From the NCBI RefSeq assembly GCF_006459125.1, contig NZ_CP041070.1, positions 2,914,001 through 2,978,000 on the forward strand: a stretch of 64,000 bases of DNA. Direction: 5' to 3'. Each line of letters begins with the position of its first letter. Positions within the stretch are counted from its first letter, which is position 1. This document shows, in pieces, positions 1-64,000 of the stretch. The DNA is from Halarcobacter anaerophilus (GTDB taxonomy: Bacteria > Campylobacterota > Campylobacteria > Campylobacterales > Arcobacteraceae). Below the pieces are notes generated by a model. That model ran no database searches and was not told the DNA's origin. It saw only the letters and a program-made list of their open reading frames with translations. Made by a program: the position numbers and the translations under genes.

Positions 1-230
1 ACTAAAACCGCTTCTTGGGAATCAATATACTCTTTGATTTTTGGTTCCTGTTTTTCAACCAACTCTTCGACTAAAGAGTCAAAGTTAGTTGAACCGGTTA
101 AATACTTGTGATTTGTAGGGGATTTACTAGCAACTGTTTTTGCTATATTTGTTGAACATGAAGTAAAAAAAAGTATTAAAAATATTGAAGCTGAAAAATA
201 GTTCAATATTTTTATAATATTTTTGTTCAT
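1..230 (-). CDS. Putative lipoprotein, partial (C-terminus beyond window)
   Basis: An open frame starts at the ATG at 230 and runs off the left edge, giving 76 visible codons. The N-terminus has Lys residues, a hydrophobic stretch (about residues 12-22) and an FTSC lipobox-like motif with Cys25, so it is probably a lipoprotein. It lies 5 bp downstream of the stop of the FlgO-like gene on the same strand, so the two are probably cotranscribed. The visible part after the lipobox is Ser/Thr and Lys/Glu rich and was not recognised. By context it could be another FlgO/FlgP-type outer-membrane lipoprotein, but that is inference. Confidence 0.6.
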   Translation of the reverse strand, partial: MNKNIIKILNYFSASIFLILFFTSCSTNIAKTVASKSPTNHKYLTGSTNFDSLVEELVEKQEPKIKEYIDSQEAVL

Positions 231-235
231 TTAAA

Positions 236-895
236 CTATTTTTCTTCTATTATTTTTATTGTTCTTGCAGGTTTACAATCTTTAAATAAAATACAGTCAT
301 TTCTTTTATTATGTTGATAAGTAGCTCTTGCACTTGAAATTATTTTACCTGTTATATTATCCATAACTCTTGCATTTAACATAACTTTCCCGTACTGTCT
401 AGAGTAAGTTCCTACCACAACATAGGTATTTGGTATTTTTTCTTTTAGTTTATGAGGATTTCTGCTAATAAAATATTCACCTTTTTCATTTATAGAAACA
501 GCCATTTGCCCTCTATATTCTATAATATTAAAACCTCTGTTTGACATCTCGTTTATTAAACTTTCACTTACAATTCTACCAAATTCCGTAGTCTTTTTAA
601 AATTGCTTAAACTAACAAAAGATGTTATAAGAAGCGGTTTGCTGGTACTCATTTTTTGATTCTGCATCATTTGTGTAGCAAGCGAGTTTATAGTATCTTC
701 TATAGTATATTGAGTTGTTACGTTTTTTTGTCTGTCATTGGCAACTTGAATATGCTGTTTTGTAATCTGAACTTTTTTGTCTTCTTTCTCTACTGAACTA
801 TCTTTATAACTTACAAAAGGACTATTTGCAGTACATCCCGAAAATAGAGATACCGCTGTTACAAGCAAGCAAGATTTAGTGAAAATTTTAAACAT
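236..895 (-). CDS. FlgO-domain lipoprotein
   Basis: A 219-residue protein with a lipoprotein signal (hydrophobic residues 9-20, FSGC lipobox, Cys21). Residues about 65-195 look like the FlgO domain: a segment with SFVSL, a block ending in a GRIVSESL-type helix, then VVGTYSR and NARVMDN strands. FlgO-family proteins in Vibrio are outer-membrane proteins linked to the flagellum. Similar proteins occur in Campylobacterota, where the role is less clear. The start at 895 follows an AGGGGAA ribosome site. The gene leads a two-gene unit with the partial lipoprotein at the window edge. The family call is from sequence appearance; a flagellar role is inferred and no flagellar gene is in the window. 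Confidence 0.65.
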   Translation of the reverse strand: MFKIFTKSCLLVTAVSLFSGCTANSPFVSYKDSSVEKEDKKVQITKQHIQVANDRQKNVTTQYTIEDTINSLATQMMQNQKMSTSKPLLITSFVSLSNFKKTTEFGRIVSESLINEMSNRGFNIIEYRGQMAVSINEKGEYFISRNPHKLKEKIPNTYVVVGTYSRQYGKVMLNARVMDNITGKIISSARATYQHNKRNDCILFKDCKPARTIKIIEEK

Positions 896-1002
896 AAATT
901 CCCCTTATATTAATTGCTTAGATTTTATTTAAAAATAGCTTATAAATTCTTGAAAACTTTATCTTTAAAAACAGTTTAAAACCCCTTTTCTTCATAATTC
1001 TG

Positions 1003-1011
1003 TGATAAAAT
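1003..1011 (+). promoter_or_regulatory. Extended -10 promoter element for the DJ-1 gene
   Basis: TGATAAAAT fits the TGn-TATAAT extended -10 form and lies about 30 bp before the ATG at 1041. No clear -35 is seen, as is common in Campylobacterota. Confidence 0.4.
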
Positions 1012-1040
1012 AAAAATAAAATTTTATACAGGAGTTTATC

Positions 1041-1595
1041 ATGTCTAAAGTATTAGTTATTCTTTCCACAGGATTTGAAGAAGTTGAAGCAGTCTCAATT
1101 ATAGATATTTTAAGAAGAGCCCAAGTTGACGTAACAATTTCGACAATAAATGAAAAAACAACAAAAGGAGCTCATAATATATTAATTGAAGCAGATGAAA
1201 AATTAGAAGATATTTCAAATCTTGAAGATTTTGATATGGTAGTTTTACCAGGAGGTGCAGAAAACACCTTTAATCTTGCAAAATCGGAATTAGTAAAAAA
1301 AACTCTACAAAAAATGAAATCTTCAAATAAATACGTAGCGGCAATATGCGCAGCACCTTATGCTTTACATGAAGCAAAAGTTTTAAATAAAAGATATACT
1401 TGTTATCCAAGCTTTGAAGAAAAAATCGATCCAGCAACATATATTTCAGATGAAAAAGTCGTAACAGACGGAAAAGTTATAACTTCTCAAGGACCTGCAA
1501 CGGCAATGCAGTTCGCTTTGGAACTTGTTAAAACAATAAAAGGTGAAGAAGTTTATAAGGAAGTGAAAAACGGACTTTTAGTATCAAGCTTTTAA
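1041..1595 (+). CDS. DJ-1/PfpI (ThiJ) family protein
   Basis: A 184-residue protein of the DJ-1/ThiJ/PfpI superfamily, the usual length for single-domain YajL/DJ-1 members. The nucleophile elbow is AAICAAPYAL with Cys103, and Glu16 in the GFEEVEAV segment matches the conserved acid that tunes that cysteine. VVLPGGAEN (about 67-75) is the loop before the elbow. Members act as stress-protective or glyoxalase/deglycase-type enzymes; the exact activity cannot be told from sequence. An AGGAG site precedes the ATG. The 3' end overlaps the convergent glycosyltransferase gene by 12 bp. Confidence 0.85.
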   Translation: MSKVLVILSTGFEEVEAVSIIDILRRAQVDVTISTINEKTTKGAHNILIEADEKLEDISNLEDFDMVVLPGGAENTFNLAKSELVKKTLQKMKSSNKYVAAICAAPYALHEAKVLNKRYTCYPSFEEKIDPATYISDEKVVTDGKVITSQGPATAMQFALELVKTIKGEEVYKEVKNGLLVSSF

Positions 1596-2723
1596 TCTTG
1601 AGAGAATCTCTTCATTCTTCTGCCAAAAATCCAAAAAACTGTGAGAGATAGACTTATCTCTCATATATTCATAAGCTTTTTTACTTTTTTGATAATATTT
1701 TTCATCCTTTTTTGACAACTCTTCTAATGCCTTTTTTACCTCATCAAAACTATTTATATCTAAAATATATCCGAATTTTTCAGTTACAAAAGTTTTTGGT
1801 CCCCCTTTGTTTGTAACTATTGCAGGCAAGCCCGAGCTTAATGCTTCCATTACTACTTGTCCCAAAGTATCGGTAGTCGAAGGGAAAATAAAACAATCGC
1901 TTGAAGCATATATTTTAGATAACTCTTCACCTCTTCTTTTTCCCAAATAGGTAATTGTAGGATCTGATATCTGCTCTTTTAACTCTTTGTCTCCTACTAA
2001 AATCAGTTGAGAATTTTTAAGTTCCGCTTTTTGCCAAAAAGCCAATAGTTTATGTACGTTTTTTTCCAAAGAGACTCTTCCTACATATAAAACCTTAAAT
2101 CTGCTTTTATCTACTTTATATTTTTCCCAGATTGAATTATCTTTAAAAGAGCTGTCAAAACTTTTTATATCAATTCCCGCTTTTAAAAGATATAACTCTT
2201 CATCTTCAAAATTCAACTGCTCTTTTAATGTTTTAAAATACTCTTCGGAACGGCAAAACAAAGCTTTATATGGACTATAAAAAAATTTTAGAAATTTTAT
2301 TGTTCCTTTTTTTACAAAACTCTTTTTCGTATTTTTATAAAGATAAGCGGGAAAATCCGTATGATAAATTCCTACAACAGGAATTTTTAAAAGTTTGGCA
2401 CAAATTAAAGCGGACAAGCCGACGGTTCCCGGAGTTGAAATATGCAGTAAATCGGGATTTAATCTTTTTATCTCCTCTTTGATTTTAAAAAAATTGGGAA
2501 AAACCAAATCCAAAGATTTATAAAAAGGCATTTTCATTCTAAAAATCGGATTTATATTAATTATATTTTCAAACTCTTCTTCTGGCACTTTTTTAGTAGA
2601 AGTTAAAACTACAAAATCTTTTTCAAATTTTAAAGCCTGCTTTGAAAAGTCTTGAATAAATCGCGATACACCGTTTATATCAAAAACCGTATCACTTACC
2701 AAACATATTTTTATATTTTTCAT
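1584..2723 (-). CDS. GT4-type (GT-B fold) glycosyltransferase
   Basis: A 379-residue glycosyltransferase of the GT4/RfaB type. The N-terminal half has the DTVFDINGVSRF acceptor-side loop. The C-terminal half begins near VLYVGRVSLEKN (about 213-224) and holds the donor-binding block DTLGQVVMEALSSGLPAIV (about 286-304), with the EX7E-type arrangement of this family. Such enzymes transfer a sugar from a nucleotide-sugar to a lipid or polysaccharide at the cytoplasmic membrane. It is divergent from an LpxH-like hydrolase and a patatin lipase, which suggests work on a membrane glycolipid. The ATG lacks a Shine-Dalgarno sequence and a TAAAAT box lies 7 bp before it. Confidence 0.85.
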   Translation of the reverse strand: MKNIKICLVSDTVFDINGVSRFIQDFSKQALKFEKDFVVLTSTKKVPEEEFENIININPIFRMKMPFYKSLDLVFPNFFKIKEEIKRLNPDLLHISTPGTVGLSALICAKLLKIPVVGIYHTDFPAYLYKNTKKSFVKKGTIKFLKFFYSPYKALFCRSEEYFKTLKEQLNFEDEELYLLKAGIDIKSFDSSFKDNSIWEKYKVDKSRFKVLYVGRVSLEKNVHKLLAFWQKAELKNSQLILVGDKELKEQISDPTITYLGKRRGEELSKIYASSDCFIFPSTTDTLGQVVMEALSSGLPAIVTNKGGPKTFVTEKFGYILDINSFDEVKKALEELSKKDEKYYQKSKKAYEYMRDKSISHSFLDFWQKNEEILSRLKA

Positions 2724-2801
2724 TTAAAAATTTTATTACAGCTAAATTACAAAAGTATTACATGTTATTAAGTTGTAACCATCGTGTAATAGAATCCCAA
2801 A

Positions 2802-3539
2802 ATGAAATATAAAAGCATATTTATATCAGATGTTCATCTTGGAACAAAATTTTCAAACACAAAACAATTGTTGGATTTTTTCAAACAAAATGAGTGTGAG
2901 AACCTATTTTTAGTGGGGGATATAATAGACGGCTGGTCAATAAAAAGGAAATTTATTTGGCCTCAATCACACTCTGACGTAATACAAAAAATCTTAAAAA
3001 GAGCAAGAAAAGGCTGCAATGTTACTTTTATAACAGGTAACCATGATGAATTTTTACGCCCCTTTGTTCCTCTTATTTTAGGTCACTCTTTAGAAGTAAA
3101 AAATGAGACTGAATATATTGCTTTAAACGGCAAAAAATATTTAATCACTCACGGAGATTTTTTTGATTCTATTACAATGACGAAAAAATGGCTTGCGGTT
3201 TTGGGAGATTACGGTTATGATCTTCTTTTAAACGTAAATCAAATATTAAATATAATAAGAACAAGAGTCGGTATAAAATCAAGATGGTCTTTGTCAAAAT
3301 ACGTTAAAGACAATGTAAAATCTTCTGTCTCTTTTATAACAGACTTTGAGGCTACATTGGCAGAACATGCAAAATATAAAGGATATAATGGCATAATATG
3401 CGGACATATCCACAAAGCCGAAACAAAAATGATTGATTCAATAGAGTATTTAAACTGTGGAGATTGGGTAGAGTCTTGTACAGCTGTTGTAGAAACCTTT
3501 GAAGGGGAATTTAAAATTATAAACTGGTTACATAAATGA
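2802..3539 (+). CDS. Metallophosphoesterase, UDP-2,3-diacylglucosamine diphosphatase-like
   Basis: A 245-residue calcineurin-like phosphoesterase. The metal-binding motifs are in order: ISDVHLG (Asp10, His12), LVGDIIDGW (Asp40), ITGNHDEF (Asn80, His81), THGDFFD (about 125-131) and CGHIHKAE (about 200-207). Length and motif spacing fit the LpxH/LpxH2 group, which cleaves UDP-2,3-diacylglucosamine to lipid X in lipid A synthesis. General metallophosphoesterases of this size can look alike, so lpxH is not assigned. The ATG has no ribosome site and a TAGAAT box ends 7 bp before it. The stop overlaps the next ATG (ATGA), implying translational coupling with the patatin gene. Confidence 0.8.
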   Translation: MKYKSIFISDVHLGTKFSNTKQLLDFFKQNECENLFLVGDIIDGWSIKRKFIWPQSHSDVIQKILKRARKGCNVTFITGNHDEFLRPFVPLILGHSLEVKNETEYIALNGKKYLITHGDFFDSITMTKKWLAVLGDYGYDLLLNVNQILNIIRTRVGIKSRWSLSKYVKDNVKSSVSFITDFEATLAEHAKYKGYNGIICGHIHKAETKMIDSIEYLNCGDWVESCTAVVETFEGEFKIINWLHK

Positions 3540-4297
3540 GTGATAAAAAATTTGCCGTTGCTTTAGGTGGAGGTGCCGCAAAAGGCGCTTTTCATTTAGG
3601 AATTTTACATTTTATGGAAGAGAGTCGCATAGAAATAGATGCCTACAGCGGAAGTTCAATCGGAGCTATTATTTCAGCTTCCCATGCAAGCGGAGTAAAA
3701 GCAAAAGAACAGCTAAAAATATTCTCTTCACAAGAACTCAAAGATATTTTGAAATTTAACTATTTTAGAAACGGTTTAATACGAATACAAAGAGAAGCCA
3801 AACTTTTAGATCATCTTCTACCTATTAAACAATTAGAAAAAATCCCTAAAAAAGTCTATGTATGTGCATATGATTTAAAAAAAAGGAAATTACACTATTT
3901 TGATAAAGGTGATACTCAAATTTTATGTATGGCATCAAGTGCCTTAGTTCCGCTTTTTGAACCTGTAAACTATAAAAATATGTATTTAATAGACGGCGGA
4001 CTTTTTGACTCTGTTCCTATAAAACCTCTAAACAAAGAGATTTACGAAATACTGGCTATCGATCTTTTTCCAAGCAGCAATATTTTGGATAAAAAAAAGA
4101 TGAACCCTTTTAAAATATTAAAGAAAAAGTTTTTCACTCAGCTTTACGAAAATCATATCTTTACCATTAAAAATACGGATCAATACCTAACTACGCTAAA
4201 ATTAAAAGATTTTTCAATGTTTACTTTCAAACAATTAGACGAATGTTTTAACCTTGGATATAAAGAGGCAAAAAAGCACTTTTTAAAAGCCTCATAA
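3536..4297 (+). CDS. Patatin-like phospholipase
   Basis: A 253-residue patatin-family hydrolase. Residues 10-17 form the glycine-rich oxyanion loop (LGGGAAKG), Ser41 lies in the GxSxG motif GSSIG (39-43), and the second dyad residue is Asp in the DGG motif LIDGGLFDS (about residue 150). These lipases hydrolyse acyl esters of phospholipids; family members may be membrane-associated or cytosolic. The gene overlaps the preceding LpxH-like gene by 4 bp, so both are probably one operon concerned with membrane lipids. No signal peptide is seen. The substrate cannot be inferred. Confidence 0.87.
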   Translation: MSDKKFAVALGGGAAKGAFHLGILHFMEESRIEIDAYSGSSIGAIISASHASGVKAKEQLKIFSSQELKDILKFNYFRNGLIRIQREAKLLDHLLPIKQLEKIPKKVYVCAYDLKKRKLHYFDKGDTQILCMASSALVPLFEPVNYKNMYLIDGGLFDSVPIKPLNKEIYEILAIDLFPSSNILDKKKMNPFKILKKKFFTQLYENHIFTIKNTDQYLTTLKLKDFSMFTFKQLDECFNLGYKEAKKHFLKAS

Positions 4298-4358
4298 ACT
4301 TATTCTTAAATATAAAATTACCTCTTATACTTCCTAAAGTTTTTTATCTGCTATTGGA

Positions 4359-4364
4359 TATAAT
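4359..4364 (+). promoter_or_regulatory. -10 box of the dnaE promoter
   Basis: A perfect TATAAT in an AT-rich stretch 38 bp before the dnaE ATG; no convincing -35. The position suits the start of the dnaE-surE transcript. Confidence 0.45.
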
Positions 4365-4402
4365 TGCCTTCAATAAAAAAGAAAGAATAGAAGAAAAAAA
4401 TC

Positions 4403-7400
4403 ATGTCACAAACTCCTGAATTTACACATTTACATCTACATACCGAATACTCTTTGCTTGATGGAGCAAATAAGATTACACCTTTGGCAAAAAAGGTGAA
4501 AGAATTAGGAATGAAAAGTGTTGCTATGACAGACCATGGAAACATGTTTGGAGCAATCTATTTCTATAATGCCATGAGAAAAGAGGGAATAAAGCCGATT
4601 ATAGGAATGGAAGCCTATATCCACAACTCGGAAGAAATATCCGATAAAACTACAAGGCAAAGATTCCACCTCTGTCTTTATGCAAAAAACGACACAGGAT
4701 ATAAAAACTTAATGTATCTAAGCTCACAAGCATATATGCACGGTTTTTATTATTATCCAAGAATCAACAAAAAAATATTAAGAGAAAATTCCGAAGGTTT
4801 GGTTTGCAGTGCTGCCTGCCTTCAAGGAGAAGTAAACTGGCACCTAAATACAAATAATGAAAGAAACGTAAAATTTGGGGCAAAAGGTTATGAAAGAGCA
4901 AAAGAGATAGCCTTAGAGTATAAAGAAATTTTCGGAGATGATTTTTATTTGGAAATAATGAGACACGGTATTGCCGACCAACTCTTTATTGATGATATGA
5001 TTTTAAAAATTTCAAAAGAGACGGGGATAAAAGTAGTTGCCACAAACGACACCCACTATTTGGAGCAAAAAGATGCCCTAGCACATGAAGCTTTTATGTG
5101 TATTGCAATGAATAAACTTTATGATGATCCAAACAGATTAAGACACAGTGTTCATGAATTTTATCTAAAATCTCCGGAACAAATAGCAAAACTCTATGCA
5201 GATATTCCTGAAGCAATTGCAACAACGCAAGAGATTGCAGATAAATGTAACTTAGAGATAAAATTAGGAAATCCTACACCGCCGAATTTTAAATTTACAA
5301 GACAAAAACTTACGGAACTAGGACTTGAAATACCTGAACCTGAAGAAGAGTATTCACTAGAAAACGATACCGCTTTATTTGTACACGTATCAAGAGAAGG
5401 TTTGGAAAAAAGACTTAAAATAGTTCCAAAAGAGAAACATGAGGAATATAGACAAAGGCTTCAAAAAGAGATAGATATCATAACAGGTATGAAATTCCCG
5501 GGATATATGCTTATCGTTTGGGATTTCGTAAGAGCTGCAAAAGAGATGAAAATCCCTGTTGGTCCGGGAAGAGGAAGTGCCGCAGGAAGTTTGGTTGCTT
5601 TTAGTATGGAAATTACCGATATCGATCCTATGCCTTACGGACTTCTTTTTGAGAGATTTCTAAATCCTGAAAGGGTATCAATGCCGGATATCGATATGGA
5701 CTTCTGCCAAAGTAGAAGGGGTGAAATTATTGATTATGTTGTAAAACAGTACGGTAGAAACAATGTTGCCCAGATTATCACGTTCGGTAAACTTCTTGCA
5801 AAAGGGGTTATAAGAGATGTTGCAAGAGTTCTTGATATGCCTTATTCAAAAGCAGATGCTATGGCAAAACTTATTCCCGATGAACTTGGGATTGATTTAA
5901 AATCTTCTTGGGAAAAAGAACCGAAAATAAAAGAGCTGTATGACAGTGATCCTCAAGCAAAAAGAGTATGGGATTTTGCTTTAGCTTTAGAAGGTTTAAA
6001 TAGAAATGCAGGTACGCATGCAGCAGGTGTTGTTATCTCAAATGATCCTTTATGGAAAAAAACACCTTTGTTTAAACCCTCTGGAATGGAAACAATAGCA
6101 ACCCAATATAACGGTAAATTCGTCGAAGATGTCGACTTAATTAAATTCGACTTCTTGGGACTTAAAACTTTAACAGTAATTGATGAGGCAAATAAACTTG
6201 TTGAAAAAAGACACGGCAAAAAAATTGATTTTATCCAAATAGATGTAAATGACAAGGGAGTCTACGACTTAGTTCAATCAGGAGATACAATCGGATTATT
6301 CCAGATAGAATCGGCAGGAATGCAAGATTTGTGTAAAAGATTAAAACCTTCAAGCTTTGAGGACCTTGTCGCGATACTTGCTTTGTATAGACCGGGACCT
6401 ATGGAGTCAGGAATGCTTGATGACTTTATTGACAGAAAACACGGACGTGCAAAAATTGACTACTTCCATGATGAACTCGAACCTGCACTAAAACCTATTT
6501 TGGAAAATACTTACGGGGTAATTGTTTACCAAGAACAGGTTATGCAGATTGTACAAAGCGTCGGTGGCTTTTCACTTGGAGGTGCAGACTTAGTTAGACG
6601 GGCAATGGGTAAAAAAATTAAAGCTGAAATGGACAGACTAAAAGGTGAATTTGCAGACGGAGCAGAGAAAAAAGGTTTTACAAGAGCTTATGCTGAAGAG
6701 CTTTTCGACCTTATTGTAAAATTTGCCGGTTATGGATTTAATAAATCCCACTCGGCTGCTTATGCTCTGGTTACTTTTTATACTTGTTATTTAAAATGCT
6801 ACTATCCAACTGAATTTATGGCAGCTTTACTTACTTTGGAAAAAGATAATACGGACAAAGTTGTTAAATATGTAGATGAAGTAAAAAGATTGGATATTGA
6901 GTTATTTCCGCCTGATATAAATAAATCCGATCTTGTTTTCTCTGCAACAAAAATTGATGATAAAGAAGTAGTAATGTTTGGTATGGGTGCCATTAAAGGT
7001 GCCGGTGATGTGGCTATTAACTCAATTTTAAAAGAGAGAAATAAAAACGGCATTTTCAAAGATTTAGCAGATTTTGTTTCAAGAATCGACGGGTCTAAAG
7101 TAAATAAAAGAGTAATCGAATCTTTGGCAAAAGCAGGTGCTTTGGATTGTTTTGAGTATTCAAGAAGAGCATTACTTGAACAAATAGAACTAATAGGTGA
7201 AGCCGTAGGAAAAGCAATGCAGCTGAAAAAACAGACTACATCTTCACTTTTCGGGGATGATAAAGAGATGTTAACAGTAGATATAGATCTTGAACATCTT
7301 CCTGAATTTGACCAAAAAGAGATATTAGAGTTTGAAAAAGCCTCTTTAGGATTTTACGTATCCGGTCACCCTCTTGATTCTTATAGAGAAGAGCTAGATA

Positions 7401-7948
7401 AAATCTCATACACATTAAGTTCGGAGCTTGATGAAGTTGCAGACGGTTCCCAAGCTCTTATTATAGGAAAAATTGAAGAGATAACCGAAAAAATCTCTAA
7501 AAAAGGTAATAAATTCGGTATTGCAAATATTCTTGACCTTCACGGAAATATCGAAGTAATGCTCTTTGAAAACAGATTAAAAGAGATAAGAGAAGAGTTT
7601 GATATCAATGAACCTATTGCCTTTAAAGTAAAAGTTTCAAGAGACGGAGATTTTACAAGACTTAGTATTCTTAAAATTGAAAGCCTGAAAGATGCACAAA
7701 AAGAGAAAGTAAAAACAAAACATAAAGAGAAAGAAGAGCCGCCTCTTACCGTTGCTGTTCCTTATATAGAAAAAGAGGACACTATGTATAAACTTTTTGA
7801 TTTGATTGCTCATAATCAAGGAAGAAGAGAATTAAAAGTTATTATAAAAACAAAACTTGCAGATATAGAACTTGAAACGGATTTTAGGGTAACTTCAAAT
7901 ATGGAAGAGTATATAAAACAGATTGAAGGAGCACATGTAGTAGCATGA
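4403..7948 (+). CDS. dnaE: DNA polymerase III alpha subunit
   Basis: An 1181-residue replicative polymerase, normal length for DnaE. An N-terminal PHP domain begins with THLHLHTEYSLLDG (about 8-21). The palm contains the catalytic PDIDMDF motif (428-434; Asp429, Asp431 and Asp433), preceded by the GPGRGSAAGSL segment (about 391-401). The RPGPMESG, VYQEQVM and GYGFNKSHSAAYA blocks of the finger region follow. The C-terminal third has a helix-hairpin-helix region and an OB fold (about 1000-1080). It catalyses chromosomal DNA synthesis within the Pol III holoenzyme. The stop overlaps surE by 4 bp (ATGA). Confidence 0.98.
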   Translation: MSQTPEFTHLHLHTEYSLLDGANKITPLAKKVKELGMKSVAMTDHGNMFGAIYFYNAMRKEGIKPIIGMEAYIHNSEEISDKTTRQRFHLCLYAKNDTGYKNLMYLSSQAYMHGFYYYPRINKKILRENSEGLVCSAACLQGEVNWHLNTNNERNVKFGAKGYERAKEIALEYKEIFGDDFYLEIMRHGIADQLFIDDMILKISKETGIKVVATNDTHYLEQKDALAHEAFMCIAMNKLYDDPNRLRHSVHEFYLKSPEQIAKLYADIPEAIATTQEIADKCNLEIKLGNPTPPNFKFTRQKLTELGLEIPEPEEEYSLENDTALFVHVSREGLEKRLKIVPKEKHEEYRQRLQKEIDIITGMKFPGYMLIVWDFVRAAKEMKIPVGPGRGSAAGSLVAFSMEITDIDPMPYGLLFERFLNPERVSMPDIDMDFCQSRRGEIIDYVVKQYGRNNVAQIITFGKLLAKGVIRDVARVLDMPYSKADAMAKLIPDELGIDLKSSWEKEPKIKELYDSDPQAKRVWDFALALEGLNRNAGTHAAGVVISNDPLWKKTPLFKPSGMETIATQYNGKFVEDVDLIKFDFLGLKTLTVIDEANKLVEKRHGKKIDFIQIDVNDKGVYDLVQSGDTIGLFQIESAGMQDLCKRLKPSSFEDLVAILALYRPGPMESGMLDDFIDRKHGRAKIDYFHDELEPALKPILENTYGVIVYQEQVMQIVQSVGGFSLGGADLVRRAMGKKIKAEMDRLKGEFADGAEKKGFTRAYAEELFDLIVKFAGYGFNKSHSAAYALVTFYTCYLKCYYPTEFMAALLTLEKDNTDKVVKYVDEVKRLDIELFPPDINKSDLVFSATKIDDKEVVMFGMGAIKGAGDVAINSILKERNKNGIFKDLADFVSRIDGSKVNKRVIESLAKAGALDCFEYSRRALLEQIELIGEAVGKAMQLKKQTTSSLFGDDKEMLTVDIDLEHLPEFDQKEILEFEKASLGFYVSGHPLDSYREELDKISYTLSSELDEVADGSQALIIGKIEEITEKISKKGNKFGIANILDLHGNIEVMLFENRLKEIREEFDINEPIAFKVKVSRDGDFTRLSILKIESLKDAQKEKVKTKHKEKEEPPLTVAVPYIEKEDTMYKLFDLIAHNQGRRELKVIIKTKLADIELETDFRVTSNMEEYIKQIEGAHVVA

Positions 7949-8745
7949 GACAAATACTTTTAACCAATGATGACGGTTTTGATGCAATTGGATTAAAAGC
8001 TTTAATTGAAGCTTTAGCACCTTTAGCAAAAATTTTGGTTGTAGCTCCTGTAAAAAACAAATCTGCGTGCGGACACTCATTAACGCTGGACAAACCTTTA
8101 AAAATGGATAATGTAAGTGATGATTACTACAGAATAGATGACGGAACGCCTACAGATTGTGTATTTATTTCATTAAATAATCTTTTCAAAGAGGGTTTTA
8201 AACCTGATTTAGTAATAAGCGGAATAAATGTGGGGGCAAATATGGGTGAAGATATAACCTACAGCGGAACAGCAGCAGGAGCAATGGAAGCAGTGCTGCA
8301 AGGAGTTCCCGCAATATCTATTTCACAAGTTTGTAAAGATAGATGTCAAGAGATAAAAGAGGCTTCTTGGGATTTTGCATTGGCTAAAAAAACAATTGCA
8401 GATATTGTAAAAAAAATATTTGAAAATAAATTCCCTTTAGAACAAAGAAGATTTCTAAATATAAATATTCCCCCAATTTCAGTTGAAGAGTGCAAAGGAA
8501 TCAAAATTACAAAAGCAGGATATAGAGAGTATGGAAATGATACTCACAGACACTATAACCCAAGAGGGGAAGAATTTTATTGGATTGGACTTCATCCTCT
8601 AATCTGGCAGGAAAGCATTGATAAAAGTTGTGATTTTGAAGCAATAAAAGCAAACTATGTATCAATAACACCCGTAAAATTAGACTTAACATCATATGAA
8701 GATATTGATAAATTAAATATTTGGATAAATAAAGGAGAAAAATAA
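7945..8745 (+). CDS. surE: 5'-nucleotidase SurE
   Basis: A 266-residue member of the SurE family. The metal site is in ILLTNDDGFDA (Asp8, Asp9 in the NDDG motif), followed by VVAPVKNKSACGHSLT and the conserved SGINVGANMGEDITYSGTAAGAMEA block (about 93-117). SurE hydrolyses nucleoside 5'-monophosphates (and 3'-monophosphates or short polyphosphate in some species) and is linked to stationary-phase survival. It is translationally coupled to dnaE by an ATGA overlap and is followed directly by a small coupled gene. Confidence 0.95.
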   Translation: MRQILLTNDDGFDAIGLKALIEALAPLAKILVVAPVKNKSACGHSLTLDKPLKMDNVSDDYYRIDDGTPTDCVFISLNNLFKEGFKPDLVISGINVGANMGEDITYSGTAAGAMEAVLQGVPAISISQVCKDRCQEIKEASWDFALAKKTIADIVKKIFENKFPLEQRRFLNINIPPISVEECKGIKITKAGYREYGNDTHRHYNPRGEEFYWIGLHPLIWQESIDKSCDFEAIKANYVSITPVKLDLTSYEDIDKLNIWINKGEK

Positions 8746-9006
8746 TTGAATTTTACAAAATCACTACAATTTAATATCGACAAATTAGTAGGTACGCTAA
8801 AAGAAGAAGAGGAACTAAAAGAGGTTCTAAAAAGAAAATTCACGAAAAAAGAGTTTAAAGTATTTGTTTCAAAAGAAGAAGGTAAAAAAGAAGAAGAGAT
8901 TGCAGAACAAATAAACGATACTCAAGAGAGAGTTTGCGAATTATATAAATCTGCTTGTAAAAAACTAAATCAAGAAAAAATAAAAAAAGAGCTTGTAAAC
9001 TTATAA
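8746..9006 (+). CDS. Small helical protein, possible HTH (function unknown)
   Basis: An 86-residue, highly charged helical protein starting with TTG right after the surE stop, with an AAAGGAG site 9 bp upstream that supports this start. The second half (about 45-80) reads like a sigma region 4-type helix-turn-helix: an acidic EEEIAEQIN helix, the turn NDTQE, then RVCELYKSACKKLNQ. It could therefore bind DNA or RNA polymerase, but it is too short to be a sigma factor and the resemblance may be chance. It is in the dnaE-surE operon and ends in a rho-independent terminator. No specific function is assigned. Confidence 0.7.
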   Translation: MNFTKSLQFNIDKLVGTLKEEEELKEVLKRKFTKKEFKVFVSKEEGKKEEEIAEQINDTQERVCELYKSACKKLNQEKIKKELVNL

Positions 9007-9034
9007 AAAACTACAAACTTAATGTAGTTTTTTT
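9005..9034 (+). terminator. Bidirectional rho-independent terminator
   Basis: AAAAAACTACA and TGTAGTTTTTT form an 11-bp stem with a 7-nt loop and T/A tracts on both sides. It closes the dnaE-surE unit and overlaps the last codons of the convergent M14 peptidase gene (stop at 9011). Confidence 0.8.
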
Positions 9035-10399
9035 AAGTTTTTTAAGAGCTACGGCATCTGTAGCTCTTTTAGCTTTACTTTTGTCAAAATTTACCAAAAT
9101 CATACCCGCAAATTTTTTCCCTTTGTAAAACTCTATTCTATATAAATTCCCTTTTTTATCTATTGAAAATCTTTTTATAAATTTATCTTTATTCACCGAA
9201 ATTCCACTTTCATTTTCAACTCCGTTTTTTACAAAACCGATTACATTTACCCTTACACCCTCTAAAGGTTCAACTTGAAAACTTGTATCAACATCTATAA
9301 TAGAACCCATTTTTAGATTTTTTCTTTCTCCGTCGATTAGCATACTAACACTTTTGATTGAATTATCAATCTCTCTGTATTCAGGTTTTAAGTTTGCTAA
9401 TTTTCTATTTCCGTAATGAATAACAAACTGTCCGTTTTTTTTGATTACGGTTAAAAGAGGATTTGAGGGAGTAAATTCTAAAGTACCGTCTTTTCTTATG
9501 GGAAAATATCTTAAAATAGTTCTTATTTGACTTAAAGGAAGCTGGATTCTATCATCATAAAAAGAGATATAAATATCATCATCTATTACATCTTTAACGC
9601 TTTTTGAATCTAAATCAAATTCTCTTTCAAACTCTATTCCCATAATATTCATATATTTTTCAAGTGCCAAAAGATGATAATATGTTCTTTCATGAAGAGG
9701 TAAATTTTTACTAGCTTCATTTCCAAAAGCAGCCTTACCGTTATTTATTGCATAATAAGTAAGGCTTTTTTCCATCTCTTTGTCACCTTGTCTAGTGTGA
9801 GTATTTTTTGTATGATATAAATCCCTTTGTCTAAGTAGATTTTCATTTACATGTTCACACACTCTTTTTGAAATTTCTTCTAAATTTCCATAAGATCGTA
9901 CACTTAAATTTGACTGATCTATAATTGAACTTTGTCCCCATCTATTTGGAGAAAAATTCCAGTCTTTATGCTCTTCTCTGTAAAACCCGCTACCGTCATG
10001 AAGATTTAAAACAACTCTTACTTCAGGGGAAGTTATATACTCTTTGATTCTTTGTACCGTATTATAATCAGGATCAGTAGGTGAAATATGTGCAAATTTT
10101 CTATTCATATCACCGTAAGGTCCCCTCGATCTTTTAATTATCGAATAAAAATTTAAATTAGGAACAACCCAAACAGAACCTTTTTTTATTTTATAATGAG
10201 TCGTAATAATTGAGGCAGCCATGAATGCACCGGGTTCATCCCCTTGAATTCCACCGATTATTAAAAGAGTATTGTCATCTTGTTGACCTTTTTTAATAAA
10301 ATCAAAATCTATATTTTTTATATCTGTACTTGCAGACACATTTTGTATAAAAAAAGTTATTAATAAAAGACTAAATAACTTTAACATGCCAAGGTTCAT
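9011..10399 (-). CDS. pgp1: M14 peptidoglycan carboxypeptidase, Csd4/Pgp1-like
   Basis: About 462 residues (start chosen at the ATG at 10399, with GGAG 6 bp upstream; ATGs also lie at 10411 and 10387). A Sec signal peptide covers about residues 1-24. The zinc ligands fit the unusual Csd4 set: Gln52 and Glu55 in GGIQGDEPG, and His134 in LNLHDGSG. The Gln-3-Glu-79-His spacing equals that of Helicobacter pylori Csd4 (Gln46, Glu49, His128). Csd4 and Campylobacter Pgp1 trim the muropeptide tripeptide to a dipeptide and set helical cell shape. The C-terminal half holds the accessory beta domains of the ~460-residue family. The 5' end overlaps the M15 gene, implying coupling. Confidence 0.88.
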   Translation of the reverse strand: MNLGMLKLFSLLLITFFIQNVSASTDIKNIDFDFIKKGQQDDNTLLIIGGIQGDEPGAFMAASIITTHYKIKKGSVWVVPNLNFYSIIKRSRGPYGDMNRKFAHISPTDPDYNTVQRIKEYITSPEVRVVLNLHDGSGFYREEHKDWNFSPNRWGQSSIIDQSNLSVRSYGNLEEISKRVCEHVNENLLRQRDLYHTKNTHTRQGDKEMEKSLTYYAINNGKAAFGNEASKNLPLHERTYYHLLALEKYMNIMGIEFEREFDLDSKSVKDVIDDDIYISFYDDRIQLPLSQIRTILRYFPIRKDGTLEFTPSNPLLTVIKKNGQFVIHYGNRKLANLKPEYREIDNSIKSVSMLIDGERKNLKMGSIIDVDTSFQVEPLEGVRVNVIGFVKNGVENESGISVNKDKFIKRFSIDKKGNLYRIEFYKGKKFAGMILVNFDKSKAKRATDAVALKKLKKTTLSL

Positions 10400-11237
10400 A
10401 TCTAACTCCATCCTTATTATTAATTGTATATCTCATATCTATATATTTTAATCTTCTCATTTTAAAAAACTCTTGGGTAAGAGCAAATCTCGGAGAAAAG
10501 TTTGCATGACCGAAGCCTTTTTTACCTACATCAAAATCTGCGACAGAATGATAAGTAAAAGCAGGAGGAGCCAAAGACTTCGAAGCTGTTGTAATATTTC
10601 CGTCAACACTATATATTTTGTCCAAAAATAGTTTTGTCTGCTTTACGATACTTCTTACACCGGAAGTTAAAATTAAACTATCCCCTACATCTTTCAACAT
10701 TCTAAAATAGACACTATAAGGTTCACCCTTAAAAAGATAATGTCCTGTTCCTGAAATCTTAACAACATCAGATTTATTAATTTTATCGGTAATTTTATTA
10801 GAAACTTTTTCACCGAAAAAACCATGAATTCTTGGATCATAATAAAAAATACTCTCTAAAAAATCTAACTCTTTTTGGGAAAAAGAATTAATACTTTCAA
10901 CTCTTTTCGCAATTTTTAACATTTCATCAAAACTGATAATATTAAAATTTCCATATCCTACATAGTTTTGTATTTGTCGTAATTTCTTTCTTACACTAAC
11001 AAACTCTTTTTCATACTCTTGATCAACATATAAACTCTTTTTCACTTCTGTTTTTTTATTATTCTCAATAGTTGAAATATCCGATTTTAAATTATCTTCA
11101 AAAAGTTTTTGAGTATCAATACTATGAAAGTAGTTTGGCAAAAAAGAAGCTAAATCTTTTTTACCGCTTCCAAAAAGATTTGATGTTGAAAAAGCTAAAG
11201 GAAGTGCCGCAGCTTTAAAGAAATCACGTCTTAACAT
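10371..11237 (-). CDS. M15 (VanY-like) D,D/L,D-carboxypeptidase with Tat signal
   Basis: A 288-residue exported peptidase. The N-terminus MLRRDFFKAAALPLAF carries a twin-arginine motif (RRDFFK) and a hydrophobic stretch, indicating Tat export. The C-terminal third has the M15/VanY zinc motifs: YHSVADFDVG (His and Asp ligands) and the EPWH block near the end with Glu and the third His ligand. SGVRS (about 193-197) matches the conserved loop before the first ligand. M15 enzymes remove terminal D-residues from peptidoglycan stems. It overlaps the M14 gene, so both probably act on the same cell-wall peptides in the periplasm. The exact bond cleaved is not known. Confidence 0.82.
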   Translation of the reverse strand: MLRRDFFKAAALPLAFSTSNLFGSGKKDLASFLPNYFHSIDTQKLFEDNLKSDISTIENNKKTEVKKSLYVDQEYEKEFVSVRKKLRQIQNYVGYGNFNIISFDEMLKIAKRVESINSFSQKELDFLESIFYYDPRIHGFFGEKVSNKITDKINKSDVVKISGTGHYLFKGEPYSVYFRMLKDVGDSLILTSGVRSIVKQTKLFLDKIYSVDGNITTASKSLAPPAFTYHSVADFDVGKKGFGHANFSPRFALTQEFFKMRRLKYIDMRYTINNKDGVRYEPWHVKVI

Positions 11238-11246
11238 CTATATTTA

Positions 11247-11510
11247 CTAAAGTACCATTTTGATATCTTTATGGGCACCTAAAAGTCTATGTAATTCATT
11301 TCTGTCATCATCATTATGAACAATAAGTTCAATAGTATAACTTTTAAATTTTCCTTTTTTGCTTACATTCGACTCTTTCACATCATGTTCTCTGCCTGAA
11401 AATATATCTTTAGAAATATTTTTTACATTTATGCTTTCTAACATCACAATTTTATATTTCCAAGAGCATGGATAAGTTAATTCAAGTTTATGTTTACTTA
11501 GATCTACCAT
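11247..11510 (-). CDS. DUF493 (YbeD/HP0495-like) protein
   Basis: An 87-residue protein matching the DUF493 family in length and layout: an N-terminal TYPCSWKYKIV strand, a central segment of SGREHDVKESNVSKKGKF, and a C-terminal helix ending in LLGAHKDIKMVL. Escherichia coli YbeD and H. pylori HP0495 have a ferredoxin-like fold resembling regulatory (ACT-type) domains; function is unknown. It lies 9 bp from the M15 gene and 10 bp from moaC on the same strand, so it is likely in the moaC transcript. Confidence 0.8.
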   Translation of the reverse strand: MVDLSKHKLELTYPCSWKYKIVMLESINVKNISKDIFSGREHDVKESNVSKKGKFKSYTIELIVHNDDDRNELHRLLGAHKDIKMVL

Positions 11511-11520
11511 AAAAACCTCT

Positions 11521-12000
11521 CTATTTTTCCCCTCTTATAAAATTACCGCTTTTGCCGCCGCTTTTACTCTCTAGTTGTATTTGAGAAAGCACCATAGATT
11601 TATCTATAGCTTTAACCATATCATATATAGTTAACAAACCTACAGAGACTCCAGTTAGAGCTTCCATTTCAACTCCTGTTTGTCCGCAAAGTTTGGCAGT
11701 AACATACAGTTTAAATCCGGGAAGTTCAGGTAACTCTTCTATATCGCAATTAATTGAGCTTAAAAGCAAAGGATGACACATAGGTATTAACTCACTTGTT
11801 TTTTTCGTACCCATAATAGCTGCAACAACAGCTGTTTGTAATACGGGACCTTTTTTAGTGTTGTTATTTACAATTGCATCAAAAGCACTTTGACTCATAG
11901 AAATTTTTCCTGATGCAACAGCAACTCTAGTTGTATCTTTTTTTTCAGAAACATCAACCATTTTAGGTCTGTTTTTTTCATCTAAATGTGTTAAGCTCAA
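11521..12000 (-). CDS. moaC: Cyclic pyranopterin monophosphate synthase
   Basis: A 159-residue MoaC, the usual length. The signature blocks are clear: N-terminal [10 protein letters not shown], then [12 protein letters not shown] (about 76-87), and [27 protein letters not shown] (about 112-138). The last contains the catalytic Glu-Ala-Leu-Thr and Asp-Met-Val-Lys-Ala motifs. With MoaA it converts GTP-derived 3',8-cH2GTP to cyclic pyranopterin monophosphate in molybdenum cofactor synthesis. No other moa gene is nearby. It is divergent from rpsU and probably leads the operon moaC-DUF493-M15-M14. Confidence 0.96.
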
Positions 12001-12027
12001 AATAGTTACCTTTTTTAAAAATACTAA

Positions 12028-12033
12028 ATTATA
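12028..12033 (-). promoter_or_regulatory. -10 box of the moaC promoter
   Basis: TATAAT on the minus strand, 28 bp before the moaC ATG. A convincing -35 is not seen. Confidence 0.4.
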
Positions 12034-12050
12034 TCTTTTCTTTAGTTAAA

Positions 12051-12078
12051 TTGAAATTAAGTTAATTTTAAATATAAT
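12051..12078 (+). promoter_or_regulatory. Sigma70 promoter of rpsU
   Basis: TTGAAA (12051-12056), a 16-bp AT-rich spacer and TATAAT (12073-12078), 36 bp before the rpsU start. Confidence 0.6.
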
Positions 12079-12114
12079 GTTTCCTCAAAATTTAAAAGAA
12101 AGAGGGTGATTTTA

Positions 12115-12327
12115 GTGCCAGGCATTAAAGTTAAAGATAGCGAATCTTTTGACGAAGCATACAGAAGGTTTAAGAAACAATGTGATAGAAATCTAATTGT
12201 TACTGAAACTAGAGCTAGAAGATTTTTTGAACCAATGACTGAAAAAAGAAAAAAACAAAAAATTAACGCTAGAAAAAAAATGCTTAAAAGATTATACATG
12301 CTTAGAAGATACGAATCTAGGCTGTAA
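12115..12327 (+). CDS. rpsU: 30S ribosomal protein S21
   Basis: A 70-residue S21, start taken at GTG 12115 (protein begins [19 protein letters not shown]). A GTG nine bases upstream is in frame, but 12115 gives the length and N-terminus typical of Campylobacterota S21 and has AGAGGGTGA at the right distance. The arginine/lysine-rich tail ([18 protein letters not shown]) is characteristic. S21 helps 16S rRNA and mRNA interaction during initiation on the small subunit. It stands alone between its own promoter and a strong terminator, beside the rRNA operons. Confidence 0.95.
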
Positions 12328-12341
12328 TTAAAGATTTGTTC

Positions 12342-12368
12342 AAGGTGGGGTTCCTCCCACCTTTTTTT
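12342..12368 (+). terminator. Rho-independent terminator of rpsU
   Basis: AAGGTGGG-GTTCCT-CCCACCTT stem-loop followed by a run of T, 15 bp after the rpsU stop. Confidence 0.9.
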
Positions 12369-12379
12369 ATTCCCAAATT

Positions 12380-12602
12380 TATCTCCTTACATACCTTTAG
12401 AAATATAACTCTACATACATTTTCCATCCATAAAAGACTAAGCTAATAGGGATATTATATTCAAATAAGATTATAGGACAGAGAAGGGCAAAGAAAGAGG
12501 GATATAAAAGCTCTAAGCTGTTAAAAACTAAGATAAAACAATAATAAGCAAGAAGATTAAAAGAGAAAGACTAAAAAGGCATTGGAGGGAGAAAAAAAGG
12601 CT
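12380..12602 (-). other. Non-coding tail downstream of rrn copy 1
   Basis: About 220 bp of purine-rich DNA in the repeat, beyond the 5S terminator. No open frame is supported. On the minus strand it has two TATAAT boxes (12454-12459 and 12470-12475) and, at its very end, an AAGGAGAT ribosome site that in the other copy serves the spacer gene. Here no start codon follows that site. Confidence 0.6.
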
Positions 12603-12655
12603 AAAAAAAAAGCCTTGTCTTAGACAACTAAAAAAAGTTGAGAAAGATAAGGCTT
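12603..12655 (-). terminator. Terminator of rrn copy 1
   Basis: On the minus strand AAGCCTT...AAGGCTT forms the base of a long hairpin with an inner CAACT...AGTTG stem, followed by nine T. It lies 16 bp after the 5S 3' end. Confidence 0.85.
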
Positions 12656-12671
12656 AAAAATAAACTCAAGA

Positions 12672-12786
12672 GCTGGCAGCGGCTTACGTTTCCACTCCCG
12701 TAGGGAGCAGTATTATCAGCGCAGAGGTGCTTGACTTCCGGGTTCGGAATGGAGCCGGGTATTTCCACCTCGCTAAAACCACCAGC
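12672..12786 (-). rRNA. rrf: 5S ribosomal RNA (copy 1)
   Basis: About 115 nt. The ends GCTGG and CCAGC pair to close the molecule, and the inner segment has the familiar CCGAACCCGGAAGTCAAG-type loop. Ends are estimated to within a few bases. Confidence 0.93.
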
Positions 12787-12790
12787 AATA

Positions 12791-12831
12791 TGAGTAAAGA
12801 AACTATTTTTAATAATATATCTCTTTACTCA
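12791..12831 (-). other. 23S-5S spacer hairpin (copy 1)
   Basis: TGAGTAAAGA and TCTTTACTCA form a perfect 10-bp stem directly before the 5S 5' end, a likely processing signal. Confidence 0.5.
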
Positions 12832-12883
12832 CATCTTCTGAGTTCTTTAAATTAATGTTAAGTCTTTTGACACTCTTTTGAGT

Positions 12884-12909
12884 TTAACTCAATAAGATAG
12901 TAAACCAAG
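12884..12909 (-). other. 23S processing stalk, 3' side (copy 1)
   Basis: Nearly perfect complement of 15888-15912 on the other side of 23S (core TCAATAAGATAGTA). Together they form the stem normally cut by RNase III. Confidence 0.6.
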
Positions 12910-12920
12910 AAATTTATAAA

Positions 12921-15803
<2,883 letters not shown>

Positions 15804-16155
15804 CTCCTTTAAAAATTTTCATTTTTAAAGGGACCAATTTGAGAATAAAATAACTTTCGTTATTCTACCTTTTTTGAATAATTATTCCTTGGCTACTATC
15901 TTATTGAATTAACTTCAATAATATAGTTGTGTCTATCATGTTTTTACTATTTCTAGTAAATTTTAGATATGAAATTTTTTTGTTTTTTAAATCATCTTTA
16001 TACGAAAGATATTGATTTAAACGAAAAAATTAAAGACTTTAACATTATGTTTTTAAATATCACTTTGACTTTAAAAGTCAAATATAAATTCAACTTTTTT
16101 ATTGAACTTATATTTGATTTTTATTTCAAAACTCTTTTTCTTGATTTGTTATAGA
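15804..16155 (-). other. tRNA-Ala to 23S spacer (copy 1)
   Basis: About 350 bp of AT-rich transcribed spacer. It contains the 5' half of the 23S processing stem (15888-15912) and several small hairpins, such as AGAATAAC...GTTATTCT. A 61-codon frame on the other strand is not credible. Confidence 0.7.
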
Positions 16156-16231
16156 TGGTGGAGATAAGCGGGATCGAACCGCTGACCTCCTGCGTGCAAG
16201 GCAGGCGCTCTCCCAGCTGAGCTATATCCCC
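16156..16231 (-). tRNA. tRNA-Ala (TGC), copy 1
   Basis: 76 nt with an encoded 3' CCA. The anticodon loop CTTGCAC reads TGC, the D arm is AGCTCAGCTGGGAGAGC and the T arm GGTTCGATCCC. It is part of the rRNA precursor. Confidence 0.97.
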
Positions 16232-16268
16232 ATCTACTGGATAATCCTTCTATCAGATTATTTAATAA

Positions 16269-16345
16269 TGGTGGGCCTACCAGGACTTGAACCTGGGACC
16301 TCACGATTATCAGTCGAGCGCTCTAGCCAGCTGAGCTATAGGCCC
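16269..16345 (-). tRNA. tRNA-Ile (GAT), copy 1
   Basis: 77 nt with an encoded 3' CCA. The anticodon stem-loop CGACTGATAATCG reads GAT, with normal D and T arms. It lies between 16S and tRNA-Ala in the operon. Confidence 0.97.
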
Positions 16346-16371
16346 ATTCTCACCTATTTGTCTTAAATAAC

Positions 16372-16393
16372 CTTTATAAACCGAATATGATAA
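16372..16393 (-). other. 16S processing stalk, 3' side (copy 1)
   Basis: A 22-bp segment that is the exact inverse complement of 18078-18099 in the leader. The pair brackets 16S and forms the RNase III stem. Confidence 0.75.
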
Positions 16394-16450
16394 TTAATGC
16401 AATCTTTGATTGCTTTGGAGACTTAAAACGAATTAAGTCTCTCTTCTCTG

Positions 16451-17966
<1,516 letters not shown>

Positions 17967-18183
17967 AAAAAGTTTAATCTGACTTTGATTTATAATATCT
18001 TTCAATTACAAATTAAATCTCATTGTGTTATAGACAAGGATATATGTTTTACATTTATCCTGTTTCTTTATTCTTGTTTATCATATTCGGTTTATAAAGA
18101 TTACTTTCCTCTTAACAAACCTTCGTTTTTAAAGATCTTAATCTCTTTAGAACTTTGTGTCGTTCCTCTGAAATTGGACGGGA
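17967..18183 (-). other. rrn leader (copy 1)
   Basis: A 5' transcribed leader of about 215 nt. It holds a boxA-like GATCTTTAAAAA (about 18125-18137) and the 5' half of the 16S stalk (18078-18099). No coding potential is supported; an 86-codon frame on the plus strand is spurious. Confidence 0.6.
18078..18099 (-). other. 16S processing stalk, 5' side (copy 1)
   Basis: A 22-bp perfect complement of 16372-16393, forming the double-stranded stem that brackets the 16S precursor. Confidence 0.75.
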
Positions 18184-18212
18184 ATTATAATAGATTTTTT
18201 CCCCCTTGTCAA
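18184..18212 (-). promoter_or_regulatory. rrn promoter (copy 1), perfect sigma70 consensus
   Basis: On the minus strand TTGACA (18212-18207), a 17-bp spacer and TATAAT (18189-18184). Both hexamers match consensus and the spacer is optimal. A C/G-rich stretch (TCCCGTCC) follows the -10. Confidence 0.9.
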
Positions 18213-18246
18213 GAACTTTTCCTAAAATCTCGCTTAAATTTTTAAA

Positions 18247-18757
18247 ATTGTCGCATTTGGGCTACTTAAATAGTCCAAAAGTCCATAAAATAGACTTTTT
18301 CTTATTTAGATTAATACTTTAATTTCCAAGTTTAATGTTGTTTTCATCTAATTGAAAGTTTAATATATATACAAATAAGTTAAATATTGTAATTAAAGGG
18401 ACTTAAATATTAGTTATATTCAACAAATCATAATTTTAAACTCATATATTGTTTTGAACATCCCCAAAGAAAATCAGAACTCAAGAAACTACTTTATATT
18501 GTAAAAATTATAACCACTATTTGTAAGCATCAAATCATTGTTATGTTGTACAAAATCTTTTCTTATATTTCTATGTATAGAGTCATCTGATCGTTGAATA
18601 AGATTTTGTTCTAATAGTAAGTTCCAATGGAATAAAAATTCATCAAAAATTTTTTCTATCAAAGGATTAAATACTTGAGTATTAAGAAAATATGTTTCAT
18701 CCTCCACAAATTTAGCCAAGATTTCTTTTAGATAATCAGTTTTGATTGTTGCCATTG
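18247..18757. other. 511-bp unique spacer between the tandem rrn units
   Basis: The only DNA between the two repeat copies. It carries one small gene on the minus strand (18489-18755) and about 240 bp of AT-rich DNA between that gene and the copy 1 promoter. AAAGTC...GACTTT near 18277-18300 is a weak hairpin that could end the small gene's transcript. Confidence 0.8.
18489..18755 (-). CDS. Unknown 88-residue protein in the rrn spacer
   Basis: An 88-residue frame with ATG at 18755 and a good AAGGAGAT site. The ribosome site and everything upstream lie in the rRNA repeat, while the coding sequence is unique. The protein begins MATIKTDYLKEILAKFVED; the middle (FDEFLFHWNLLLEQNLIQ) and end (MLTNSGYNFYNI) resemble a small winged-helix layout of helix, 'L-x-x-x-x-LI' and 'LT-x-x-G-x-x-F', as in some phage or DUF2513-like proteins. 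That likeness is weak and I do not assign a family. Expression would need read-through of the rRNA terminator or a promoter in the repeat tail. It may be a remnant of a transferred gene. Confidence 0.6.
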   Translation of the reverse strand: MATIKTDYLKEILAKFVEDETYFLNTQVFNPLIEKIFDEFLFHWNLLLEQNLIQRSDDSIHRNIRKDFVQHNNDLMLTNSGYNFYNIK

Positions 18758-18980
18758 TATCTCCTTACATACCTTTAGAAATATAACTCTACATACATTT
18801 TCCATCCATAAAAGACTAAGCTAATAGGGATATTATATTCAAATAAGATTATAGGACAGAGAAGGGCAAAGAAAGAGGGATATAAAAGCTCTAAGCTGTT
18901 AAAAACTAAGATAAAACAATAATAAGCAAGAAGATTAAAAGAGAAAGACTAAAAAGGCATTGGAGGGAGAAAAAAAGGCT
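18758..18980 (-). other. Tail of rrn copy 2, upstream region of the spacer gene
   Basis: Non-coding. On the minus strand TATAAT boxes lie at 18848-18853 and 18832-18837, about 80-100 bp before the spacer gene, and are possible promoters for it. AAGGAGAT ends a few bases before its ATG. Confidence 0.5.
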
Positions 18981-19033
18981 AAAAAAAAAGCCTTGTCTTA
19001 GACAACTAAAAAAAGTTGAGAAAGATAAGGCTT
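18981..19033 (-). terminator. Terminator of rrn copy 2
   Basis: Same hairpin and nine-T run as at 12603-12655. It would shield the spacer gene from rRNA transcription. Confidence 0.85.
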
Positions 19034-19049
19034 AAAAATAAACTCAAGA

Positions 19050-19164
19050 GCTGGCAGCGGCTTACGTTTCCACTCCCGTAGGGAGCAGTATTATCAGCGC
19101 AGAGGTGCTTGACTTCCGGGTTCGGAATGGAGCCGGGTATTTCCACCTCGCTAAAACCACCAGC
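19050..19164 (-). rRNA. rrf: 5S ribosomal RNA (copy 2)
   Basis: Same sequence as 12672-12786, about 115 nt, closed by the GCTGG/CCAGC terminal stem. Confidence 0.93.
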
Positions 19165-19298
19165 AATATGAGTAAAGAAACTATTTTTAATAATATATCT
19201 CTTTACTCACATCTTCTGAGTTCTTTAAATTAATGTTAAGTCTTTTGACACTCTTTTGAGTTTAACTCAATAAGATAGTAAACCAAGAAATTTATAAA

Positions 19299-22181
<2,883 letters not shown>

Positions 22182-22533
22182 CTCCTTTAAAAATTTTCAT
22201 TTTTAAAGGGACCAATTTGAGAATAAAATAACTTTCGTTATTCTACCTTTTTTGAATAATTATTCCTTGGCTACTATCTTATTGAATTAACTTCAATAAT
22301 ATAGTTGTGTCTATCATGTTTTTACTATTTCTAGTAAATTTTAGATATGAAATTTTTTTGTTTTTTAAATCATCTTTATACGAAAGATATTGATTTAAAC
22401 GAAAAAATTAAAGACTTTAACATTATGTTTTTAAATATCACTTTGACTTTAAAAGTCAAATATAAATTCAACTTTTTTATTGAACTTATATTTGATTTTT
22501 ATTTCAAAACTCTTTTTCTTGATTTGTTATAGA
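22182..22533 (-). other. tRNA-Ala to 23S spacer (copy 2)
   Basis: About 350 bp, matching 15804-16155. Transcribed spacer with the 5' half of the 23S stalk; no gene. Confidence 0.7.
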
Positions 22534-22609
22534 TGGTGGAGATAAGCGGGATCGAACCGCTGACCTCCTGCGTGCAAGGCAGGCGCTCTCCCAGCTGAGC
22601 TATATCCCC
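22534..22609 (-). tRNA. tRNA-Ala (TGC), copy 2
   Basis: Same as 16156-16231; 76 nt, CCA encoded. Confidence 0.97.
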
Positions 22610-22646
22610 ATCTACTGGATAATCCTTCTATCAGATTATTTAATAA

Positions 22647-22723
22647 TGGTGGGCCTACCAGGACTTGAACCTGGGACCTCACGATTATCAGTCGAGCGCT
22701 CTAGCCAGCTGAGCTATAGGCCC
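22647..22723 (-). tRNA. tRNA-Ile (GAT), copy 2
   Basis: Same as 16269-16345; 77 nt, CCA encoded. Confidence 0.97.
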
Positions 22724-22828
22724 ATTCTCACCTATTTGTCTTAAATAACCTTTATAAACCGAATATGATAATTAATGCAATCTTTGATTGCTTTGGAGAC
22801 TTAAAACGAATTAAGTCTCTCTTCTCTG

Positions 22829-24344
<1,516 letters not shown>

Positions 24345-24783
24345 AAAAAGTTTAATCTGACTTTGATTTATAATATCTTTCAATTACAAATTAAATCTCA
24401 TTGTGTTATAGACAAGGATATATGTTTTACATTTATCCTGTTTCTTTATTCTTGTTTATCATATTCGGTTTATAAAGATTACTTTCCTCTTAACAAACCT
24501 TCGTTTTTAAAGATCTTAATCTCTTTAGAACTTTGTGTCGTTCCTCTGAAATTGGACGGGAATTATAATAGATTTTTTCCCCCTTGTCAAGAACTTTTCC
24601 TAAAATCTCGCTTAAATTTTTAAATTCTTTCGGCTCCCTCTTATATTCTTCTTTTTATAAGGGTTTTCTTATTTTTAACAATATTATTATACTCTAGTAT
24701 TTAATCTATAATCTAATTTATAATTTTAAAGTAAATATTAAGAGTAACATAATAAAATGTTACAAAAATTTGAAAGGATTAAA
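24345..24783. other. rrn copy 2 leader and divergent intergenic region
   Basis: Leader of rrn copy 2 (to 24561), its promoter, then about 190 bp before the BI-1 gene. TATAAT boxes on the plus strand at 24707-24712 and 24719-24724 are candidate promoters for that gene. No coding sequence is supported. Confidence 0.5.
24562..24590 (-). promoter_or_regulatory. rrn promoter (copy 2), perfect sigma70 consensus
   Basis: TTGACA-17 bp-TATAAT on the minus strand, as in copy 1. Sequence identity with copy 1 stops 34 bp upstream of the -35. Confidence 0.9.
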
Positions 24784-25479
24784 ATGTATAACAGAGATTA
24801 TCTTTCGCAAGAAACATCTCAATACAAAACTTCTGTTGACTCTTCAAGATCTGAGTTAATGAGCTTTTTAAAAGCGACTTATCAATTGTTTGCAGGCTCA
24901 TTATTGGCTGCAACAGCTGGGGCTTATATTGGTCTTGATATGGTTTCAACTATTGCAAGTTGGTATTGGGGATTAGTAATATTGGAGTTTGTTCTATTAT
25001 TTGCATTATACGCAGTAAAAAACAAACCTGGAATTAATTTAGCTGTATTATTTGGATTTACATTCCTTACAGGATTAACAATTACTCCACTTTTAAGCAC
25101 TATATTAGCAATGCCGGCAGGTGCTTCAATCGTAGCTCAAGCATTTCTAATGACTTCTGTTGCTTTTGGTGGTATCTCAATGTTTGCAATGACAACAAAA
25201 AAAGATTTTTCTGCAATGGGTAAAATGCTATTTATTGCGCTTATCATTTTAATTGTCGGTTCTATTTCAAACATTTTCTTCCAATCACCTCTTTTACAAC
25301 TAGCGATTGCAGGTGTTGGAGCATTGTTATTCTCTGCATTTATACTTTATGATACACAACAAATTATAAGAGGTGGATTTCAAACTCCAATTGAAGCGGC
25401 TATTGCTTTATATTTGGATTTCTTTAACCTTTTTGTATCATTATTACAAATTTTCGGTATTCTAAATAGCGATGAATAA
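24784..25479 (+). CDS. Bax inhibitor-1/YccA family membrane protein
   Basis: A 231-residue protein with about seven hydrophobic segments filling residues 35-228, the size and layout of BI-1/YccA/TMBIM proteins. The start is the ATG at 24784, with AAAGGATT upstream; an in-frame ATG at 24757 lacks a ribosome site. The C-terminal part has LYDTQQIIRGG and AIALYLDFFNLFVSLLQI, close to the family signature with its conserved Asp residues. Bacterial members are inner-membrane proteins tied to calcium leak or to FtsH regulation (YccA). It is alone, divergent from rrn copy 2, and ends in a strong terminator. Confidence 0.92.
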   Translation: MYNRDYLSQETSQYKTSVDSSRSELMSFLKATYQLFAGSLLAATAGAYIGLDMVSTIASWYWGLVILEFVLLFALYAVKNKPGINLAVLFGFTFLTGLTITPLLSTILAMPAGASIVAQAFLMTSVAFGGISMFAMTTKKDFSAMGKMLFIALIILIVGSISNIFFQSPLLQLAIAGVGALLFSAFILYDTQQIIRGGFQTPIEAAIALYLDFFNLFVSLLQIFGILNSDE

Positions 25480-25504
25480 AATAGCTTCCTTTGGGAAGCT
25501 ATTT
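25479..25504 (+). terminator. Terminator after the BI-1 gene
   Basis: AAATAGCTTCC-TTTG-GGAAGCTATTT, an 11-bp perfect stem directly after the stop codon. It also sits just before thiD2. Confidence 0.75.
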
Positions 25505-25515
25505 AACTAACAAAA

Positions 25516-25923
25516 ATGACTGATAAAAAAAATCTTAGAATTATTGATGCAAATTTAAATCGATTAAGAGAAGGTATCCGTGTAGTCGAAGATATTTTCA
25601 GATACGTTTATGATGATAAACCTATAGCATCAAAATTAAAATCTCTCAGACACTTAGCAAGAATCGATGAATATACGACAATTCTCAGTACAAGAGATGT
25701 AGAAAATGATGTATTAAGAGAATCTATTAAAAGTGAACAAAATAGAACTGATTTATTCTCTATTTTGATTGCAAATTTTAAAAGAGCACAGGAAAGTGCG
25801 AGAGTTTTGGAAGAGTTGTCTAAATTAATATCTATAAAAGCAAGTGAAAATTTTAAATATATTAGATATGAACTTTACAGCTTAGAAACTGCATTAACAA
25901 AAATCACTTCAAACTCTAAATAG
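25516..25923 (+). CDS. ThiD2-like thiamine biosynthesis protein
   Basis: A 135-residue all-helical protein. Its start (IIDANLNRLREGIRVVEDIFRY) and the later FKRAQESARVLEELSKL segment match the ThiD2 domain. That domain is found alone or fused to ThiE (thiamine phosphate synthase) and is linked to hydroxymethylpyrimidine phosphate phosphorylation. Here it stands alone, with no ThiE part. It starts 11 bp after a terminator and lacks a ribosome site. The 3' end overlaps the convergent methyltransferase gene by 49 bp. The family call is good; the enzymatic role rests on family knowledge. Confidence 0.72.
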   Translation: MTDKKNLRIIDANLNRLREGIRVVEDIFRYVYDDKPIASKLKSLRHLARIDEYTTILSTRDVENDVLRESIKSEQNRTDLFSILIANFKRAQESARVLEELSKLISIKASENFKYIRYELYSLETALTKITSNSK

Positions 25924-26570
25924 TTTAATTTATACTCTTTATAAAGTTTTTTTGCATTTTTAAAATCCAAACTAGCTTTATTACCGCTAACACCTGATTT
26001 TTTTATGTAGTCAAAAAGATCTTTTTTATTATCAAACTCTAAATTATAGTTATGTACTTCAAAATCACATTTAAAGTATTTATTAAAGGCTTCTTTAATC
26101 TCTTCACTACAAAGAATCGGGGATTTTGTTCCAGTAATATTTTGAATTGATTTAAAAGTATTTGATGTAAAAAGTACAGCATCAATTTTTTTTGTAGTTT
26201 TACTTAGATTTTCTAAAAGTTTAGGAAGATCTTTTGACCATTGCATTGCAGATGAGGAAAAGATATTATCAAAATGTTTTCCCTCTAAAAAACTAAAAAA
26301 CTCTTCAGAATCAAAATCAAAACAATAAACTTCCAGATTTTGATTTTTTGGATGTAAGTTACACATATTAGAAGAAAAATCTACGGCAATATATTTTTCA
26401 AAGTGCCAATTTACATATTTAAAAACCTGCCCTGAACCACAACCAATTTCAAGTATTGTTTGAGGAGTGTTTTTAACATCCCTTACTAAGGCTTTTGCCG
26501 CTAATTGTTGAATAATATTAAAATTGTTATAATCTTTCGCATATTGTGAAAATTGGTTTTCTACAGACAT
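25875..26570 (-). CDS. SAM-dependent methyltransferase, BioC-like
   Basis: A 231-residue class I methyltransferase. Motif I is ILEIGCGSGQVFKYV (about 39-53), followed by the acidic YIAVDFSS, and FDNIFSSSAMQWSKDL (about 100-115) closely matches the BioC post-II motif with its Gln-Trp. BioC methylates malonyl-ACP to start pimelate synthesis for biotin. No other biotin gene is near, so bioC is likely but not proven. The ATG has no clear ribosome site and a TAAAAT box ends 7 bp before it. Confidence 0.75.
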   Translation of the reverse strand: MSVENQFSQYAKDYNNFNIIQQLAAKALVRDVKNTPQTILEIGCGSGQVFKYVNWHFEKYIAVDFSSNMCNLHPKNQNLEVYCFDFDSEEFFSFLEGKHFDNIFSSSAMQWSKDLPKLLENLSKTTKKIDAVLFTSNTFKSIQNITGTKSPILCSEEIKEAFNKYFKCDFEVHNYNLEFDNKKDLFDYIKKSGVSGNKASLDFKNAKKLYKEYKLNYLEFEVIFVNAVSKL

Positions 26571-26641
26571 AAAGTAGATTTTAACTTTATTTTAATAAAT
26601 TTTAGATAAACTATGTACCATTTTTTAAAAGGAAAATTAAG

Positions 26642-26995
26642 ATGACATCAACGCTATTGATAGTACAATTTGTTTTAGCAATTATAATTACAATTACTGT
26701 TTTATTACAAAAGAGTTCAAGCATCGGACTTGGTGCATATAGTGGAAGCAATGACTCTTTGTTTGGAGCAAAAGGACCGGGTAACTTTTTAACAAAAGCA
26801 ACTATGGTTTTAGGACTTCTATTTGTTATAAATACAATTACATTGGGATATATTTACAATCAAAACAAATTAGAGAGTGCTGTTGACAAAGTAAAAACAG
26901 AAACACTAATTCCAACAACACCTAAAGAAGAAACCGCACCGGCAGCTCCTGTTGCACCTGCTGCACCGGCAATTCCTGCTGAACAGAGCAAATAA
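26642..26995 (+). CDS. secG: Preprotein translocase subunit SecG
   Basis: A 117-residue SecG. Two membrane helices (about 3-20 and 50-70) flank the conserved LLQKSSSIGLGAYSG and FGAKGPGNFLTKAT segment. The Ala/Pro-rich tail (about 95-117) is typical of the long Campylobacterota form. SecG assists SecYEG-mediated export. An AAAGGA site precedes the ATG. Followed by an inverted repeat and then frr. Confidence 0.95.
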   Translation: MTSTLLIVQFVLAIIITITVLLQKSSSIGLGAYSGSNDSLFGAKGPGNFLTKATMVLGLLFVINTITLGYIYNQNKLESAVDKVKTETLIPTTPKEETAPAAPVAPAAPAIPAEQSK

Positions 26996-27011
26996 CGCTT
27001 TGAATTTATAT

Positions 27012-27031
27012 GAAGTATTTACAAATACTTC
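27012..27031 (+). terminator. Inverted repeat after secG, possible terminator
   Basis: GAAGTATTT-AC-AAATACTTC, a perfect 9-bp repeat 16 bp after secG. The T tract is weak. Confidence 0.45.
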
Positions 27032-27042
27032 TTATACTAAAT

Positions 27043-27081
27043 TTTATTTATGGTATGCAAAAAATGTTTACCGTAAATAAA
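27043..27081 (+). other. Long hairpin between secG and frr
   Basis: TTTATTTATGGTA and TACCGTAAATAAA pair over 13 bp (one G-T) with a 13-nt loop; T-rich DNA follows. It lies upstream of the frr promoter, so it is a second terminator or a protein-binding palindrome. Confidence 0.5.
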
Positions 27082-27125
27082 ACTCTATTTTTTTCAATAA
27101 AAAAATTTTTCATAAATGTTTATAA

Positions 27126-27134
27126 TGGTATAAT
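27126..27134 (+). promoter_or_regulatory. Extended -10 promoter of frr
   Basis: TGG-TATAAT at 27126-27134, an extended -10. Another TATAAT is at 27121-27126. The ATG is 44 bp downstream, with AAGGAG before it. Confidence 0.55.
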
Positions 27135-27178
27135 TTTTTTCAATTTAAAAGCTACAAAACTTAATACAAGGAGAATAC

Positions 27179-27736
27179 ATGTTAAATGAAATCTATTCAG
27201 AAACAAAAGAGAATATGGATAAATCTCTAGAATCATTAAAAAGAGATTATAAAACATTAAGAACAGGAAAAGTAAGTACAACTATTTTAGACGGTATAAA
27301 AGTTGATTATTACGGAACACCGACTGATTTGAATCAAGTTGGTTCGGTATTAGCTTCAGATGCAACGACTATTGTTGTTAATCCTTGGGAAAAAAATCTT
27401 TTAAGTGATATAGAACAAGCTATTAATGCGGCAAATATAGGAGTTAATCCAAATAACGACGGAGAAACGATAAAACTATTTTTCCCTCCTATGACTGTAG
27501 AGCAAAGACAAGAGAGTGCAAAACATGCAAAAGGGATGACTGATAATGCTAAAGTTGCAATCAGAAACGTAAGAAAACATTCAAATGACAGAGTAAAAAC
27601 TTTACATAAAGATAAAGAGATTACTGATGATGAAAATAAAAAAGCTTTAGATGAAATTCAAAAAATCACAGACTCATATGTTGCAAAAGCTGATGAGATT
27701 TTAAAAGCTAAAGAGAAAGAGATATTAACGGTATAA
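27179..27736 (+). CDS. frr: Ribosome recycling factor
   Basis: A 185-residue RRF, exactly family length. It has the [28 protein letters not shown] helix-to-beta segment (about 19-46), a VNPWEK block, and the [19 protein letters not shown] and [19 protein letters not shown] helices. It splits post-termination ribosomes with EF-G. A strong AAGGAG ribosome site fits. It leads frr-pyrE-RDD-MFS. Confidence 0.97.
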
Positions 27737-27738
27737 TC

Positions 27739-28347
27739 ATGAATATAGAACAAATATACAAAGATGCAGATGCTTTATTAGAGGGGCATTTTAAATTAAG
27801 TTCAGGTAATCACTCTAGATTTTATTTACAATCGGCAAAAGTTTTGGAAGATCCGAAAACTGCAAAACTTTTGGCTGAAGAATTAGCAAAACAGATTAAA
27901 GCATCAGGATTAAAAGTTGATGCTGTATGTTCCCCTGCATTAGGTGGTCTTATTGCTGGTTTTGCTTTGGCAACAGCATTAGATGTAAGATTTATTTTTG
28001 CAGAAAGAGTTGAAGGAGAAATGACTATTAGAAGAGGTTTTGAAGTTCAAGAAAAAGAAAACTATATTATCTGTGAAGATATTATTACAACAGGCGGTTC
28101 TGCTCTTGAAGCTGCAAAACAAGTTGAAAAGGCAGGTGGGAATATTGTTGCTTATGCTGCACTGGCAAATAGAGGTTTTTGTAGTAGAGAGGGAAGCGAC
28201 ATTAAAGCAAAACCCAATTGTAAACTTCCATTTGATAAACCGCTTTTTGCATTAGAAGATTTTACTTTTGAAATGTATTCTCCCGAAGATTGTCCTATGT
28301 GCAAAGAAGGAAGTGTAGCTTATAAACCGGGAAGTAGAGGTAACTAA
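27739..28347 (+). CDS. pyrE: Orotate phosphoribosyltransferase
   Basis: A 202-residue PyrE, 2 bp after frr. The PRPP-binding motif is [19 protein letters not shown] (about 107-125), and [16 protein letters not shown] near the N-terminus is the substrate loop. It makes orotidine 5'-monophosphate in pyrimidine synthesis. The C-terminus has a cysteine pair (CPMC) seen in the longer bacterial form. The frr-pyrE pairing is common in Campylobacterota. Confidence 0.96.
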
Positions 28348-28353
28348 ACCCTA

Positions 28354-28833
28354 ATGAGCAGATGGAGAGAGATAAAACAAGGGCATCTTAAAGAAAAAAA
28401 AACTCTTAAGGAAGAGCTTGATAAAAACTCTTTAAAATCTGCTCCCATTGTTCCTAGAATCAAAGCTTTTATTGTAGATATGTTTATGATTATGATGCCC
28501 ATAATGTATGTAACTACATATCTTATAATGGATGGGAAAGAAGATTTTCAAGGAAGCAGTGATGCAAGGTGGCTTACCGCTTTGGCATTTGGATTAATTA
28601 TCATCTTTTTTTGGATTGTAAAAGCCCAAACCCCGGGATACAAAGCTTATAGTCTGAAACTTTTAGATAATAAAACAAAAAACAAAATCTCTTTATCAAA
28701 AGCAGTTTTTAGATATCTTATTTTTTTGATATCTGCAACAACAATAGTTCTGGCATTTATTCCATTTTTTAGAAAAGATAGAAAAACTTTACAAGATATT
28801 TTAAGCTCTAGCACCGTTATAGAAGAAAAATAA
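28354..28833 (+). CDS. RDD family membrane protein
   Basis: A 159-residue protein with a charged cytoplasmic start (about 1-30), then an RDD domain: PRIKAFIVDMFMIMMPI with the Arg and Asp that name the family, a second helix near 75-92 and a third near 120-140, ending with RKDRKTLQDILSS. RDD proteins are small membrane proteins of largely unknown transport or assembly role. It lies 6 bp after pyrE, and the TAATG overlap couples it to the next gene. Confidence 0.85.
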   Translation: MSRWREIKQGHLKEKKTLKEELDKNSLKSAPIVPRIKAFIVDMFMIMMPIMYVTTYLIMDGKEDFQGSSDARWLTALAFGLIIIFFWIVKAQTPGYKAYSLKLLDNKTKNKISLSKAVFRYLIFLISATTIVLAFIPFFRKDRKTLQDILSSSTVIEEK

Positions 28834-29930
28834 TGCTTTTTTTCAAACTCTCGGCTTTCTATTTTTTCTATTTTGCCGCAGTTGGAGTATATGTAATTTT
28901 TTTACCCAAGGTTCTTCATGATATAGGGTATGATGCCGTCCAGATAGGTTTTATCTTTGCTCTTGCTCCTTTAATGAGATTTCTAACTCCTTTTCTTTTT
29001 TTAAAACATATTAAACTTAATCAAGAAGTATTTAAAAGTGCCCTGTTTTTATCGGTTGTTTGTTCTTTGTGTTTTTATCTTACTATAAACAACTTTTATG
29101 CTTTTATGATTAATAATGCAATTTTGGGAGCTTCTTTATCTCTTATTTTACCGTATTTGGAAGTTACTGCTATAAAAATATTAGGAAAAGGTAAATACGG
29201 GAAATCAAGACTCTTCGGTTCTATCGGGTTTACTCTTATTTCATTGATATTAGGACAATTTTTAACAAATCCTTATGTTGCACTACACTACTATTTAGCA
29301 GTAAATGTTTTAACGGTATTTTTTGCTCTACTGCTTTTAAAATATGATGATATAAAACATGATGACAGTGTATCTGATGAGCCTTTCTCTTTTTTTAAAT
29401 ATTGGCCTTTTTGGATTAGTATTTTCTTTATGCAGTTAAGTTTCGGAGGCTTTTACAACTTTTTCACCATTTATGAGACTCAACACGGAGTATCATTGGA
29501 AGTGACTTCATATATGTGGTCTTTTGGAGTTATCTGTGAGATTCTGCTTTTTTATTTTCAAGCTCCTTTGTTAAAGAAGAATCTTCTTATTATTATCAAA
29601 TTTTCTTTGGCAATGACTATTCTTAGGTGGTTTTTGCTTTTTGCCTTCCCTGATAATGTCACTATTGCATTTTTAACCCAAAGTATTCACGCCTTTTCTT
29701 TTGGTTTATATCACAGTGCGACAATTATGTTTTTATATACTCTTTATTCAAATAAAAAACTAGCACAACAGTTTATGTATGGGGTTGCCTACGGTCTTGG
29801 AGGTTTTATGGGAGCTTTGATTGCAGGTTGGACTTACGGTGATTATCTCTTTTTATACAGTGCCCTGTTCTCTTTTTTCGCACTTATATTTTTATTTAAT
29901 AAAAAATTACCTAATGAGGCAAAAGAGTAA
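28833..29930 (+). CDS. MFS transporter (HcaT-like)
   Basis: A 365-residue membrane protein with about 11-12 hydrophobic helices. The start (KLSAFYFFYFAAVGVYVIFLP) and the GKSRLFGSIGF loop (about 122-133) match the MFS_1-like/HcaT (3-phenylpropionate permease) branch. The substrate is unknown. The ATG overlaps the RDD stop (TAATG). The shared operon with frr and pyrE may be only convenience. Confidence 0.82.
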   Translation: MLFFKLSAFYFFYFAAVGVYVIFLPKVLHDIGYDAVQIGFIFALAPLMRFLTPFLFLKHIKLNQEVFKSALFLSVVCSLCFYLTINNFYAFMINNAILGASLSLILPYLEVTAIKILGKGKYGKSRLFGSIGFTLISLILGQFLTNPYVALHYYLAVNVLTVFFALLLLKYDDIKHDDSVSDEPFSFFKYWPFWISIFFMQLSFGGFYNFFTIYETQHGVSLEVTSYMWSFGVICEILLFYFQAPLLKKNLLIIIKFSLAMTILRWFLLFAFPDNVTIAFLTQSIHAFSFGLYHSATIMFLYTLYSNKKLAQQFMYGVAYGLGGFMGALIAGWTYGDYLFLYSALFSFFALIFLFNKKLPNEAKE

Positions 29931-29939
29931 AATTTAATT

Positions 29940-30674
29940 TTACTCTTTTAATGTATCTTCTAAGATTTCTGAAAACCTTCTCCATGAACTTTTATCTGCA
30001 CTCTCATAATATTTTTTTGTACCAAATACAGTAAAAGCATGAGGAGCACCGCTGTAAGATGTCATTTCATGTTTTATTCCAGCTTTTTCAAGTTCTTGTG
30101 CCAAAGTTGCAAACTCTTGCATACTTACGACTTTGTCTGCACTTCCATGAAATACGACGATATCTCCTTTTGTTTTTGAATAGTCTTCACCTTTTGGAGT
30201 CTTAAGTCCCCCGTGAAAAGAAACAAACTTTTTAAGCTCAGCTCCTGCTCTTGCAAACTCTAAAATTGCAGCACCTCCGAAGCAGTAACCTATTCCTAAA
30301 GAGTTTTTCACGTTTAATCCTTGATCTTTTGCCTCATTTAAACCGGCAAAAAGCAAAGTTTTCATCTTCTCCCTGTCTTTATATAGCTGCGTTGTTAATC
30401 TTTTTTTATCTTCAAGTTTTTCAGGTCTAACGCCTTTTCCGTATAAATCTACGGCAAAAGTTGCATATCCCATTTTATTTAACATCTTTGCTCTTTTAAC
30501 TTCATAATCGGTTAAACCGTCCCAATCATGCACTAAAAAAACAAGAGGGGCATTTTTTGAAGGAGAACTAATATAAGCTTCGTACTCTTTTGCATCAACC
30601 TTATAAGTTACAAAACCTTCTTTTGAAAACAAAACCGAAGAAAAAAAAACTAAAGAGAGTAAAATCTTTTTCAT
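29940..30674 (-). CDS. Dienelactone hydrolase family protein (exported)
   Basis: A 244-residue alpha/beta hydrolase with a Sec signal peptide (about 1-17). The nucleophile is Cys in GIGYCFGGAA (about 128-137), the acid is in GSADKVVS, and the histidine in APHAFTVFG (about 210-218), which is the Cys-Asp-His triad of dienelactone hydrolases. Substrate unknown; exported members act on small esters or lactones in the periplasm. AAAGGAGA precedes the start. Confidence 0.88.
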   Translation of the reverse strand: MKKILLSLVFFSSVLFSKEGFVTYKVDAKEYEAYISSPSKNAPLVFLVHDWDGLTDYEVKRAKMLNKMGYATFAVDLYGKGVRPEKLEDKKRLTTQLYKDREKMKTLLFAGLNEAKDQGLNVKNSLGIGYCFGGAAILEFARAGAELKKFVSFHGGLKTPKGEDYSKTKGDIVVFHGSADKVVSMQEFATLAQELEKAGIKHEMTSYSGAPHAFTVFGTKKYYESADKSSWRRFSEILEDTLKE

Positions 30675-30686
30675 AAAGTCTCCTTT

Positions 30687-30720
30687 AAAGATAATATTTT
30701 AATAGATAAATATTATCTTT
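30687..30720 (-). terminator. Perfect hairpin between yaaA and the hydrolase gene
   Basis: AAAGATAATATTT and AAATATTATCTTT form a 13-bp perfect stem with an 8-nt loop. It is AU-only apart from one G-C, so a weak terminator for yaaA or a leader hairpin just before the hydrolase ribosome site. Confidence 0.5.
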
Positions 30721-30755
30721 ATAAGCTTAGAAATCTCTAATTCTAATAAACTAGT

Positions 30756-31493
30756 TTATTCAATTTCCATAATAAGAAGTTTTATATTTTTTTTCTCTTG
30801 AATTTCATTTAATCTAAGATTAGGAAGGGGCATAGCCATAAATTCGCTAAGATTTGATATTTTATTTTTTGCTATTTCTTGAAGAAGTTTTCCTCTGTAA
30901 AACTTTGCCCAGTGACTTACTACTTTTCCCTCTTTTATAAATTTAAACGTCAAAGTATTTGCTTTTTTGACTTTATAAAACTTTTCATAAAATCCTGCTC
31001 TTAAATCAATCACTTCATCTTCCACAAACTCATCCAAGCTTTTGGTAAAATTATCCATATAAAATTTTTCAACACTAATATCAGGCAATTTAGCACCTTG
31101 TTTATACTTATATTCAGGGATTTTATCTTTTGCAAGCAAAGGACCGAAAAGATTTGAAAAAAGAATTACATTCTCATCAATATATTTTTGTACATCTTTA
31201 TTTAAACTGTTGTAATCAAGTGCATCAAAAGCAACACCGTTATATCTTTGTATAGCTTTCATCGTAGGTTTATTTATTAAACTCTCTTTATATTTTTCAA
31301 CTTCATCAAGTTTTTTTAATCCAAACCATTTTGATAACTCTTCTAAAGTAGAACTTTTCACAAAATCTTCATAACGATTAAAAATTTCTTCTCTTTTTTC
31401 AAACAAATTATCAAAAGAGAAATTCTCTTTACAAAAAGCTTTTCCTTCTCCGCCACTGTTTTTTGTCTCAGCAGGAGCCAAAAGTATTTTCAT
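30756..31493 (-). CDS. yaaA: Peroxide stress protein YaaA family
   Basis: A 245-residue DUF328/YaaA protein. The start KILLAPAETKNSGG, the middle AIQRYNGVAFDALDY, VILFSNLFGPLLAKDKIPEYK and the C-terminal VSHWAKFYRGKLLQ match family blocks. E. coli YaaA limits intracellular iron and protects DNA during peroxide stress, and the fold binds DNA. A GAGG ribosome site and a 1-bp gap couple it to the upstream membrane protein gene. Confidence 0.9.
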   Translation of the reverse strand: MKILLAPAETKNSGGEGKAFCKENFSFDNLFEKREEIFNRYEDFVKSSTLEELSKWFGLKKLDEVEKYKESLINKPTMKAIQRYNGVAFDALDYNSLNKDVQKYIDENVILFSNLFGPLLAKDKIPEYKYKQGAKLPDISVEKFYMDNFTKSLDEFVEDEVIDLRAGFYEKFYKVKKANTLTFKFIKEGKVVSHWAKFYRGKLLQEIAKNKISNLSEFMAMPLPNLRLNEIQEKKNIKLLIMEIE

Positions 31494-31494
31494 A

Positions 31495-32181
31495 TTAACC
31501 TCTTTTTCTATATCTAAAAATCAATGCAACAATTACTATTACAAAAACAAGTATCCAAATAAATCGAATATCAAACATTGCTAGGAAATCAACAATTTCT
31601 TGTAAAAACATACCCCAAATGGTAATAGAGATTATAGTTGCACAAAAAACAATAAATATAACAGTAAAATGTTTAATTCCAATTAAAAATCCGATTATTG
31701 AACCTACAACAGGTCCTGTCATCCAAAAAGGAATAAAAACAAAAATAAAGAGTCCAAAACGCCCGTATTTTACAAAAACCTTTTCATGTTTCTCTTTTCT
31801 TTTTGAAACTTTATTAAAAAAGTTTTCCAACTGTTTTATTTTTACTACTCCTTTATAACTAAAAACAAAAAGTGAATAAATAAGAGTAACTAAAATCATT
31901 TCAGCCAGAATATTAAATGAAATAACCGTAAAATGGGATAAGTTGGAAGCATATCCGAAAGACAGAGCAGGAACTCTACCTATAAAAACATTTGTGAAAA
32001 TCATAGTTGCCACTTTACTTGAAAAATTAGAATCAAAAAAATAGTATATGATTAAAAATATCCCTGTTGCCAAGATAAGAAGTAAAGAGAGAAGAAAGAT
32101 TAATCCCTCTTGAGTACTGAAAATTTTTTTTACAAATTCTTTATTCAATAATTTCACCGCTGTGGTAAAGCCAAAGATCAT
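31495..32181 (-). CDS. Small multidrug export family membrane protein
   Basis: A 228-residue protein (from the ATG at 32181) with about six hydrophobic helices. The core YGRFGLFIFVFIPFWMTGPVVGS (about 140-162) matches the 'putative small multi-drug export' family, related to DedA-type proteins. The start is uncertain: the ATG lies inside ychJ without a ribosome site, while a TTG at 32148 follows GGTGA and would remove 11 residues. The transport role is only a family label. It overlaps ychJ and precedes yaaA by 1 bp, so the three are probably one transcript. Confidence 0.75.
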   Translation of the reverse strand: MIFGFTTAVKLLNKEFVKKIFSTQEGLIFLLSLLLILATGIFLIIYYFFDSNFSSKVATMIFTNVFIGRVPALSFGYASNLSHFTVISFNILAEMILVTLIYSLFVFSYKGVVKIKQLENFFNKVSKRKEKHEKVFVKYGRFGLFIFVFIPFWMTGPVVGSIIGFLIGIKHFTVIFIVFCATIISITIWGMFLQEIVDFLAMFDIRFIWILVFVIVIVALIFRYRKRG

Positions 32182-32554
32182 GAACTTTTACAAACTTACT
32201 TTTCTCTGTAAAAGAGACATCAATTGCTCCTTGAAAAAGTGAGGCTTTAAAAGTCACATAAGCTGTATCTTCTCCCTCTTCAAAATTTAAAATCTCTAAA
32301 CCTTTAAATTCGGTATGACCTACAAAATCATGAATCGACTCTTTCCACTTTTGCTCATCGGAAGTATAATCTTTGTTATCTCTGTGTGTAGTTTTAATTA
32401 TATAATCTGAATCATTGGCAGCATATGCACTATATCTTGATTTCATCAGTTCAAGAGCATTACCCGGATTTTCTCCGTAGTGAAAAACTCTACAACATTT
32501 TTTAAATTTTTTTTGGCTCCCACAGGGGCAAAATGAATTACCGGATATTTTCAT
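32141..32554 (-). CDS. ychJ: YchJ-like (UPF0225) SEC-C motif protein
   Basis: A 137-residue protein. The N-terminal zinc-binding SEC-C motif is FCPCGSQKKFKKCC (about 8-21), followed by the LMKSRYSAYAANDSDYIIKTTH helix and an NTF2-like domain. It matches UPF0225/YchJ, whose function is unknown. First gene of the ychJ-membrane protein-yaaA run. Confidence 0.9.
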   Translation of the reverse strand: MKISGNSFCPCGSQKKFKKCCRVFHYGENPGNALELMKSRYSAYAANDSDYIIKTTHRDNKDYTSDEQKWKESIHDFVGHTEFKGLEILNFEEGEDTAYVTFKASLFQGAIDVSFTEKSKFVKVHDLWLYHSGEIIE

Positions 32555-32606
32555 AACAAGACCCTAATATAGTAGTTTTATTTTATTATAGCAAAAAATT
32601 TGCAGA

Positions 32607-32641
32607 AAATGATGTTTAGTTTTATTTTCTAAACATCATTT
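32607..32641 (-). terminator. Terminator after the ComEA-like gene
   Basis: AAATGATGTTTAG and CTAAACATCATTT form a 13-bp stem with a 9-nt loop; on the minus strand TTTT follows. It is 5 bp past the gene's stop. Confidence 0.65.
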
Positions 32642-32646
32642 AAGTT

Positions 32647-32892
32647 TTATTTAGATTTTATCTGAGAATTTTTGATTTTTGAGATTAAGTTTTGACCGAA
32701 ACCTTTTATAGGAAGGAGATCCTCCACACTGTTTATTTTATTGGATTTTCTATACTCAATAATTGCATCGGCTTTTTTTGCCCCTATTCCTTTGAGTTCC
32801 ATAAGTTCCTCTTTGGATGCTTTGTTAAAATTAATTGCACCAAACATAAATGTCATAAACATCAACATCACACCAACATATTTTCTAATCAT
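32647..32892 (-). CDS. ComEA-like helix-hairpin-helix protein
   Basis: An 81-residue exported protein: signal peptide (about 1-18), then one (HhH)2 domain. The INFNKASKEELMELKGIGAKKADAII and IKGFGQNLISKIK segments are typical of ComEA and bind DNA without sequence preference. In competent bacteria ComEA pulls DNA into the periplasm. Single-domain proteins of this length are common in Campylobacterota. No other competence gene is nearby. AAAGGAG precedes the ATG. Confidence 0.85.
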   Translation of the reverse strand: MIRKYVGVMLMFMTFMFGAINFNKASKEELMELKGIGAKKADAIIEYRKSNKINSVEDLLPIKGFGQNLISKIKNSQIKSK

Positions 32893-33027
32893 ATCAACTC
32901 CTTTTAAAATAATGTTTTAAATTATACTAAAATAATCTTTAGATATATTTATACTATATAATTTTTTTGTTATTTAATTCTAATATCTTTTATTATAGAA
33001 TTTATAAAATCTATCAAAAGGCAGAAT

Positions 33028-33423
33028 ATGCAAAATATAGCAGTCCTAGCTGAACTTGTTTCTAATATGTTTTCTATTTTGATTTTATTAGCAATTTTTT
33101 ATAAATATTATTTATATAAAAAAAGACTTGATGTTATAAAAGGTTTAAATGATTTAAAAAATAAAAACCGTTTAACCCTAGAAGATAAAGAGTTTATCGA
33201 TAAAAATTATAAAGAGTATAAACTCTATTTAGAAAAAGATGAAGAAAAAATAAAGTTAATATATCCTGTTTTTATTCTAATTGCCGGAATTCTTCTCTTC
33301 TTTTTTCCTTTTACGGATGCCTTGATTTATCTAAACGTAATTATTGTTGCATATATTTATCTTCAAATAAATAAAATACACAACAAAAATTTTGTCGGTT
33401 TTTTAAAAGAGTTAAAAGATTAA
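33028..33423 (+). CDS. Unknown membrane protein
   Basis: A 131-residue protein with a hydrophobic helix at about 10-28, a charged, partly coiled middle (about 30-75) and two close helices (about 78-112). AAAGGCAG gives a good ribosome site. No family recognised. It converges on the DUF695-like gene with a 4-bp overlap. Confidence 0.7.
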   Translation: MQNIAVLAELVSNMFSILILLAIFYKYYLYKKRLDVIKGLNDLKNKNRLTLEDKEFIDKNYKEYKLYLEKDEEKIKLIYPVFILIAGILLFFFPFTDALIYLNVIIVAYIYLQINKIHNKNFVGFLKELKD

Positions 33424-33821
33424 ATAATTTGATTTAATCTTTTGCCTTTATCATCTTTAATAATTTCAAAATCACATTTATACAAATTATTTGATTTTAA
33501 AAAATCTATGGAGTCATATACCGTTTGTTCGGGATCTTTACAGTAAAGATAAAACTGCATTGTACCTTCACATATATCAACTGCCAAAAGAGCAACCTTA
33601 TTCTCCTCTTCCAAACTCTCTAAATGGTTATTTTCAAAAGCTGTAAAAAAAGCTATACAAGCAGGATCCGGGAACATAATATCATCAGCAACATGATATT
33701 CACATTTTATTAATACCAAATGAGGAAATTCCTTTATGGTTTGAGGAAGATCTATATCGTCTCTAACTCTTAAAATCTGATTTAAATTTCCCGTGTTTTC
33801 TAAATACCACTTCTCTTCCAT
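33420..33821 (-). CDS. DUF695-like protein
   Basis: A 133-residue soluble acidic protein. The layout (EEKWYLENTG start, a central LIKCEYHVADD segment, and a C-terminal YLYCKDPEQTVYDSIDFL block) resembles DUF695, a family of unknown function. AGGAGAAA precedes the ATG, and the gene starts 8 bp after ung on the same strand, so it is probably cotranscribed with it. Confidence 0.6.
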   Translation of the reverse strand: MEEKWYLENTGNLNQILRVRDDIDLPQTIKEFPHLVLIKCEYHVADDIMFPDPACIAFFTAFENNHLESLEEENKVALLAVDICEGTMQFYLYCKDPEQTVYDSIDFLKSNNLYKCDFEIIKDDKGKRLNQII

Positions 33822-33829
33822 CTTTTCTC

Positions 33830-34480
33830 CTACCAGTTAATGGGTTCTTTACCTATATTTTTTAATATCTCATTTGCTTTTATAAAATGATTACACCCGA
33901 AAAATCCTCTGTATGCAGATAAAGGACTTGGGTGGGGAGCAGTTAAAATATAGTGTTTTGATTTGTCAATTAATTTACTTTTTGCAATAGCGGGACTTCC
34001 CCACAAAAGGAAAATTATTCCTTCACAATTCTCGGAAATATATTTGATTATATTGTCCGTAAAGATTTCCCAACCTAAATTGTGATGTGATTTTGCTTTT
34101 CCCTCTTCTACCGTTAAAATGGCATTTATCAAAAGAACTCCTTGTTTTGCCCAAGGTGTTAAATCCCCGTCCACACAAAGTGAAGGTTTTTTAAACTCTT
34201 CATAAATCTCTTTTAAAATATTCTGCATTGAGGGAGGATTTTTTATCTCTTTTGGAGTAGAAAAAGCCAAACCTTGTGCTTGTCCTCTTCCGTGGTAAGG
34301 GTCTTGTCCCAAAATAACAACTTTTAAATTCTCTAACGATGTTTTTGAAAAAGCATTGTAAATTTTATTTTTAGGAGGGAATACGGTCGTTGTTTCGTAT
34401 CTTCTGTCAATTTCACTTTTTAAATTTTTATAATACTCTTTGCTTTTCTCAATATTGATTACATTTTCCCAAGAACTCAT
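33830..34480 (-). CDS. ung: Uracil-DNA glycosylase
   Basis: A 216-residue family 1 UDG. The catalytic motif VVILGQDPYHGRGQAQGLAFS (about 54-74) has the general-base Asp, LLINAIL and LLWGSPA are the uracil-binding strands, and the HPSPLSAYRGFFGC loop (about 180-193) carries the catalytic His. It removes uracil from DNA to start base-excision repair. A strong AAGGAG site supports the start. Divergent from the LemA gene. Confidence 0.97.
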   Translation of the reverse strand: MSSWENVINIEKSKEYYKNLKSEIDRRYETTTVFPPKNKIYNAFSKTSLENLKVVILGQDPYHGRGQAQGLAFSTPKEIKNPPSMQNILKEIYEEFKKPSLCVDGDLTPWAKQGVLLINAILTVEEGKAKSHHNLGWEIFTDNIIKYISENCEGIIFLLWGSPAIAKSKLIDKSKHYILTAPHPSPLSAYRGFFGCNHFIKANEILKNIGKEPINW

Positions 34481-34562
34481 TATACTCCTTAAAAACAGTA
34501 TTCATTATTTATTAATTAAAATTTCAATACTATACCATAAATCAAAAAAACAAAGGTTTAAG

Positions 34563-35153
34563 ATGAGAGCATTTCTTATAGGTATCGGTATAATTATTTT
34601 AGCTTTTTTAGCTCTTGTAACGGCAAATATAAACAATGTCCCAAAACTTGATGAAAATGTAAAAGCCTCTTGGTCACAAGTCCAAAACCAATATAAAAGA
34701 AGAGCAGATTTAATCCCTAATTTAGTATCTACTGTTAAAGGTTATGCAGAACATGAAAAATCGACTTTGGAAGAGGTCACCAAAGCAAGAGCAAGTGTGG
34801 GTAAAATAAATTTAACTCCCCAAATGTTGACAAACAAAACACTGTTTCAGCAGTTTCAAAAAGCACAAGATGCTTTGAGTTCAGCACTTTCAAGATTGAT
34901 GGTAGTAGTAGAAAAATATCCTGATTTAAAAGCAAATAAAAACTTTTTGGCTTTACAATCACAATTAGAAGGAACTGAAAACAGAATCTCTGTTGCAAGA
35001 AGAGATTATATCCAAGCAGTAAAACTTTACAATACTGAGTTAAGAACTTATCCGGGAAGAATAATTGCCGCAATTTTCTACCCCGAAGCCAAAGTAAAAG
35101 AGAGTTTTACGGCAACACCTAAAGAGCAAGAGGCTCCAAAAGTTCAATTCTAA
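34563..35153 (+). CDS. LemA family protein
   Basis: A 196-residue LemA protein from the ATG at 34563 (AAAGG upstream; an upstream frame start would overlap ung). One N-terminal membrane helix (about 3-20) is followed by four long helices, with the family blocks VKASWSQVQNQYKRRADLIPNLVSTV and ENRISVARRDYIQAVKLYN. LemA proteins are inner-membrane proteins of unclear function that usually sit beside TPM-domain genes, as here. First gene of LemA-TPM-TPM-HAD. Confidence 0.93.
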   Translation: MRAFLIGIGIIILAFLALVTANINNVPKLDENVKASWSQVQNQYKRRADLIPNLVSTVKGYAEHEKSTLEEVTKARASVGKINLTPQMLTNKTLFQQFQKAQDALSSALSRLMVVVEKYPDLKANKNFLALQSQLEGTENRISVARRDYIQAVKLYNTELRTYPGRIIAAIFYPEAKVKESFTATPKEQEAPKVQF

Positions 35154-35154
35154 A

Positions 35155-36045
35155 ATGAAAAAGTTCCTGTATATATTTTTAAGCCTTTTTCTTTTTCAAA
35201 ATATTCTATTTGCACAGCCAAGCTTTCCTGAACTAACAGGAAGAGTGGTTGACAAAGCGGAACTATTTTCCCAAAATCAAAAAAATGAACTAAACTCTTT
35301 ATTAGAAAATCATGAAAAACAGACTTCAAATCAAATTGTTATCGTAACTTTGAACTCTTTAAAGGGTTATGATATAGCAGATTACGGTTATCAGTTAGGA
35401 AGATATTGGAAAATCGGGCAAGAGAAAAAGAACAACGGCGTATTATTAATCGTCTCAAAGAAAGAGAGAAAAATACGAATAGAAGTTGGTTATGGTTTAG
35501 AAGGGGCTTTAACCGATAAAATTTCCCATGAGATTATTGAATATATAATCAAACCCAAATTTAGACAAGCAGACTATTATCAAGGTATTTATCAAGGAGC
35601 AAAGGCTGTTATTGATACCATAAAAGGGGAATACAAACCTGAAAATTATAATATTCCCAAAGAAGAGACCATGAACTGGTTTTTCTTATATTTTGTAATA
35701 ATATTTTTATCCCCTGTTTTAGCCTCATTCGGAAAAGCTTTTAAAAGTAATACTCTCTTTAAAATTTTTCATTCAAGTATGTTAGGGGGATTTGCAGGGG
35801 CTTTTGCAATAGCTTTTTTTAATAGTTTTATTCTTTCTGCATTGGCATTTTTTATTATATCAATTATAATTTTCTTTACTACAAAAAAAGTCTCTTATGA
35901 TTCATATACAAGTTCACACTCAACACATACAGGTGGTTTCGGTGGTTTTTCAGGAAGAAGTTCAGGCGGTTTTTCAGGTGGATTCGGAGGCTTCAGCGGC
36001 GGTGGCGGAAGTTTTGGCGGAGGTGGAGCCAGTGGAGGTTGGTAA
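35155..36045 (+). CDS. TPM-domain protein (YgcG-like) with Gly-rich tail
   Basis: A 296-residue protein with a signal peptide (about 1-20), a TPM_phosphatase domain (about 28-150: LTGRVVDKAELFS, IVIVTLNSLKG, VLLIVSKKERKIRIEVGYGLEG), two membrane helices (about 170-240) and a long Gly/Ser/Phe tail rich in GGFSG repeats. Related domains in plants aid photosystem II repair; the bacterial role is unknown. It starts 1 bp after the LemA stop. Confidence 0.9.
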   Translation: MKKFLYIFLSLFLFQNILFAQPSFPELTGRVVDKAELFSQNQKNELNSLLENHEKQTSNQIVIVTLNSLKGYDIADYGYQLGRYWKIGQEKKNNGVLLIVSKKERKIRIEVGYGLEGALTDKISHEIIEYIIKPKFRQADYYQGIYQGAKAVIDTIKGEYKPENYNIPKEETMNWFFLYFVIIFLSPVLASFGKAFKSNTLFKIFHSSMLGGFAGAFAIAFFNSFILSALAFFIISIIIFFTTKKVSYDSYTSSHSTHTGGFGGFSGRSSGGFSGGFGGFSGGGGSFGGGGASGGW

Positions 36046-36656
36046 TGTATTTAAATAAAGAACAAAAAGAGATAATCTCAAAAGAGATTGAAGAGTTTGA
36101 AAAAAGAAGTTCGGCAGAGTTAGTTGCCGTAATTACACAAATATCATCCTCTTATAGGTTTGAAATTTTAGTATTATCTTTACTTTTAAGCGCTGTGGTA
36201 TCGATTATTTCTTTATATTTTAGTATAGATGCGGTTAAACTTTTTGAAATAGAGGTTTTATCTTTTCTCTTTTTTTATCTTCTGATAAATAGATTTAAAA
36301 AAATTGTTTTACTCTTTTTGCCCAAAGCATACAAATATGAAAAAGCCTCTTTTAATGCAAAACAAGAGTTTTCCAATCTTGGATTAAGACAGACCGAAAA
36401 TAGACAAGCTATTATGTTTTTTGTTTCAATTGATGAAAAATATGTAGAAATAATCACAGATAAAGAGATAAAAGAAAAAATAGATAATAGTTTCTGGCAA
36501 AATATCGTTAAAGAGTTTATAAAAGATGTAAAAAACAAAAAATTTACTCAAGGATATCTAAAAGCAATTAGAGCTTGCAGTGAAGTTTTAATAAAAAACT
36601 TCCCTATACAAAAAGATGATAAAAATGAATTAAGCAATGAGGTAATAGAGTTATGA
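36045..36656 (+). CDS. TPM-domain membrane protein
   Basis: A 203-residue protein; the ATG at 36045 overlaps the previous stop by one base and has GGAGG six bases upstream. The TPM fold is shorter than in the gene before: EIEEFEKRSSAELVAVI at the start and AIMFFVSIDEKYVEIITD later, with two or three membrane helices at about 45-95. It works presumably with LemA and the first TPM protein at the inner membrane; function is unknown. The stop overlaps the HAD gene by 4 bp. Confidence 0.85.
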   Translation: MYLNKEQKEIISKEIEEFEKRSSAELVAVITQISSSYRFEILVLSLLLSAVVSIISLYFSIDAVKLFEIEVLSFLFFYLLINRFKKIVLLFLPKAYKYEKASFNAKQEFSNLGLRQTENRQAIMFFVSIDEKYVEIITDKEIKEKIDNSFWQNIVKEFIKDVKNKKFTQGYLKAIRACSEVLIKNFPIQKDDKNELSNEVIEL

Positions 36657-37306
36657 TAAATGAAAAAGCAGTTATATTTGATATGGATGGAACTTTACTT
36701 AATTCACTAAAAGATATAGCTATTTGTTCAAATATAGTTTTGGATGAATTTAATCTTCCAGTACACCAACTAGAAGATTATAAAAATTTTGTGGGTGGAG
36801 GGATTCAGGTTTTAATAGAAAATTGCACTCCTAAAGATATTTCAGAAGAACTCTTTTTTAAAATTCTTGAAAGATTTAAAGAGGTTTATGAAATGGGTGT
36901 ACAAAATGAAACTAAACCCTATGAAGGTATATACGACCTTCTCAAACAGTTACATGAAAAAGAGATAAAAATGGGGATTTTATCAAATAAAATCCATGAA
37001 TTTACCGTTAAATATTATGAAAAATTTTTCCATGATATAAATATGCAGGAAGTTCACGGTCAAAAAAAGAATATTCCTAAAAAACCCGATCCCACAGCAG
37101 CGAAACTAATTGCAAAAAATTTTGACATTTCTTGCGACAATATTCTGTTTGTAGGAGACAGCGATGTGGATATTAAAACCGCAAAAAATGCAGGAATGAT
37201 CGCAGTTGGCGTTTCATGGGGATTTAGAGGAACAAAAGAACTTATAGAAAATGGTGCCGATTATATTGTAAAAACACCTCAAGATATACTAAAGCTTTTG
37301 GAGTAA
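36653..37306 (+). CDS. gph: HAD phosphatase, phosphoglycolate phosphatase-like
   Basis: A 217-residue HAD hydrolase. Motif I is VIFDMDGTLLNS (Asp10, Asp12), motif II is MGILSNK, and motifs III/IV are KKPDPT and FVGDSDVDIKTAKNAG. The sequence is closest in style to phosphoglycolate phosphatase, which recycles 2-phosphoglycolate, but substrate range in this family is broad. It is coupled to the TPM gene by a 4-bp overlap. Confidence 0.8.
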   Translation: MINEKAVIFDMDGTLLNSLKDIAICSNIVLDEFNLPVHQLEDYKNFVGGGIQVLIENCTPKDISEELFFKILERFKEVYEMGVQNETKPYEGIYDLLKQLHEKEIKMGILSNKIHEFTVKYYEKFFHDINMQEVHGQKKNIPKKPDPTAAKLIAKNFDISCDNILFVGDSDVDIKTAKNAGMIAVGVSWGFRGTKELIENGADYIVKTPQDILKLLE

Positions 37307-37320
37307 GTTTTACCTTACTC

Positions 37321-38130
37321 CTATTTTTTATAACCTAATTTTATCATTACATCCATCGGACTTAAATCATATTTTTCAGTTACACTCCTAAACTTTTCAT
37401 CTGCTTTTGCTTCTATTCCCAAACTTTTCAGCTGATTTATAAATTGCTCCGTAGAGATTTTCAAAGTGTTTGCAACTTCTTGAACCGTTTTTCTTCCAAG
37501 TCCTGTTAATTCAATGGTTGCACTTCCCTCTTTTTGAAAATTTTTCTTTAAAAGTTGATATATAAATTGAGGACTGACTCCATTTGAGTCTGCAATTTGA
37601 GTCAAACTTTGAGATGTTTTGTATTTTAGATTATTCTGTTTTAAAATCTCTTCACTTTTTTGCAAGTCATAACCTAATCTTCTTGAAAACATTTTAAGAG
37701 AAGAGAGTTCTGCATGGGAATAAGGAGCAGTTCCGTACTCTTTCTCCCATGAATTTTTAACTCCGTCTCCAAGATTTAAAAAATTTGAAAAGGGAGAAAG
37801 GTTAAAAAGAGTTCCAAGAAGAAAAACCAAAGTCAATACAAGTGCTACAATCATATCTTTTGTAAAAAAGACAAACTCTCTTGCTTTGTTTTTCATATAA
37901 CTTGTTATTGGTTTGAAATTATAAAAAATATGAAAAAGAGTCATAAAAATAAAAAGAGCCATAAATGTACTGTGAATATTTGCATATTCATCTTTTGTTA
38001 AGCCGAAAATCTCCCAATTTGACCAATGCGCAATCCTTCCGGGAGGAGCAATAAATAAAACTATTCCCGTATATGTCATCACTAACATTACGAAAAACAT
38101 CGTTAAAGAAGTAATTTTCTTAAAATTCAT
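37321..38130 (-). CDS. DUF4405 membrane protein with HTH-like tail
   Basis: A 269-residue protein. The N-terminal 110 residues hold four hydrophobic helices of the DUF4405 type (FFVMLVMTYTGIVLFIAPPGRIAHW, then NIHSTFMALFIFMTLFHIFYNF); histidines there could bind heme, as in related b-type cytochromes. The rest (about 150-269) is soluble and contains repeated short HTH-like units: QIADSNGVSPQFIYQLL, EVANTLKISTEQFINQL and EKYDLSPMDVMIKL. Function unknown; a redox-linked sensor or quinone-facing subunit is possible but unproved. Single gene. Confidence 0.7.
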   Translation of the reverse strand: MNFKKITSLTMFFVMLVMTYTGIVLFIAPPGRIAHWSNWEIFGLTKDEYANIHSTFMALFIFMTLFHIFYNFKPITSYMKNKAREFVFFTKDMIVALVLTLVFLLGTLFNLSPFSNFLNLGDGVKNSWEKEYGTAPYSHAELSSLKMFSRRLGYDLQKSEEILKQNNLKYKTSQSLTQIADSNGVSPQFIYQLLKKNFQKEGSATIELTGLGRKTVQEVANTLKISTEQFINQLKSLGIEAKADEKFRSVTEKYDLSPMDVMIKLGYKK

Positions 38131-38226
38131 AACACAGCCTTTATTAGAATATATTTCCCTAATTCTAGCCTTTTTTCATATAAAAGAAGAAATCATAAAA
38201 AGAAGTAAAAATAAAAAAGTGAACTA

Positions 38227-38604
38227 TTAAACCTCTAATTCAAAAAATTCTTCATTGATTTTTTGATATTCTGCTACAGAACAAGTTATTTTAACGGCAT
38301 TATCATAATCTTTAAAATATTCCAAAAAGAGCTTTTTCAACTCATTTACATTTGCCGTTCTAAAAATAAAATAGCCTAAAATACTTTTGTTTCTTGAACC
38401 TGATTTTTCTATACCGAAACTGTCAAACTTCCACTCTACACCTCTTGAGTAGAAGAAAACCTCCTCTATTCTATGTAAAAGTTCATCTCTAACACTATTG
38501 TTATACTCTTTTAAATGAACATAAAAAGCAACATTTACATTGTATTTTTCTTGAACAAGTTTTTTTTCAAATTTTGATTTTGGTTCTTCTATTATACTAT
38601 TCAT
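38227..38604 (-). CDS. Unknown soluble protein
   Basis: A 125-residue protein, rich in Lys, Glu, Phe and Tyr, with no signal peptide or membrane segment. It has a mixed helix/strand look (VAFYVHLKEY, SILGYFIFRTAN, AVKITCSVAEY). No family recognised. The start has no strong ribosome site. It lies upstream of the DUF4405 gene on the same strand with a 96-bp gap. Confidence 0.6.
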   Translation of the reverse strand: MNSIIEEPKSKFEKKLVQEKYNVNVAFYVHLKEYNNSVRDELLHRIEEVFFYSRGVEWKFDSFGIEKSGSRNKSILGYFIFRTANVNELKKLFLEYFKDYDNAVKITCSVAEYQKINEEFFELEV

Positions 38605-38781
38605 TGAAATTCCTATAAAAGTTTGATTTCGTAATTATATAAAATCTCTTTGAAGTAGAGATAAAAATGCTCTTTGAATCTAAAAAAAATTTGATATATA
38701 TCTCTTATTATATAACTTAAACTTATATTTTATATAGTCAAATTATAAGATATTCTTAAGTTTCTACTAATAAGCTTTGAT

Positions 38782-38787
38782 TATAAT
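38782..38787 (+). promoter_or_regulatory. -10 box of the rhodanese gene
   Basis: TATAAT in TTTGATTATAAT, 28 bp before the chosen ATG at 38816. Confidence 0.4.
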
Positions 38788-38815
38788 AAATTCGACAATT
38801 TATGAAGGAGACTAT

Positions 38816-39334
38816 ATGAAGATTAAGGCTATTGGCTTAGGAATTTTATTAGCAGCAGCAACTTCACTTTTGGCTAGTGATTTTGTTGATTATCATGCTT
38901 TGACTAAAAACCTAAAAGCAGAAAATAAAAAAGCGGGAAATTACGCAACTACAAAAGAGGTGAAAGATGCTCTTAAATCAAAAGATTGGATTGTTGCAGA
39001 TGTTAGAACAATGGAAGAGTGGTCAGGGGCACATATAAAAGGAAGTGTAAGAGTCGGAAGACAAGCACCTGAAAAAGCCCTTGCATTATATGCTTTAGAC
39101 GATGATGAGAATTTTGTAAAACAAAATCTAATCGTAATTTGTAACTCTGCTGCAAGAGCTTCAATTGAAGCACAAACTTTTAGACAAATGGGATTTAAAA
39201 AAGTAAAAGTTTATGATTTATACTCATGGATTGACGAGTGTAATCCTGTTGTTACAAAATATACCGTTAAAAAAGATAAAGAAGGAACCGGGCTTAAATT
39301 CGGTAACTTTTACGCAGAACATTGTAAAAAATAG
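38816..39334 (+). CDS. Periplasmic rhodanese-domain protein
   Basis: A 172-residue protein from the ATG at 38816 (GAAGGAGA upstream). Signal peptide about 1-19 (GLGILLAAATSLLAS). The rhodanese domain spans about 40-145, with the DVRTMEEWSGAHIKGSVRVG block and the active-site loop ICNSAARAS with Cys. It could carry persulfide sulfur in the periplasm. Partners are unknown, and the sulfur cluster is 11 kb away. Ends in a strong terminator. Confidence 0.88.
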   Translation: MKIKAIGLGILLAAATSLLASDFVDYHALTKNLKAENKKAGNYATTKEVKDALKSKDWIVADVRTMEEWSGAHIKGSVRVGRQAPEKALALYALDDDENFVKQNLIVICNSAARASIEAQTFRQMGFKKVKVYDLYSWIDECNPVVTKYTVKKDKEGTGLKFGNFYAEHCKK

Positions 39335-39341
39335 TTCTTTC

Positions 39342-39376
39342 GTATAAAAAGGAAAAGAAGGGTTTCCTTTTTATAC
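39342..39376 (+). terminator. Bidirectional terminator
   Basis: GTATAAAAAGGAAA and TTTCCTTTTTATAC, a 14-bp perfect stem with a 7-nt loop, T-rich on both outer sides. It serves the rhodanese gene and overlaps the last codons of the convergent CNNM gene. Confidence 0.8.
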
Positions 39377-40417
39377 TTTTAATTTTTGGGCACGATGTTT
39401 TAACATTTTTGCTCTGGCAACTTCTCTCATATTTACATTTGAATCCAACTCATCAACTATTTCAATTCCAAGAAGTGTTTCAACGGCATCTTCCAAAGTT
39501 ACAACACCTTCAGTTTGCCCGTAATTGTCTGAAACAATAAAAAGATGTTCTTTTTTTGCCAAAAACATATCAATAAGTTTTGAGACAGGAACATTTTCAT
39601 TTACACTGCTAACGGGTTTTATAATCTTCTCTTTATGCTCCAATTTGTTTTCAATCATTTCATGAAAAAGCTCTTTAGAGATAACTATTCCTCTTATATC
39701 ATCAATATTATCTCCATAAACGGGAACTCTTGAATACTCTTTAAACTTTTCCATTTTTAAAAGATTTTCTCCTTTGAAACTTTGAAGAAGGTCATCTTTT
39801 TTCACACAAAACATTACACTTCTAGGTGTTAAAATATCTTTTACTCTTATACTATGAAGTTTTAACAGATTTTCTATAATCGAACTCTCGGTTTCTCTTA
39901 AAATCCCTTTCTCTTCAGCTATATTTGCAGTTGCTATTATCTCCTCTTTTGTAATGCTCTCTTTTTCCTGGGGAGCTATCAAAATAGTAATTTTATTCAT
40001 AACTACCAATAAAGGATAAGTAATTACCGTTAAAAATTTAATAACTCTTGTGGAAAAACCTGCAAGTTTTTTCCAATAAAAAGCTCCTAATGTTTTTGGA
40101 ATTATTTCTGAAAATACTAAAATCAAAATAGTAAGAAGAGCGGAGATATAAAACATATACTCTTCTCCAAAAAGTTTTGCAGCTTCGGCACCGACTCCTG
40201 CCGCACCTAAGGTATGGGCAAAAGTATTTAAAGTCAAAATTGCTGCTATTGAAAAATCTATATTATTCTTCTGAGATTCCATCAAAAGTCCCAGCCTTTT
40301 ATTATTCTCCTTTACAATCTCTATGTGAGAAGCAGTAATAGATAAAAGTACGGCTTCAAGAATTGAACATAAAAAAGAGATCCCCACTGCAATAAAAAAA
40401 TACAATAACATTAACAT
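39371..40417 (-). CDS. CNNM/CorC-type transporter (DUF21 + CBS)
   Basis: A 348-residue protein. The DUF21 domain (about 1-165) has three or four helices, including the SFLCSILEAVLLSITASHIE start. Two CBS domains follow (about 185-310), with DILTPRSVMFC, EYSRVPVYGDN, FIVSDNYGQTEGVVTLEDAVETLLG. This is the hemolysin C/CorC/YfjD group, thought to move or sense Mg2+ and Co2+. The CorC_HlyC C-terminal domain seems missing, as the protein ends soon after the CBS pair. It is divergent from the TonB receptor. Confidence 0.88.
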   Translation of the reverse strand: MLMLLYFFIAVGISFLCSILEAVLLSITASHIEIVKENNKRLGLLMESQKNNIDFSIAAILTLNTFAHTLGAAGVGAEAAKLFGEEYMFYISALLTILILVFSEIIPKTLGAFYWKKLAGFSTRVIKFLTVITYPLLVVMNKITILIAPQEKESITKEEIIATANIAEEKGILRETESSIIENLLKLHSIRVKDILTPRSVMFCVKKDDLLQSFKGENLLKMEKFKEYSRVPVYGDNIDDIRGIVISKELFHEMIENKLEHKEKIIKPVSSVNENVPVSKLIDMFLAKKEHLFIVSDNYGQTEGVVTLEDAVETLLGIEIVDELDSNVNMREVARAKMLKHRAQKLKV

Positions 40418-40533
40418 CTTCTATCCTGTAAAAATATTTAGCTATATTATAATAGTTAATTTTCAAATATACTTAAAATTTTTCAGCTTTGTTCTAAAAA
40501 TACATAAGTTGCCACTTTTTTTATTTCCGTCTT

Positions 40534-40554
40534 AAATGATTATTATTACTATTA
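40534..40554 (+). promoter_or_regulatory. Possible Fur box before the TonB receptor
   Basis: AAATGATTATTATTACTATT resembles the repeated NATNAT pattern of Fur sites, 37 bp before the receptor ATG. Confidence 0.4.
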
Positions 40555-40590
40555 GAGACAAAATTAAACACTCACCTATAAGGAAACATT

Positions 40591-42747
40591 ATGAATAAGT
40601 ATATTTGTACTATTTTACTATCTAATAGTTTACTTCTTTGTTCAGAACTAGCACCCGTTACTATTACAGGAACTGCCATAGATTCTTTGACTATGCAAGA
40701 TATAGACCCTTTAAAAGAAAAAAACGAAATAAGCAGCAAAGGTATAGAACTATTTGGAGATAAATCAAAAAGTTCGGTTTATAAAACTTTGGACATAGAC
40801 CCTTCACTTGTTATTGAATCTCAAGATGCCTATGGTTTGGCTCCGACAAAAGCAAGAAGCAGGGGTGTAGACAGCAACTTTATGGCAATGACTTTAGAGG
40901 GAGTGCCTAACTACTCTATTAGACCAATAGGACCTAGACAAAATATTTATGACCTTGAAAATCTTGAAACTATAGAATACTATACGGGAGCTCTTACTCC
41001 AAATACGGGAAACAGTGTAGGAAGTAAAGCGGGACTTATAAATCTAATTTTTAAAAGACCTACAAATATACCTCAAGGAACAATATCCCTAACTACGGGA
41101 GAAGATGATTTTTACAAAGCCTTCGTAAGAGCCGACAGCGGTTTAATAAACAAATATTATAAGTTTTTTATCTCAATGAGTAGAGCAGATGCTCAAAAAT
41201 GGAAAGGAAAAGGGGATTTAGGACCAAAGAAAAACTTTGTTTTGGGAGTAACTTCTTCAAACGAGAATTTCCCTTTTGAAATTTTTTATACTCATAATGA
41301 ACAAAAAAGACACGATTTTAAAGGGCTCACTTATGAGCAAACAAAAGATTTGGATAAATACTACAATGAAGATTATCAAAGTAGCGATCCAAATTCAAAA
41401 GACTATTATGACTATTGGAAAGATGACTCAGAATACAATGATCTGCAATTTTCTCTAAGAAAAGGCTGTTTTAGTGCCGATTGTCTACTAAAACTCTACG
41501 GTTCTAAATATGAAGAGACAAGTGAAGAAGGTGACGGGATAGGAGAAGTAGATGCAAAAAGAGTAGGAATACTATTTTCAACAAACTATAAAATAGATAA
41601 ACTAAATATCGAAAACGGTATCTGGATGGAGAGAGGCTGGCTTGAAAAACATGTAGAAAAAGTCAGTACGACAAAACAAAGAGATCATTTAGGTTGGAAA
41701 TGGCTTAATGAAAATCACGGTCCTTCAGAAATGGTATCACCTTATCTTATGGCAAAAACTAATTTCGGGGATTTAAAAGTCGAAGCAGGTTTAAAATATT
41801 TTTACTATAAAGAGGCTGCAAATGACACATATTTAGGCAATAATAGTTATTCGAACTATGATGATGCCGTTTCAAACGGAACAATAGCTCCCGGAGGAGA
41901 AATAGGAGAGAATAGGTACAGAGCATGGTTGCCTACGTTAGGATTAAAATATAAAATCAATGATACCTTAGAAGCTTTTGCAAAATGGGGAAAAGGTTAT
42001 CAAAGACCTTACAGATACTCTTTTGCGGCACAATATGCGGCAAATAAAAACGGATTAAGAGATAAACTTTTAGCACAAGGAAAATCTTTAAAATCTGTTG
42101 TTGAGTCTTGGGAAATGGAGACATCTAATATGTTTGATATAGGTATTAGAAAATATTTTGATAATGCAGAAGTAACTACAAGCTTTTTTTACAATATCCA
42201 TGATAATCTTTTAAGTTCGGCATATGATCCCCAACTAGGAGTGGATTATCTACAAAATATAGGAAAAGCAGTTATCTACGGTATGCAAATTCAAAGTAAT
42301 ATTGAACCCACAGAAAACTTATCTCTTTTTATAAATCCGGCAATTACATACAGCGAAGTAAAAGAGGATATTAATTATTCAGATACAAAATATAGTTTAA
42401 AAGGCAACGAAGTTCCTGAAACACCTAGATTTACTCTAAAAATGGGTGCGGCATATCAACTAAACAAACATATCTTTTCAGTAAAAGGAAGATATATAGG
42501 TGAAAGATATGCAGATATAGAAAATGAAGAGAAAATAGACGATTATACTACTGTTGATTTAACATATGGATATAATTTCAAAAATGTACTGTTTGCAAAA
42601 GAGTTATCGTTTCAACTCTCATTTTTAAATATTTTTGATGAAAAATATATCTCTAGTATAGGAAGTGTCGATATTCTTGAAGATACTACAAGTTATTATG
42701 TAGGAGCCCCAAGAAGTATCACTTTTAATATAAAAGGAGTTTTTTAA
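40591..42747 (+). CDS. TonB-dependent outer-membrane receptor
   Basis: A 718-residue receptor. Signal peptide about 1-18, then a plug (about 20-160) with RSRGVDSNFMAMTLEGVP and NLETIEYYTGALTP, and a 22-strand barrel ending in SITFNIKGVF with the terminal Phe needed for outer-membrane insertion. A Cys pair (about 294 and 298) lies in a loop. The gene is alone, without TonB or ABC genes, and a Fur-like box lies upstream, so a siderophore or other iron ligand is likely but not certain. Good AAGGAAA ribosome site. Confidence 0.92.
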   Translation: MNKYICTILLSNSLLLCSELAPVTITGTAIDSLTMQDIDPLKEKNEISSKGIELFGDKSKSSVYKTLDIDPSLVIESQDAYGLAPTKARSRGVDSNFMAMTLEGVPNYSIRPIGPRQNIYDLENLETIEYYTGALTPNTGNSVGSKAGLINLIFKRPTNIPQGTISLTTGEDDFYKAFVRADSGLINKYYKFFISMSRADAQKWKGKGDLGPKKNFVLGVTSSNENFPFEIFYTHNEQKRHDFKGLTYEQTKDLDKYYNEDYQSSDPNSKDYYDYWKDDSEYNDLQFSLRKGCFSADCLLKLYGSKYEETSEEGDGIGEVDAKRVGILFSTNYKIDKLNIENGIWMERGWLEKHVEKVSTTKQRDHLGWKWLNENHGPSEMVSPYLMAKTNFGDLKVEAGLKYFYYKEAANDTYLGNNSYSNYDDAVSNGTIAPGGEIGENRYRAWLPTLGLKYKINDTLEAFAKWGKGYQRPYRYSFAAQYAANKNGLRDKLLAQGKSLKSVVESWEMETSNMFDIGIRKYFDNAEVTTSFFYNIHDNLLSSAYDPQLGVDYLQNIGKAVIYGMQIQSNIEPTENLSLFINPAITYSEVKEDINYSDTKYSLKGNEVPETPRFTLKMGAAYQLNKHIFSVKGRYIGERYADIENEEKIDDYTTVDLTYGYNFKNVLFAKELSFQLSFLNIFDEKYISSIGSVDILEDTTSYYVGAPRSITFNIKGVF

Positions 42748-42773
42748 AAATAGATTTTTTTAAATCTATTTTT
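42746..42773. terminator. Bidirectional terminator
   Basis: AAAAATAGATTT-4 nt-AAATCTATTTTT, an AT-rich 12-bp stem between the TonB receptor and the convergent DksA-type gene. Confidence 0.75.
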
Positions 42774-43134
42774 ACTTCTTATCTATATAACTTCTGCAAT
42801 CTATGCAATATTTTGCATAAGGTTTAACTCTTAATCTTTTCATCCCGATTTCAGAATCACACATTTCACAAAGTCCGGTGTATGTACCTTTTTCGATTTT
42901 TGACAAAGCATGGTCTATAAGCGCTAACTCTTCAACTTGCTGTTTCTTAATATGAATATCATTGTTATAGTCTCTGCTAGCTGCTGCAAAGTCACCGTCA
43001 TCATTTAAGTCCATATTACTTAAATCGTTATGAGAATCAGATATTGTATTCAATGTAGATTCTATATTTTTTTTACTTTCCAATAATAAATTGTGAATCT
43101 CTTCAACTTGTTTTTGATTTAACTCTCTAGGCAT
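42772..43134 (-). CDS. DksA/TraR-type zinc-finger protein
   Basis: A 120-residue protein from the ATG at 43134 (AGGA upstream; an ATG 45 bp earlier lacks one). A coiled-coil helical pair (about 5-75) is followed by a C4 zinc finger, GLCEMCDSEIGMKRL and YCIDC (about 85-115). DksA-type proteins bind the RNA polymerase secondary channel; with ppGpp they regulate rRNA promoters. The coiled-coil tip has an Asp pair (DLNDDGD) as in DksA. Single gene. Confidence 0.85.
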   Translation of the reverse strand: MPRELNQKQVEEIHNLLLESKKNIESTLNTISDSHNDLSNMDLNDDGDFAAASRDYNNDIHIKKQQVEELALIDHALSKIEKGTYTGLCEMCDSEIGMKRLRVKPYAKYCIDCRSYIDKK

Positions 43135-43275
43135 AATCTTTTCCTGAATTTTTTTGGATGAAATATTAGCATACCGCAACTTAGTCGCGTTTTAATTTTG
43201 AGATTTTTTCTTAATTTTATGTTAGAAATTCTTAAAAATAATGATTTTTATCTGGATTAATTATTATATAAATAC

Positions 43276-43305
43276 TCTAAAGAGGTAAAATAAAACCTCT
43301 TTAGA
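43276..43305 (-). terminator. Hairpin after the unknown membrane gene
   Basis: TCTAAAGAGGT-8 nt-ACCTCTTTAGA, 11-bp perfect stem, 16 bp past the stop at 43321. T tract is poor. Confidence 0.55.
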
Positions 43306-43320
43306 ATGATTGTTTAAACT

Positions 43321-43698
43321 TTATGCTATATTCTGATGATAAAGTTTATCTTTTATAAATAATCCTAAACTATAAAGTAGTATTGCACTTGCAACTAAAA
43401 AGAGAATACCCTCTACACTATATACCATTCCTATAGAAGCCCCTGTTAATAAACTTACTGCCGTAAAAATGCCGTAAAGAGCAAACAGGCCTATAAGTCC
43501 TATATTAATAGCCTTTTGTGCAATTGATAACTCAACTCTTTTTTTATAATGAGTTGCAAAAAACCCTATAGCTAAACTAATTAATAAAAAGATTACTCCA
43601 CCTAATAGCATATTATTTGAACTCAAAATACTTTGAACAGCTTGATATCCTAAAGTACCAAGAAAAAGTATCAAAGTAAGATATACACCATTTCTCAT
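43321..43698 (-). CDS. Unknown four-helix membrane protein
   Basis: A 125-residue protein with four hydrophobic segments (about 5-22, 30-48, 62-82 and 90-112) and a short charged tail. AAAGGATAAG precedes the ATG. No family recognised. Confidence 0.7.
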   Translation of the reverse strand: MRNGVYLTLILFLGTLGYQAVQSILSSNNMLLGGVIFLLISLAIGFFATHYKKRVELSIAQKAINIGLIGLFALYGIFTAVSLLTGASIGMVYSVEGILFLVASAILLYSLGLFIKDKLYHQNIA

Positions 43699-43842
43699 GA
43701 CTTATCCTTTCATTTAATTTAGAATTCTATTTATTCTCTTAAGTAATTTTAATACCAATTATTAAAATTATAAATAAGCCCTGACTTTATACAGAAGAAT
43801 TAAGTTTAGATTTAGTTTGACAAAAATTTCTACTTAGAAAAT

Positions 43843-45072
43843 CTATTTTTGAGAAAGTGCTTTACCCGCCAAAAATCCGCTTGCCCAAGCAAATTGAAGA
43901 TTATATCCTCCGCGATTTCCTACAATATCCAGAATCTCTCCTGCAAAATACAAGCCTTCACATTTTTTACTTTCAAAAGTTTTATTATCTACTTCTTCTG
44001 TTCTAATACCCCCGCCGCTGGCTTCTGCATGTTTAAACCCTTGAGTATCGGTAATTTTAAATCTCCAGTTTATAAGGGTATTTAAAATTGCTCTAATTTG
44101 TTTGGCATTTATATCTTCTGCTTTACTTTGTTTATCTATTTTACAGATTTCAAATATTACAGGAGCTAGTTTATTTGAGATTATTCCCGTTAAAAGCTGC
44201 ATTGCATTTTGTTTGGGCAGAGTTTTAAAAAGAGATTCAACCATTCCTAAAACCTCATTTCTACTAAAGTTTGGAAAAAGATTTATTGCTATTTGTACAT
44301 TTTGATATAAACTTAAAGGATATGCAGCATATTGAGAGATATCAAGAATTGCAAAGCCCGATACTCCGTATTTTGTAAAAAGCAGATCTCCTTTTATCTC
44401 TTTTTCTTTCTGCCCGTCTATAAAAAGTGTTACCAAAGACTCTTTTTTAACTCCTTGGATTTTGCTTTTTTGTTCAAAATCGGTGTGAAGTCCGACTAAA
44501 GAAGGGTAAGTCGGATTAAAAGTATGCCCCAAAACAGAGCCTAAAGTTAATCCCTCTTCTGTAGCATTTAATTGAGGTGCAGCTTTTAGCCCTGAGCTTA
44601 TTAAAACTTTATCATACTGCTTAAACTCTCTATTTTCTGCTTTTAAATTAAACTTTTTATTCTCTTTTTCTATTCCTGTTATTTTTGTTTCCAAAATCAG
44701 ATTTATATGCAAATCTTCCAAAGAGTTTTGAAGCAGATTTACAACTGATTTTGCTTCATTTGACAAAGGATAAACTTTACCGTCTTTTTTTATATCAAGC
44801 AGCAAACCTATACTTTTGCAAAATTTTTTAAAAGAGTTAAAATCAAACTGTTTTAAAGCAAATTCTGTGAAATTTGGATCTTCTCCGATATAATTTTCAA
44901 CCTTACAATCTATATTTGAGATATTACATCTTCCGTTTCCGCTTGCAAGAATTTTTTTACCTATTGCATTGTTTATGTCAAAAAGATCTATTTTTAAAGA
45001 GTTATTCTCTCTTTTTGCTATTATACTTGCAATTATTCCGGCAGCTCCGGCTCCAATTATCGCTATTTTCAT
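43843..45072 (-). CDS. BaiN/HI0933-like flavoprotein
   Basis: A 409-residue FAD-dependent oxidoreductase. The dinucleotide-binding start IAIIGAGAAGIIASIIA (about 3-19), ASGNGRCNISN (about 43-53), KVLISSGLKAAP, and the C-terminal EGLYFAGEILDIVGNRGGYNLQFAWASG block are characteristic of the HI0933/BaiN/YhiN family. BaiN reduces bile-acid intermediates in gut Clostridia; for most members the substrate is unknown. GAGGTGAA ribosome site; divergent from the MoxR gene. Confidence 0.9.
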   Translation of the reverse strand: MKIAIIGAGAAGIIASIIAKRENNSLKIDLFDINNAIGKKILASGNGRCNISNIDCKVENYIGEDPNFTEFALKQFDFNSFKKFCKSIGLLLDIKKDGKVYPLSNEAKSVVNLLQNSLEDLHINLILETKITGIEKENKKFNLKAENREFKQYDKVLISSGLKAAPQLNATEEGLTLGSVLGHTFNPTYPSLVGLHTDFEQKSKIQGVKKESLVTLFIDGQKEKEIKGDLLFTKYGVSGFAILDISQYAAYPLSLYQNVQIAINLFPNFSRNEVLGMVESLFKTLPKQNAMQLLTGIISNKLAPVIFEICKIDKQSKAEDINAKQIRAILNTLINWRFKITDTQGFKHAEASGGGIRTEEVDNKTFESKKCEGLYFAGEILDIVGNRGGYNLQFAWASGFLAGKALSQK

Positions 45073-45156
45073 TTCACCTCATTTTTTATAAAAGTGAATT
45101 TTAGCCAATTTGGTATGCTTTTTGCAAATAAAAAACAAATCAAAAAAAGGCTAATA

Positions 45157-46161
45157 ATGAATCCTCAAAGCGCAAAAAGAGCAATAGATCATCTAACAAA
45201 AAGAAAAGTTCCAATCTTTTTATGGGGACCTCCGGGTATTGGAAAATCCTCTATTGTTTCGCAAATAGCAAAAGAACAAGGTATTGAGTGTATAGATTTA
45301 AGACTCTCGCTTTTAGATCCAACCGATTTAAGAGGAATCCCTTTTTTTAATCAAGATGATAACAGTGCCGTTTGGGCTCCAGCTTCTTTTCTTCCTGACG
45401 GTTCAAAGAAAAAAGGAATTCTTTTTTTAGATGAGTTAAATACGGCAGCTCCCATGGTTCAAGCCTCGGCTTATCAGCTTATTTTAGATAGAAAAATAGG
45501 AGAATATACCCTGCCCGAAGATTGGGCAATTGTTGCAGCAGGAAATAGAGAGAGTGACAGAGGTGTAGTTTTTCGTATGGCTTCTCCTTTGGCAAACAGA
45601 TTTGTTCACTTAGAGATGGAACCAAATGTAGAGGACTGGAAAATTTGGGCTAAAAGTGCAAATATTGAGACCTCTATAATAGCTTTTATCTCATATAGAC
45701 CCGATGCTCTGTTTGCTTTTAATACAAATGATGATAACAAATCTTTTGCCACCCCTAGAACTTGGGAATATGTTGATGAAATCTTAAAATCAAAACCTGA
45801 TGAAGATTTACTTCTAACCATGATTAGCGGAGCCATAGGTGAAGAGCTGGCAGCTTCATTCTTAGGCTTTAAAGAGGTTGAAAGCAAACTGCCGAATATG
45901 GATGAAATTTTAAGAGGTTCAGTAAAACAAGAAGTACCGCAGGAGACTTCAGCTTTACATATTTTATGTACTTCGCTTACAATGCGAGTCGATGATGAAA
46001 GTTCAAGCGAAACGTTAGATAATCTATTAAAATATACTCTGAATCTTCCCGGAGAGTTCGCCGTTATGATAGTTCAGGATTTAAGAGAAAGAGAGATTAG
46101 TCTTGATTATCTAAAGAGTTGGCCTTTATGGATTAAAAACTTCAATTCTCTTTTACACTGA
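45157..46161 (+). CDS. MoxR-type AAA+ ATPase
   Basis: A 334-residue ATPase from the ATG at 45157 (AAAGG upstream; an ATG at 45094 is upstream, without a site). Walker A is WGPPGIGKSSI (about 23-33), Walker B is KGILFLDELN (about 87-96), with sensor 1 at VAAGNRESD. This is the MoxR/CbbQ/NorQ-like group that remodels or inserts metals into partner enzymes, usually with a VWA protein. The partner follows 2 bp later. Confidence 0.92.
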   Translation: MNPQSAKRAIDHLTKRKVPIFLWGPPGIGKSSIVSQIAKEQGIECIDLRLSLLDPTDLRGIPFFNQDDNSAVWAPASFLPDGSKKKGILFLDELNTAAPMVQASAYQLILDRKIGEYTLPEDWAIVAAGNRESDRGVVFRMASPLANRFVHLEMEPNVEDWKIWAKSANIETSIIAFISYRPDALFAFNTNDDNKSFATPRTWEYVDEILKSKPDEDLLLTMISGAIGEELAASFLGFKEVESKLPNMDEILRGSVKQEVPQETSALHILCTSLTMRVDDESSSETLDNLLKYTLNLPGEFAVMIVQDLREREISLDYLKSWPLWIKNFNSLLH

Positions 46162-46163
46162 TT

Positions 46164-47315
46164 ATGATTGATGCAAACAGACTTTTAATAAAAGCAAAAA
46201 GCCAACTAACTTCAAAACATCCATATTTTGGGATGTTGGCTTCAAGGCTTAGACATGAAGAGGATAAAGATATCAGCTTCTATGCAAGTAACGGAAAAAG
46301 GTTTAAATATAACCCTGAGTTTATACAAAACTGTTCAAAAGATGAACTTATTTTTATTCTTACTAACTGCGTTATGCACCATATTTTATCCCATCAGCAA
46401 AGAAAGTTAAACAGAAAAGGAAATCTTTGGCAGCTTGCAACGGATTTTGCAATAAACTCTATGCTTAAAAAAAATGGACTGAAAATTCCCAAAGGTGCAA
46501 ACTATAATAAAGAGTTTAAAAATATGTATGCAGAAGAGATTTATAAAGTTTTGTTAGAACAAAACAATTTTGAAGGAACAAACGCTTTTGATGATAAAAC
46601 TGATAAATCAAACAACACTTTAGTTGATACTAAAGAGGAAACAAGAGAATCAATCTTTGCAAATATTGATAATATCCAAGAGATAGATGATGAAAAAGAT
46701 GAAGAGCAATGGGAGTATGCGGCAACTTTGGCAAAAGAAGTAGCTCAAAGAAAATCTTTAATGCCAAGCGGTTTTGAGAGATTTGCAAAAAAAATGAAAG
46801 CAAAAAATATTGATTGGAGATTTGAACTTTATAATGCGATAAATCGCCATATGAGAAACAATTATGCTTTTATGCCCCCAAATAAAAAACATATCTACAG
46901 AGGAATTGCTCTTCCGAGTTTGGCAAGTGATACATTAAGTCTTGTTGTGGCAATCGATACTTCAGGAAGTATAAAAGATGAACTTTTAGGAGCATTCATA
47001 GAAGAGTTTAAATCTATTATGCAGAACTTTCCTTCTGTTGCAATAGAGCTTATAATTGCCGATGCAAAAGTTCAAGGTCACTACTCTTTTCAAGGAGGAG
47101 ATGAATTAAAGTTTTCACTAAAAGGAGGTGGAGGGACTGATTACAGACCTGTATTTGAGTATATAGAAGCAAATCTTCCTATGAGTTCTATGCTTCTGTA
47201 TTTTACGGACGGAGAAGGAATTTTTCCTAAAATTCCTCCTCCTTACGAAGTTTTATGGGCTTTGTCAAATAAAAAAAACAAAATCCCTTTTGGACGCTCT
47301 TTGGTTATATTTTAA
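46164..47315 (+). CDS. DUF2201 metallopeptidase-like/VWA protein
   Basis: A 383-residue protein. An N-terminal metallopeptidase-like domain (about 1-150) has VMHHILSHQQRK (about 70-81), with zinc-binding His residues but in a form that may be inactive. A VWA-like domain at the C-terminus starts with VVAIDTSGSIKDE (MIDAS DxSxS, about 265-277), followed by GGGGTDYRP and LLYFTDGEG. A charged linker joins them. It pairs with the MoxR ATPase as a chaperone-type system; the client is unknown. Confidence 0.88.
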   Translation: MIDANRLLIKAKSQLTSKHPYFGMLASRLRHEEDKDISFYASNGKRFKYNPEFIQNCSKDELIFILTNCVMHHILSHQQRKLNRKGNLWQLATDFAINSMLKKNGLKIPKGANYNKEFKNMYAEEIYKVLLEQNNFEGTNAFDDKTDKSNNTLVDTKEETRESIFANIDNIQEIDDEKDEEQWEYAATLAKEVAQRKSLMPSGFERFAKKMKAKNIDWRFELYNAINRHMRNNYAFMPPNKKHIYRGIALPSLASDTLSLVVAIDTSGSIKDELLGAFIEEFKSIMQNFPSVAIELIIADAKVQGHYSFQGGDELKFSLKGGGGTDYRPVFEYIEANLPMSSMLLYFTDGEGIFPKIPPPYEVLWALSNKKNKIPFGRSLVIF

Positions 47316-48679
47316 TTGAGTCCTAAAACCTCAAATTGAAAATACCAAATAGCTATTGATACACAATAACCAAGTAAAATCGTCCAAGCATATTTCATAT
47401 GAGAACTAAAAGTATAAATTCCTTTTAGTTTTCCCATTACTCCAACACCTGCGGCACTACCAAAAGAGATTAAAGAACCTCCGATACCTGCTGTTAGAGT
47501 TACTAACATCCAGTTTGAAAGATCCATATCCGGATTTGCTTTTAAAATTGCAGACATAACAGGAACGTTATCTACAACAGCGGATAAAAATCCAACAGCT
47601 ATATTAGACATTGTAGGTCCTAAATGCTGCGGTTCGTAAACTATTGAAGCAAGTGTTAGCCAACCTACAAAATATAAAGCCCCAACGGCAGCTAGGATAC
47701 CGAAGAAAAACATTAAAGTATTGTTTTCTATTTTTGCCATTGAAGCAAAAACATTAAAGTGATCTTTACCGAACTTTTTACTAAGTTTAAATGAATGCAC
47801 TTTAAGAAGTACGAGCCCAAACATCATACCCCACATTGCAGGGAAATCTAAAACTTGATGAGATAAAACGGCACAAGCAATTGTAACAACACCTAAAACT
47901 ATTACTTCTTTTGCTCCCTCTTTCATTTTTGGTTTTAACTCTTTTTTAGCATCAAATTCAGGTTTGCTTCTTGGAACAAATCTTGATAATAAAAAGGCTG
48001 TTACAAGATACCCTAAAATTGAAGAAGGGAAAAGAAATAGGAAATCAACAAAATGTCCTTTTCCTGCTGTCCAAGCCATAAGTGTAGTAATATCTCCAAA
48101 AGGTGACCAAGCCCCGCCTGCATTTGCTGCAACAACAATATTTATTGCCCCCGGAACTAAAAACTCTTTTTTATTTTTATCAATTGTGATTAAAACTGTT
48201 GATAAAATAAGAGCCGTAGTTAAGTTATCTGCAATAGGTGAGATAAAAAATGCCAGAAATCCCGTTGCCCAGAAAAGTTTTCTATAAGTATAACCTTTTG
48301 AAATAAGACTATATTTTAAACTGTCGAAAACTCCCATATCAATTAAGGATTCAATATAAGTCATAGCAACAAAAAGGAAAAAGAAAATTTCTGCAATTTC
48401 TAAGATAACTCTTTCCGCTTCATTGTGTACCAAATGAATATCTAAATCATTCAAACCGTAATAAACGGCAATCATTAAAAAAGTAAAAATACCTATAAAA
48501 AGTGCAGGTACTGATTTGTCAATATGATATTTCTCTTCATTTGCAATAAAATAATACCCTACAACGAATATTAACAAGGTAGCCAGACCAACCCAAGAAG
48601 TAGTTAAATCCGGATTCTCAAACTCATTGGCAAAACAGGCAGTGCCTAGTAATCCCAAAAAAGATAAAATTTTGATCAT
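47312..48679 (-). CDS. nhaD: Na+/H+ antiporter NhaD
   Basis: A 455-residue NhaD-type transporter with a cleavable-looking N-terminus and about 12-13 helices. The conserved FISPIADNLTTALILSTVL (about 140-158), NAGGAWSPFGDITTLMAWTAG (about 185-205) and SAVVDNVPVMSAIL (about 365-378) segments carry the Asp residues typical of NhaD. It exports Na+ (or Li+) for protons, common in marine relatives. The 3' end overlaps the VWA gene by 4 bp (convergent). It lies 11 bp from the MFS gene. Confidence 0.92.
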   Translation of the reverse strand: MIKILSFLGLLGTACFANEFENPDLTTSWVGLATLLIFVVGYYFIANEEKYHIDKSVPALFIGIFTFLMIAVYYGLNDLDIHLVHNEAERVILEIAEIFFFLFVAMTYIESLIDMGVFDSLKYSLISKGYTYRKLFWATGFLAFFISPIADNLTTALILSTVLITIDKNKKEFLVPGAINIVVAANAGGAWSPFGDITTLMAWTAGKGHFVDFLFLFPSSILGYLVTAFLLSRFVPRSKPEFDAKKELKPKMKEGAKEVIVLGVVTIACAVLSHQVLDFPAMWGMMFGLVLLKVHSFKLSKKFGKDHFNVFASMAKIENNTLMFFFGILAAVGALYFVGWLTLASIVYEPQHLGPTMSNIAVGFLSAVVDNVPVMSAILKANPDMDLSNWMLVTLTAGIGGSLISFGSAAGVGVMGKLKGIYTFSSHMKYAWTILLGYCVSIAIWYFQFEVLGLN

Positions 48680-48690
48680 AAATTCTCCTA

Positions 48691-49842
48691 TTATTTATAA
48701 GTTCTTATAATTAAAAAAGCAATTATTGAAATAAGTGTTATACTAACTCCTATTGCTAAAAAAGAGTTAGAGTGAAAAACAAGTGCAATTGAAGATATAA
48801 TTGCCCCTAAACCAAACTGTAAAACTCCCACTACTCCCGAAGCTACTCCCGCATTTTGGGAGAAGTGTTCAAGAGCAAGTGCCATACAGTTACCGAAAAC
48901 AAAAGCCATCATACTCATGTAAGTTGCCATTAAAATCATTATTATCGTTAATGAAGGCTCATTATAATTTATTATCCATACAACTCCTGTAATAATTTGA
49001 ATAAGAAGACTATACTTAACCAAATCGATTGGATTAAATTTTTTTAAAAACTCTATATTTACTTTTATCATTCCTATTAAAATTATAAAATTAAATCCAA
49101 AAAACAAAGGAAAATAATCAGTCGAGATTTTAAAATATTCTATATATATAAAAGAGGATTTTGCAATAAAAATAAAGAACCCCGAAAAGCCCAAAGCCAA
49201 AGTTAACATAGCTTTCATTGCCGTTTTATGGGTTAATACCATTTTATATGATTGATAAATACTCTGCTTTACGTAAGTATAACTCTCATCTAAATCTTTA
49301 TATATTAAAAATGCCGTAAACAAAGCATATAAAGTAAGATATAAAAATACAGCCTGCCATGAAAAAAAGTGTATTATTAAAGAGCCTATTGCAGGAGCTA
49401 TAAGAGGAGCAATACTTCTAATAGTTCCAATCAAAGAGAATACTTTGGCTGCTTCCGTTCCGTGAAATTTGTCCCTTACTACTGCCATTGCATTTACGAC
49501 TACAATTCCGCCGAAGATTGCTTCAAAAAATCTATATAACCACAACTCATAAATAGTTGAACTAAAAATCATTATAAAACTAAAAAAAGCAAAACCCATA
49601 AGTCCGAAAAGTGAGCTTTTTCTTCTTCCTATTCTGTCTGAAATGGGACCGCCGAATATTTGTCCTATTGAAAATCCAATTAAAAATATAGATAAAGTTA
49701 ATTCAATTTTTTCAATAGTTACATTAAAATCACTTGCTATTTCGGGAATTGAGGGTATGTAAGTATCTGTTGCAATGGGTGCAACCGAAGAGAGAATCGA
49801 TAATAATACTATAAGATAAATATGATTTACTGCTTTTTTCAT
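48691..49842 (-). CDS. Multidrug efflux MFS transporter (Bcr/CflA family)
   Basis: A 383-residue protein with 12 helices. Motif A is FGGPISDRIGRRKSSLFG (about 63-80) and the first helix ATDTYIPSIPEIASDFN is typical of Bcr/CflA drug:H+ antiporters. The substrate is unknown. It starts directly after a MarR regulator on the same strand, which probably controls it in response to a drug or metabolite. Confidence 0.9.
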   Translation of the reverse strand: MKKAVNHIYLIVLLSILSSVAPIATDTYIPSIPEIASDFNVTIEKIELTLSIFLIGFSIGQIFGGPISDRIGRRKSSLFGLMGFAFFSFIMIFSSTIYELWLYRFFEAIFGGIVVVNAMAVVRDKFHGTEAAKVFSLIGTIRSIAPLIAPAIGSLIIHFFSWQAVFLYLTLYALFTAFLIYKDLDESYTYVKQSIYQSYKMVLTHKTAMKAMLTLALGFSGFFIFIAKSSFIYIEYFKISTDYFPLFFGFNFIILIGMIKVNIEFLKKFNPIDLVKYSLLIQIITGVVWIINYNEPSLTIIMILMATYMSMMAFVFGNCMALALEHFSQNAGVASGVVGVLQFGLGAIISSIALVFHSNSFLAIGVSITLISIIAFLIIRTYK

Positions 49843-50274
49843 CTACTCTTCTTTTAATGAACTTAAAAGCTTGTTTAAGAGTTTAAAGAGTTGTTCTTCT
49901 TCCTCTTTAGAGAGTTTAGAAGACAAACTCTCTCTAAAAGATTTTACGGTATAAGAACTCTTTTCTAAAACTTCTTCTCCCAAAGCTGTTAATTTTATCA
50001 AATTTGTTCTTTTATCCAGGCTTTTTTCATCTCTTTTTATATAACCTTTTGATTCTAAAGCTCTAAGAGTTCTACTTATTGTTGTTTTATCTTTTGCCAA
50101 AACTTTTGCTATTTTTGTCTGATTTACGCTTTTTCTGTTTTTTATAAATTCTAAAGTGATTCTTTGTTCGATTGCAATATCAAAGGGTTGTAAAACTTGA
50201 TTAAAAGAACTATTTAATAAATTTGCTGTTTGATTTACTTTAAATAAAATTGATTTATCTAACTCTGCTCTCAT
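49843..50274 (-). CDS. MarR family transcriptional regulator
   Basis: A 143-residue winged-helix regulator. The HTH is NQTKIAKVLAKDKTTISRTLRALESKGYIKR (about 51-81), and the wing has SLDKRTNLIKLT. MarR proteins repress efflux genes until a phenolic or drug ligand binds. The stop abuts the MFS ATG, so the two are cotranscribed and it probably controls this run (marR-MFS-nhaD). Confidence 0.9.
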   Translation of the reverse strand: MRAELDKSILFKVNQTANLLNSSFNQVLQPFDIAIEQRITLEFIKNRKSVNQTKIAKVLAKDKTTISRTLRALESKGYIKRDEKSLDKRTNLIKLTALGEEVLEKSSYTVKSFRESLSSKLSKEEEEQLFKLLNKLLSSLKEE

Positions 50275-50452
50275 TCATTCCCTTTATTGTATATACAACT
50301 ATTGCATACACAACCTTATTTTTTCATAAATATTTTATACTAAAAAGTCGATTTTTCATATTTTTTACCCTACAAAACTAATCTAAAGTATTTTACTATA
50401 GATTATATATAGCCCTTATAATAAGGCTTTTTATAAAATATTATTAAACTAC

Positions 50453-50481
50453 TTGACATTATAAGAAAATTAGTATACAAT
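50453..50481 (+). promoter_or_regulatory. Sigma70 promoter of the sulfur cluster
   Basis: TTGACA (50453-50458), 17-bp spacer, TACAAT (50476-50481), 44 bp before metY. Confidence 0.7.
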
Positions 50482-50506
50482 TTCACTCAATTAGATATAT
50501 GAAATT
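50479..50506 (+). promoter_or_regulatory. Inverted repeat at the metY start region, possible operator
   Basis: AATTTCA-14 nt-TGAAATT begins inside the -10 and covers the expected transcription start. Position suits repression, possibly by the Rrf2 protein of this cluster. Confidence 0.4.
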
Positions 50507-50524
50507 AATCAAAAGGAAAAATTT

Positions 50525-51793
50525 ATGCAAAAAGAGACTATTGCAGTACATGGAGGATATAACAATAAAGAGGGATGGGGGACAATGAATGTTCCTATTG
50601 CTCAAACTACTGCATTTGCATTTAGAGATGCTGAACATGCTGCAAATCTATTTGCTCTAAAAGAGTTGGGGTCTATTTATTCAAGATTAACAAACCCGAC
50701 AACAGATATTTTAGAACAAAGATTTGCCCAATTAGAAGGCGGTGCCGGAGCACTTTGCGTAGCAAGCGGTCAAGCGGCAATTTTTTATGCGATTGCAAAT
50801 GTGGCTCAAGCAGGAGATAATGTCTTAATTTCCGATAAACTTTACGGCGGAGCAGTTACACTTTTAACTCACTCTTTAAAAAGATTTGGAATAAGTGCAA
50901 AAATATTTAAAAGCGAAGATGCTTCTAATTTGGAGGAGCAAATTGATGAAAATACAAAAGCAATCTTTTTTGAATCTTTATCAAATCCGCAAATAGCTGT
51001 AGCAGATGTGGAAAAAATTGTAGAGATTGCAAAAAGAAACGGTGTTTTAACAATTTGTGACAATACAGTTGCAAGTGCTTGGCTTTTTAATCCTATTAAA
51101 TGGGGAGTTGATATTGTTGTTCACTCAACTTCAAAATATACAAACGGTCAAGGAAGTGCAATCGGGGGAGTTATTATAGAAAGAGACGGCTTGGCTGATT
51201 TTTTCAAACAAAACAGCAAAAGATACCCTCATTTTAATGAACCTGATGAGTCATACCACGGTCTGGTTTATACGGAAGTTCCTCTTCCAAACTTTACTTT
51301 AAGAGCAAGACTTGCTTTATTAAGAGATTTTGGAGCAGCACAATCTCCACATAATTCATGGTTACTCTTGCAAACAATCGAGACATTGGATATTAGAATG
51401 GATAAACATTCAAACTCTGCTTTAGAAGTTGCTAAATTTTTAGAAACACACCCTAAAGTAAAATCGGTAAATTATCCGGGATTAGAATCAAGTGTTTACC
51501 ATGAAAAAGCACAAAAATATTTCAAAGACGGAAAAGCTTCAGGGTTAATCTCTTTTGAAGTAGAAGATTTTGATGCAGCAAAAAAAGTTATTGACAGTGC
51601 AAAACTGTTTAGTGTAGTCGTAAATATAGGAGACAGTAAGTCTTTAATAGTACACCCTGCTTCTACAACCCATTCTCAAATGAATGAAAAAGAGTTAAAA
51701 GAAGCAGGAATAAATCCTACAACAATCAGACTCTCAATAGGTTTGGAAAATCCTATTGATTTGGTTGAGGATTTAAAACAAGCTTTAGAATAA
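50525..51793 (+). CDS. metY: O-acetylhomoserine sulfhydrylase
   Basis: A 422-residue Cys/Met metabolism PLP enzyme. The Lys is in HSTSKYTNGQGSAIGG (about residue 205). GALCVASGQAAIFYA and the C-terminal IGLENPIDLVEDLKQAL are typical, and the ~425-residue length with a central insertion fits O-acetylhomoserine aminocarboxypropyltransferase rather than the ~380-residue cystathionine enzymes. It joins sulfide to O-acetylhomoserine to make homocysteine. First gene of the cluster, behind the TTGACA/TACAAT promoter. Confidence 0.93.
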   Translation: MQKETIAVHGGYNNKEGWGTMNVPIAQTTAFAFRDAEHAANLFALKELGSIYSRLTNPTTDILEQRFAQLEGGAGALCVASGQAAIFYAIANVAQAGDNVLISDKLYGGAVTLLTHSLKRFGISAKIFKSEDASNLEEQIDENTKAIFFESLSNPQIAVADVEKIVEIAKRNGVLTICDNTVASAWLFNPIKWGVDIVVHSTSKYTNGQGSAIGGVIIERDGLADFFKQNSKRYPHFNEPDESYHGLVYTEVPLPNFTLRARLALLRDFGAAQSPHNSWLLLQTIETLDIRMDKHSNSALEVAKFLETHPKVKSVNYPGLESSVYHEKAQKYFKDGKASGLISFEVEDFDAAKKVIDSAKLFSVVVNIGDSKSLIVHPASTTHSQMNEKELKEAGINPTTIRLSIGLENPIDLVEDLKQALE

Positions 51794-51801
51794 GGAGTAA
51801 A

Positions 51802-52215
51802 ATGCCGTTAATTTCCACAAAAGGTGCATACGGTTTAACAGCCATGTATGAGTTAAGTAAGCATAAAGAGGATACTCCTTTACAAATAAAAGAGATATCT
51901 TCAAATGCAAATATTCCTCAAAACTACCTAGAACAGCTTCTAAGTAAACTTAGACGTGCAGGTTTGGTAGAGAGTATTAGAGGAGCAAAAGGCGGATATA
52001 TCTTAGCTAGAAAACCTGAAGAGATCATAGTAAAAGATATATTAATTGCCCTGGAAGGGGATTTGAAAATCTTAGACAAAAGGACAGATAACCCTGTTTT
52101 AAATATGTTCTTTCTAGAGGCAAAAGAGAATATGAAAAAATTATTTGAGATAAGTCTTGCTCAGTTAAACGAGTATCAAGACAAATACAACCAAGTATTA
52201 CATTATAATATATAA
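51802..52215 (+). CDS. Rrf2 family regulator, CymR-like
   Basis: A 137-residue Rrf2 regulator. The winged helix spans about 1-75, with ISSNANIPQNYLEQLLSKLRRAGLVESIRGAKGGYILAR. It has no cysteine at all, so it cannot hold the IscR/NsrR Fe-S cluster. Cysteine-free CymR of Bacillus represses cysteine genes in complex with CysK. Lying between metY and cysK, a similar job here is likely but inferred. Ribosome site AAGGAGTAAA. Confidence 0.9.
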   Translation: MPLISTKGAYGLTAMYELSKHKEDTPLQIKEISSNANIPQNYLEQLLSKLRRAGLVESIRGAKGGYILARKPEEIIVKDILIALEGDLKILDKRTDNPVLNMFFLEAKENMKKLFEISLAQLNEYQDKYNQVLHYNI

Positions 52216-52227
52216 ATTAAAGGAGAT

Positions 52228-53157
52228 ATGATGAAATTTGCACAAAACGTTACAGAGTTAATAGGAAATACACCCTTAGTTAGATTACAAAAAGCAAGCG
52301 AGAAAACAAACGCTACAATTTTGGGGAAATGTGAATTTATGAACCCGACACATTCTGTAAAAGACAGAATCGGAACAAATATGATAAAAACTGCACTTGA
52401 AAAAGGTTTAATCAATGAAGATACTACAATTATTGAACCTACAAGCGGGAATACCGGAATTGCATTAGCTTCTGTTTGTGCGGGACTTGGAATAAAACTT
52501 GTTCTTACAATGCCAAGTTCAATGAGTATCGAAAGAAGAAAACTTCTTAAAGCTTTTGGGGCACAACTTGTATTAACTGAACCTGAAAAAGGGATGAAAG
52601 GAGCTATTGATAAAGCTAATGAATTAGCTGAAGATACACCGAACTCTTTTATACCTCAGCAGTTTGCAAATGAAGCAAATCCCGATATTCACAGAAAAAC
52701 AACTGCAAAAGAGATTTTAAAAGATACAGACGGAAAAGTTGATATTTTTATTGCAGCTGTGGGAACAGGTGGGTCACTTACAGGAACAGGTGAAATTTTA
52801 AAAGAGCAAAATCCTAATATTGAGATTATAGCTGTAGAACCTGATGCTTCTCCTGTTTTAAGCGGAGGAAAACCTGGACCTCATAAAATTCAAGGTATTG
52901 GTGCGGGATTTGTTCCTGATGTTTTAAATACAAAACTTTACAATGAAGTAATAACAGTAAAAAATGAAGATGCAATAAAAACATCTAAAGAGTTGGCAAG
53001 AAATGAAGGTTTATTAGTAGGTATTAGTGCAGGAGCTAACGTTTATGCAGCAGAACTTGTTGCTTCAAGACCTGAAAATAAAGGTAAAACAATAGTTACT
53101 CTACTTTGCGATACAGGAGAGAGATATCTAAGTTCAGGATTATTTGACGATGAGTAA
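52228..53157 (+). CDS. cysK: Cysteine synthase (O-acetylserine sulfhydrylase)
   Basis: A 309-residue fold-type II PLP enzyme. The Schiff-base Lys is Lys45 in [11 protein letters not shown], followed by [12 protein letters not shown] (substrate loop, about 71-82) and the phosphate loop [11 protein letters not shown] (about 177-187). It makes cysteine from O-acetylserine and sulfide. It sits 12 bp after the Rrf2 gene with AAAGGAG; two ATGs adjoin and either may start. Confidence 0.96.
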
Positions 53158-53197
53158 AAAACTCATCCTCTTATAATCTTTATTAAAAAGAGGAAAT

Positions 53198-53422
53198 ATG
53201 GCAGAAAAGGCTTACAGATCTGTAGTCAAAACTGTCTCATGGCGAACTGTCGGAACTCTTGATACTATGATAATCTCCTATTTTATTACCGGTAATTTAA
53301 CAATGGCTGCCTCAATAGGTTCAATAGAAGTATTCACGAAAATGGTACTTTACTATCTGCATGAAAGAGCTTGGAACAAAGTTCCTTTAGGCAAAGTAAA
53401 AGAGCCTGATTACCAAATTTAA
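53198..53422 (+). CDS. DUF2061 membrane protein
   Basis: A 74-residue protein with two hydrophobic helices (about 18-33 and 38-52) in the pattern KTVSWRTVGTLDTMIISYFITG and ASIGSIEVFTKMVLYYLHERAW, the DUF2061 family. Function unknown. In this cluster it lies between cysK and cysH (gaps 40 and 4 bp), so it probably belongs to sulfate assimilation, possibly as a transport or membrane-anchoring part. AGAGGAAA before the ATG. Confidence 0.9.
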   Translation: MAEKAYRSVVKTVSWRTVGTLDTMIISYFITGNLTMAASIGSIEVFTKMVLYYLHERAWNKVPLGKVKEPDYQI

Positions 53423-53426
53423 AAAG

Positions 53427-54131
53427 ATGATATGCATGGAAATTAAGAAATTAAACGAAAAGTTTGCCAATAAAAAGGCAGATGAGATTTTAGAATACTT
53501 TTTAAAAGAGTATGGAAGAGAAGCTGCAATATCAAGCAGTTTAGGTGCAGAAGATCAAGTATTGACGGATATAGCTTTGAAAATTGACAAAAAAGCAAAT
53601 ATCTTTACCCTTGATACGGGAAGATTACATCCTCAAACCTATGATGTAATGGATGCAACAAATTTAAAATACGGAATAAAAATAAAGATTTTTTTCCCAA
53701 AAAACGAAGAGATAGAAAAACTCTATCAAACACAAGGTGTAAACGGACACTTTGAAAGTATTGAAAATAGAAAAAGATGTTGTAACATAAGAAAGATGGA
53801 ACCTCTTAAAAGAGCTTTAAAGCCTTTGAAAGTCTGGATTACGGGACTAAGAGCAGCTCAGAGTGTTACAAGAGCCGATATGCCGATTATTGAGTGGGAT
53901 GAAAACTTTGAAGTTATAAAAGTAAATCCTCTTATAAATTGGAGTGAAGATGATGTTTGGAACTATATAAAAACAAACAATGTTCCATATAACAAACTTC
54001 ATGATGAAGGATACCCAAGCATTGGATGTGCCCCTTGTACAAGAGCTATTAAAAAAGGCGAAGATATAAGAGCAGGAAGATGGTGGTGGGAAAACCCCAA
54101 ACATAAGGAGTGTGGACTACACGTAAAATAG
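53427..54131 (+). CDS. cysH: Phosphoadenylyl/adenylyl-sulfate reductase (Fe-S type)
   Basis: About 234 residues (ATG at 53427, or 53436 three codons later). A PP-loop-type core opens with AISSSLGAEDQVL, with TLDTGRLHPQT following. Two cysteine pairs, RKRCCNIRK and IGCAPCTRAI, bind a [4Fe-4S] cluster, so it is the APS-reducing form. The catalytic cysteine is in the C-terminal KECGLHVK. It reduces APS to sulfite. No APS kinase (CysC) was found here, consistent with direct APS use. Confidence 0.93.
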   Translation: MICMEIKKLNEKFANKKADEILEYFLKEYGREAAISSSLGAEDQVLTDIALKIDKKANIFTLDTGRLHPQTYDVMDATNLKYGIKIKIFFPKNEEIEKLYQTQGVNGHFESIENRKRCCNIRKMEPLKRALKPLKVWITGLRAAQSVTRADMPIIEWDENFEVIKVNPLINWSEDDVWNYIKTNNVPYNKLHDEGYPSIGCAPCTRAIKKGEDIRAGRWWWENPKHKECGLHVK

Positions 54132-54148
54132 AAAAATTACTGATGAAA

Positions 54149-54166
54149 TCAAACTTTTAATTTGAA
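54149..54166. promoter_or_regulatory. Palindromic repeat 1 upstream of cysD
   Basis: TCAAACTTTTAATTTGAA, an imperfect palindrome (TCAAA...TTTGA). The same 18 bases recur at 54194-54211. Possible operator or short tandem duplication. Confidence 0.5.
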
Positions 54167-54193
54167 GGATTCAATTTAAAAAAATAGAAGAAG

Positions 54194-54211
54194 TCAAACT
54201 TTTAATTTGAA
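54194..54211. promoter_or_regulatory. Palindromic repeat 2 upstream of cysD
   Basis: Exact copy of the 18-bp element at 54149-54166, 45 bp apart. Adjacent bases are also similar (ATTC...AAAAAAATA). Confidence 0.5.
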
Positions 54212-54244
54212 ATATTCTAAAAAAATAAATTAATGGAATGATAA

Positions 54245-55156
54245 ATGATTACTACAGAAAGATTAACGCATTTAAAACAGCTTGAAGCTGAATCTATACA
54301 TATATTAAGAGAGGTAGTTGCTGAGTTTGACAACCCGGCTATGCTTTACTCGGTAGGAAAAGACTCTGCGGTGATGTTGCACCTTGCAGTAAAAGCTTTT
54401 CACCCCGCAAAACTTCCATTTCCCCTACTTCATGTGGATACAACCTGGAAATTCAAAGAGATGATTGAGTTTAGAGACCAAAGGGCAAAAGAGCTAGGTT
54501 TTGAACTTCTTGTTCATATAAACGAAGAGGGAGTAAAACAAGGAATCGGTCCTTTTACACACGGTAGTGCAGTTCACACAGATGTTATGAAAACCCAAGG
54601 ACTAAAACAAGCTTTAAACAAATACAAATTTGATGCAGTTTTTGGAGGAGCTAGAAGGGATGAAGAGAAGAGTCGTGCAAAAGAGAGAATCTACTCATTT
54701 AGAGATGAGAAGCATAGATGGGACCCTAAAAATCAAAGACCTGAACTTTGGAATATCTATAACTCTAAAATAAAAAAAGGTGAATCAATTAGAGTATTCC
54801 CTTTATCAAACTGGACGGAGCTTGATATTTGGCAATATATCTATTTGGAGCAGATACCTATTGTTCCTCTATACTTTGCAAAACAAAGACCCGTTGTAGT
54901 AAGAGACGGAGTAAAAATTCTTGTTGATGATGACAGATTGCCGCTAAATGAGGGAGAGACTCCTTCTTTAGAGTGGGTTAGATTTAGAACCCTAGGATGT
55001 TATCCTTTAACGGGAGCAGTAGAAAGTCAAGCGCAAAGTTTAACAGATATTATTCAAGAGATGCTTTTAACAAAAACAAGTGAAAGACAAGGAAGAGTAA
55101 TAGACAACGACAGTGCAGGTTCAATGGAGAAAAAGAAGATAGAGGGGTATTTTTAA
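54245..55156 (+). CDS. cysD: Sulfate adenylyltransferase subunit 2
   Basis: A 303-residue CysD. The PP-loop is [16 protein letters not shown] (about 33-48), and [27 protein letters not shown] and [16 protein letters not shown] are family blocks. With CysN it makes APS from ATP and sulfate. Unlike its neighbours it is preceded by 113 bp with repeated palindromes, so it may have its own control. Confidence 0.97.
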
Positions 55157-55157
55157 G

Positions 55158-56570
55158 ATGTCACACAAAAGCGATAAAATAGCACAAAATATAGAAGAGT
55201 ATTTAAAAGAGCACGAGAATAAACAACTTTTGAGATTTATTACTTGTGGAAGTGTGGATGACGGTAAATCAACACTTATAGGAAGATTGTTGCATGATTC
55301 GAAAATGATTTTTGAAGATCAATTAGCGGCAATAAAAAACGACTCTAAAAAAAGCGGTACCACAGACAATGAGTTTGATTTGGCTCTTCTTGTTGACGGA
55401 CTGCAAAGTGAGAGAGAACAAGGTATCACTATTGATGTGGCATATAGATATTTTTCAACGGATAAAAGAAAATTTATCATAGCAGATACTCCGGGACACG
55501 AGCAATATACAAGAAATATGGCAACGGGAGCATCAACCGCAGATTTAGCAATTATCTTAATAGATGCGAGATACGGGGTGCAAACCCAAACTAGAAGACA
55601 CTCTTTTATTACAAAATTATTAGGGATAAAACACCTAATAATAGCCGTAAATAAGATGGATTTATTGGATTTTAGCGAAGAGAGATTTGAAAAGATAAAA
55701 AAAGATTATCTAAATTTTGCAAAAGAGATTGGATTAACACAAGATATAACTTTAATTCCGATTTCTGCACTAAACGGGGACAATGTAGTAAACAGAAGTG
55801 AACAATCACCTTGGTTTAAAGGTGATACTTTGATGAATACTTTGGAAAATATCGAGATTTCAAGCGACAGGGATTTGGAACACTTTAGAATGCCTGTTCA
55901 ATATGTAAATAGACCGAATCTTGATTTTAGAGGATTTTGCGGAACCGTTTCAAGCGGAGTTATTAAAAAAGGTGATTCAATTACCGTTTTACCCTCAGGT
56001 AAAAGTTCAACCGTAAAAGAGATAATAACCTATGACGGGAATTTAGAGTATGCCTATGCACAACAGGCAATAACACTTACTCTAAATGATGAGATTGATA
56101 TTAGTCGTGGGGATATTTTGGTAAAAACAGAGGAACAACCTGATATAAGCGATACTTTTGATGTAAATATTGTTTGGATGAGCGAAGAACCTTTGGAAAA
56201 AGAGAAATCATATTTTATAAAAAGAGCTTCAACTTTTACAACAGGAACAGTTGATTCTTTTTATTATAAAAGAGATGTAAATACTTTAGAAAAAGAACAA
56301 ACAAACAGTTTGCAGTTAAATGAAATAGCAAAAGCAAAACTCAGTTTAAATCAAAGTATTGCTTATGAAGCTTATGAAAAAAACAAAGCAATGGGCTCTT
56401 TTATTATAATTGACAGAATTACCAATAATACAGTTGGAGCTGGAATGATTCTTCAAAAAAGTGAAAAAAAGCTTAAAGAAGAGAAGCCTTACAGTGAATT
56501 TGAGATTGAATTAAATGCTCTGATTAGAAAACATTTCCCACATTGGGAAGCAAAAGATATTTTAGGATAA
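55158..56570 (+). CDS. cysN: Sulfate adenylyltransferase subunit 1
   Basis: A 470-residue elongation factor-like GTPase. G1 is [11 protein letters not shown] (about 31-41), then [24 protein letters not shown] (G3) and VNKMDL (G4). Two beta-barrels follow (about 240-460). It drives APS formation by CysD through GTP hydrolysis. There is no fused CysC kinase domain. Starts 1 bp after cysD. Confidence 0.97.
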
Positions 56571-56573
56571 GTT

Positions 56574-58130
56574 ATGGCAAAAGAGAGTAAAGCACAAAGA
56601 GTTGAAAGAATTAAAAAAGAGAAAGACGGTCTTGATGTACTTCAAGACATCTACCTTTATGCCATAACAGGTGAAAATGTAGATCCTGAAGATATTGACA
56701 GATTAAAATGGTACGGACTTTATACCCAAAACAGAAATCTGCAAAATGAAGATGATCCGACTTTATACTTTATGTTAAGAGTAAAGCTGGTTGCAGGACA
56801 ATTAAGTTTAGGACAGTTAAAAGTAATTGCCCATATTTCGGAAAAATATGCAAGAGGAACGGCTGATTTTACGACAAGACAGGATTTGCAGTTTCATTAT
56901 ATAAGAATCGTAGATTTACCGGAGATTTTTAGATTACTTGATTCTGTAAAATTACATACTATTTTTGCAGCGGGAGATGTTCCTAGAAATGTTGTTTCTT
57001 GTCCCATAAACGGAATAGACCATAATGAAATTGCAGATGTAAGAGATCTTGTAGAAAAAATAAATGAAGAGTTAAAAGGAAACAGAGCCTTTTCAAATCT
57101 TCCAAGAAAATTTAAAATAGGTGTCAACGGTTGTTCTAAAAACTGTATTCACCATGAAATGCAAGATCTAAGTTTTAACGCGGTAAAACAAAAAAACGGA
57201 AGAGTTCACTTTGCAGTAAGTGTAGGAGGAGGTTTAGCCTCAAATAGAAGAATTGCCGATCATATAGGATATGTTTCTCCTTCTCAAGTGATTCCTTTAA
57301 CAAAAGCCGTAATAAAAATATATAGAGACAACGGAAACAGAGAGAATAGAAGAAAAGCAAGACTTGGACATATTATAGAAGAATGGGGAATTGAAAAATT
57401 CAGAGAAACGCTACAAGATTCATTAAGTTTTAAAATAAAAGAACCAAATGAGATAGAGTATACCCATTCTAGATATAGAGAACATTTTGGAATAAATAAA
57501 AGTAAACAAAAAGATAAAAGTTTTATCGGTTGTGCTTTAAATTCAGGGCATATAGGAATAGATGGATTAAATAAGCTAATAAAACTGTTTGAAAAATATA
57601 AAGCAGATAATCTAAAAGCAACTGTTACGCAAAATATTATAATAACAGATGTTCCTGCAAAAAATGCGGAAGCTATGGCAAAAGAGTTGGAAGATGTCGG
57701 AATTTCTCCTTTTCCTTCCAATTTTAAAGCAAGAATTCAAGCTTGTACGGGACTAAATTTTTGTAAATTTGCAATTAGTGAAACTAAAGGTGTAGCAAAA
57801 GAGCTTGTTGATTATTTAGAAGAGAGTTTTCCTGATTTTGAAGAGAGAGTCGCAATTTCGGTAAACGGTTGCCCTAACTCTTGTGCCCATCCGCATATTT
57901 CGGATATCGGACTTATAGGAACAAAAGTAAAAAAAGATGGAAAACCTGTTGTAGGATTTGAGATGTTTGTAGCAGGATTTTTACATGGAAAAGATTCACA
58001 GTACGCAAAAAAAACGGGAATAAAATTTGCCGTAGAAGATACGAAACAGAGTATTAAAAATCTGATTCTAGAGTATCAAAGCTCCAACTTCGAAACTTTT
58101 AGAGACTACCTGCTTTCAAAAGCTTCATAA
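56574..58130 (+). CDS. Assimilatory nitrite/sulfite reductase (hemoprotein)
   Basis: A 518-residue siroheme and [4Fe-4S] reductase. The cluster ligands are Cys391 and Cys397 (ACTGLNFC), and Cys433 and Cys437 (GCPNSC). The substrate-binding region includes YARGTADFTTRQDLQFH (about 91-107) and VNGCSKNCIHH. Given the cluster it should reduce sulfite to sulfide, probably with ferredoxin; nitrite activity is possible. Starts 3 bp after cysN. Confidence 0.92.
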   Translation: MAKESKAQRVERIKKEKDGLDVLQDIYLYAITGENVDPEDIDRLKWYGLYTQNRNLQNEDDPTLYFMLRVKLVAGQLSLGQLKVIAHISEKYARGTADFTTRQDLQFHYIRIVDLPEIFRLLDSVKLHTIFAAGDVPRNVVSCPINGIDHNEIADVRDLVEKINEELKGNRAFSNLPRKFKIGVNGCSKNCIHHEMQDLSFNAVKQKNGRVHFAVSVGGGLASNRRIADHIGYVSPSQVIPLTKAVIKIYRDNGNRENRRKARLGHIIEEWGIEKFRETLQDSLSFKIKEPNEIEYTHSRYREHFGINKSKQKDKSFIGCALNSGHIGIDGLNKLIKLFEKYKADNLKATVTQNIIITDVPAKNAEAMAKELEDVGISPFPSNFKARIQACTGLNFCKFAISETKGVAKELVDYLEESFPDFEERVAISVNGCPNSCAHPHISDIGLIGTKVKKDGKPVVGFEMFVAGFLHGKDSQYAKKTGIKFAVEDTKQSIKNLILEYQSSNFETFRDYLLSKAS

Positions 58131-58160
58131 AAAAAGAAGTAGATTCCTCTCTTCTTCTTT
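58129..58160 (+). terminator. Weak terminator after sir
   Basis: AAAGAAG...CTTCTTT pairing around a loop and a short T run after the sulfite reductase stop. Imperfect. Confidence 0.4.
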
Positions 58161-58205
58161 TATATATTAATAAAACATATAATAAAAATAAGCTAAAATT
58201 ATGCC

Positions 58206-59507
58206 ATGAAAAAAGATATCTATAAACCCTTCTTTGACAAGAATACAAATACATTAGATTTTATCAGATATAACACTATAGGCAAAAATAAAAAAGAGTA
58301 TTTTGATTATACTGCTTCAGGGCTTGCTTTCAGACAAGTAGAAAACAGAATAAGAGATGTTCTTGAAACTTACGGCAATACCCACTCAAAAGAGTCCTCA
58401 AATGCCGATATTACAAGTCAATACTATGAAGAAGCAATTAACTCTTTAAAAAAAAGTTTGGCAGTTGATGAAAGTTTTGCGATTATACCGACAGGATGCG
58501 GTTCAACGGCTGCAATAAAAAAATTCCAGGAACTTTTAGGGGTTTATATCCCGCCTGCAACAAAAAAAAGGTATAAAATTTCAATACCTAAAGAGAAACT
58601 GCCTTTAGTTATTGTAGGACCTTATGAACATCACTCAAATGAAATAAGTTATAGAGAAGCTTTATGTGAAGTAAAAAGAGTAGGTCTTACAAAAGACGGC
58701 TTAATAGATTTAGAAGAGTTAGAAAATATTTTAAAACAGAATTTTCACAGAGAGATTATAGGAAGTTTTTGCATTGCTTCAAATGTTACGGGAATCATTA
58801 CTTGCTATAAAGATATCTCTGCTCTTTTAAGAAAATATAAGGCTACTGTATGTTTTGACAGCGCAGCTAGTTCTCCATATATGAATGTTGATTGTAACTA
58901 TTATGATGCTCTGTTTTTATCTCCTCACAAACTTCTTGGAGGTCCTGGAAGCTGCGGTTTACTTATAATAAAAAAAGAGTTAGTAGATACCTCTTTATCT
59001 CCTACTTTTGCGGGAGGAGGAACAGTCTCTTACGTAAATTCTAAAATACAAGAGTATGAAAAAGATATAAGTATTAGAGAAACAGCGGGAACTCCGGGGA
59101 TACTTCAATTTATAAAAAGCGCTTTAGCTTACCAGCTTAGAAATGAAATAGGTTTTGAATTTATACAAAAACAAAAAGAGATGCTTTTATCTTACCTTTT
59201 AAAAGAGCTTGAAAAAATTCCCAATATCACCATATATGGAAATAAAATTTCTAAAAATATAGGAATAATCTCTTTTAATATAAAAGATATAAACCCTTAT
59301 GAGATATGCCGTAAGTTATCTTCAAAAGCAAATATTCAAACAAGAGCGGGCTGCTCTTGTGCAGGTCCTTACGGACATGATTTATTAGGCTTTACTTCCA
59401 AAGAACAGATTCAACAAAAACCGGGCTGGCTTAGAATTTCCGTTCATTATTCACAAACAATTGAAGATATCGACAATCTAATTAATTCTTTAAAAGAGTC
59501 TATTTAA
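58206..59507 (+). CDS. SufS/CsdA-like class V aminotransferase
   Basis: A 433-residue fold-type I PLP enzyme. The Lys is in FLSPHKLLGGPGSCGLL (about 239-255), CFDSAASSPYM has the Asp, and the catalytic loop TRAGCSCAGPYGHDLLG (about 380-396) has cysteine. This is the cysteine desulfurase group, but members of this subfamily, at 430 or more residues, are often annotated only as aminotransferase V. Its place after the sulfate cluster supports a sulfur-transfer role. No ribosome site; TAAAAT lies 6 bp before ATG. Confidence 0.8.
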   Translation: MKKDIYKPFFDKNTNTLDFIRYNTIGKNKKEYFDYTASGLAFRQVENRIRDVLETYGNTHSKESSNADITSQYYEEAINSLKKSLAVDESFAIIPTGCGSTAAIKKFQELLGVYIPPATKKRYKISIPKEKLPLVIVGPYEHHSNEISYREALCEVKRVGLTKDGLIDLEELENILKQNFHREIIGSFCIASNVTGIITCYKDISALLRKYKATVCFDSAASSPYMNVDCNYYDALFLSPHKLLGGPGSCGLLIIKKELVDTSLSPTFAGGGTVSYVNSKIQEYEKDISIRETAGTPGILQFIKSALAYQLRNEIGFEFIQKQKEMLLSYLLKELEKIPNITIYGNKISKNIGIISFNIKDINPYEICRKLSSKANIQTRAGCSCAGPYGHDLLGFTSKEQIQQKPGWLRISVHYSQTIEDIDNLINSLKESI

Positions 59508-59565
59508 AGCATTTTTGCCATATAAATAAACTAAAAATATTAATTTTCGGTTAAATATCAAAGGG

Positions 59566-59571
59566 TATAAT
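59566..59571 (+). promoter_or_regulatory. -10 box abutting the metallophosphoesterase start
   Basis: Perfect TATAAT whose expected transcription start falls at or beside the ATG at 59578. Confidence 0.5.
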
Positions 59572-59577
59572 CTTCCC

Positions 59578-60687
59578 ATGAGATTTTTAATATTTGCAAC
59601 AATATTTTTAACTGTTATGACTCTTTTAACTCTTTATATATCAAGAAGATTCATAAAAAAACTGCACTTTTCAAAAAAAATACAGTTTTTTATTAATCTT
59701 TTTTTAGTAGTCAACCTTTTAGGCGTGCTTGGATATATGCTTGCAAGATATAATCCGGCAATTCCAAACTGGGCATACTTTTTACTTTCTATTCCAATAG
59801 GTCTGATTTTTCTTCTTTTTATTGCAACTTTATTTTATGAAATTTTCTCTTTACTTATAAATAAAACACCTATGAATGACAAAAGAAGAGGCTTCTTTAA
59901 AAAATCTCTTGATATAACGGCTCTCTCTTTGGCAACGGCTGTAAATGCAAAAGCAATGTACAATGCAAAAACGGTTGAATTAGAAAAAGTAGATATAAAA
60001 ATAAAAAATCTAAAAAAGCCTTATAAAATAGTGCAATTAAGTGATATTCATATAGGTGGACTTATCGATAAAAAATTTATATCTTCAATCGTAAAAAGAG
60101 TTAATAATCTAAATCCCGATATTGTCGTAATAACAGGTGATTTAGTAGATACAAATATAAAATATGCAAAAAAAGCCTTAGATGAATTAAAAAATATTAA
60201 ATCAAAATACGGAAACTATTTTATAGTAGGAAACCATGAATATTTTCACGGTGTTAAATCAATAATTGATTATGTAAATACTTTAGGTTTCAAAACATTA
60301 GAGAATGAAAATATCTATATAGGAGAAGAGGAAAAAGGTTTTTATCTTGCGGGAGTTTATGATATTATGGGATATAGAGTAGATGATTTCAAACCCGATA
60401 TTAAAAAAGCTTTGAAAAATACGCAGGATTTTCCTCTTATTCTTCTTGCCCATCAACCAAAGTTTATTGAAGAGGTTAAAACTGCAGATTTAGTTTTAAG
60501 CGGGCATACTCACGGGGGACAAATTTTTCCTTTTAACTATTTAGTAAAACTTCAGCAACCTTATATAAAAGGTTTGCATAAACACAATGAAAAAACCCAA
60601 ATATATGTAAATAAAGGAACGGGATTTTGGGGACCGCCTATGAGATTAGGAGCAAGCAGTGAGATTACTTTGATAAATCTCTCTTAA
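59578..60687 (+). CDS. Membrane metallophosphoesterase (YkuE-like)
   Basis: A 369-residue protein. Three to four hydrophobic helices (about 1-95) precede a calcineurin-like domain (about 145-369) with LSDIHIGG (Asp, His), ITGDLVD, VGNHEYF and SGHTHGGQIFP. Related YkuE/YaeI proteins are membrane-linked hydrolases of uncertain substrate (lipid A-like UDP-diacylglucosamine in some). No ribosome site: TATAAT (59566-59571) ends 7 bp before the ATG. Confidence 0.87.
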   Translation: MRFLIFATIFLTVMTLLTLYISRRFIKKLHFSKKIQFFINLFLVVNLLGVLGYMLARYNPAIPNWAYFLLSIPIGLIFLLFIATLFYEIFSLLINKTPMNDKRRGFFKKSLDITALSLATAVNAKAMYNAKTVELEKVDIKIKNLKKPYKIVQLSDIHIGGLIDKKFISSIVKRVNNLNPDIVVITGDLVDTNIKYAKKALDELKNIKSKYGNYFIVGNHEYFHGVKSIIDYVNTLGFKTLENENIYIGEEEKGFYLAGVYDIMGYRVDDFKPDIKKALKNTQDFPLILLAHQPKFIEEVKTADLVLSGHTHGGQIFPFNYLVKLQQPYIKGLHKHNEKTQIYVNKGTGFWGPPMRLGASSEITLINLS

Positions 60688-61322
60688 ATAAACTCTTGAA
60701 GTAACTTTTCATGATTTACGATTTTGATATTTCGCTTCTCTTTTTTAATAATACCTTTTTTTACCAAAGCTGAAATTTTTCTAGAAAGAGTCTCTTCTCT
60801 TATATTTAAAATCTCCGCTATTTTCAGCTGTTTTATAGAATCCAAACTCTTTTCATTGTCATAAATAAATTTTGCAACTTTTGCCGCTACATCGACACTT
60901 ACACTGCTGTTTATAAATTTTTCCAAATAAATGATTTTTTGACTGAGCGATTTGATAAAAAGCATTGCAATCTCTTTTTTATATAAGAACTCCTCTTTAA
61001 ACTTCTCATAATCTATAAATATAACTTCCCCTTCCGTTTCAAAAGCGCAATTTGCAGGAAAAGGTATCTCTTCGTAATTTGCTATTTCTGCAATAAAAGA
61101 GATAGCATTTATATGATGTATTACTATTTCATTATCTTTAAAATCATGTTTATAGACTTTTACCACCCCTTTTGATAGAAGATGTAGATACTTAGATTTT
61201 TCATCTTTATAAAAAAGGATATCGCCTTTTGAAAATTTTTTTGAAAAAGATATCTCTTTTAATTTCTTTAACTCTTTATCATTTAAAGAAGAGAAGAAGT
61301 AATAATCCTTCAAATCATTCAT
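60684..61322 (-). CDS. Crp/Fnr family regulator without Fe-S ligands
   Basis: A 212-residue protein: cyclic-nucleotide-binding fold (about 15-125) and a winged helix with KIAEILNIREETLSRKISALVKKGIIKKE (about 168-196). Only one cysteine is present, so it is not an oxygen-sensing FNR. The ligand is unknown. The recognition helix EETLSRK resembles the Crp-Fnr E-x-x-S-R pattern. The 3' end overlaps the convergent metallophosphoesterase by 4 bp. Confidence 0.88.
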   Translation of the reverse strand: MNDLKDYYFFSSLNDKELKKLKEISFSKKFSKGDILFYKDEKSKYLHLLSKGVVKVYKHDFKDNEIVIHHINAISFIAEIANYEEIPFPANCAFETEGEVIFIDYEKFKEEFLYKKEIAMLFIKSLSQKIIYLEKFINSSVSVDVAAKVAKFIYDNEKSLDSIKQLKIAEILNIREETLSRKISALVKKGIIKKEKRNIKIVNHEKLLQEFI

Positions 61323-61470
61323 AATCCGACCCTTTTGACTAATCTATTTCCAAAATAAAAAATTTTAACTAAGAAAATAAATTTTTATCGCTAATTGATT
61401 TAAAAGGGTACTCTTTTTTTTGTTAAAGTAAAATTATTAATTTTTGTGAGTTTACAGTTAAGACTATTGC

Positions 61471-61494
61471 ATAGAGGAGTTTGAACTCCTCTAT
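61471..61494. terminator. Perfect inverted repeat after hsp20
   Basis: ATAGAGGAGTT-TG-AACTCCTCTAT, 11-bp arms, 3 bp past the hsp20 stop. It lacks a clear T tract on the minus strand. Confidence 0.55.
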
Positions 61495-61497
61495 AAA

Positions 61498-61911
61498 TTA
61501 TTTTATCGATATACTTTTTTTAGTTTTTGTTTCTTCGATTTTTGGAATAATAACTTCCAAAACACCGTCTTCACTTCTAGCTTCAATATTTTCAATATCA
61601 ACATTTTCAGGAATCGTAAAGCTTCTTGAGAATTTTCCAAAAGAGGTCTCAATCTTATAATAATCTTCTTCTTTTACTTCATCTTTTGTTTTTCTCTCTC
61701 CTGCAATTGTTAATACATTTTTATCAACATCAACAGAGATATCCTCTTTTTTTACTCCGGGTAAATCAACATCAATATGATAGGCACTTTCACCTTCTCT
61801 TGTATTTACCACAGGAACAAAACCGTTTACCCCCTCATTTGTAGGGTAATTATAGAAACTTTTTTCCATCTCTTTTAATTGTTTAAAGGGATCAAATTTT
61901 GTCAATAGCAT
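61498..61911 (-). CDS. Hsp20/alpha-crystallin small heat-shock protein
   Basis: A 137-residue small heat-shock protein from the ATG at 61911 (AGGAG upstream; an upstream in-frame ATG at 61986 is unlikely because it lies within the operator). The alpha-crystallin domain spans about 35-125, with DVDLPGVKKEDISVDVDKN, FSRSFTIPENVDIE and ARSEDGVLEVIIPK, and the I-x-I motif SISIK ends the protein. It holds unfolded proteins in solution. Upstream promoter and CIRCE-like palindrome indicate heat-shock control. Confidence 0.95.
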   Translation of the reverse strand: MLLTKFDPFKQLKEMEKSFYNYPTNEGVNGFVPVVNTREGESAYHIDVDLPGVKKEDISVDVDKNVLTIAGERKTKDEVKEEDYYKIETSFGKFSRSFTIPENVDIENIEARSEDGVLEVIIPKIEETKTKKSISIK

Positions 61912-61963
61912 TTCATTCTCCTTAAATCTATATTCTTGACCTATTACCCAATCAAGTGACGAA

Positions 61964-61993
61964 ATTATACCATTTATTTTTAGCACTTGTCAA
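61964..61993 (-). promoter_or_regulatory. Sigma70 promoter of hsp20
   Basis: On the minus strand TTGACA (61993-61988), 18-bp spacer, TATAAT (61969-61964), 53 bp before the ATG. It overlaps the CIRCE-like site. Confidence 0.75.
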
Positions 61994-62006
61994 TATAAAG
62001 TGCTAT
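61980..62006. promoter_or_regulatory. CIRCE-like operator 1
   Basis: TTAGCACT-11 nt-AGTGCTAT. CIRCE is TTAGCACTC-N9-GAGTGCTAA; here the spacing matches, but the inner C/G pair and the last base differ. It lies across the hsp20 -35, fitting HrcA-type repression. Confidence 0.65.
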
Positions 62007-62074
62007 TATTAAAATATTTTTTATTTTTTTTATTTTTAAATCCTATTTTTAGGTATTTATAAGTAGAGTTTATT

Positions 62075-62101
62075 TTAGCACTATTTATATATAAGTGCTA
62101 A
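62075..62101. promoter_or_regulatory. CIRCE-like operator 2
   Basis: TTAGCACT-11 nt-AGTGCTAA, perfect outer arms of CIRCE, again without the inner C/G. It is 95 bp upstream of operator 1, nearer the transglutaminase gene. Confidence 0.65.
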
Positions 62102-62235
62102 AAAGTAGATATTTTTAGATTTTATATATAATATTATTACTGATTTAATACACGTTAATAGCTTTTCTGAATTTTTTAATTATTTAAAAGTCATAAAATA
62201 TATAATATTTTAACCAAATAGATTTAATATTTTTG

Positions 62236-62241
62236 TATAAT
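62236..62241 (+). promoter_or_regulatory. -10 box before the transglutaminase-like gene
   Basis: TATAAT 32 bp before the ATG at 62274. No -35 is clear. Confidence 0.4.
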
Positions 62242-62273
62242 CATTAAAATAATTAGACTATCAGGAATCAAAA

Positions 62274-64000
62274 ATGGCTTTAAAAGTTGTAATCTCACAT
62301 AAAACTGAATATATCTATGATAGAAATGTATCAATGTCTCCTCATATAATAAGACTTAGACCTGCTCCTCACAGCAGAACACCCATTGAAGCTTACTCTC
62401 TTAAAATCAAGCCTGAAAACCATTTTATAAATTGGCAGCAAGACCCTTTCGGAAATTATCAAGCAAGAGTAGTTTTTCCCGAAAAGACAAAAGAGTTTAG
62501 CGTAGACGTAGAGATTATTGCAGATATGATTACAATAAATCCTTTTGATTTTTTTGTCGAAGATGGTGCAAAAAACTACCCTTTTAGTTATAAAAAAGAT
62601 TTAAAAAAAGAGTTGTCTCCTTATTTGGAAATAGAAGAGAACAGCAAAGAGCTAGAGGATTTTGTTAAAACAATTGATAAAAGCAAAAAACCTATAATCG
62701 ACTTTTTAGTAGAAGTAAATCAAAAAATCAACGATACTTTAAACTATACCGTAAGATTAGAAGTGGGAGTTCAAACTCCAAAAGAGACTTTAGAGAAAAA
62801 ACTTGGAAGCTGTAGAGATTTTGCCTGGCTCTTTGTACAAGTTTTAAGACACCTTGGACTTGCCAGCCGTTTCGTATCGGGATATTTGGTTCAATTAACA
62901 GCAGATGTAAAATCTTTAGACGGTCCAAGCGGTCCAAAAGAAGATTTTACGGACTTACATGCCTGGACGGAAGTTTATATCCCGGGAGCAGGTTGGGTTG
63001 GACTAGATAGTACAAGCGGACTTTTTGCAGGAGAAGGGCATATCCCTCTTGCCTGCACGCCTCATTATAACAGTGCCCATGCTATTGAGGGGATGATGGA
63101 TACTTGTAAAACAGAGTTTCATTATGAAAACAAAGTTACCAGAATTTTTGAATCTCCAAGAGTTACAAAACCTTATAAAGAGTCTCAATGGGAAGAGATT
63201 TACAATTTAGGTTTTAAAGTCGATGAAGATTTGGAAGCAACGGATGTAAGACTTACTATGGGAGGAGAACCTACTTTTGTATCTATTGATGATATGGAAT
63301 CAGATCAATGGAATACCAAAGCCGACGGTGAACATAAAAGAGAACTTGCAAACAACCTTTCAAGAAGAATTCTATGCTCAACTACAAACGGCGGACTCTT
63401 ACATTATGCCCAAGGGAAATGGTATCCGGGAGAACCCCTTCCTAGATGGCAAACAACTATTTATTGGCGTAAAGATAAAAAACCTGTTTGGACAAATCCT
63501 GAACTTCTTGCTGATATGAATAAAAATTATCCTTATACAACAGCCGATGCAAAAAAGTTTCTCTCAACACTAGCTTTGGTTTTAGGAGTAAGCGATAAAA
63601 ATATAATTCCTGCTTTTGAAGATCCTGTTTATTATATTATGAAAGAGTTTGAACTTCCTCTTGATATCGACCCTATGAAATATGATTTAAAAGATCCTTT
63701 AGAAAGACGAACAATAGCCCAAAAACTTCAACAAGGATTAAACAGTGAAGTAGGTTACGTTCTTCCCGTGAATTTCGGAAGGACAAAATGGATTACTTCA
63801 AAATGGGAGTTTAGAAGAGGAAATCTATTCTTAAGTGCAGGTAACTCTCCTCTTGGACTTAGACTGCCTTTGGACTCCTTAATCGTAAAACCTCAAATTG
63901 AGCTTGAAAAAAGTTTTGAGCCTGATCTGTTTGCTTCATATCCCGCCTTAGGAGATTATATTGAAGAAGTTGAAAAAAGAGCTAAAAATATAGACTCTAA
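62274..64000 (+). CDS. DUF2126 transglutaminase-like protein, partial
   Basis: Starts at the ATG at 62274 and stays open to the window edge (575 codons). A transglutaminase N-terminal beta domain (about 1-100) is followed by the core with GSCRDFAWLFVQVLRHLG (Cys), TDLHAWTEVYIPGAGWVGLD (His) and the Asp. The next part (from about 330) begins the DUF2126 region: TMGGEPTFVSIDDME, and GEPLPRWQTTIYWRKD. Full-length relatives are about 1,100 residues. This family is often encoded next to circularly permuted ATP-grasp and alpha-E genes, but these would lie outside the window. Confidence 0.9.
   Translation, partial: MALKVVISHKTEYIYDRNVSMSPHIIRLRPAPHSRTPIEAYSLKIKPENHFINWQQDPFGNYQARVVFPEKTKEFSVDVEIIADMITINPFDFFVEDGAKNYPFSYKKDLKKELSPYLEIEENSKELEDFVKTIDKSKKPIIDFLVEVNQKINDTLNYTVRLEVGVQTPKETLEKKLGSCRDFAWLFVQVLRHLGLASRFVSGYLVQLTADVKSLDGPSGPKEDFTDLHAWTEVYIPGAGWVGLDSTSGLFAGEGHIPLACTPHYNSAHAIEGMMDTCKTEFHYENKVTRIFESPRVTKPYKESQWEEIYNLGFKVDEDLEATDVRLTMGGEPTFVSIDDMESDQWNTKADGEHKRELANNLSRRILCSTTNGGLLHYAQGKWYPGEPLPRWQTTIYWRKDKKPVWTNPELLADMNKNYPYTTADAKKFLSTLALVLGVSDKNIIPAFEDPVYYIMKEFELPLDIDPMKYDLKDPLERRTIAQKLQQGLNSEVGYVLPVNFGRTKWITSKWEFRRGNLFLSAGNSPLGLRLPLDSLIVKPQIELEKSFEPDLFASYPALGDYIEEVEKRAKNIDS

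Follow-up and report, generated by a model that had tools for sequence, protein, structure and literature searches.

The window analysed here, a stretch of 64,000 nt from Halarcobacter anaerophilus (NZ_CP041070.1), carries two rRNA operons arranged in tandem on the minus strand. Each operon is one copy of an exact repeat of 5,867 bp with an offset of 6378 and zero mismatches, which consists of a 279-bp leader, the 16S gene, tRNA-Ile, tRNA-Ala, the 23S and 5S genes, and a 291-bp tail. The copies are separated by a unique spacer of 511 bp (18247-18757), the contents of which are an open reading frame of 88 codons, designated ORF88, and AT-rich DNA, designated S (Table 1). The genome contains four 5S genes in total and therefore four rRNA operons; the two outside the tandem pair are referred to as operons 3 and 4.

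Table 1. Coordinates of the features at the tandem rRNA operon locus (positions in the window)
Feature	Position	Strand	Remark
rpsU (ribosomal protein S21 gene), outer flank of copy 1	12106..12327	+	
AAGGAG of copy 1, identical to that of copy 2	12388-12383	-	followed by a 19-codon TTG frame into the rpsU terminator
rRNA operon copy 1	12380..18246	-	exact repeat
S, unique AT-rich DNA past the last homologous codon	18247..18500	.	directly upstream of the copy 1 leader; weak hairpin
ORF88, 3'-truncated gene of a phrog_585/DUF2513-like family	18489..18755	-	88 codons, ATG; homology stops at residue 85
AAGGAG ribosome-binding site (predicted), within the repeat	18766-18761	-	5 nt ahead of the ORF88 ATG
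rRNA operon copy 2 (leader, 16S, tRNA-Ile, tRNA-Ala, 23S, 5S, 291-bp tail)	18758..24624	-	exact repeat
Tail after 5S, copy 2	18758..19048	-	shared with the other two operons over the first 121 and 78 bp only
Predicted terminator hairpin followed by a U-run, directly 3' of 5S	18988..19033	-	between rRNA and ORF88
Ancestral upstream flank: 132-bp intergenic stretch and Bax1-I family gene	24625..25479	+	

Only two bases separate the start codon of ORF88 (18755-18753) from the repeat edge at 18758, and the AAGGAG motif lies inside the repeat, which bears out the preliminary description of an ATG that abuts the repeat boundary. The same description held that the identical ribosome site of copy 1 has no gene after it. 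This is a fair statement: the motif is followed after six bases by a first start codon, TTG, whose frame is only 19 codons long, and farther on a minus-strand ATG frame of 80 aa (12057-12299), which overlaps rpsU in antisense, gave no match to Pfam. When the mononucleotides of the spacer were shuffled 5,000 times, an open reading frame of at least 88 aa arose in only 10 cases. Counted over the two strands of the window (128,000 nt), there are 10 instances of AAGGAG at 4-9 nt from a following ATG, compared with a mean of 3.2 in five mononucleotide shuffles. At 24.6%, the GC content of ORF88 is below the 32.3% of the 26 genes of the window that served for comparison. Its codon score exceeds that of 1986 of 2000 shuffles, and just 3 of 104 gene segments score lower, although these segments come from the same 26 genes that trained the score, a yardstick generous to those genes. 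A shifted frame of the same DNA scores nearly as well (-0.045 versus -0.024), so that the codon pattern is intermediate and not clearly frame-specific.

The best homologue of ORF88 is a 127-residue protein of Malaciobacter halophilus DSM 18005 (G077; E 5.9e-12), with 38% identity (32 of 85 aligned positions) over residues 4-85 and with its start aligned to the start codon of ORF88. Two of the checks proposed in the preliminary description gave a clear homologue and only an intermediate codon pattern; the codon pattern alone would not prove a gene, and it is because of the homology that ORF88 can be taken as a genuine gene in origin rather than random sequence. ORF88 also matches the phrog_585 profile (E 2.6e-4, 22.3 bits) over positions 3-84 of 128, and the homologue matches it over positions 1-126 (E 4.6e-10). 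This profile comprises bacterial and archaeal virus proteins of unknown function; ORF88 has the same start but is without positions 85-128, and no phage genes were seen beside it. The likeness to DUF2513 (PF10711) runs through a full-length relative found with phrog_585 in the same bacterial family (L079), which scores 78.7 bits for that domain. ORF88 itself matched no Pfam family, and its best homologue scored 13.6 for DUF2513, under the gathering cut-off of 29.6. No publications were found in a literature search on DUF2513.

Full-length members of the family are about 126-128 aa long, and ORF88 falls short of this length because its match stops after profile position 84. As judged from these alignments, ORF88 is C-terminally truncated, without some 40 residues, and would be a remnant of the front two-thirds of a gene, a point missed by the preliminary description. 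With the ends of three homologues as queries, the missing C-terminus left no trace in the six frames of 18247-18520 beyond five residues already counted. Searches with ORF88 gave a best NCBIfam match of E 0.093 and solved structures at E 0.7 or worse, no family in PADLOC, and nothing among phages, plasmids, and viral contigs. AlphaFold2 models built from two-sequence alignments had mean pLDDT values of 50.0 and 41.8 and were unusable for fold comparison. Within 5 kb of the Malaciobacter halophilus homologue lie genes for an integrase and a NACHT protein, both above cut-offs, and from these neighbors ORF88 is taken as the front part of an accessory, perhaps mobile, gene. A small protein encoded nearby shows sub-threshold likeness to NikA, VirD1, and other families.

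Relatives of ORF88 are sparse. Among 104 genomes of the family, seven gave matches at E 0.01 or better, namely its own genome, G077, and five at 0.003-0.0075; the last five, of which four lie in frames measuring 255-774 aa and the fifth in a frame of 68 aa, were regarded as chance. The phrog_585 profile matched eight of the same 104 genomes, four of them clearly (G006, G017, G077, and G067, the last with one internal stop). The remaining matches were the genome of Halarcobacter anaerophilus (0.0018), three weak ones in frames of 305-563 aa, and a second weak place in G017. The interrupted relative in G067 (L082, C1:2655806-2656081) has a single in-frame TAG, and the phrog_585 family may decay in that genome too. 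When ORF88 was compared with 398 genomes drawn from the order, the one match at E 0.001 was its own genome; G077 is absent among these matches and was probably not drawn.

The possibility that ORF88 is a working small gene, a short but complete N-terminal version of the family that is translated from the site in the tail, was considered at this point. The frame is intact, the ribosome site and its spacing are good, the start is that of the homologue, and the shuffle test of the codon score is in its favor. Against it stand the missing family C-terminus, the low rank of the codon score among gene segments together with the nearly equal shifted frame, and the failure to find the short form in any genome but its own when 398 from the order were searched. 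The surroundings of the gene are also unfavorable. ORF88 sits past the predicted strong terminator of the operon, where a 91-nt stretch around the hairpin has a folding energy of -18.5 kcal/mol (z -4.5). A promoter scan of 18200-19060 gave two promoter-like sites (shuffle mean 4.6), one within ORF88 and one on the other strand, and none preceding ORF88. No Rfam match at E 1 was found in 18200-19048. A working short gene is accordingly judged very improbable, and ORF88 is probably no longer functional and represents junction debris.

The preliminary description had assigned all DNA upstream of ORF88 to the rRNA repeat, and this holds for the duplicated pair but not for the rRNA operons of the genome at large. 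Counted from the leader start, 5,612 bp are identical in operon 3, operon 4, and copy 2, and operons 3 and 4 then match the 291-bp tail over just its first 121 bp (96%) and 78 bp (95%), respectively. Because their share of the tail ends there, the 170 bp adjoining ORF88 are specific to the duplicated pair and not general rRNA-operon DNA. The good spacing of 5 nt and the agreement of the ATG with the start of the homologue suggest that the ribosome site and the gene may have arrived together, and the site described as borrowed from the repeat is indistinguishable from the gene's own.

Another source for the tail could be sought in the neighboring genes of relatives. Of the 15 other genomes of the genus, 8 (G054, G056, G057, G059, G060, G064, G067, and G068) have a transporter gene (Pfam CitMHS and Na_sulph_symp) next to the operon or to rpsU, and no ortholog is present in the Halarcobacter anaerophilus genome, where the best match has 29% identity. 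The ribosome site might then be a leftover transporter leader, with ORF88 having replaced the transporter at its start codon. Tail positions 121-279 do align along the operon-transporter gaps of G068 and G056, with scores that none and one, respectively, of 300 dinucleotide shuffles reached, but for the gaps of G057, G064, and G054 as many as 126, 30, and 110 of 300 shuffles, respectively, did as well. Moreover, the resemblance is not special when 135 genuine gene leaders, taken from the window and from related loci, serve as controls: with anchoring at the ATG, the numbers of these leaders scoring as well over 40 and 100 nt were 34 and 5 for G068, 35 and 39 for G067, and 98 and 61 for G056. 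The tail as the leader of a lost transporter was first adopted on the shuffles and was dropped once real leaders did as well; there is now only a very slight chance that it is correct.

In G068, G055, and G056, a single operon lies between rpsU and the Bax1-I gene. The 132-bp intergenic stretch on the Bax1-I side is 78-80% identical over 104-111 bp in G068, G056 (80%), and G067 (78%), and because relatives with one operon here share this flanking stretch, the pair has ancestral outer flanks and a new spacer. S is unlike the DNA that ancestrally lay upstream of the locus, and no source for it was found. Its matches elsewhere, in 73 of the 104 family genomes including its own, are short and AT-rich and were treated as chance, and no second copy of ORF88 or S was found elsewhere in the genome. 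The content between rpsU and the operon varies from genome to genome within the genus, and the interval is a high-turnover place. In G063, for instance, a nitrite/sulfite reductase-like gene lies between rpsU and the rRNA operon (L063, the only one of these loci assigned by Pfam), and a reductase-like gene occupies the same place in G061 (L064) and G062 (L072), judged by the likeness of their translations. In G067, about 37 kb with integrase and relaxase genes lie between rpsU and a 28-bp exact repeat of the rpsU end, and a further 22-bp repeat occurs inside these 37 kb (L095, C1:598500-618400; L069, L096). A 24-bp repeat (96%) of the rpsU end is also found about 26.5 kb away in G060 (L099). 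From such repeats, the 3' end of rpsU may serve as an attachment site for integrative elements.

These observations allow an origin in situ to be formulated. A full gene would have entered between the tail and rpsU, and the operon, tail, and gene would then have undergone tandem duplication; the duplication join would have truncated the inner gene, and the outer gene would have been lost through a deletion that began at its start and reached the rpsU terminator. The turnover of the interval, the resemblance of the rpsU end to an attachment site in G067 (with the integrase adjoining) and perhaps in G060, and the position of the homologue near integrase and NACHT genes all fit this course, and the identical 291-bp tails would be simply explained. 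However, a plain tandem duplication does not yield the spacer, as S is not ancestral upstream DNA and is sourceless, and a single copy of the rpsU end was found in the genome itself. This course of events is thus considered rather unlikely. That the tandem pair or its spacer was misjoined is a far more remote prospect still: perfect 5.9-kb repeats are an assembly hazard, but the genome is in one contig, and tandem pairs with short spacers occur in two other one-contig genomes of the genus, in one case at the same locus.

The comparison with these other tandem pairs bears on how the spacer formed. By 5S spacing, a tandem pair is present in three of five one-contig genus genomes, namely Halarcobacter anaerophilus, G067, and G068. 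In G067, two operons at the same locus are separated by a spacer of 725 bp, of which positions 1-445 match the downstream flank of operon L101 (90%) and also the L100 flank (82%), and positions 486-725 match the upstream flank of L101 (92%), a piece that contains the end of a pseudopilin-like gene. For positions 446-485, BLAST reported no match to L101, and the operon cores of L101 and the G067 pair differ (97.9-99.7% in two pieces). Because of this gap, the core differences, and the additional match to L100, the donor was apparently like L101 rather than L101 itself. The G067 pair resembles that of Halarcobacter anaerophilus in genus, locus, ancestral outer flanks, foreign inner spacer, and the presence of a gene fragment; the fragments differ, since the G067 spacer carries, on its upstream side, the end of a pseudopilin-like gene, whereas ORF88 lies on the downstream side and is the start of a gene of phrog_585 type. 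In the G068 pair, which stands at a different locus, a 250-bp piece of the spacer is an exact match to the DNA upstream of a third operon (L097); outside the tail, this upstream half was the only part for which another operon gave a match. Furthermore, a gene of 206 aa is complete next to operon 3 in the genome of Halarcobacter anaerophilus, and only its last 86 residues are encoded ahead of operon 4. As far as these alignments reach, operon addition with pieces of donor flanks seems recurrent in the genus. The G068 pair (L045 8901-9490) lies beside a tRNA-Thr gene, with 590 bp from the 5S gene of one operon to the next leader.

On this basis, the reading preferred here, and regarded as moderately probable, is that the spacer consists of the joined flanks of a donor operon and that ORF88 is the front of a gene caught at the join. 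A donor operon may have joined beside the resident one by recombination, bringing pieces of its own downstream and upstream flanks head to tail, so that the spacer would be the join of these flanks. The downstream flank would have supplied the tail, the ribosome site, and the gene start, and the upstream flank the AT-rich S, with a join near 18500 that severed the gene after codon 85. Because the two tails of the pair agree over 291 bp, farther than with operons 3 and 4, an extra step would be needed, by which the copy 1 tail came to match that of copy 2 to within two bases of the ATG and to abut the rpsU terminator. Possible routes are copying from copy 2 that happened to halt at that point and was completed by end-joining, and a deletion in copy 1 that took out the gene and reached as far as the rpsU terminator. 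The break at the gene start is a single observation noticed after the fact and carries little weight.

The preliminary description had offered capture in the spacer and loss from copy 1 side by side. Capture gains support by analogy from the G067 and G068 spacers, which derive from the flanks of other operons; with one genome of the species to compare, loss, or copying of the tail that stopped short of the gene, may instead account for the present state. Two operons stand in Halarcobacter anaerophilus where relatives have one, within outer flanks that are ancestral. Spacer pieces that match the two flanks of another operon were recognized in G067, and in G068 for the upstream side, but not in the Halarcobacter anaerophilus genome itself. 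The donor operon was looked for in that genome and not found, and the capture route is drawn by analogy for this reason. The absence of the transporter that neighbors the operon in several relatives counts against capture to the extent that some events at the locus must have gone unseen.

A search of the literature for tandem rRNA operons with recombination and a spacer returned nothing. A report on Bacillus anthracis describes a deletion between the operons rrnG and rrnH, attributed by its authors to unequal crossing over (PMC6208641). That case is alike in that rRNA operons act as exchange sites that alter the flanking DNA; it differs in being a large deletion, in contrast to the tandem pair and short spacer with a gene fragment at the present locus.

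As rRNA operons are maintained as identical copies, the route by which their number changes mostly leaves no visible trace. A gene start at the edge of the repeat is a possible record of the gain of an rRNA operon, in which the two flanks of the donor may still be preserved, joined, as the spacer. A broader proposal, put forward only tentatively, is that the rRNA operons of the genus are movable cassettes: an operon with its flanks could circularize, or do something equivalent, insert beside a resident operon, and so repeatedly drag in broken neighbor genes, among them ORF88 with its start and ribosome site intact. Comparison of spacers between close strains could separate circle insertion, unequal exchange, and copying as routes to a change in operon number.

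The gene that stands whole upstream of operon 3 (L038:11635-12255) is pseudopilin-like, with a sub-threshold match to GspH, and the truncated copy of its end at operon 4 occupies L039:11007-11282. Operons 3 and 4 have 558 bp of identical upstream DNA in common.
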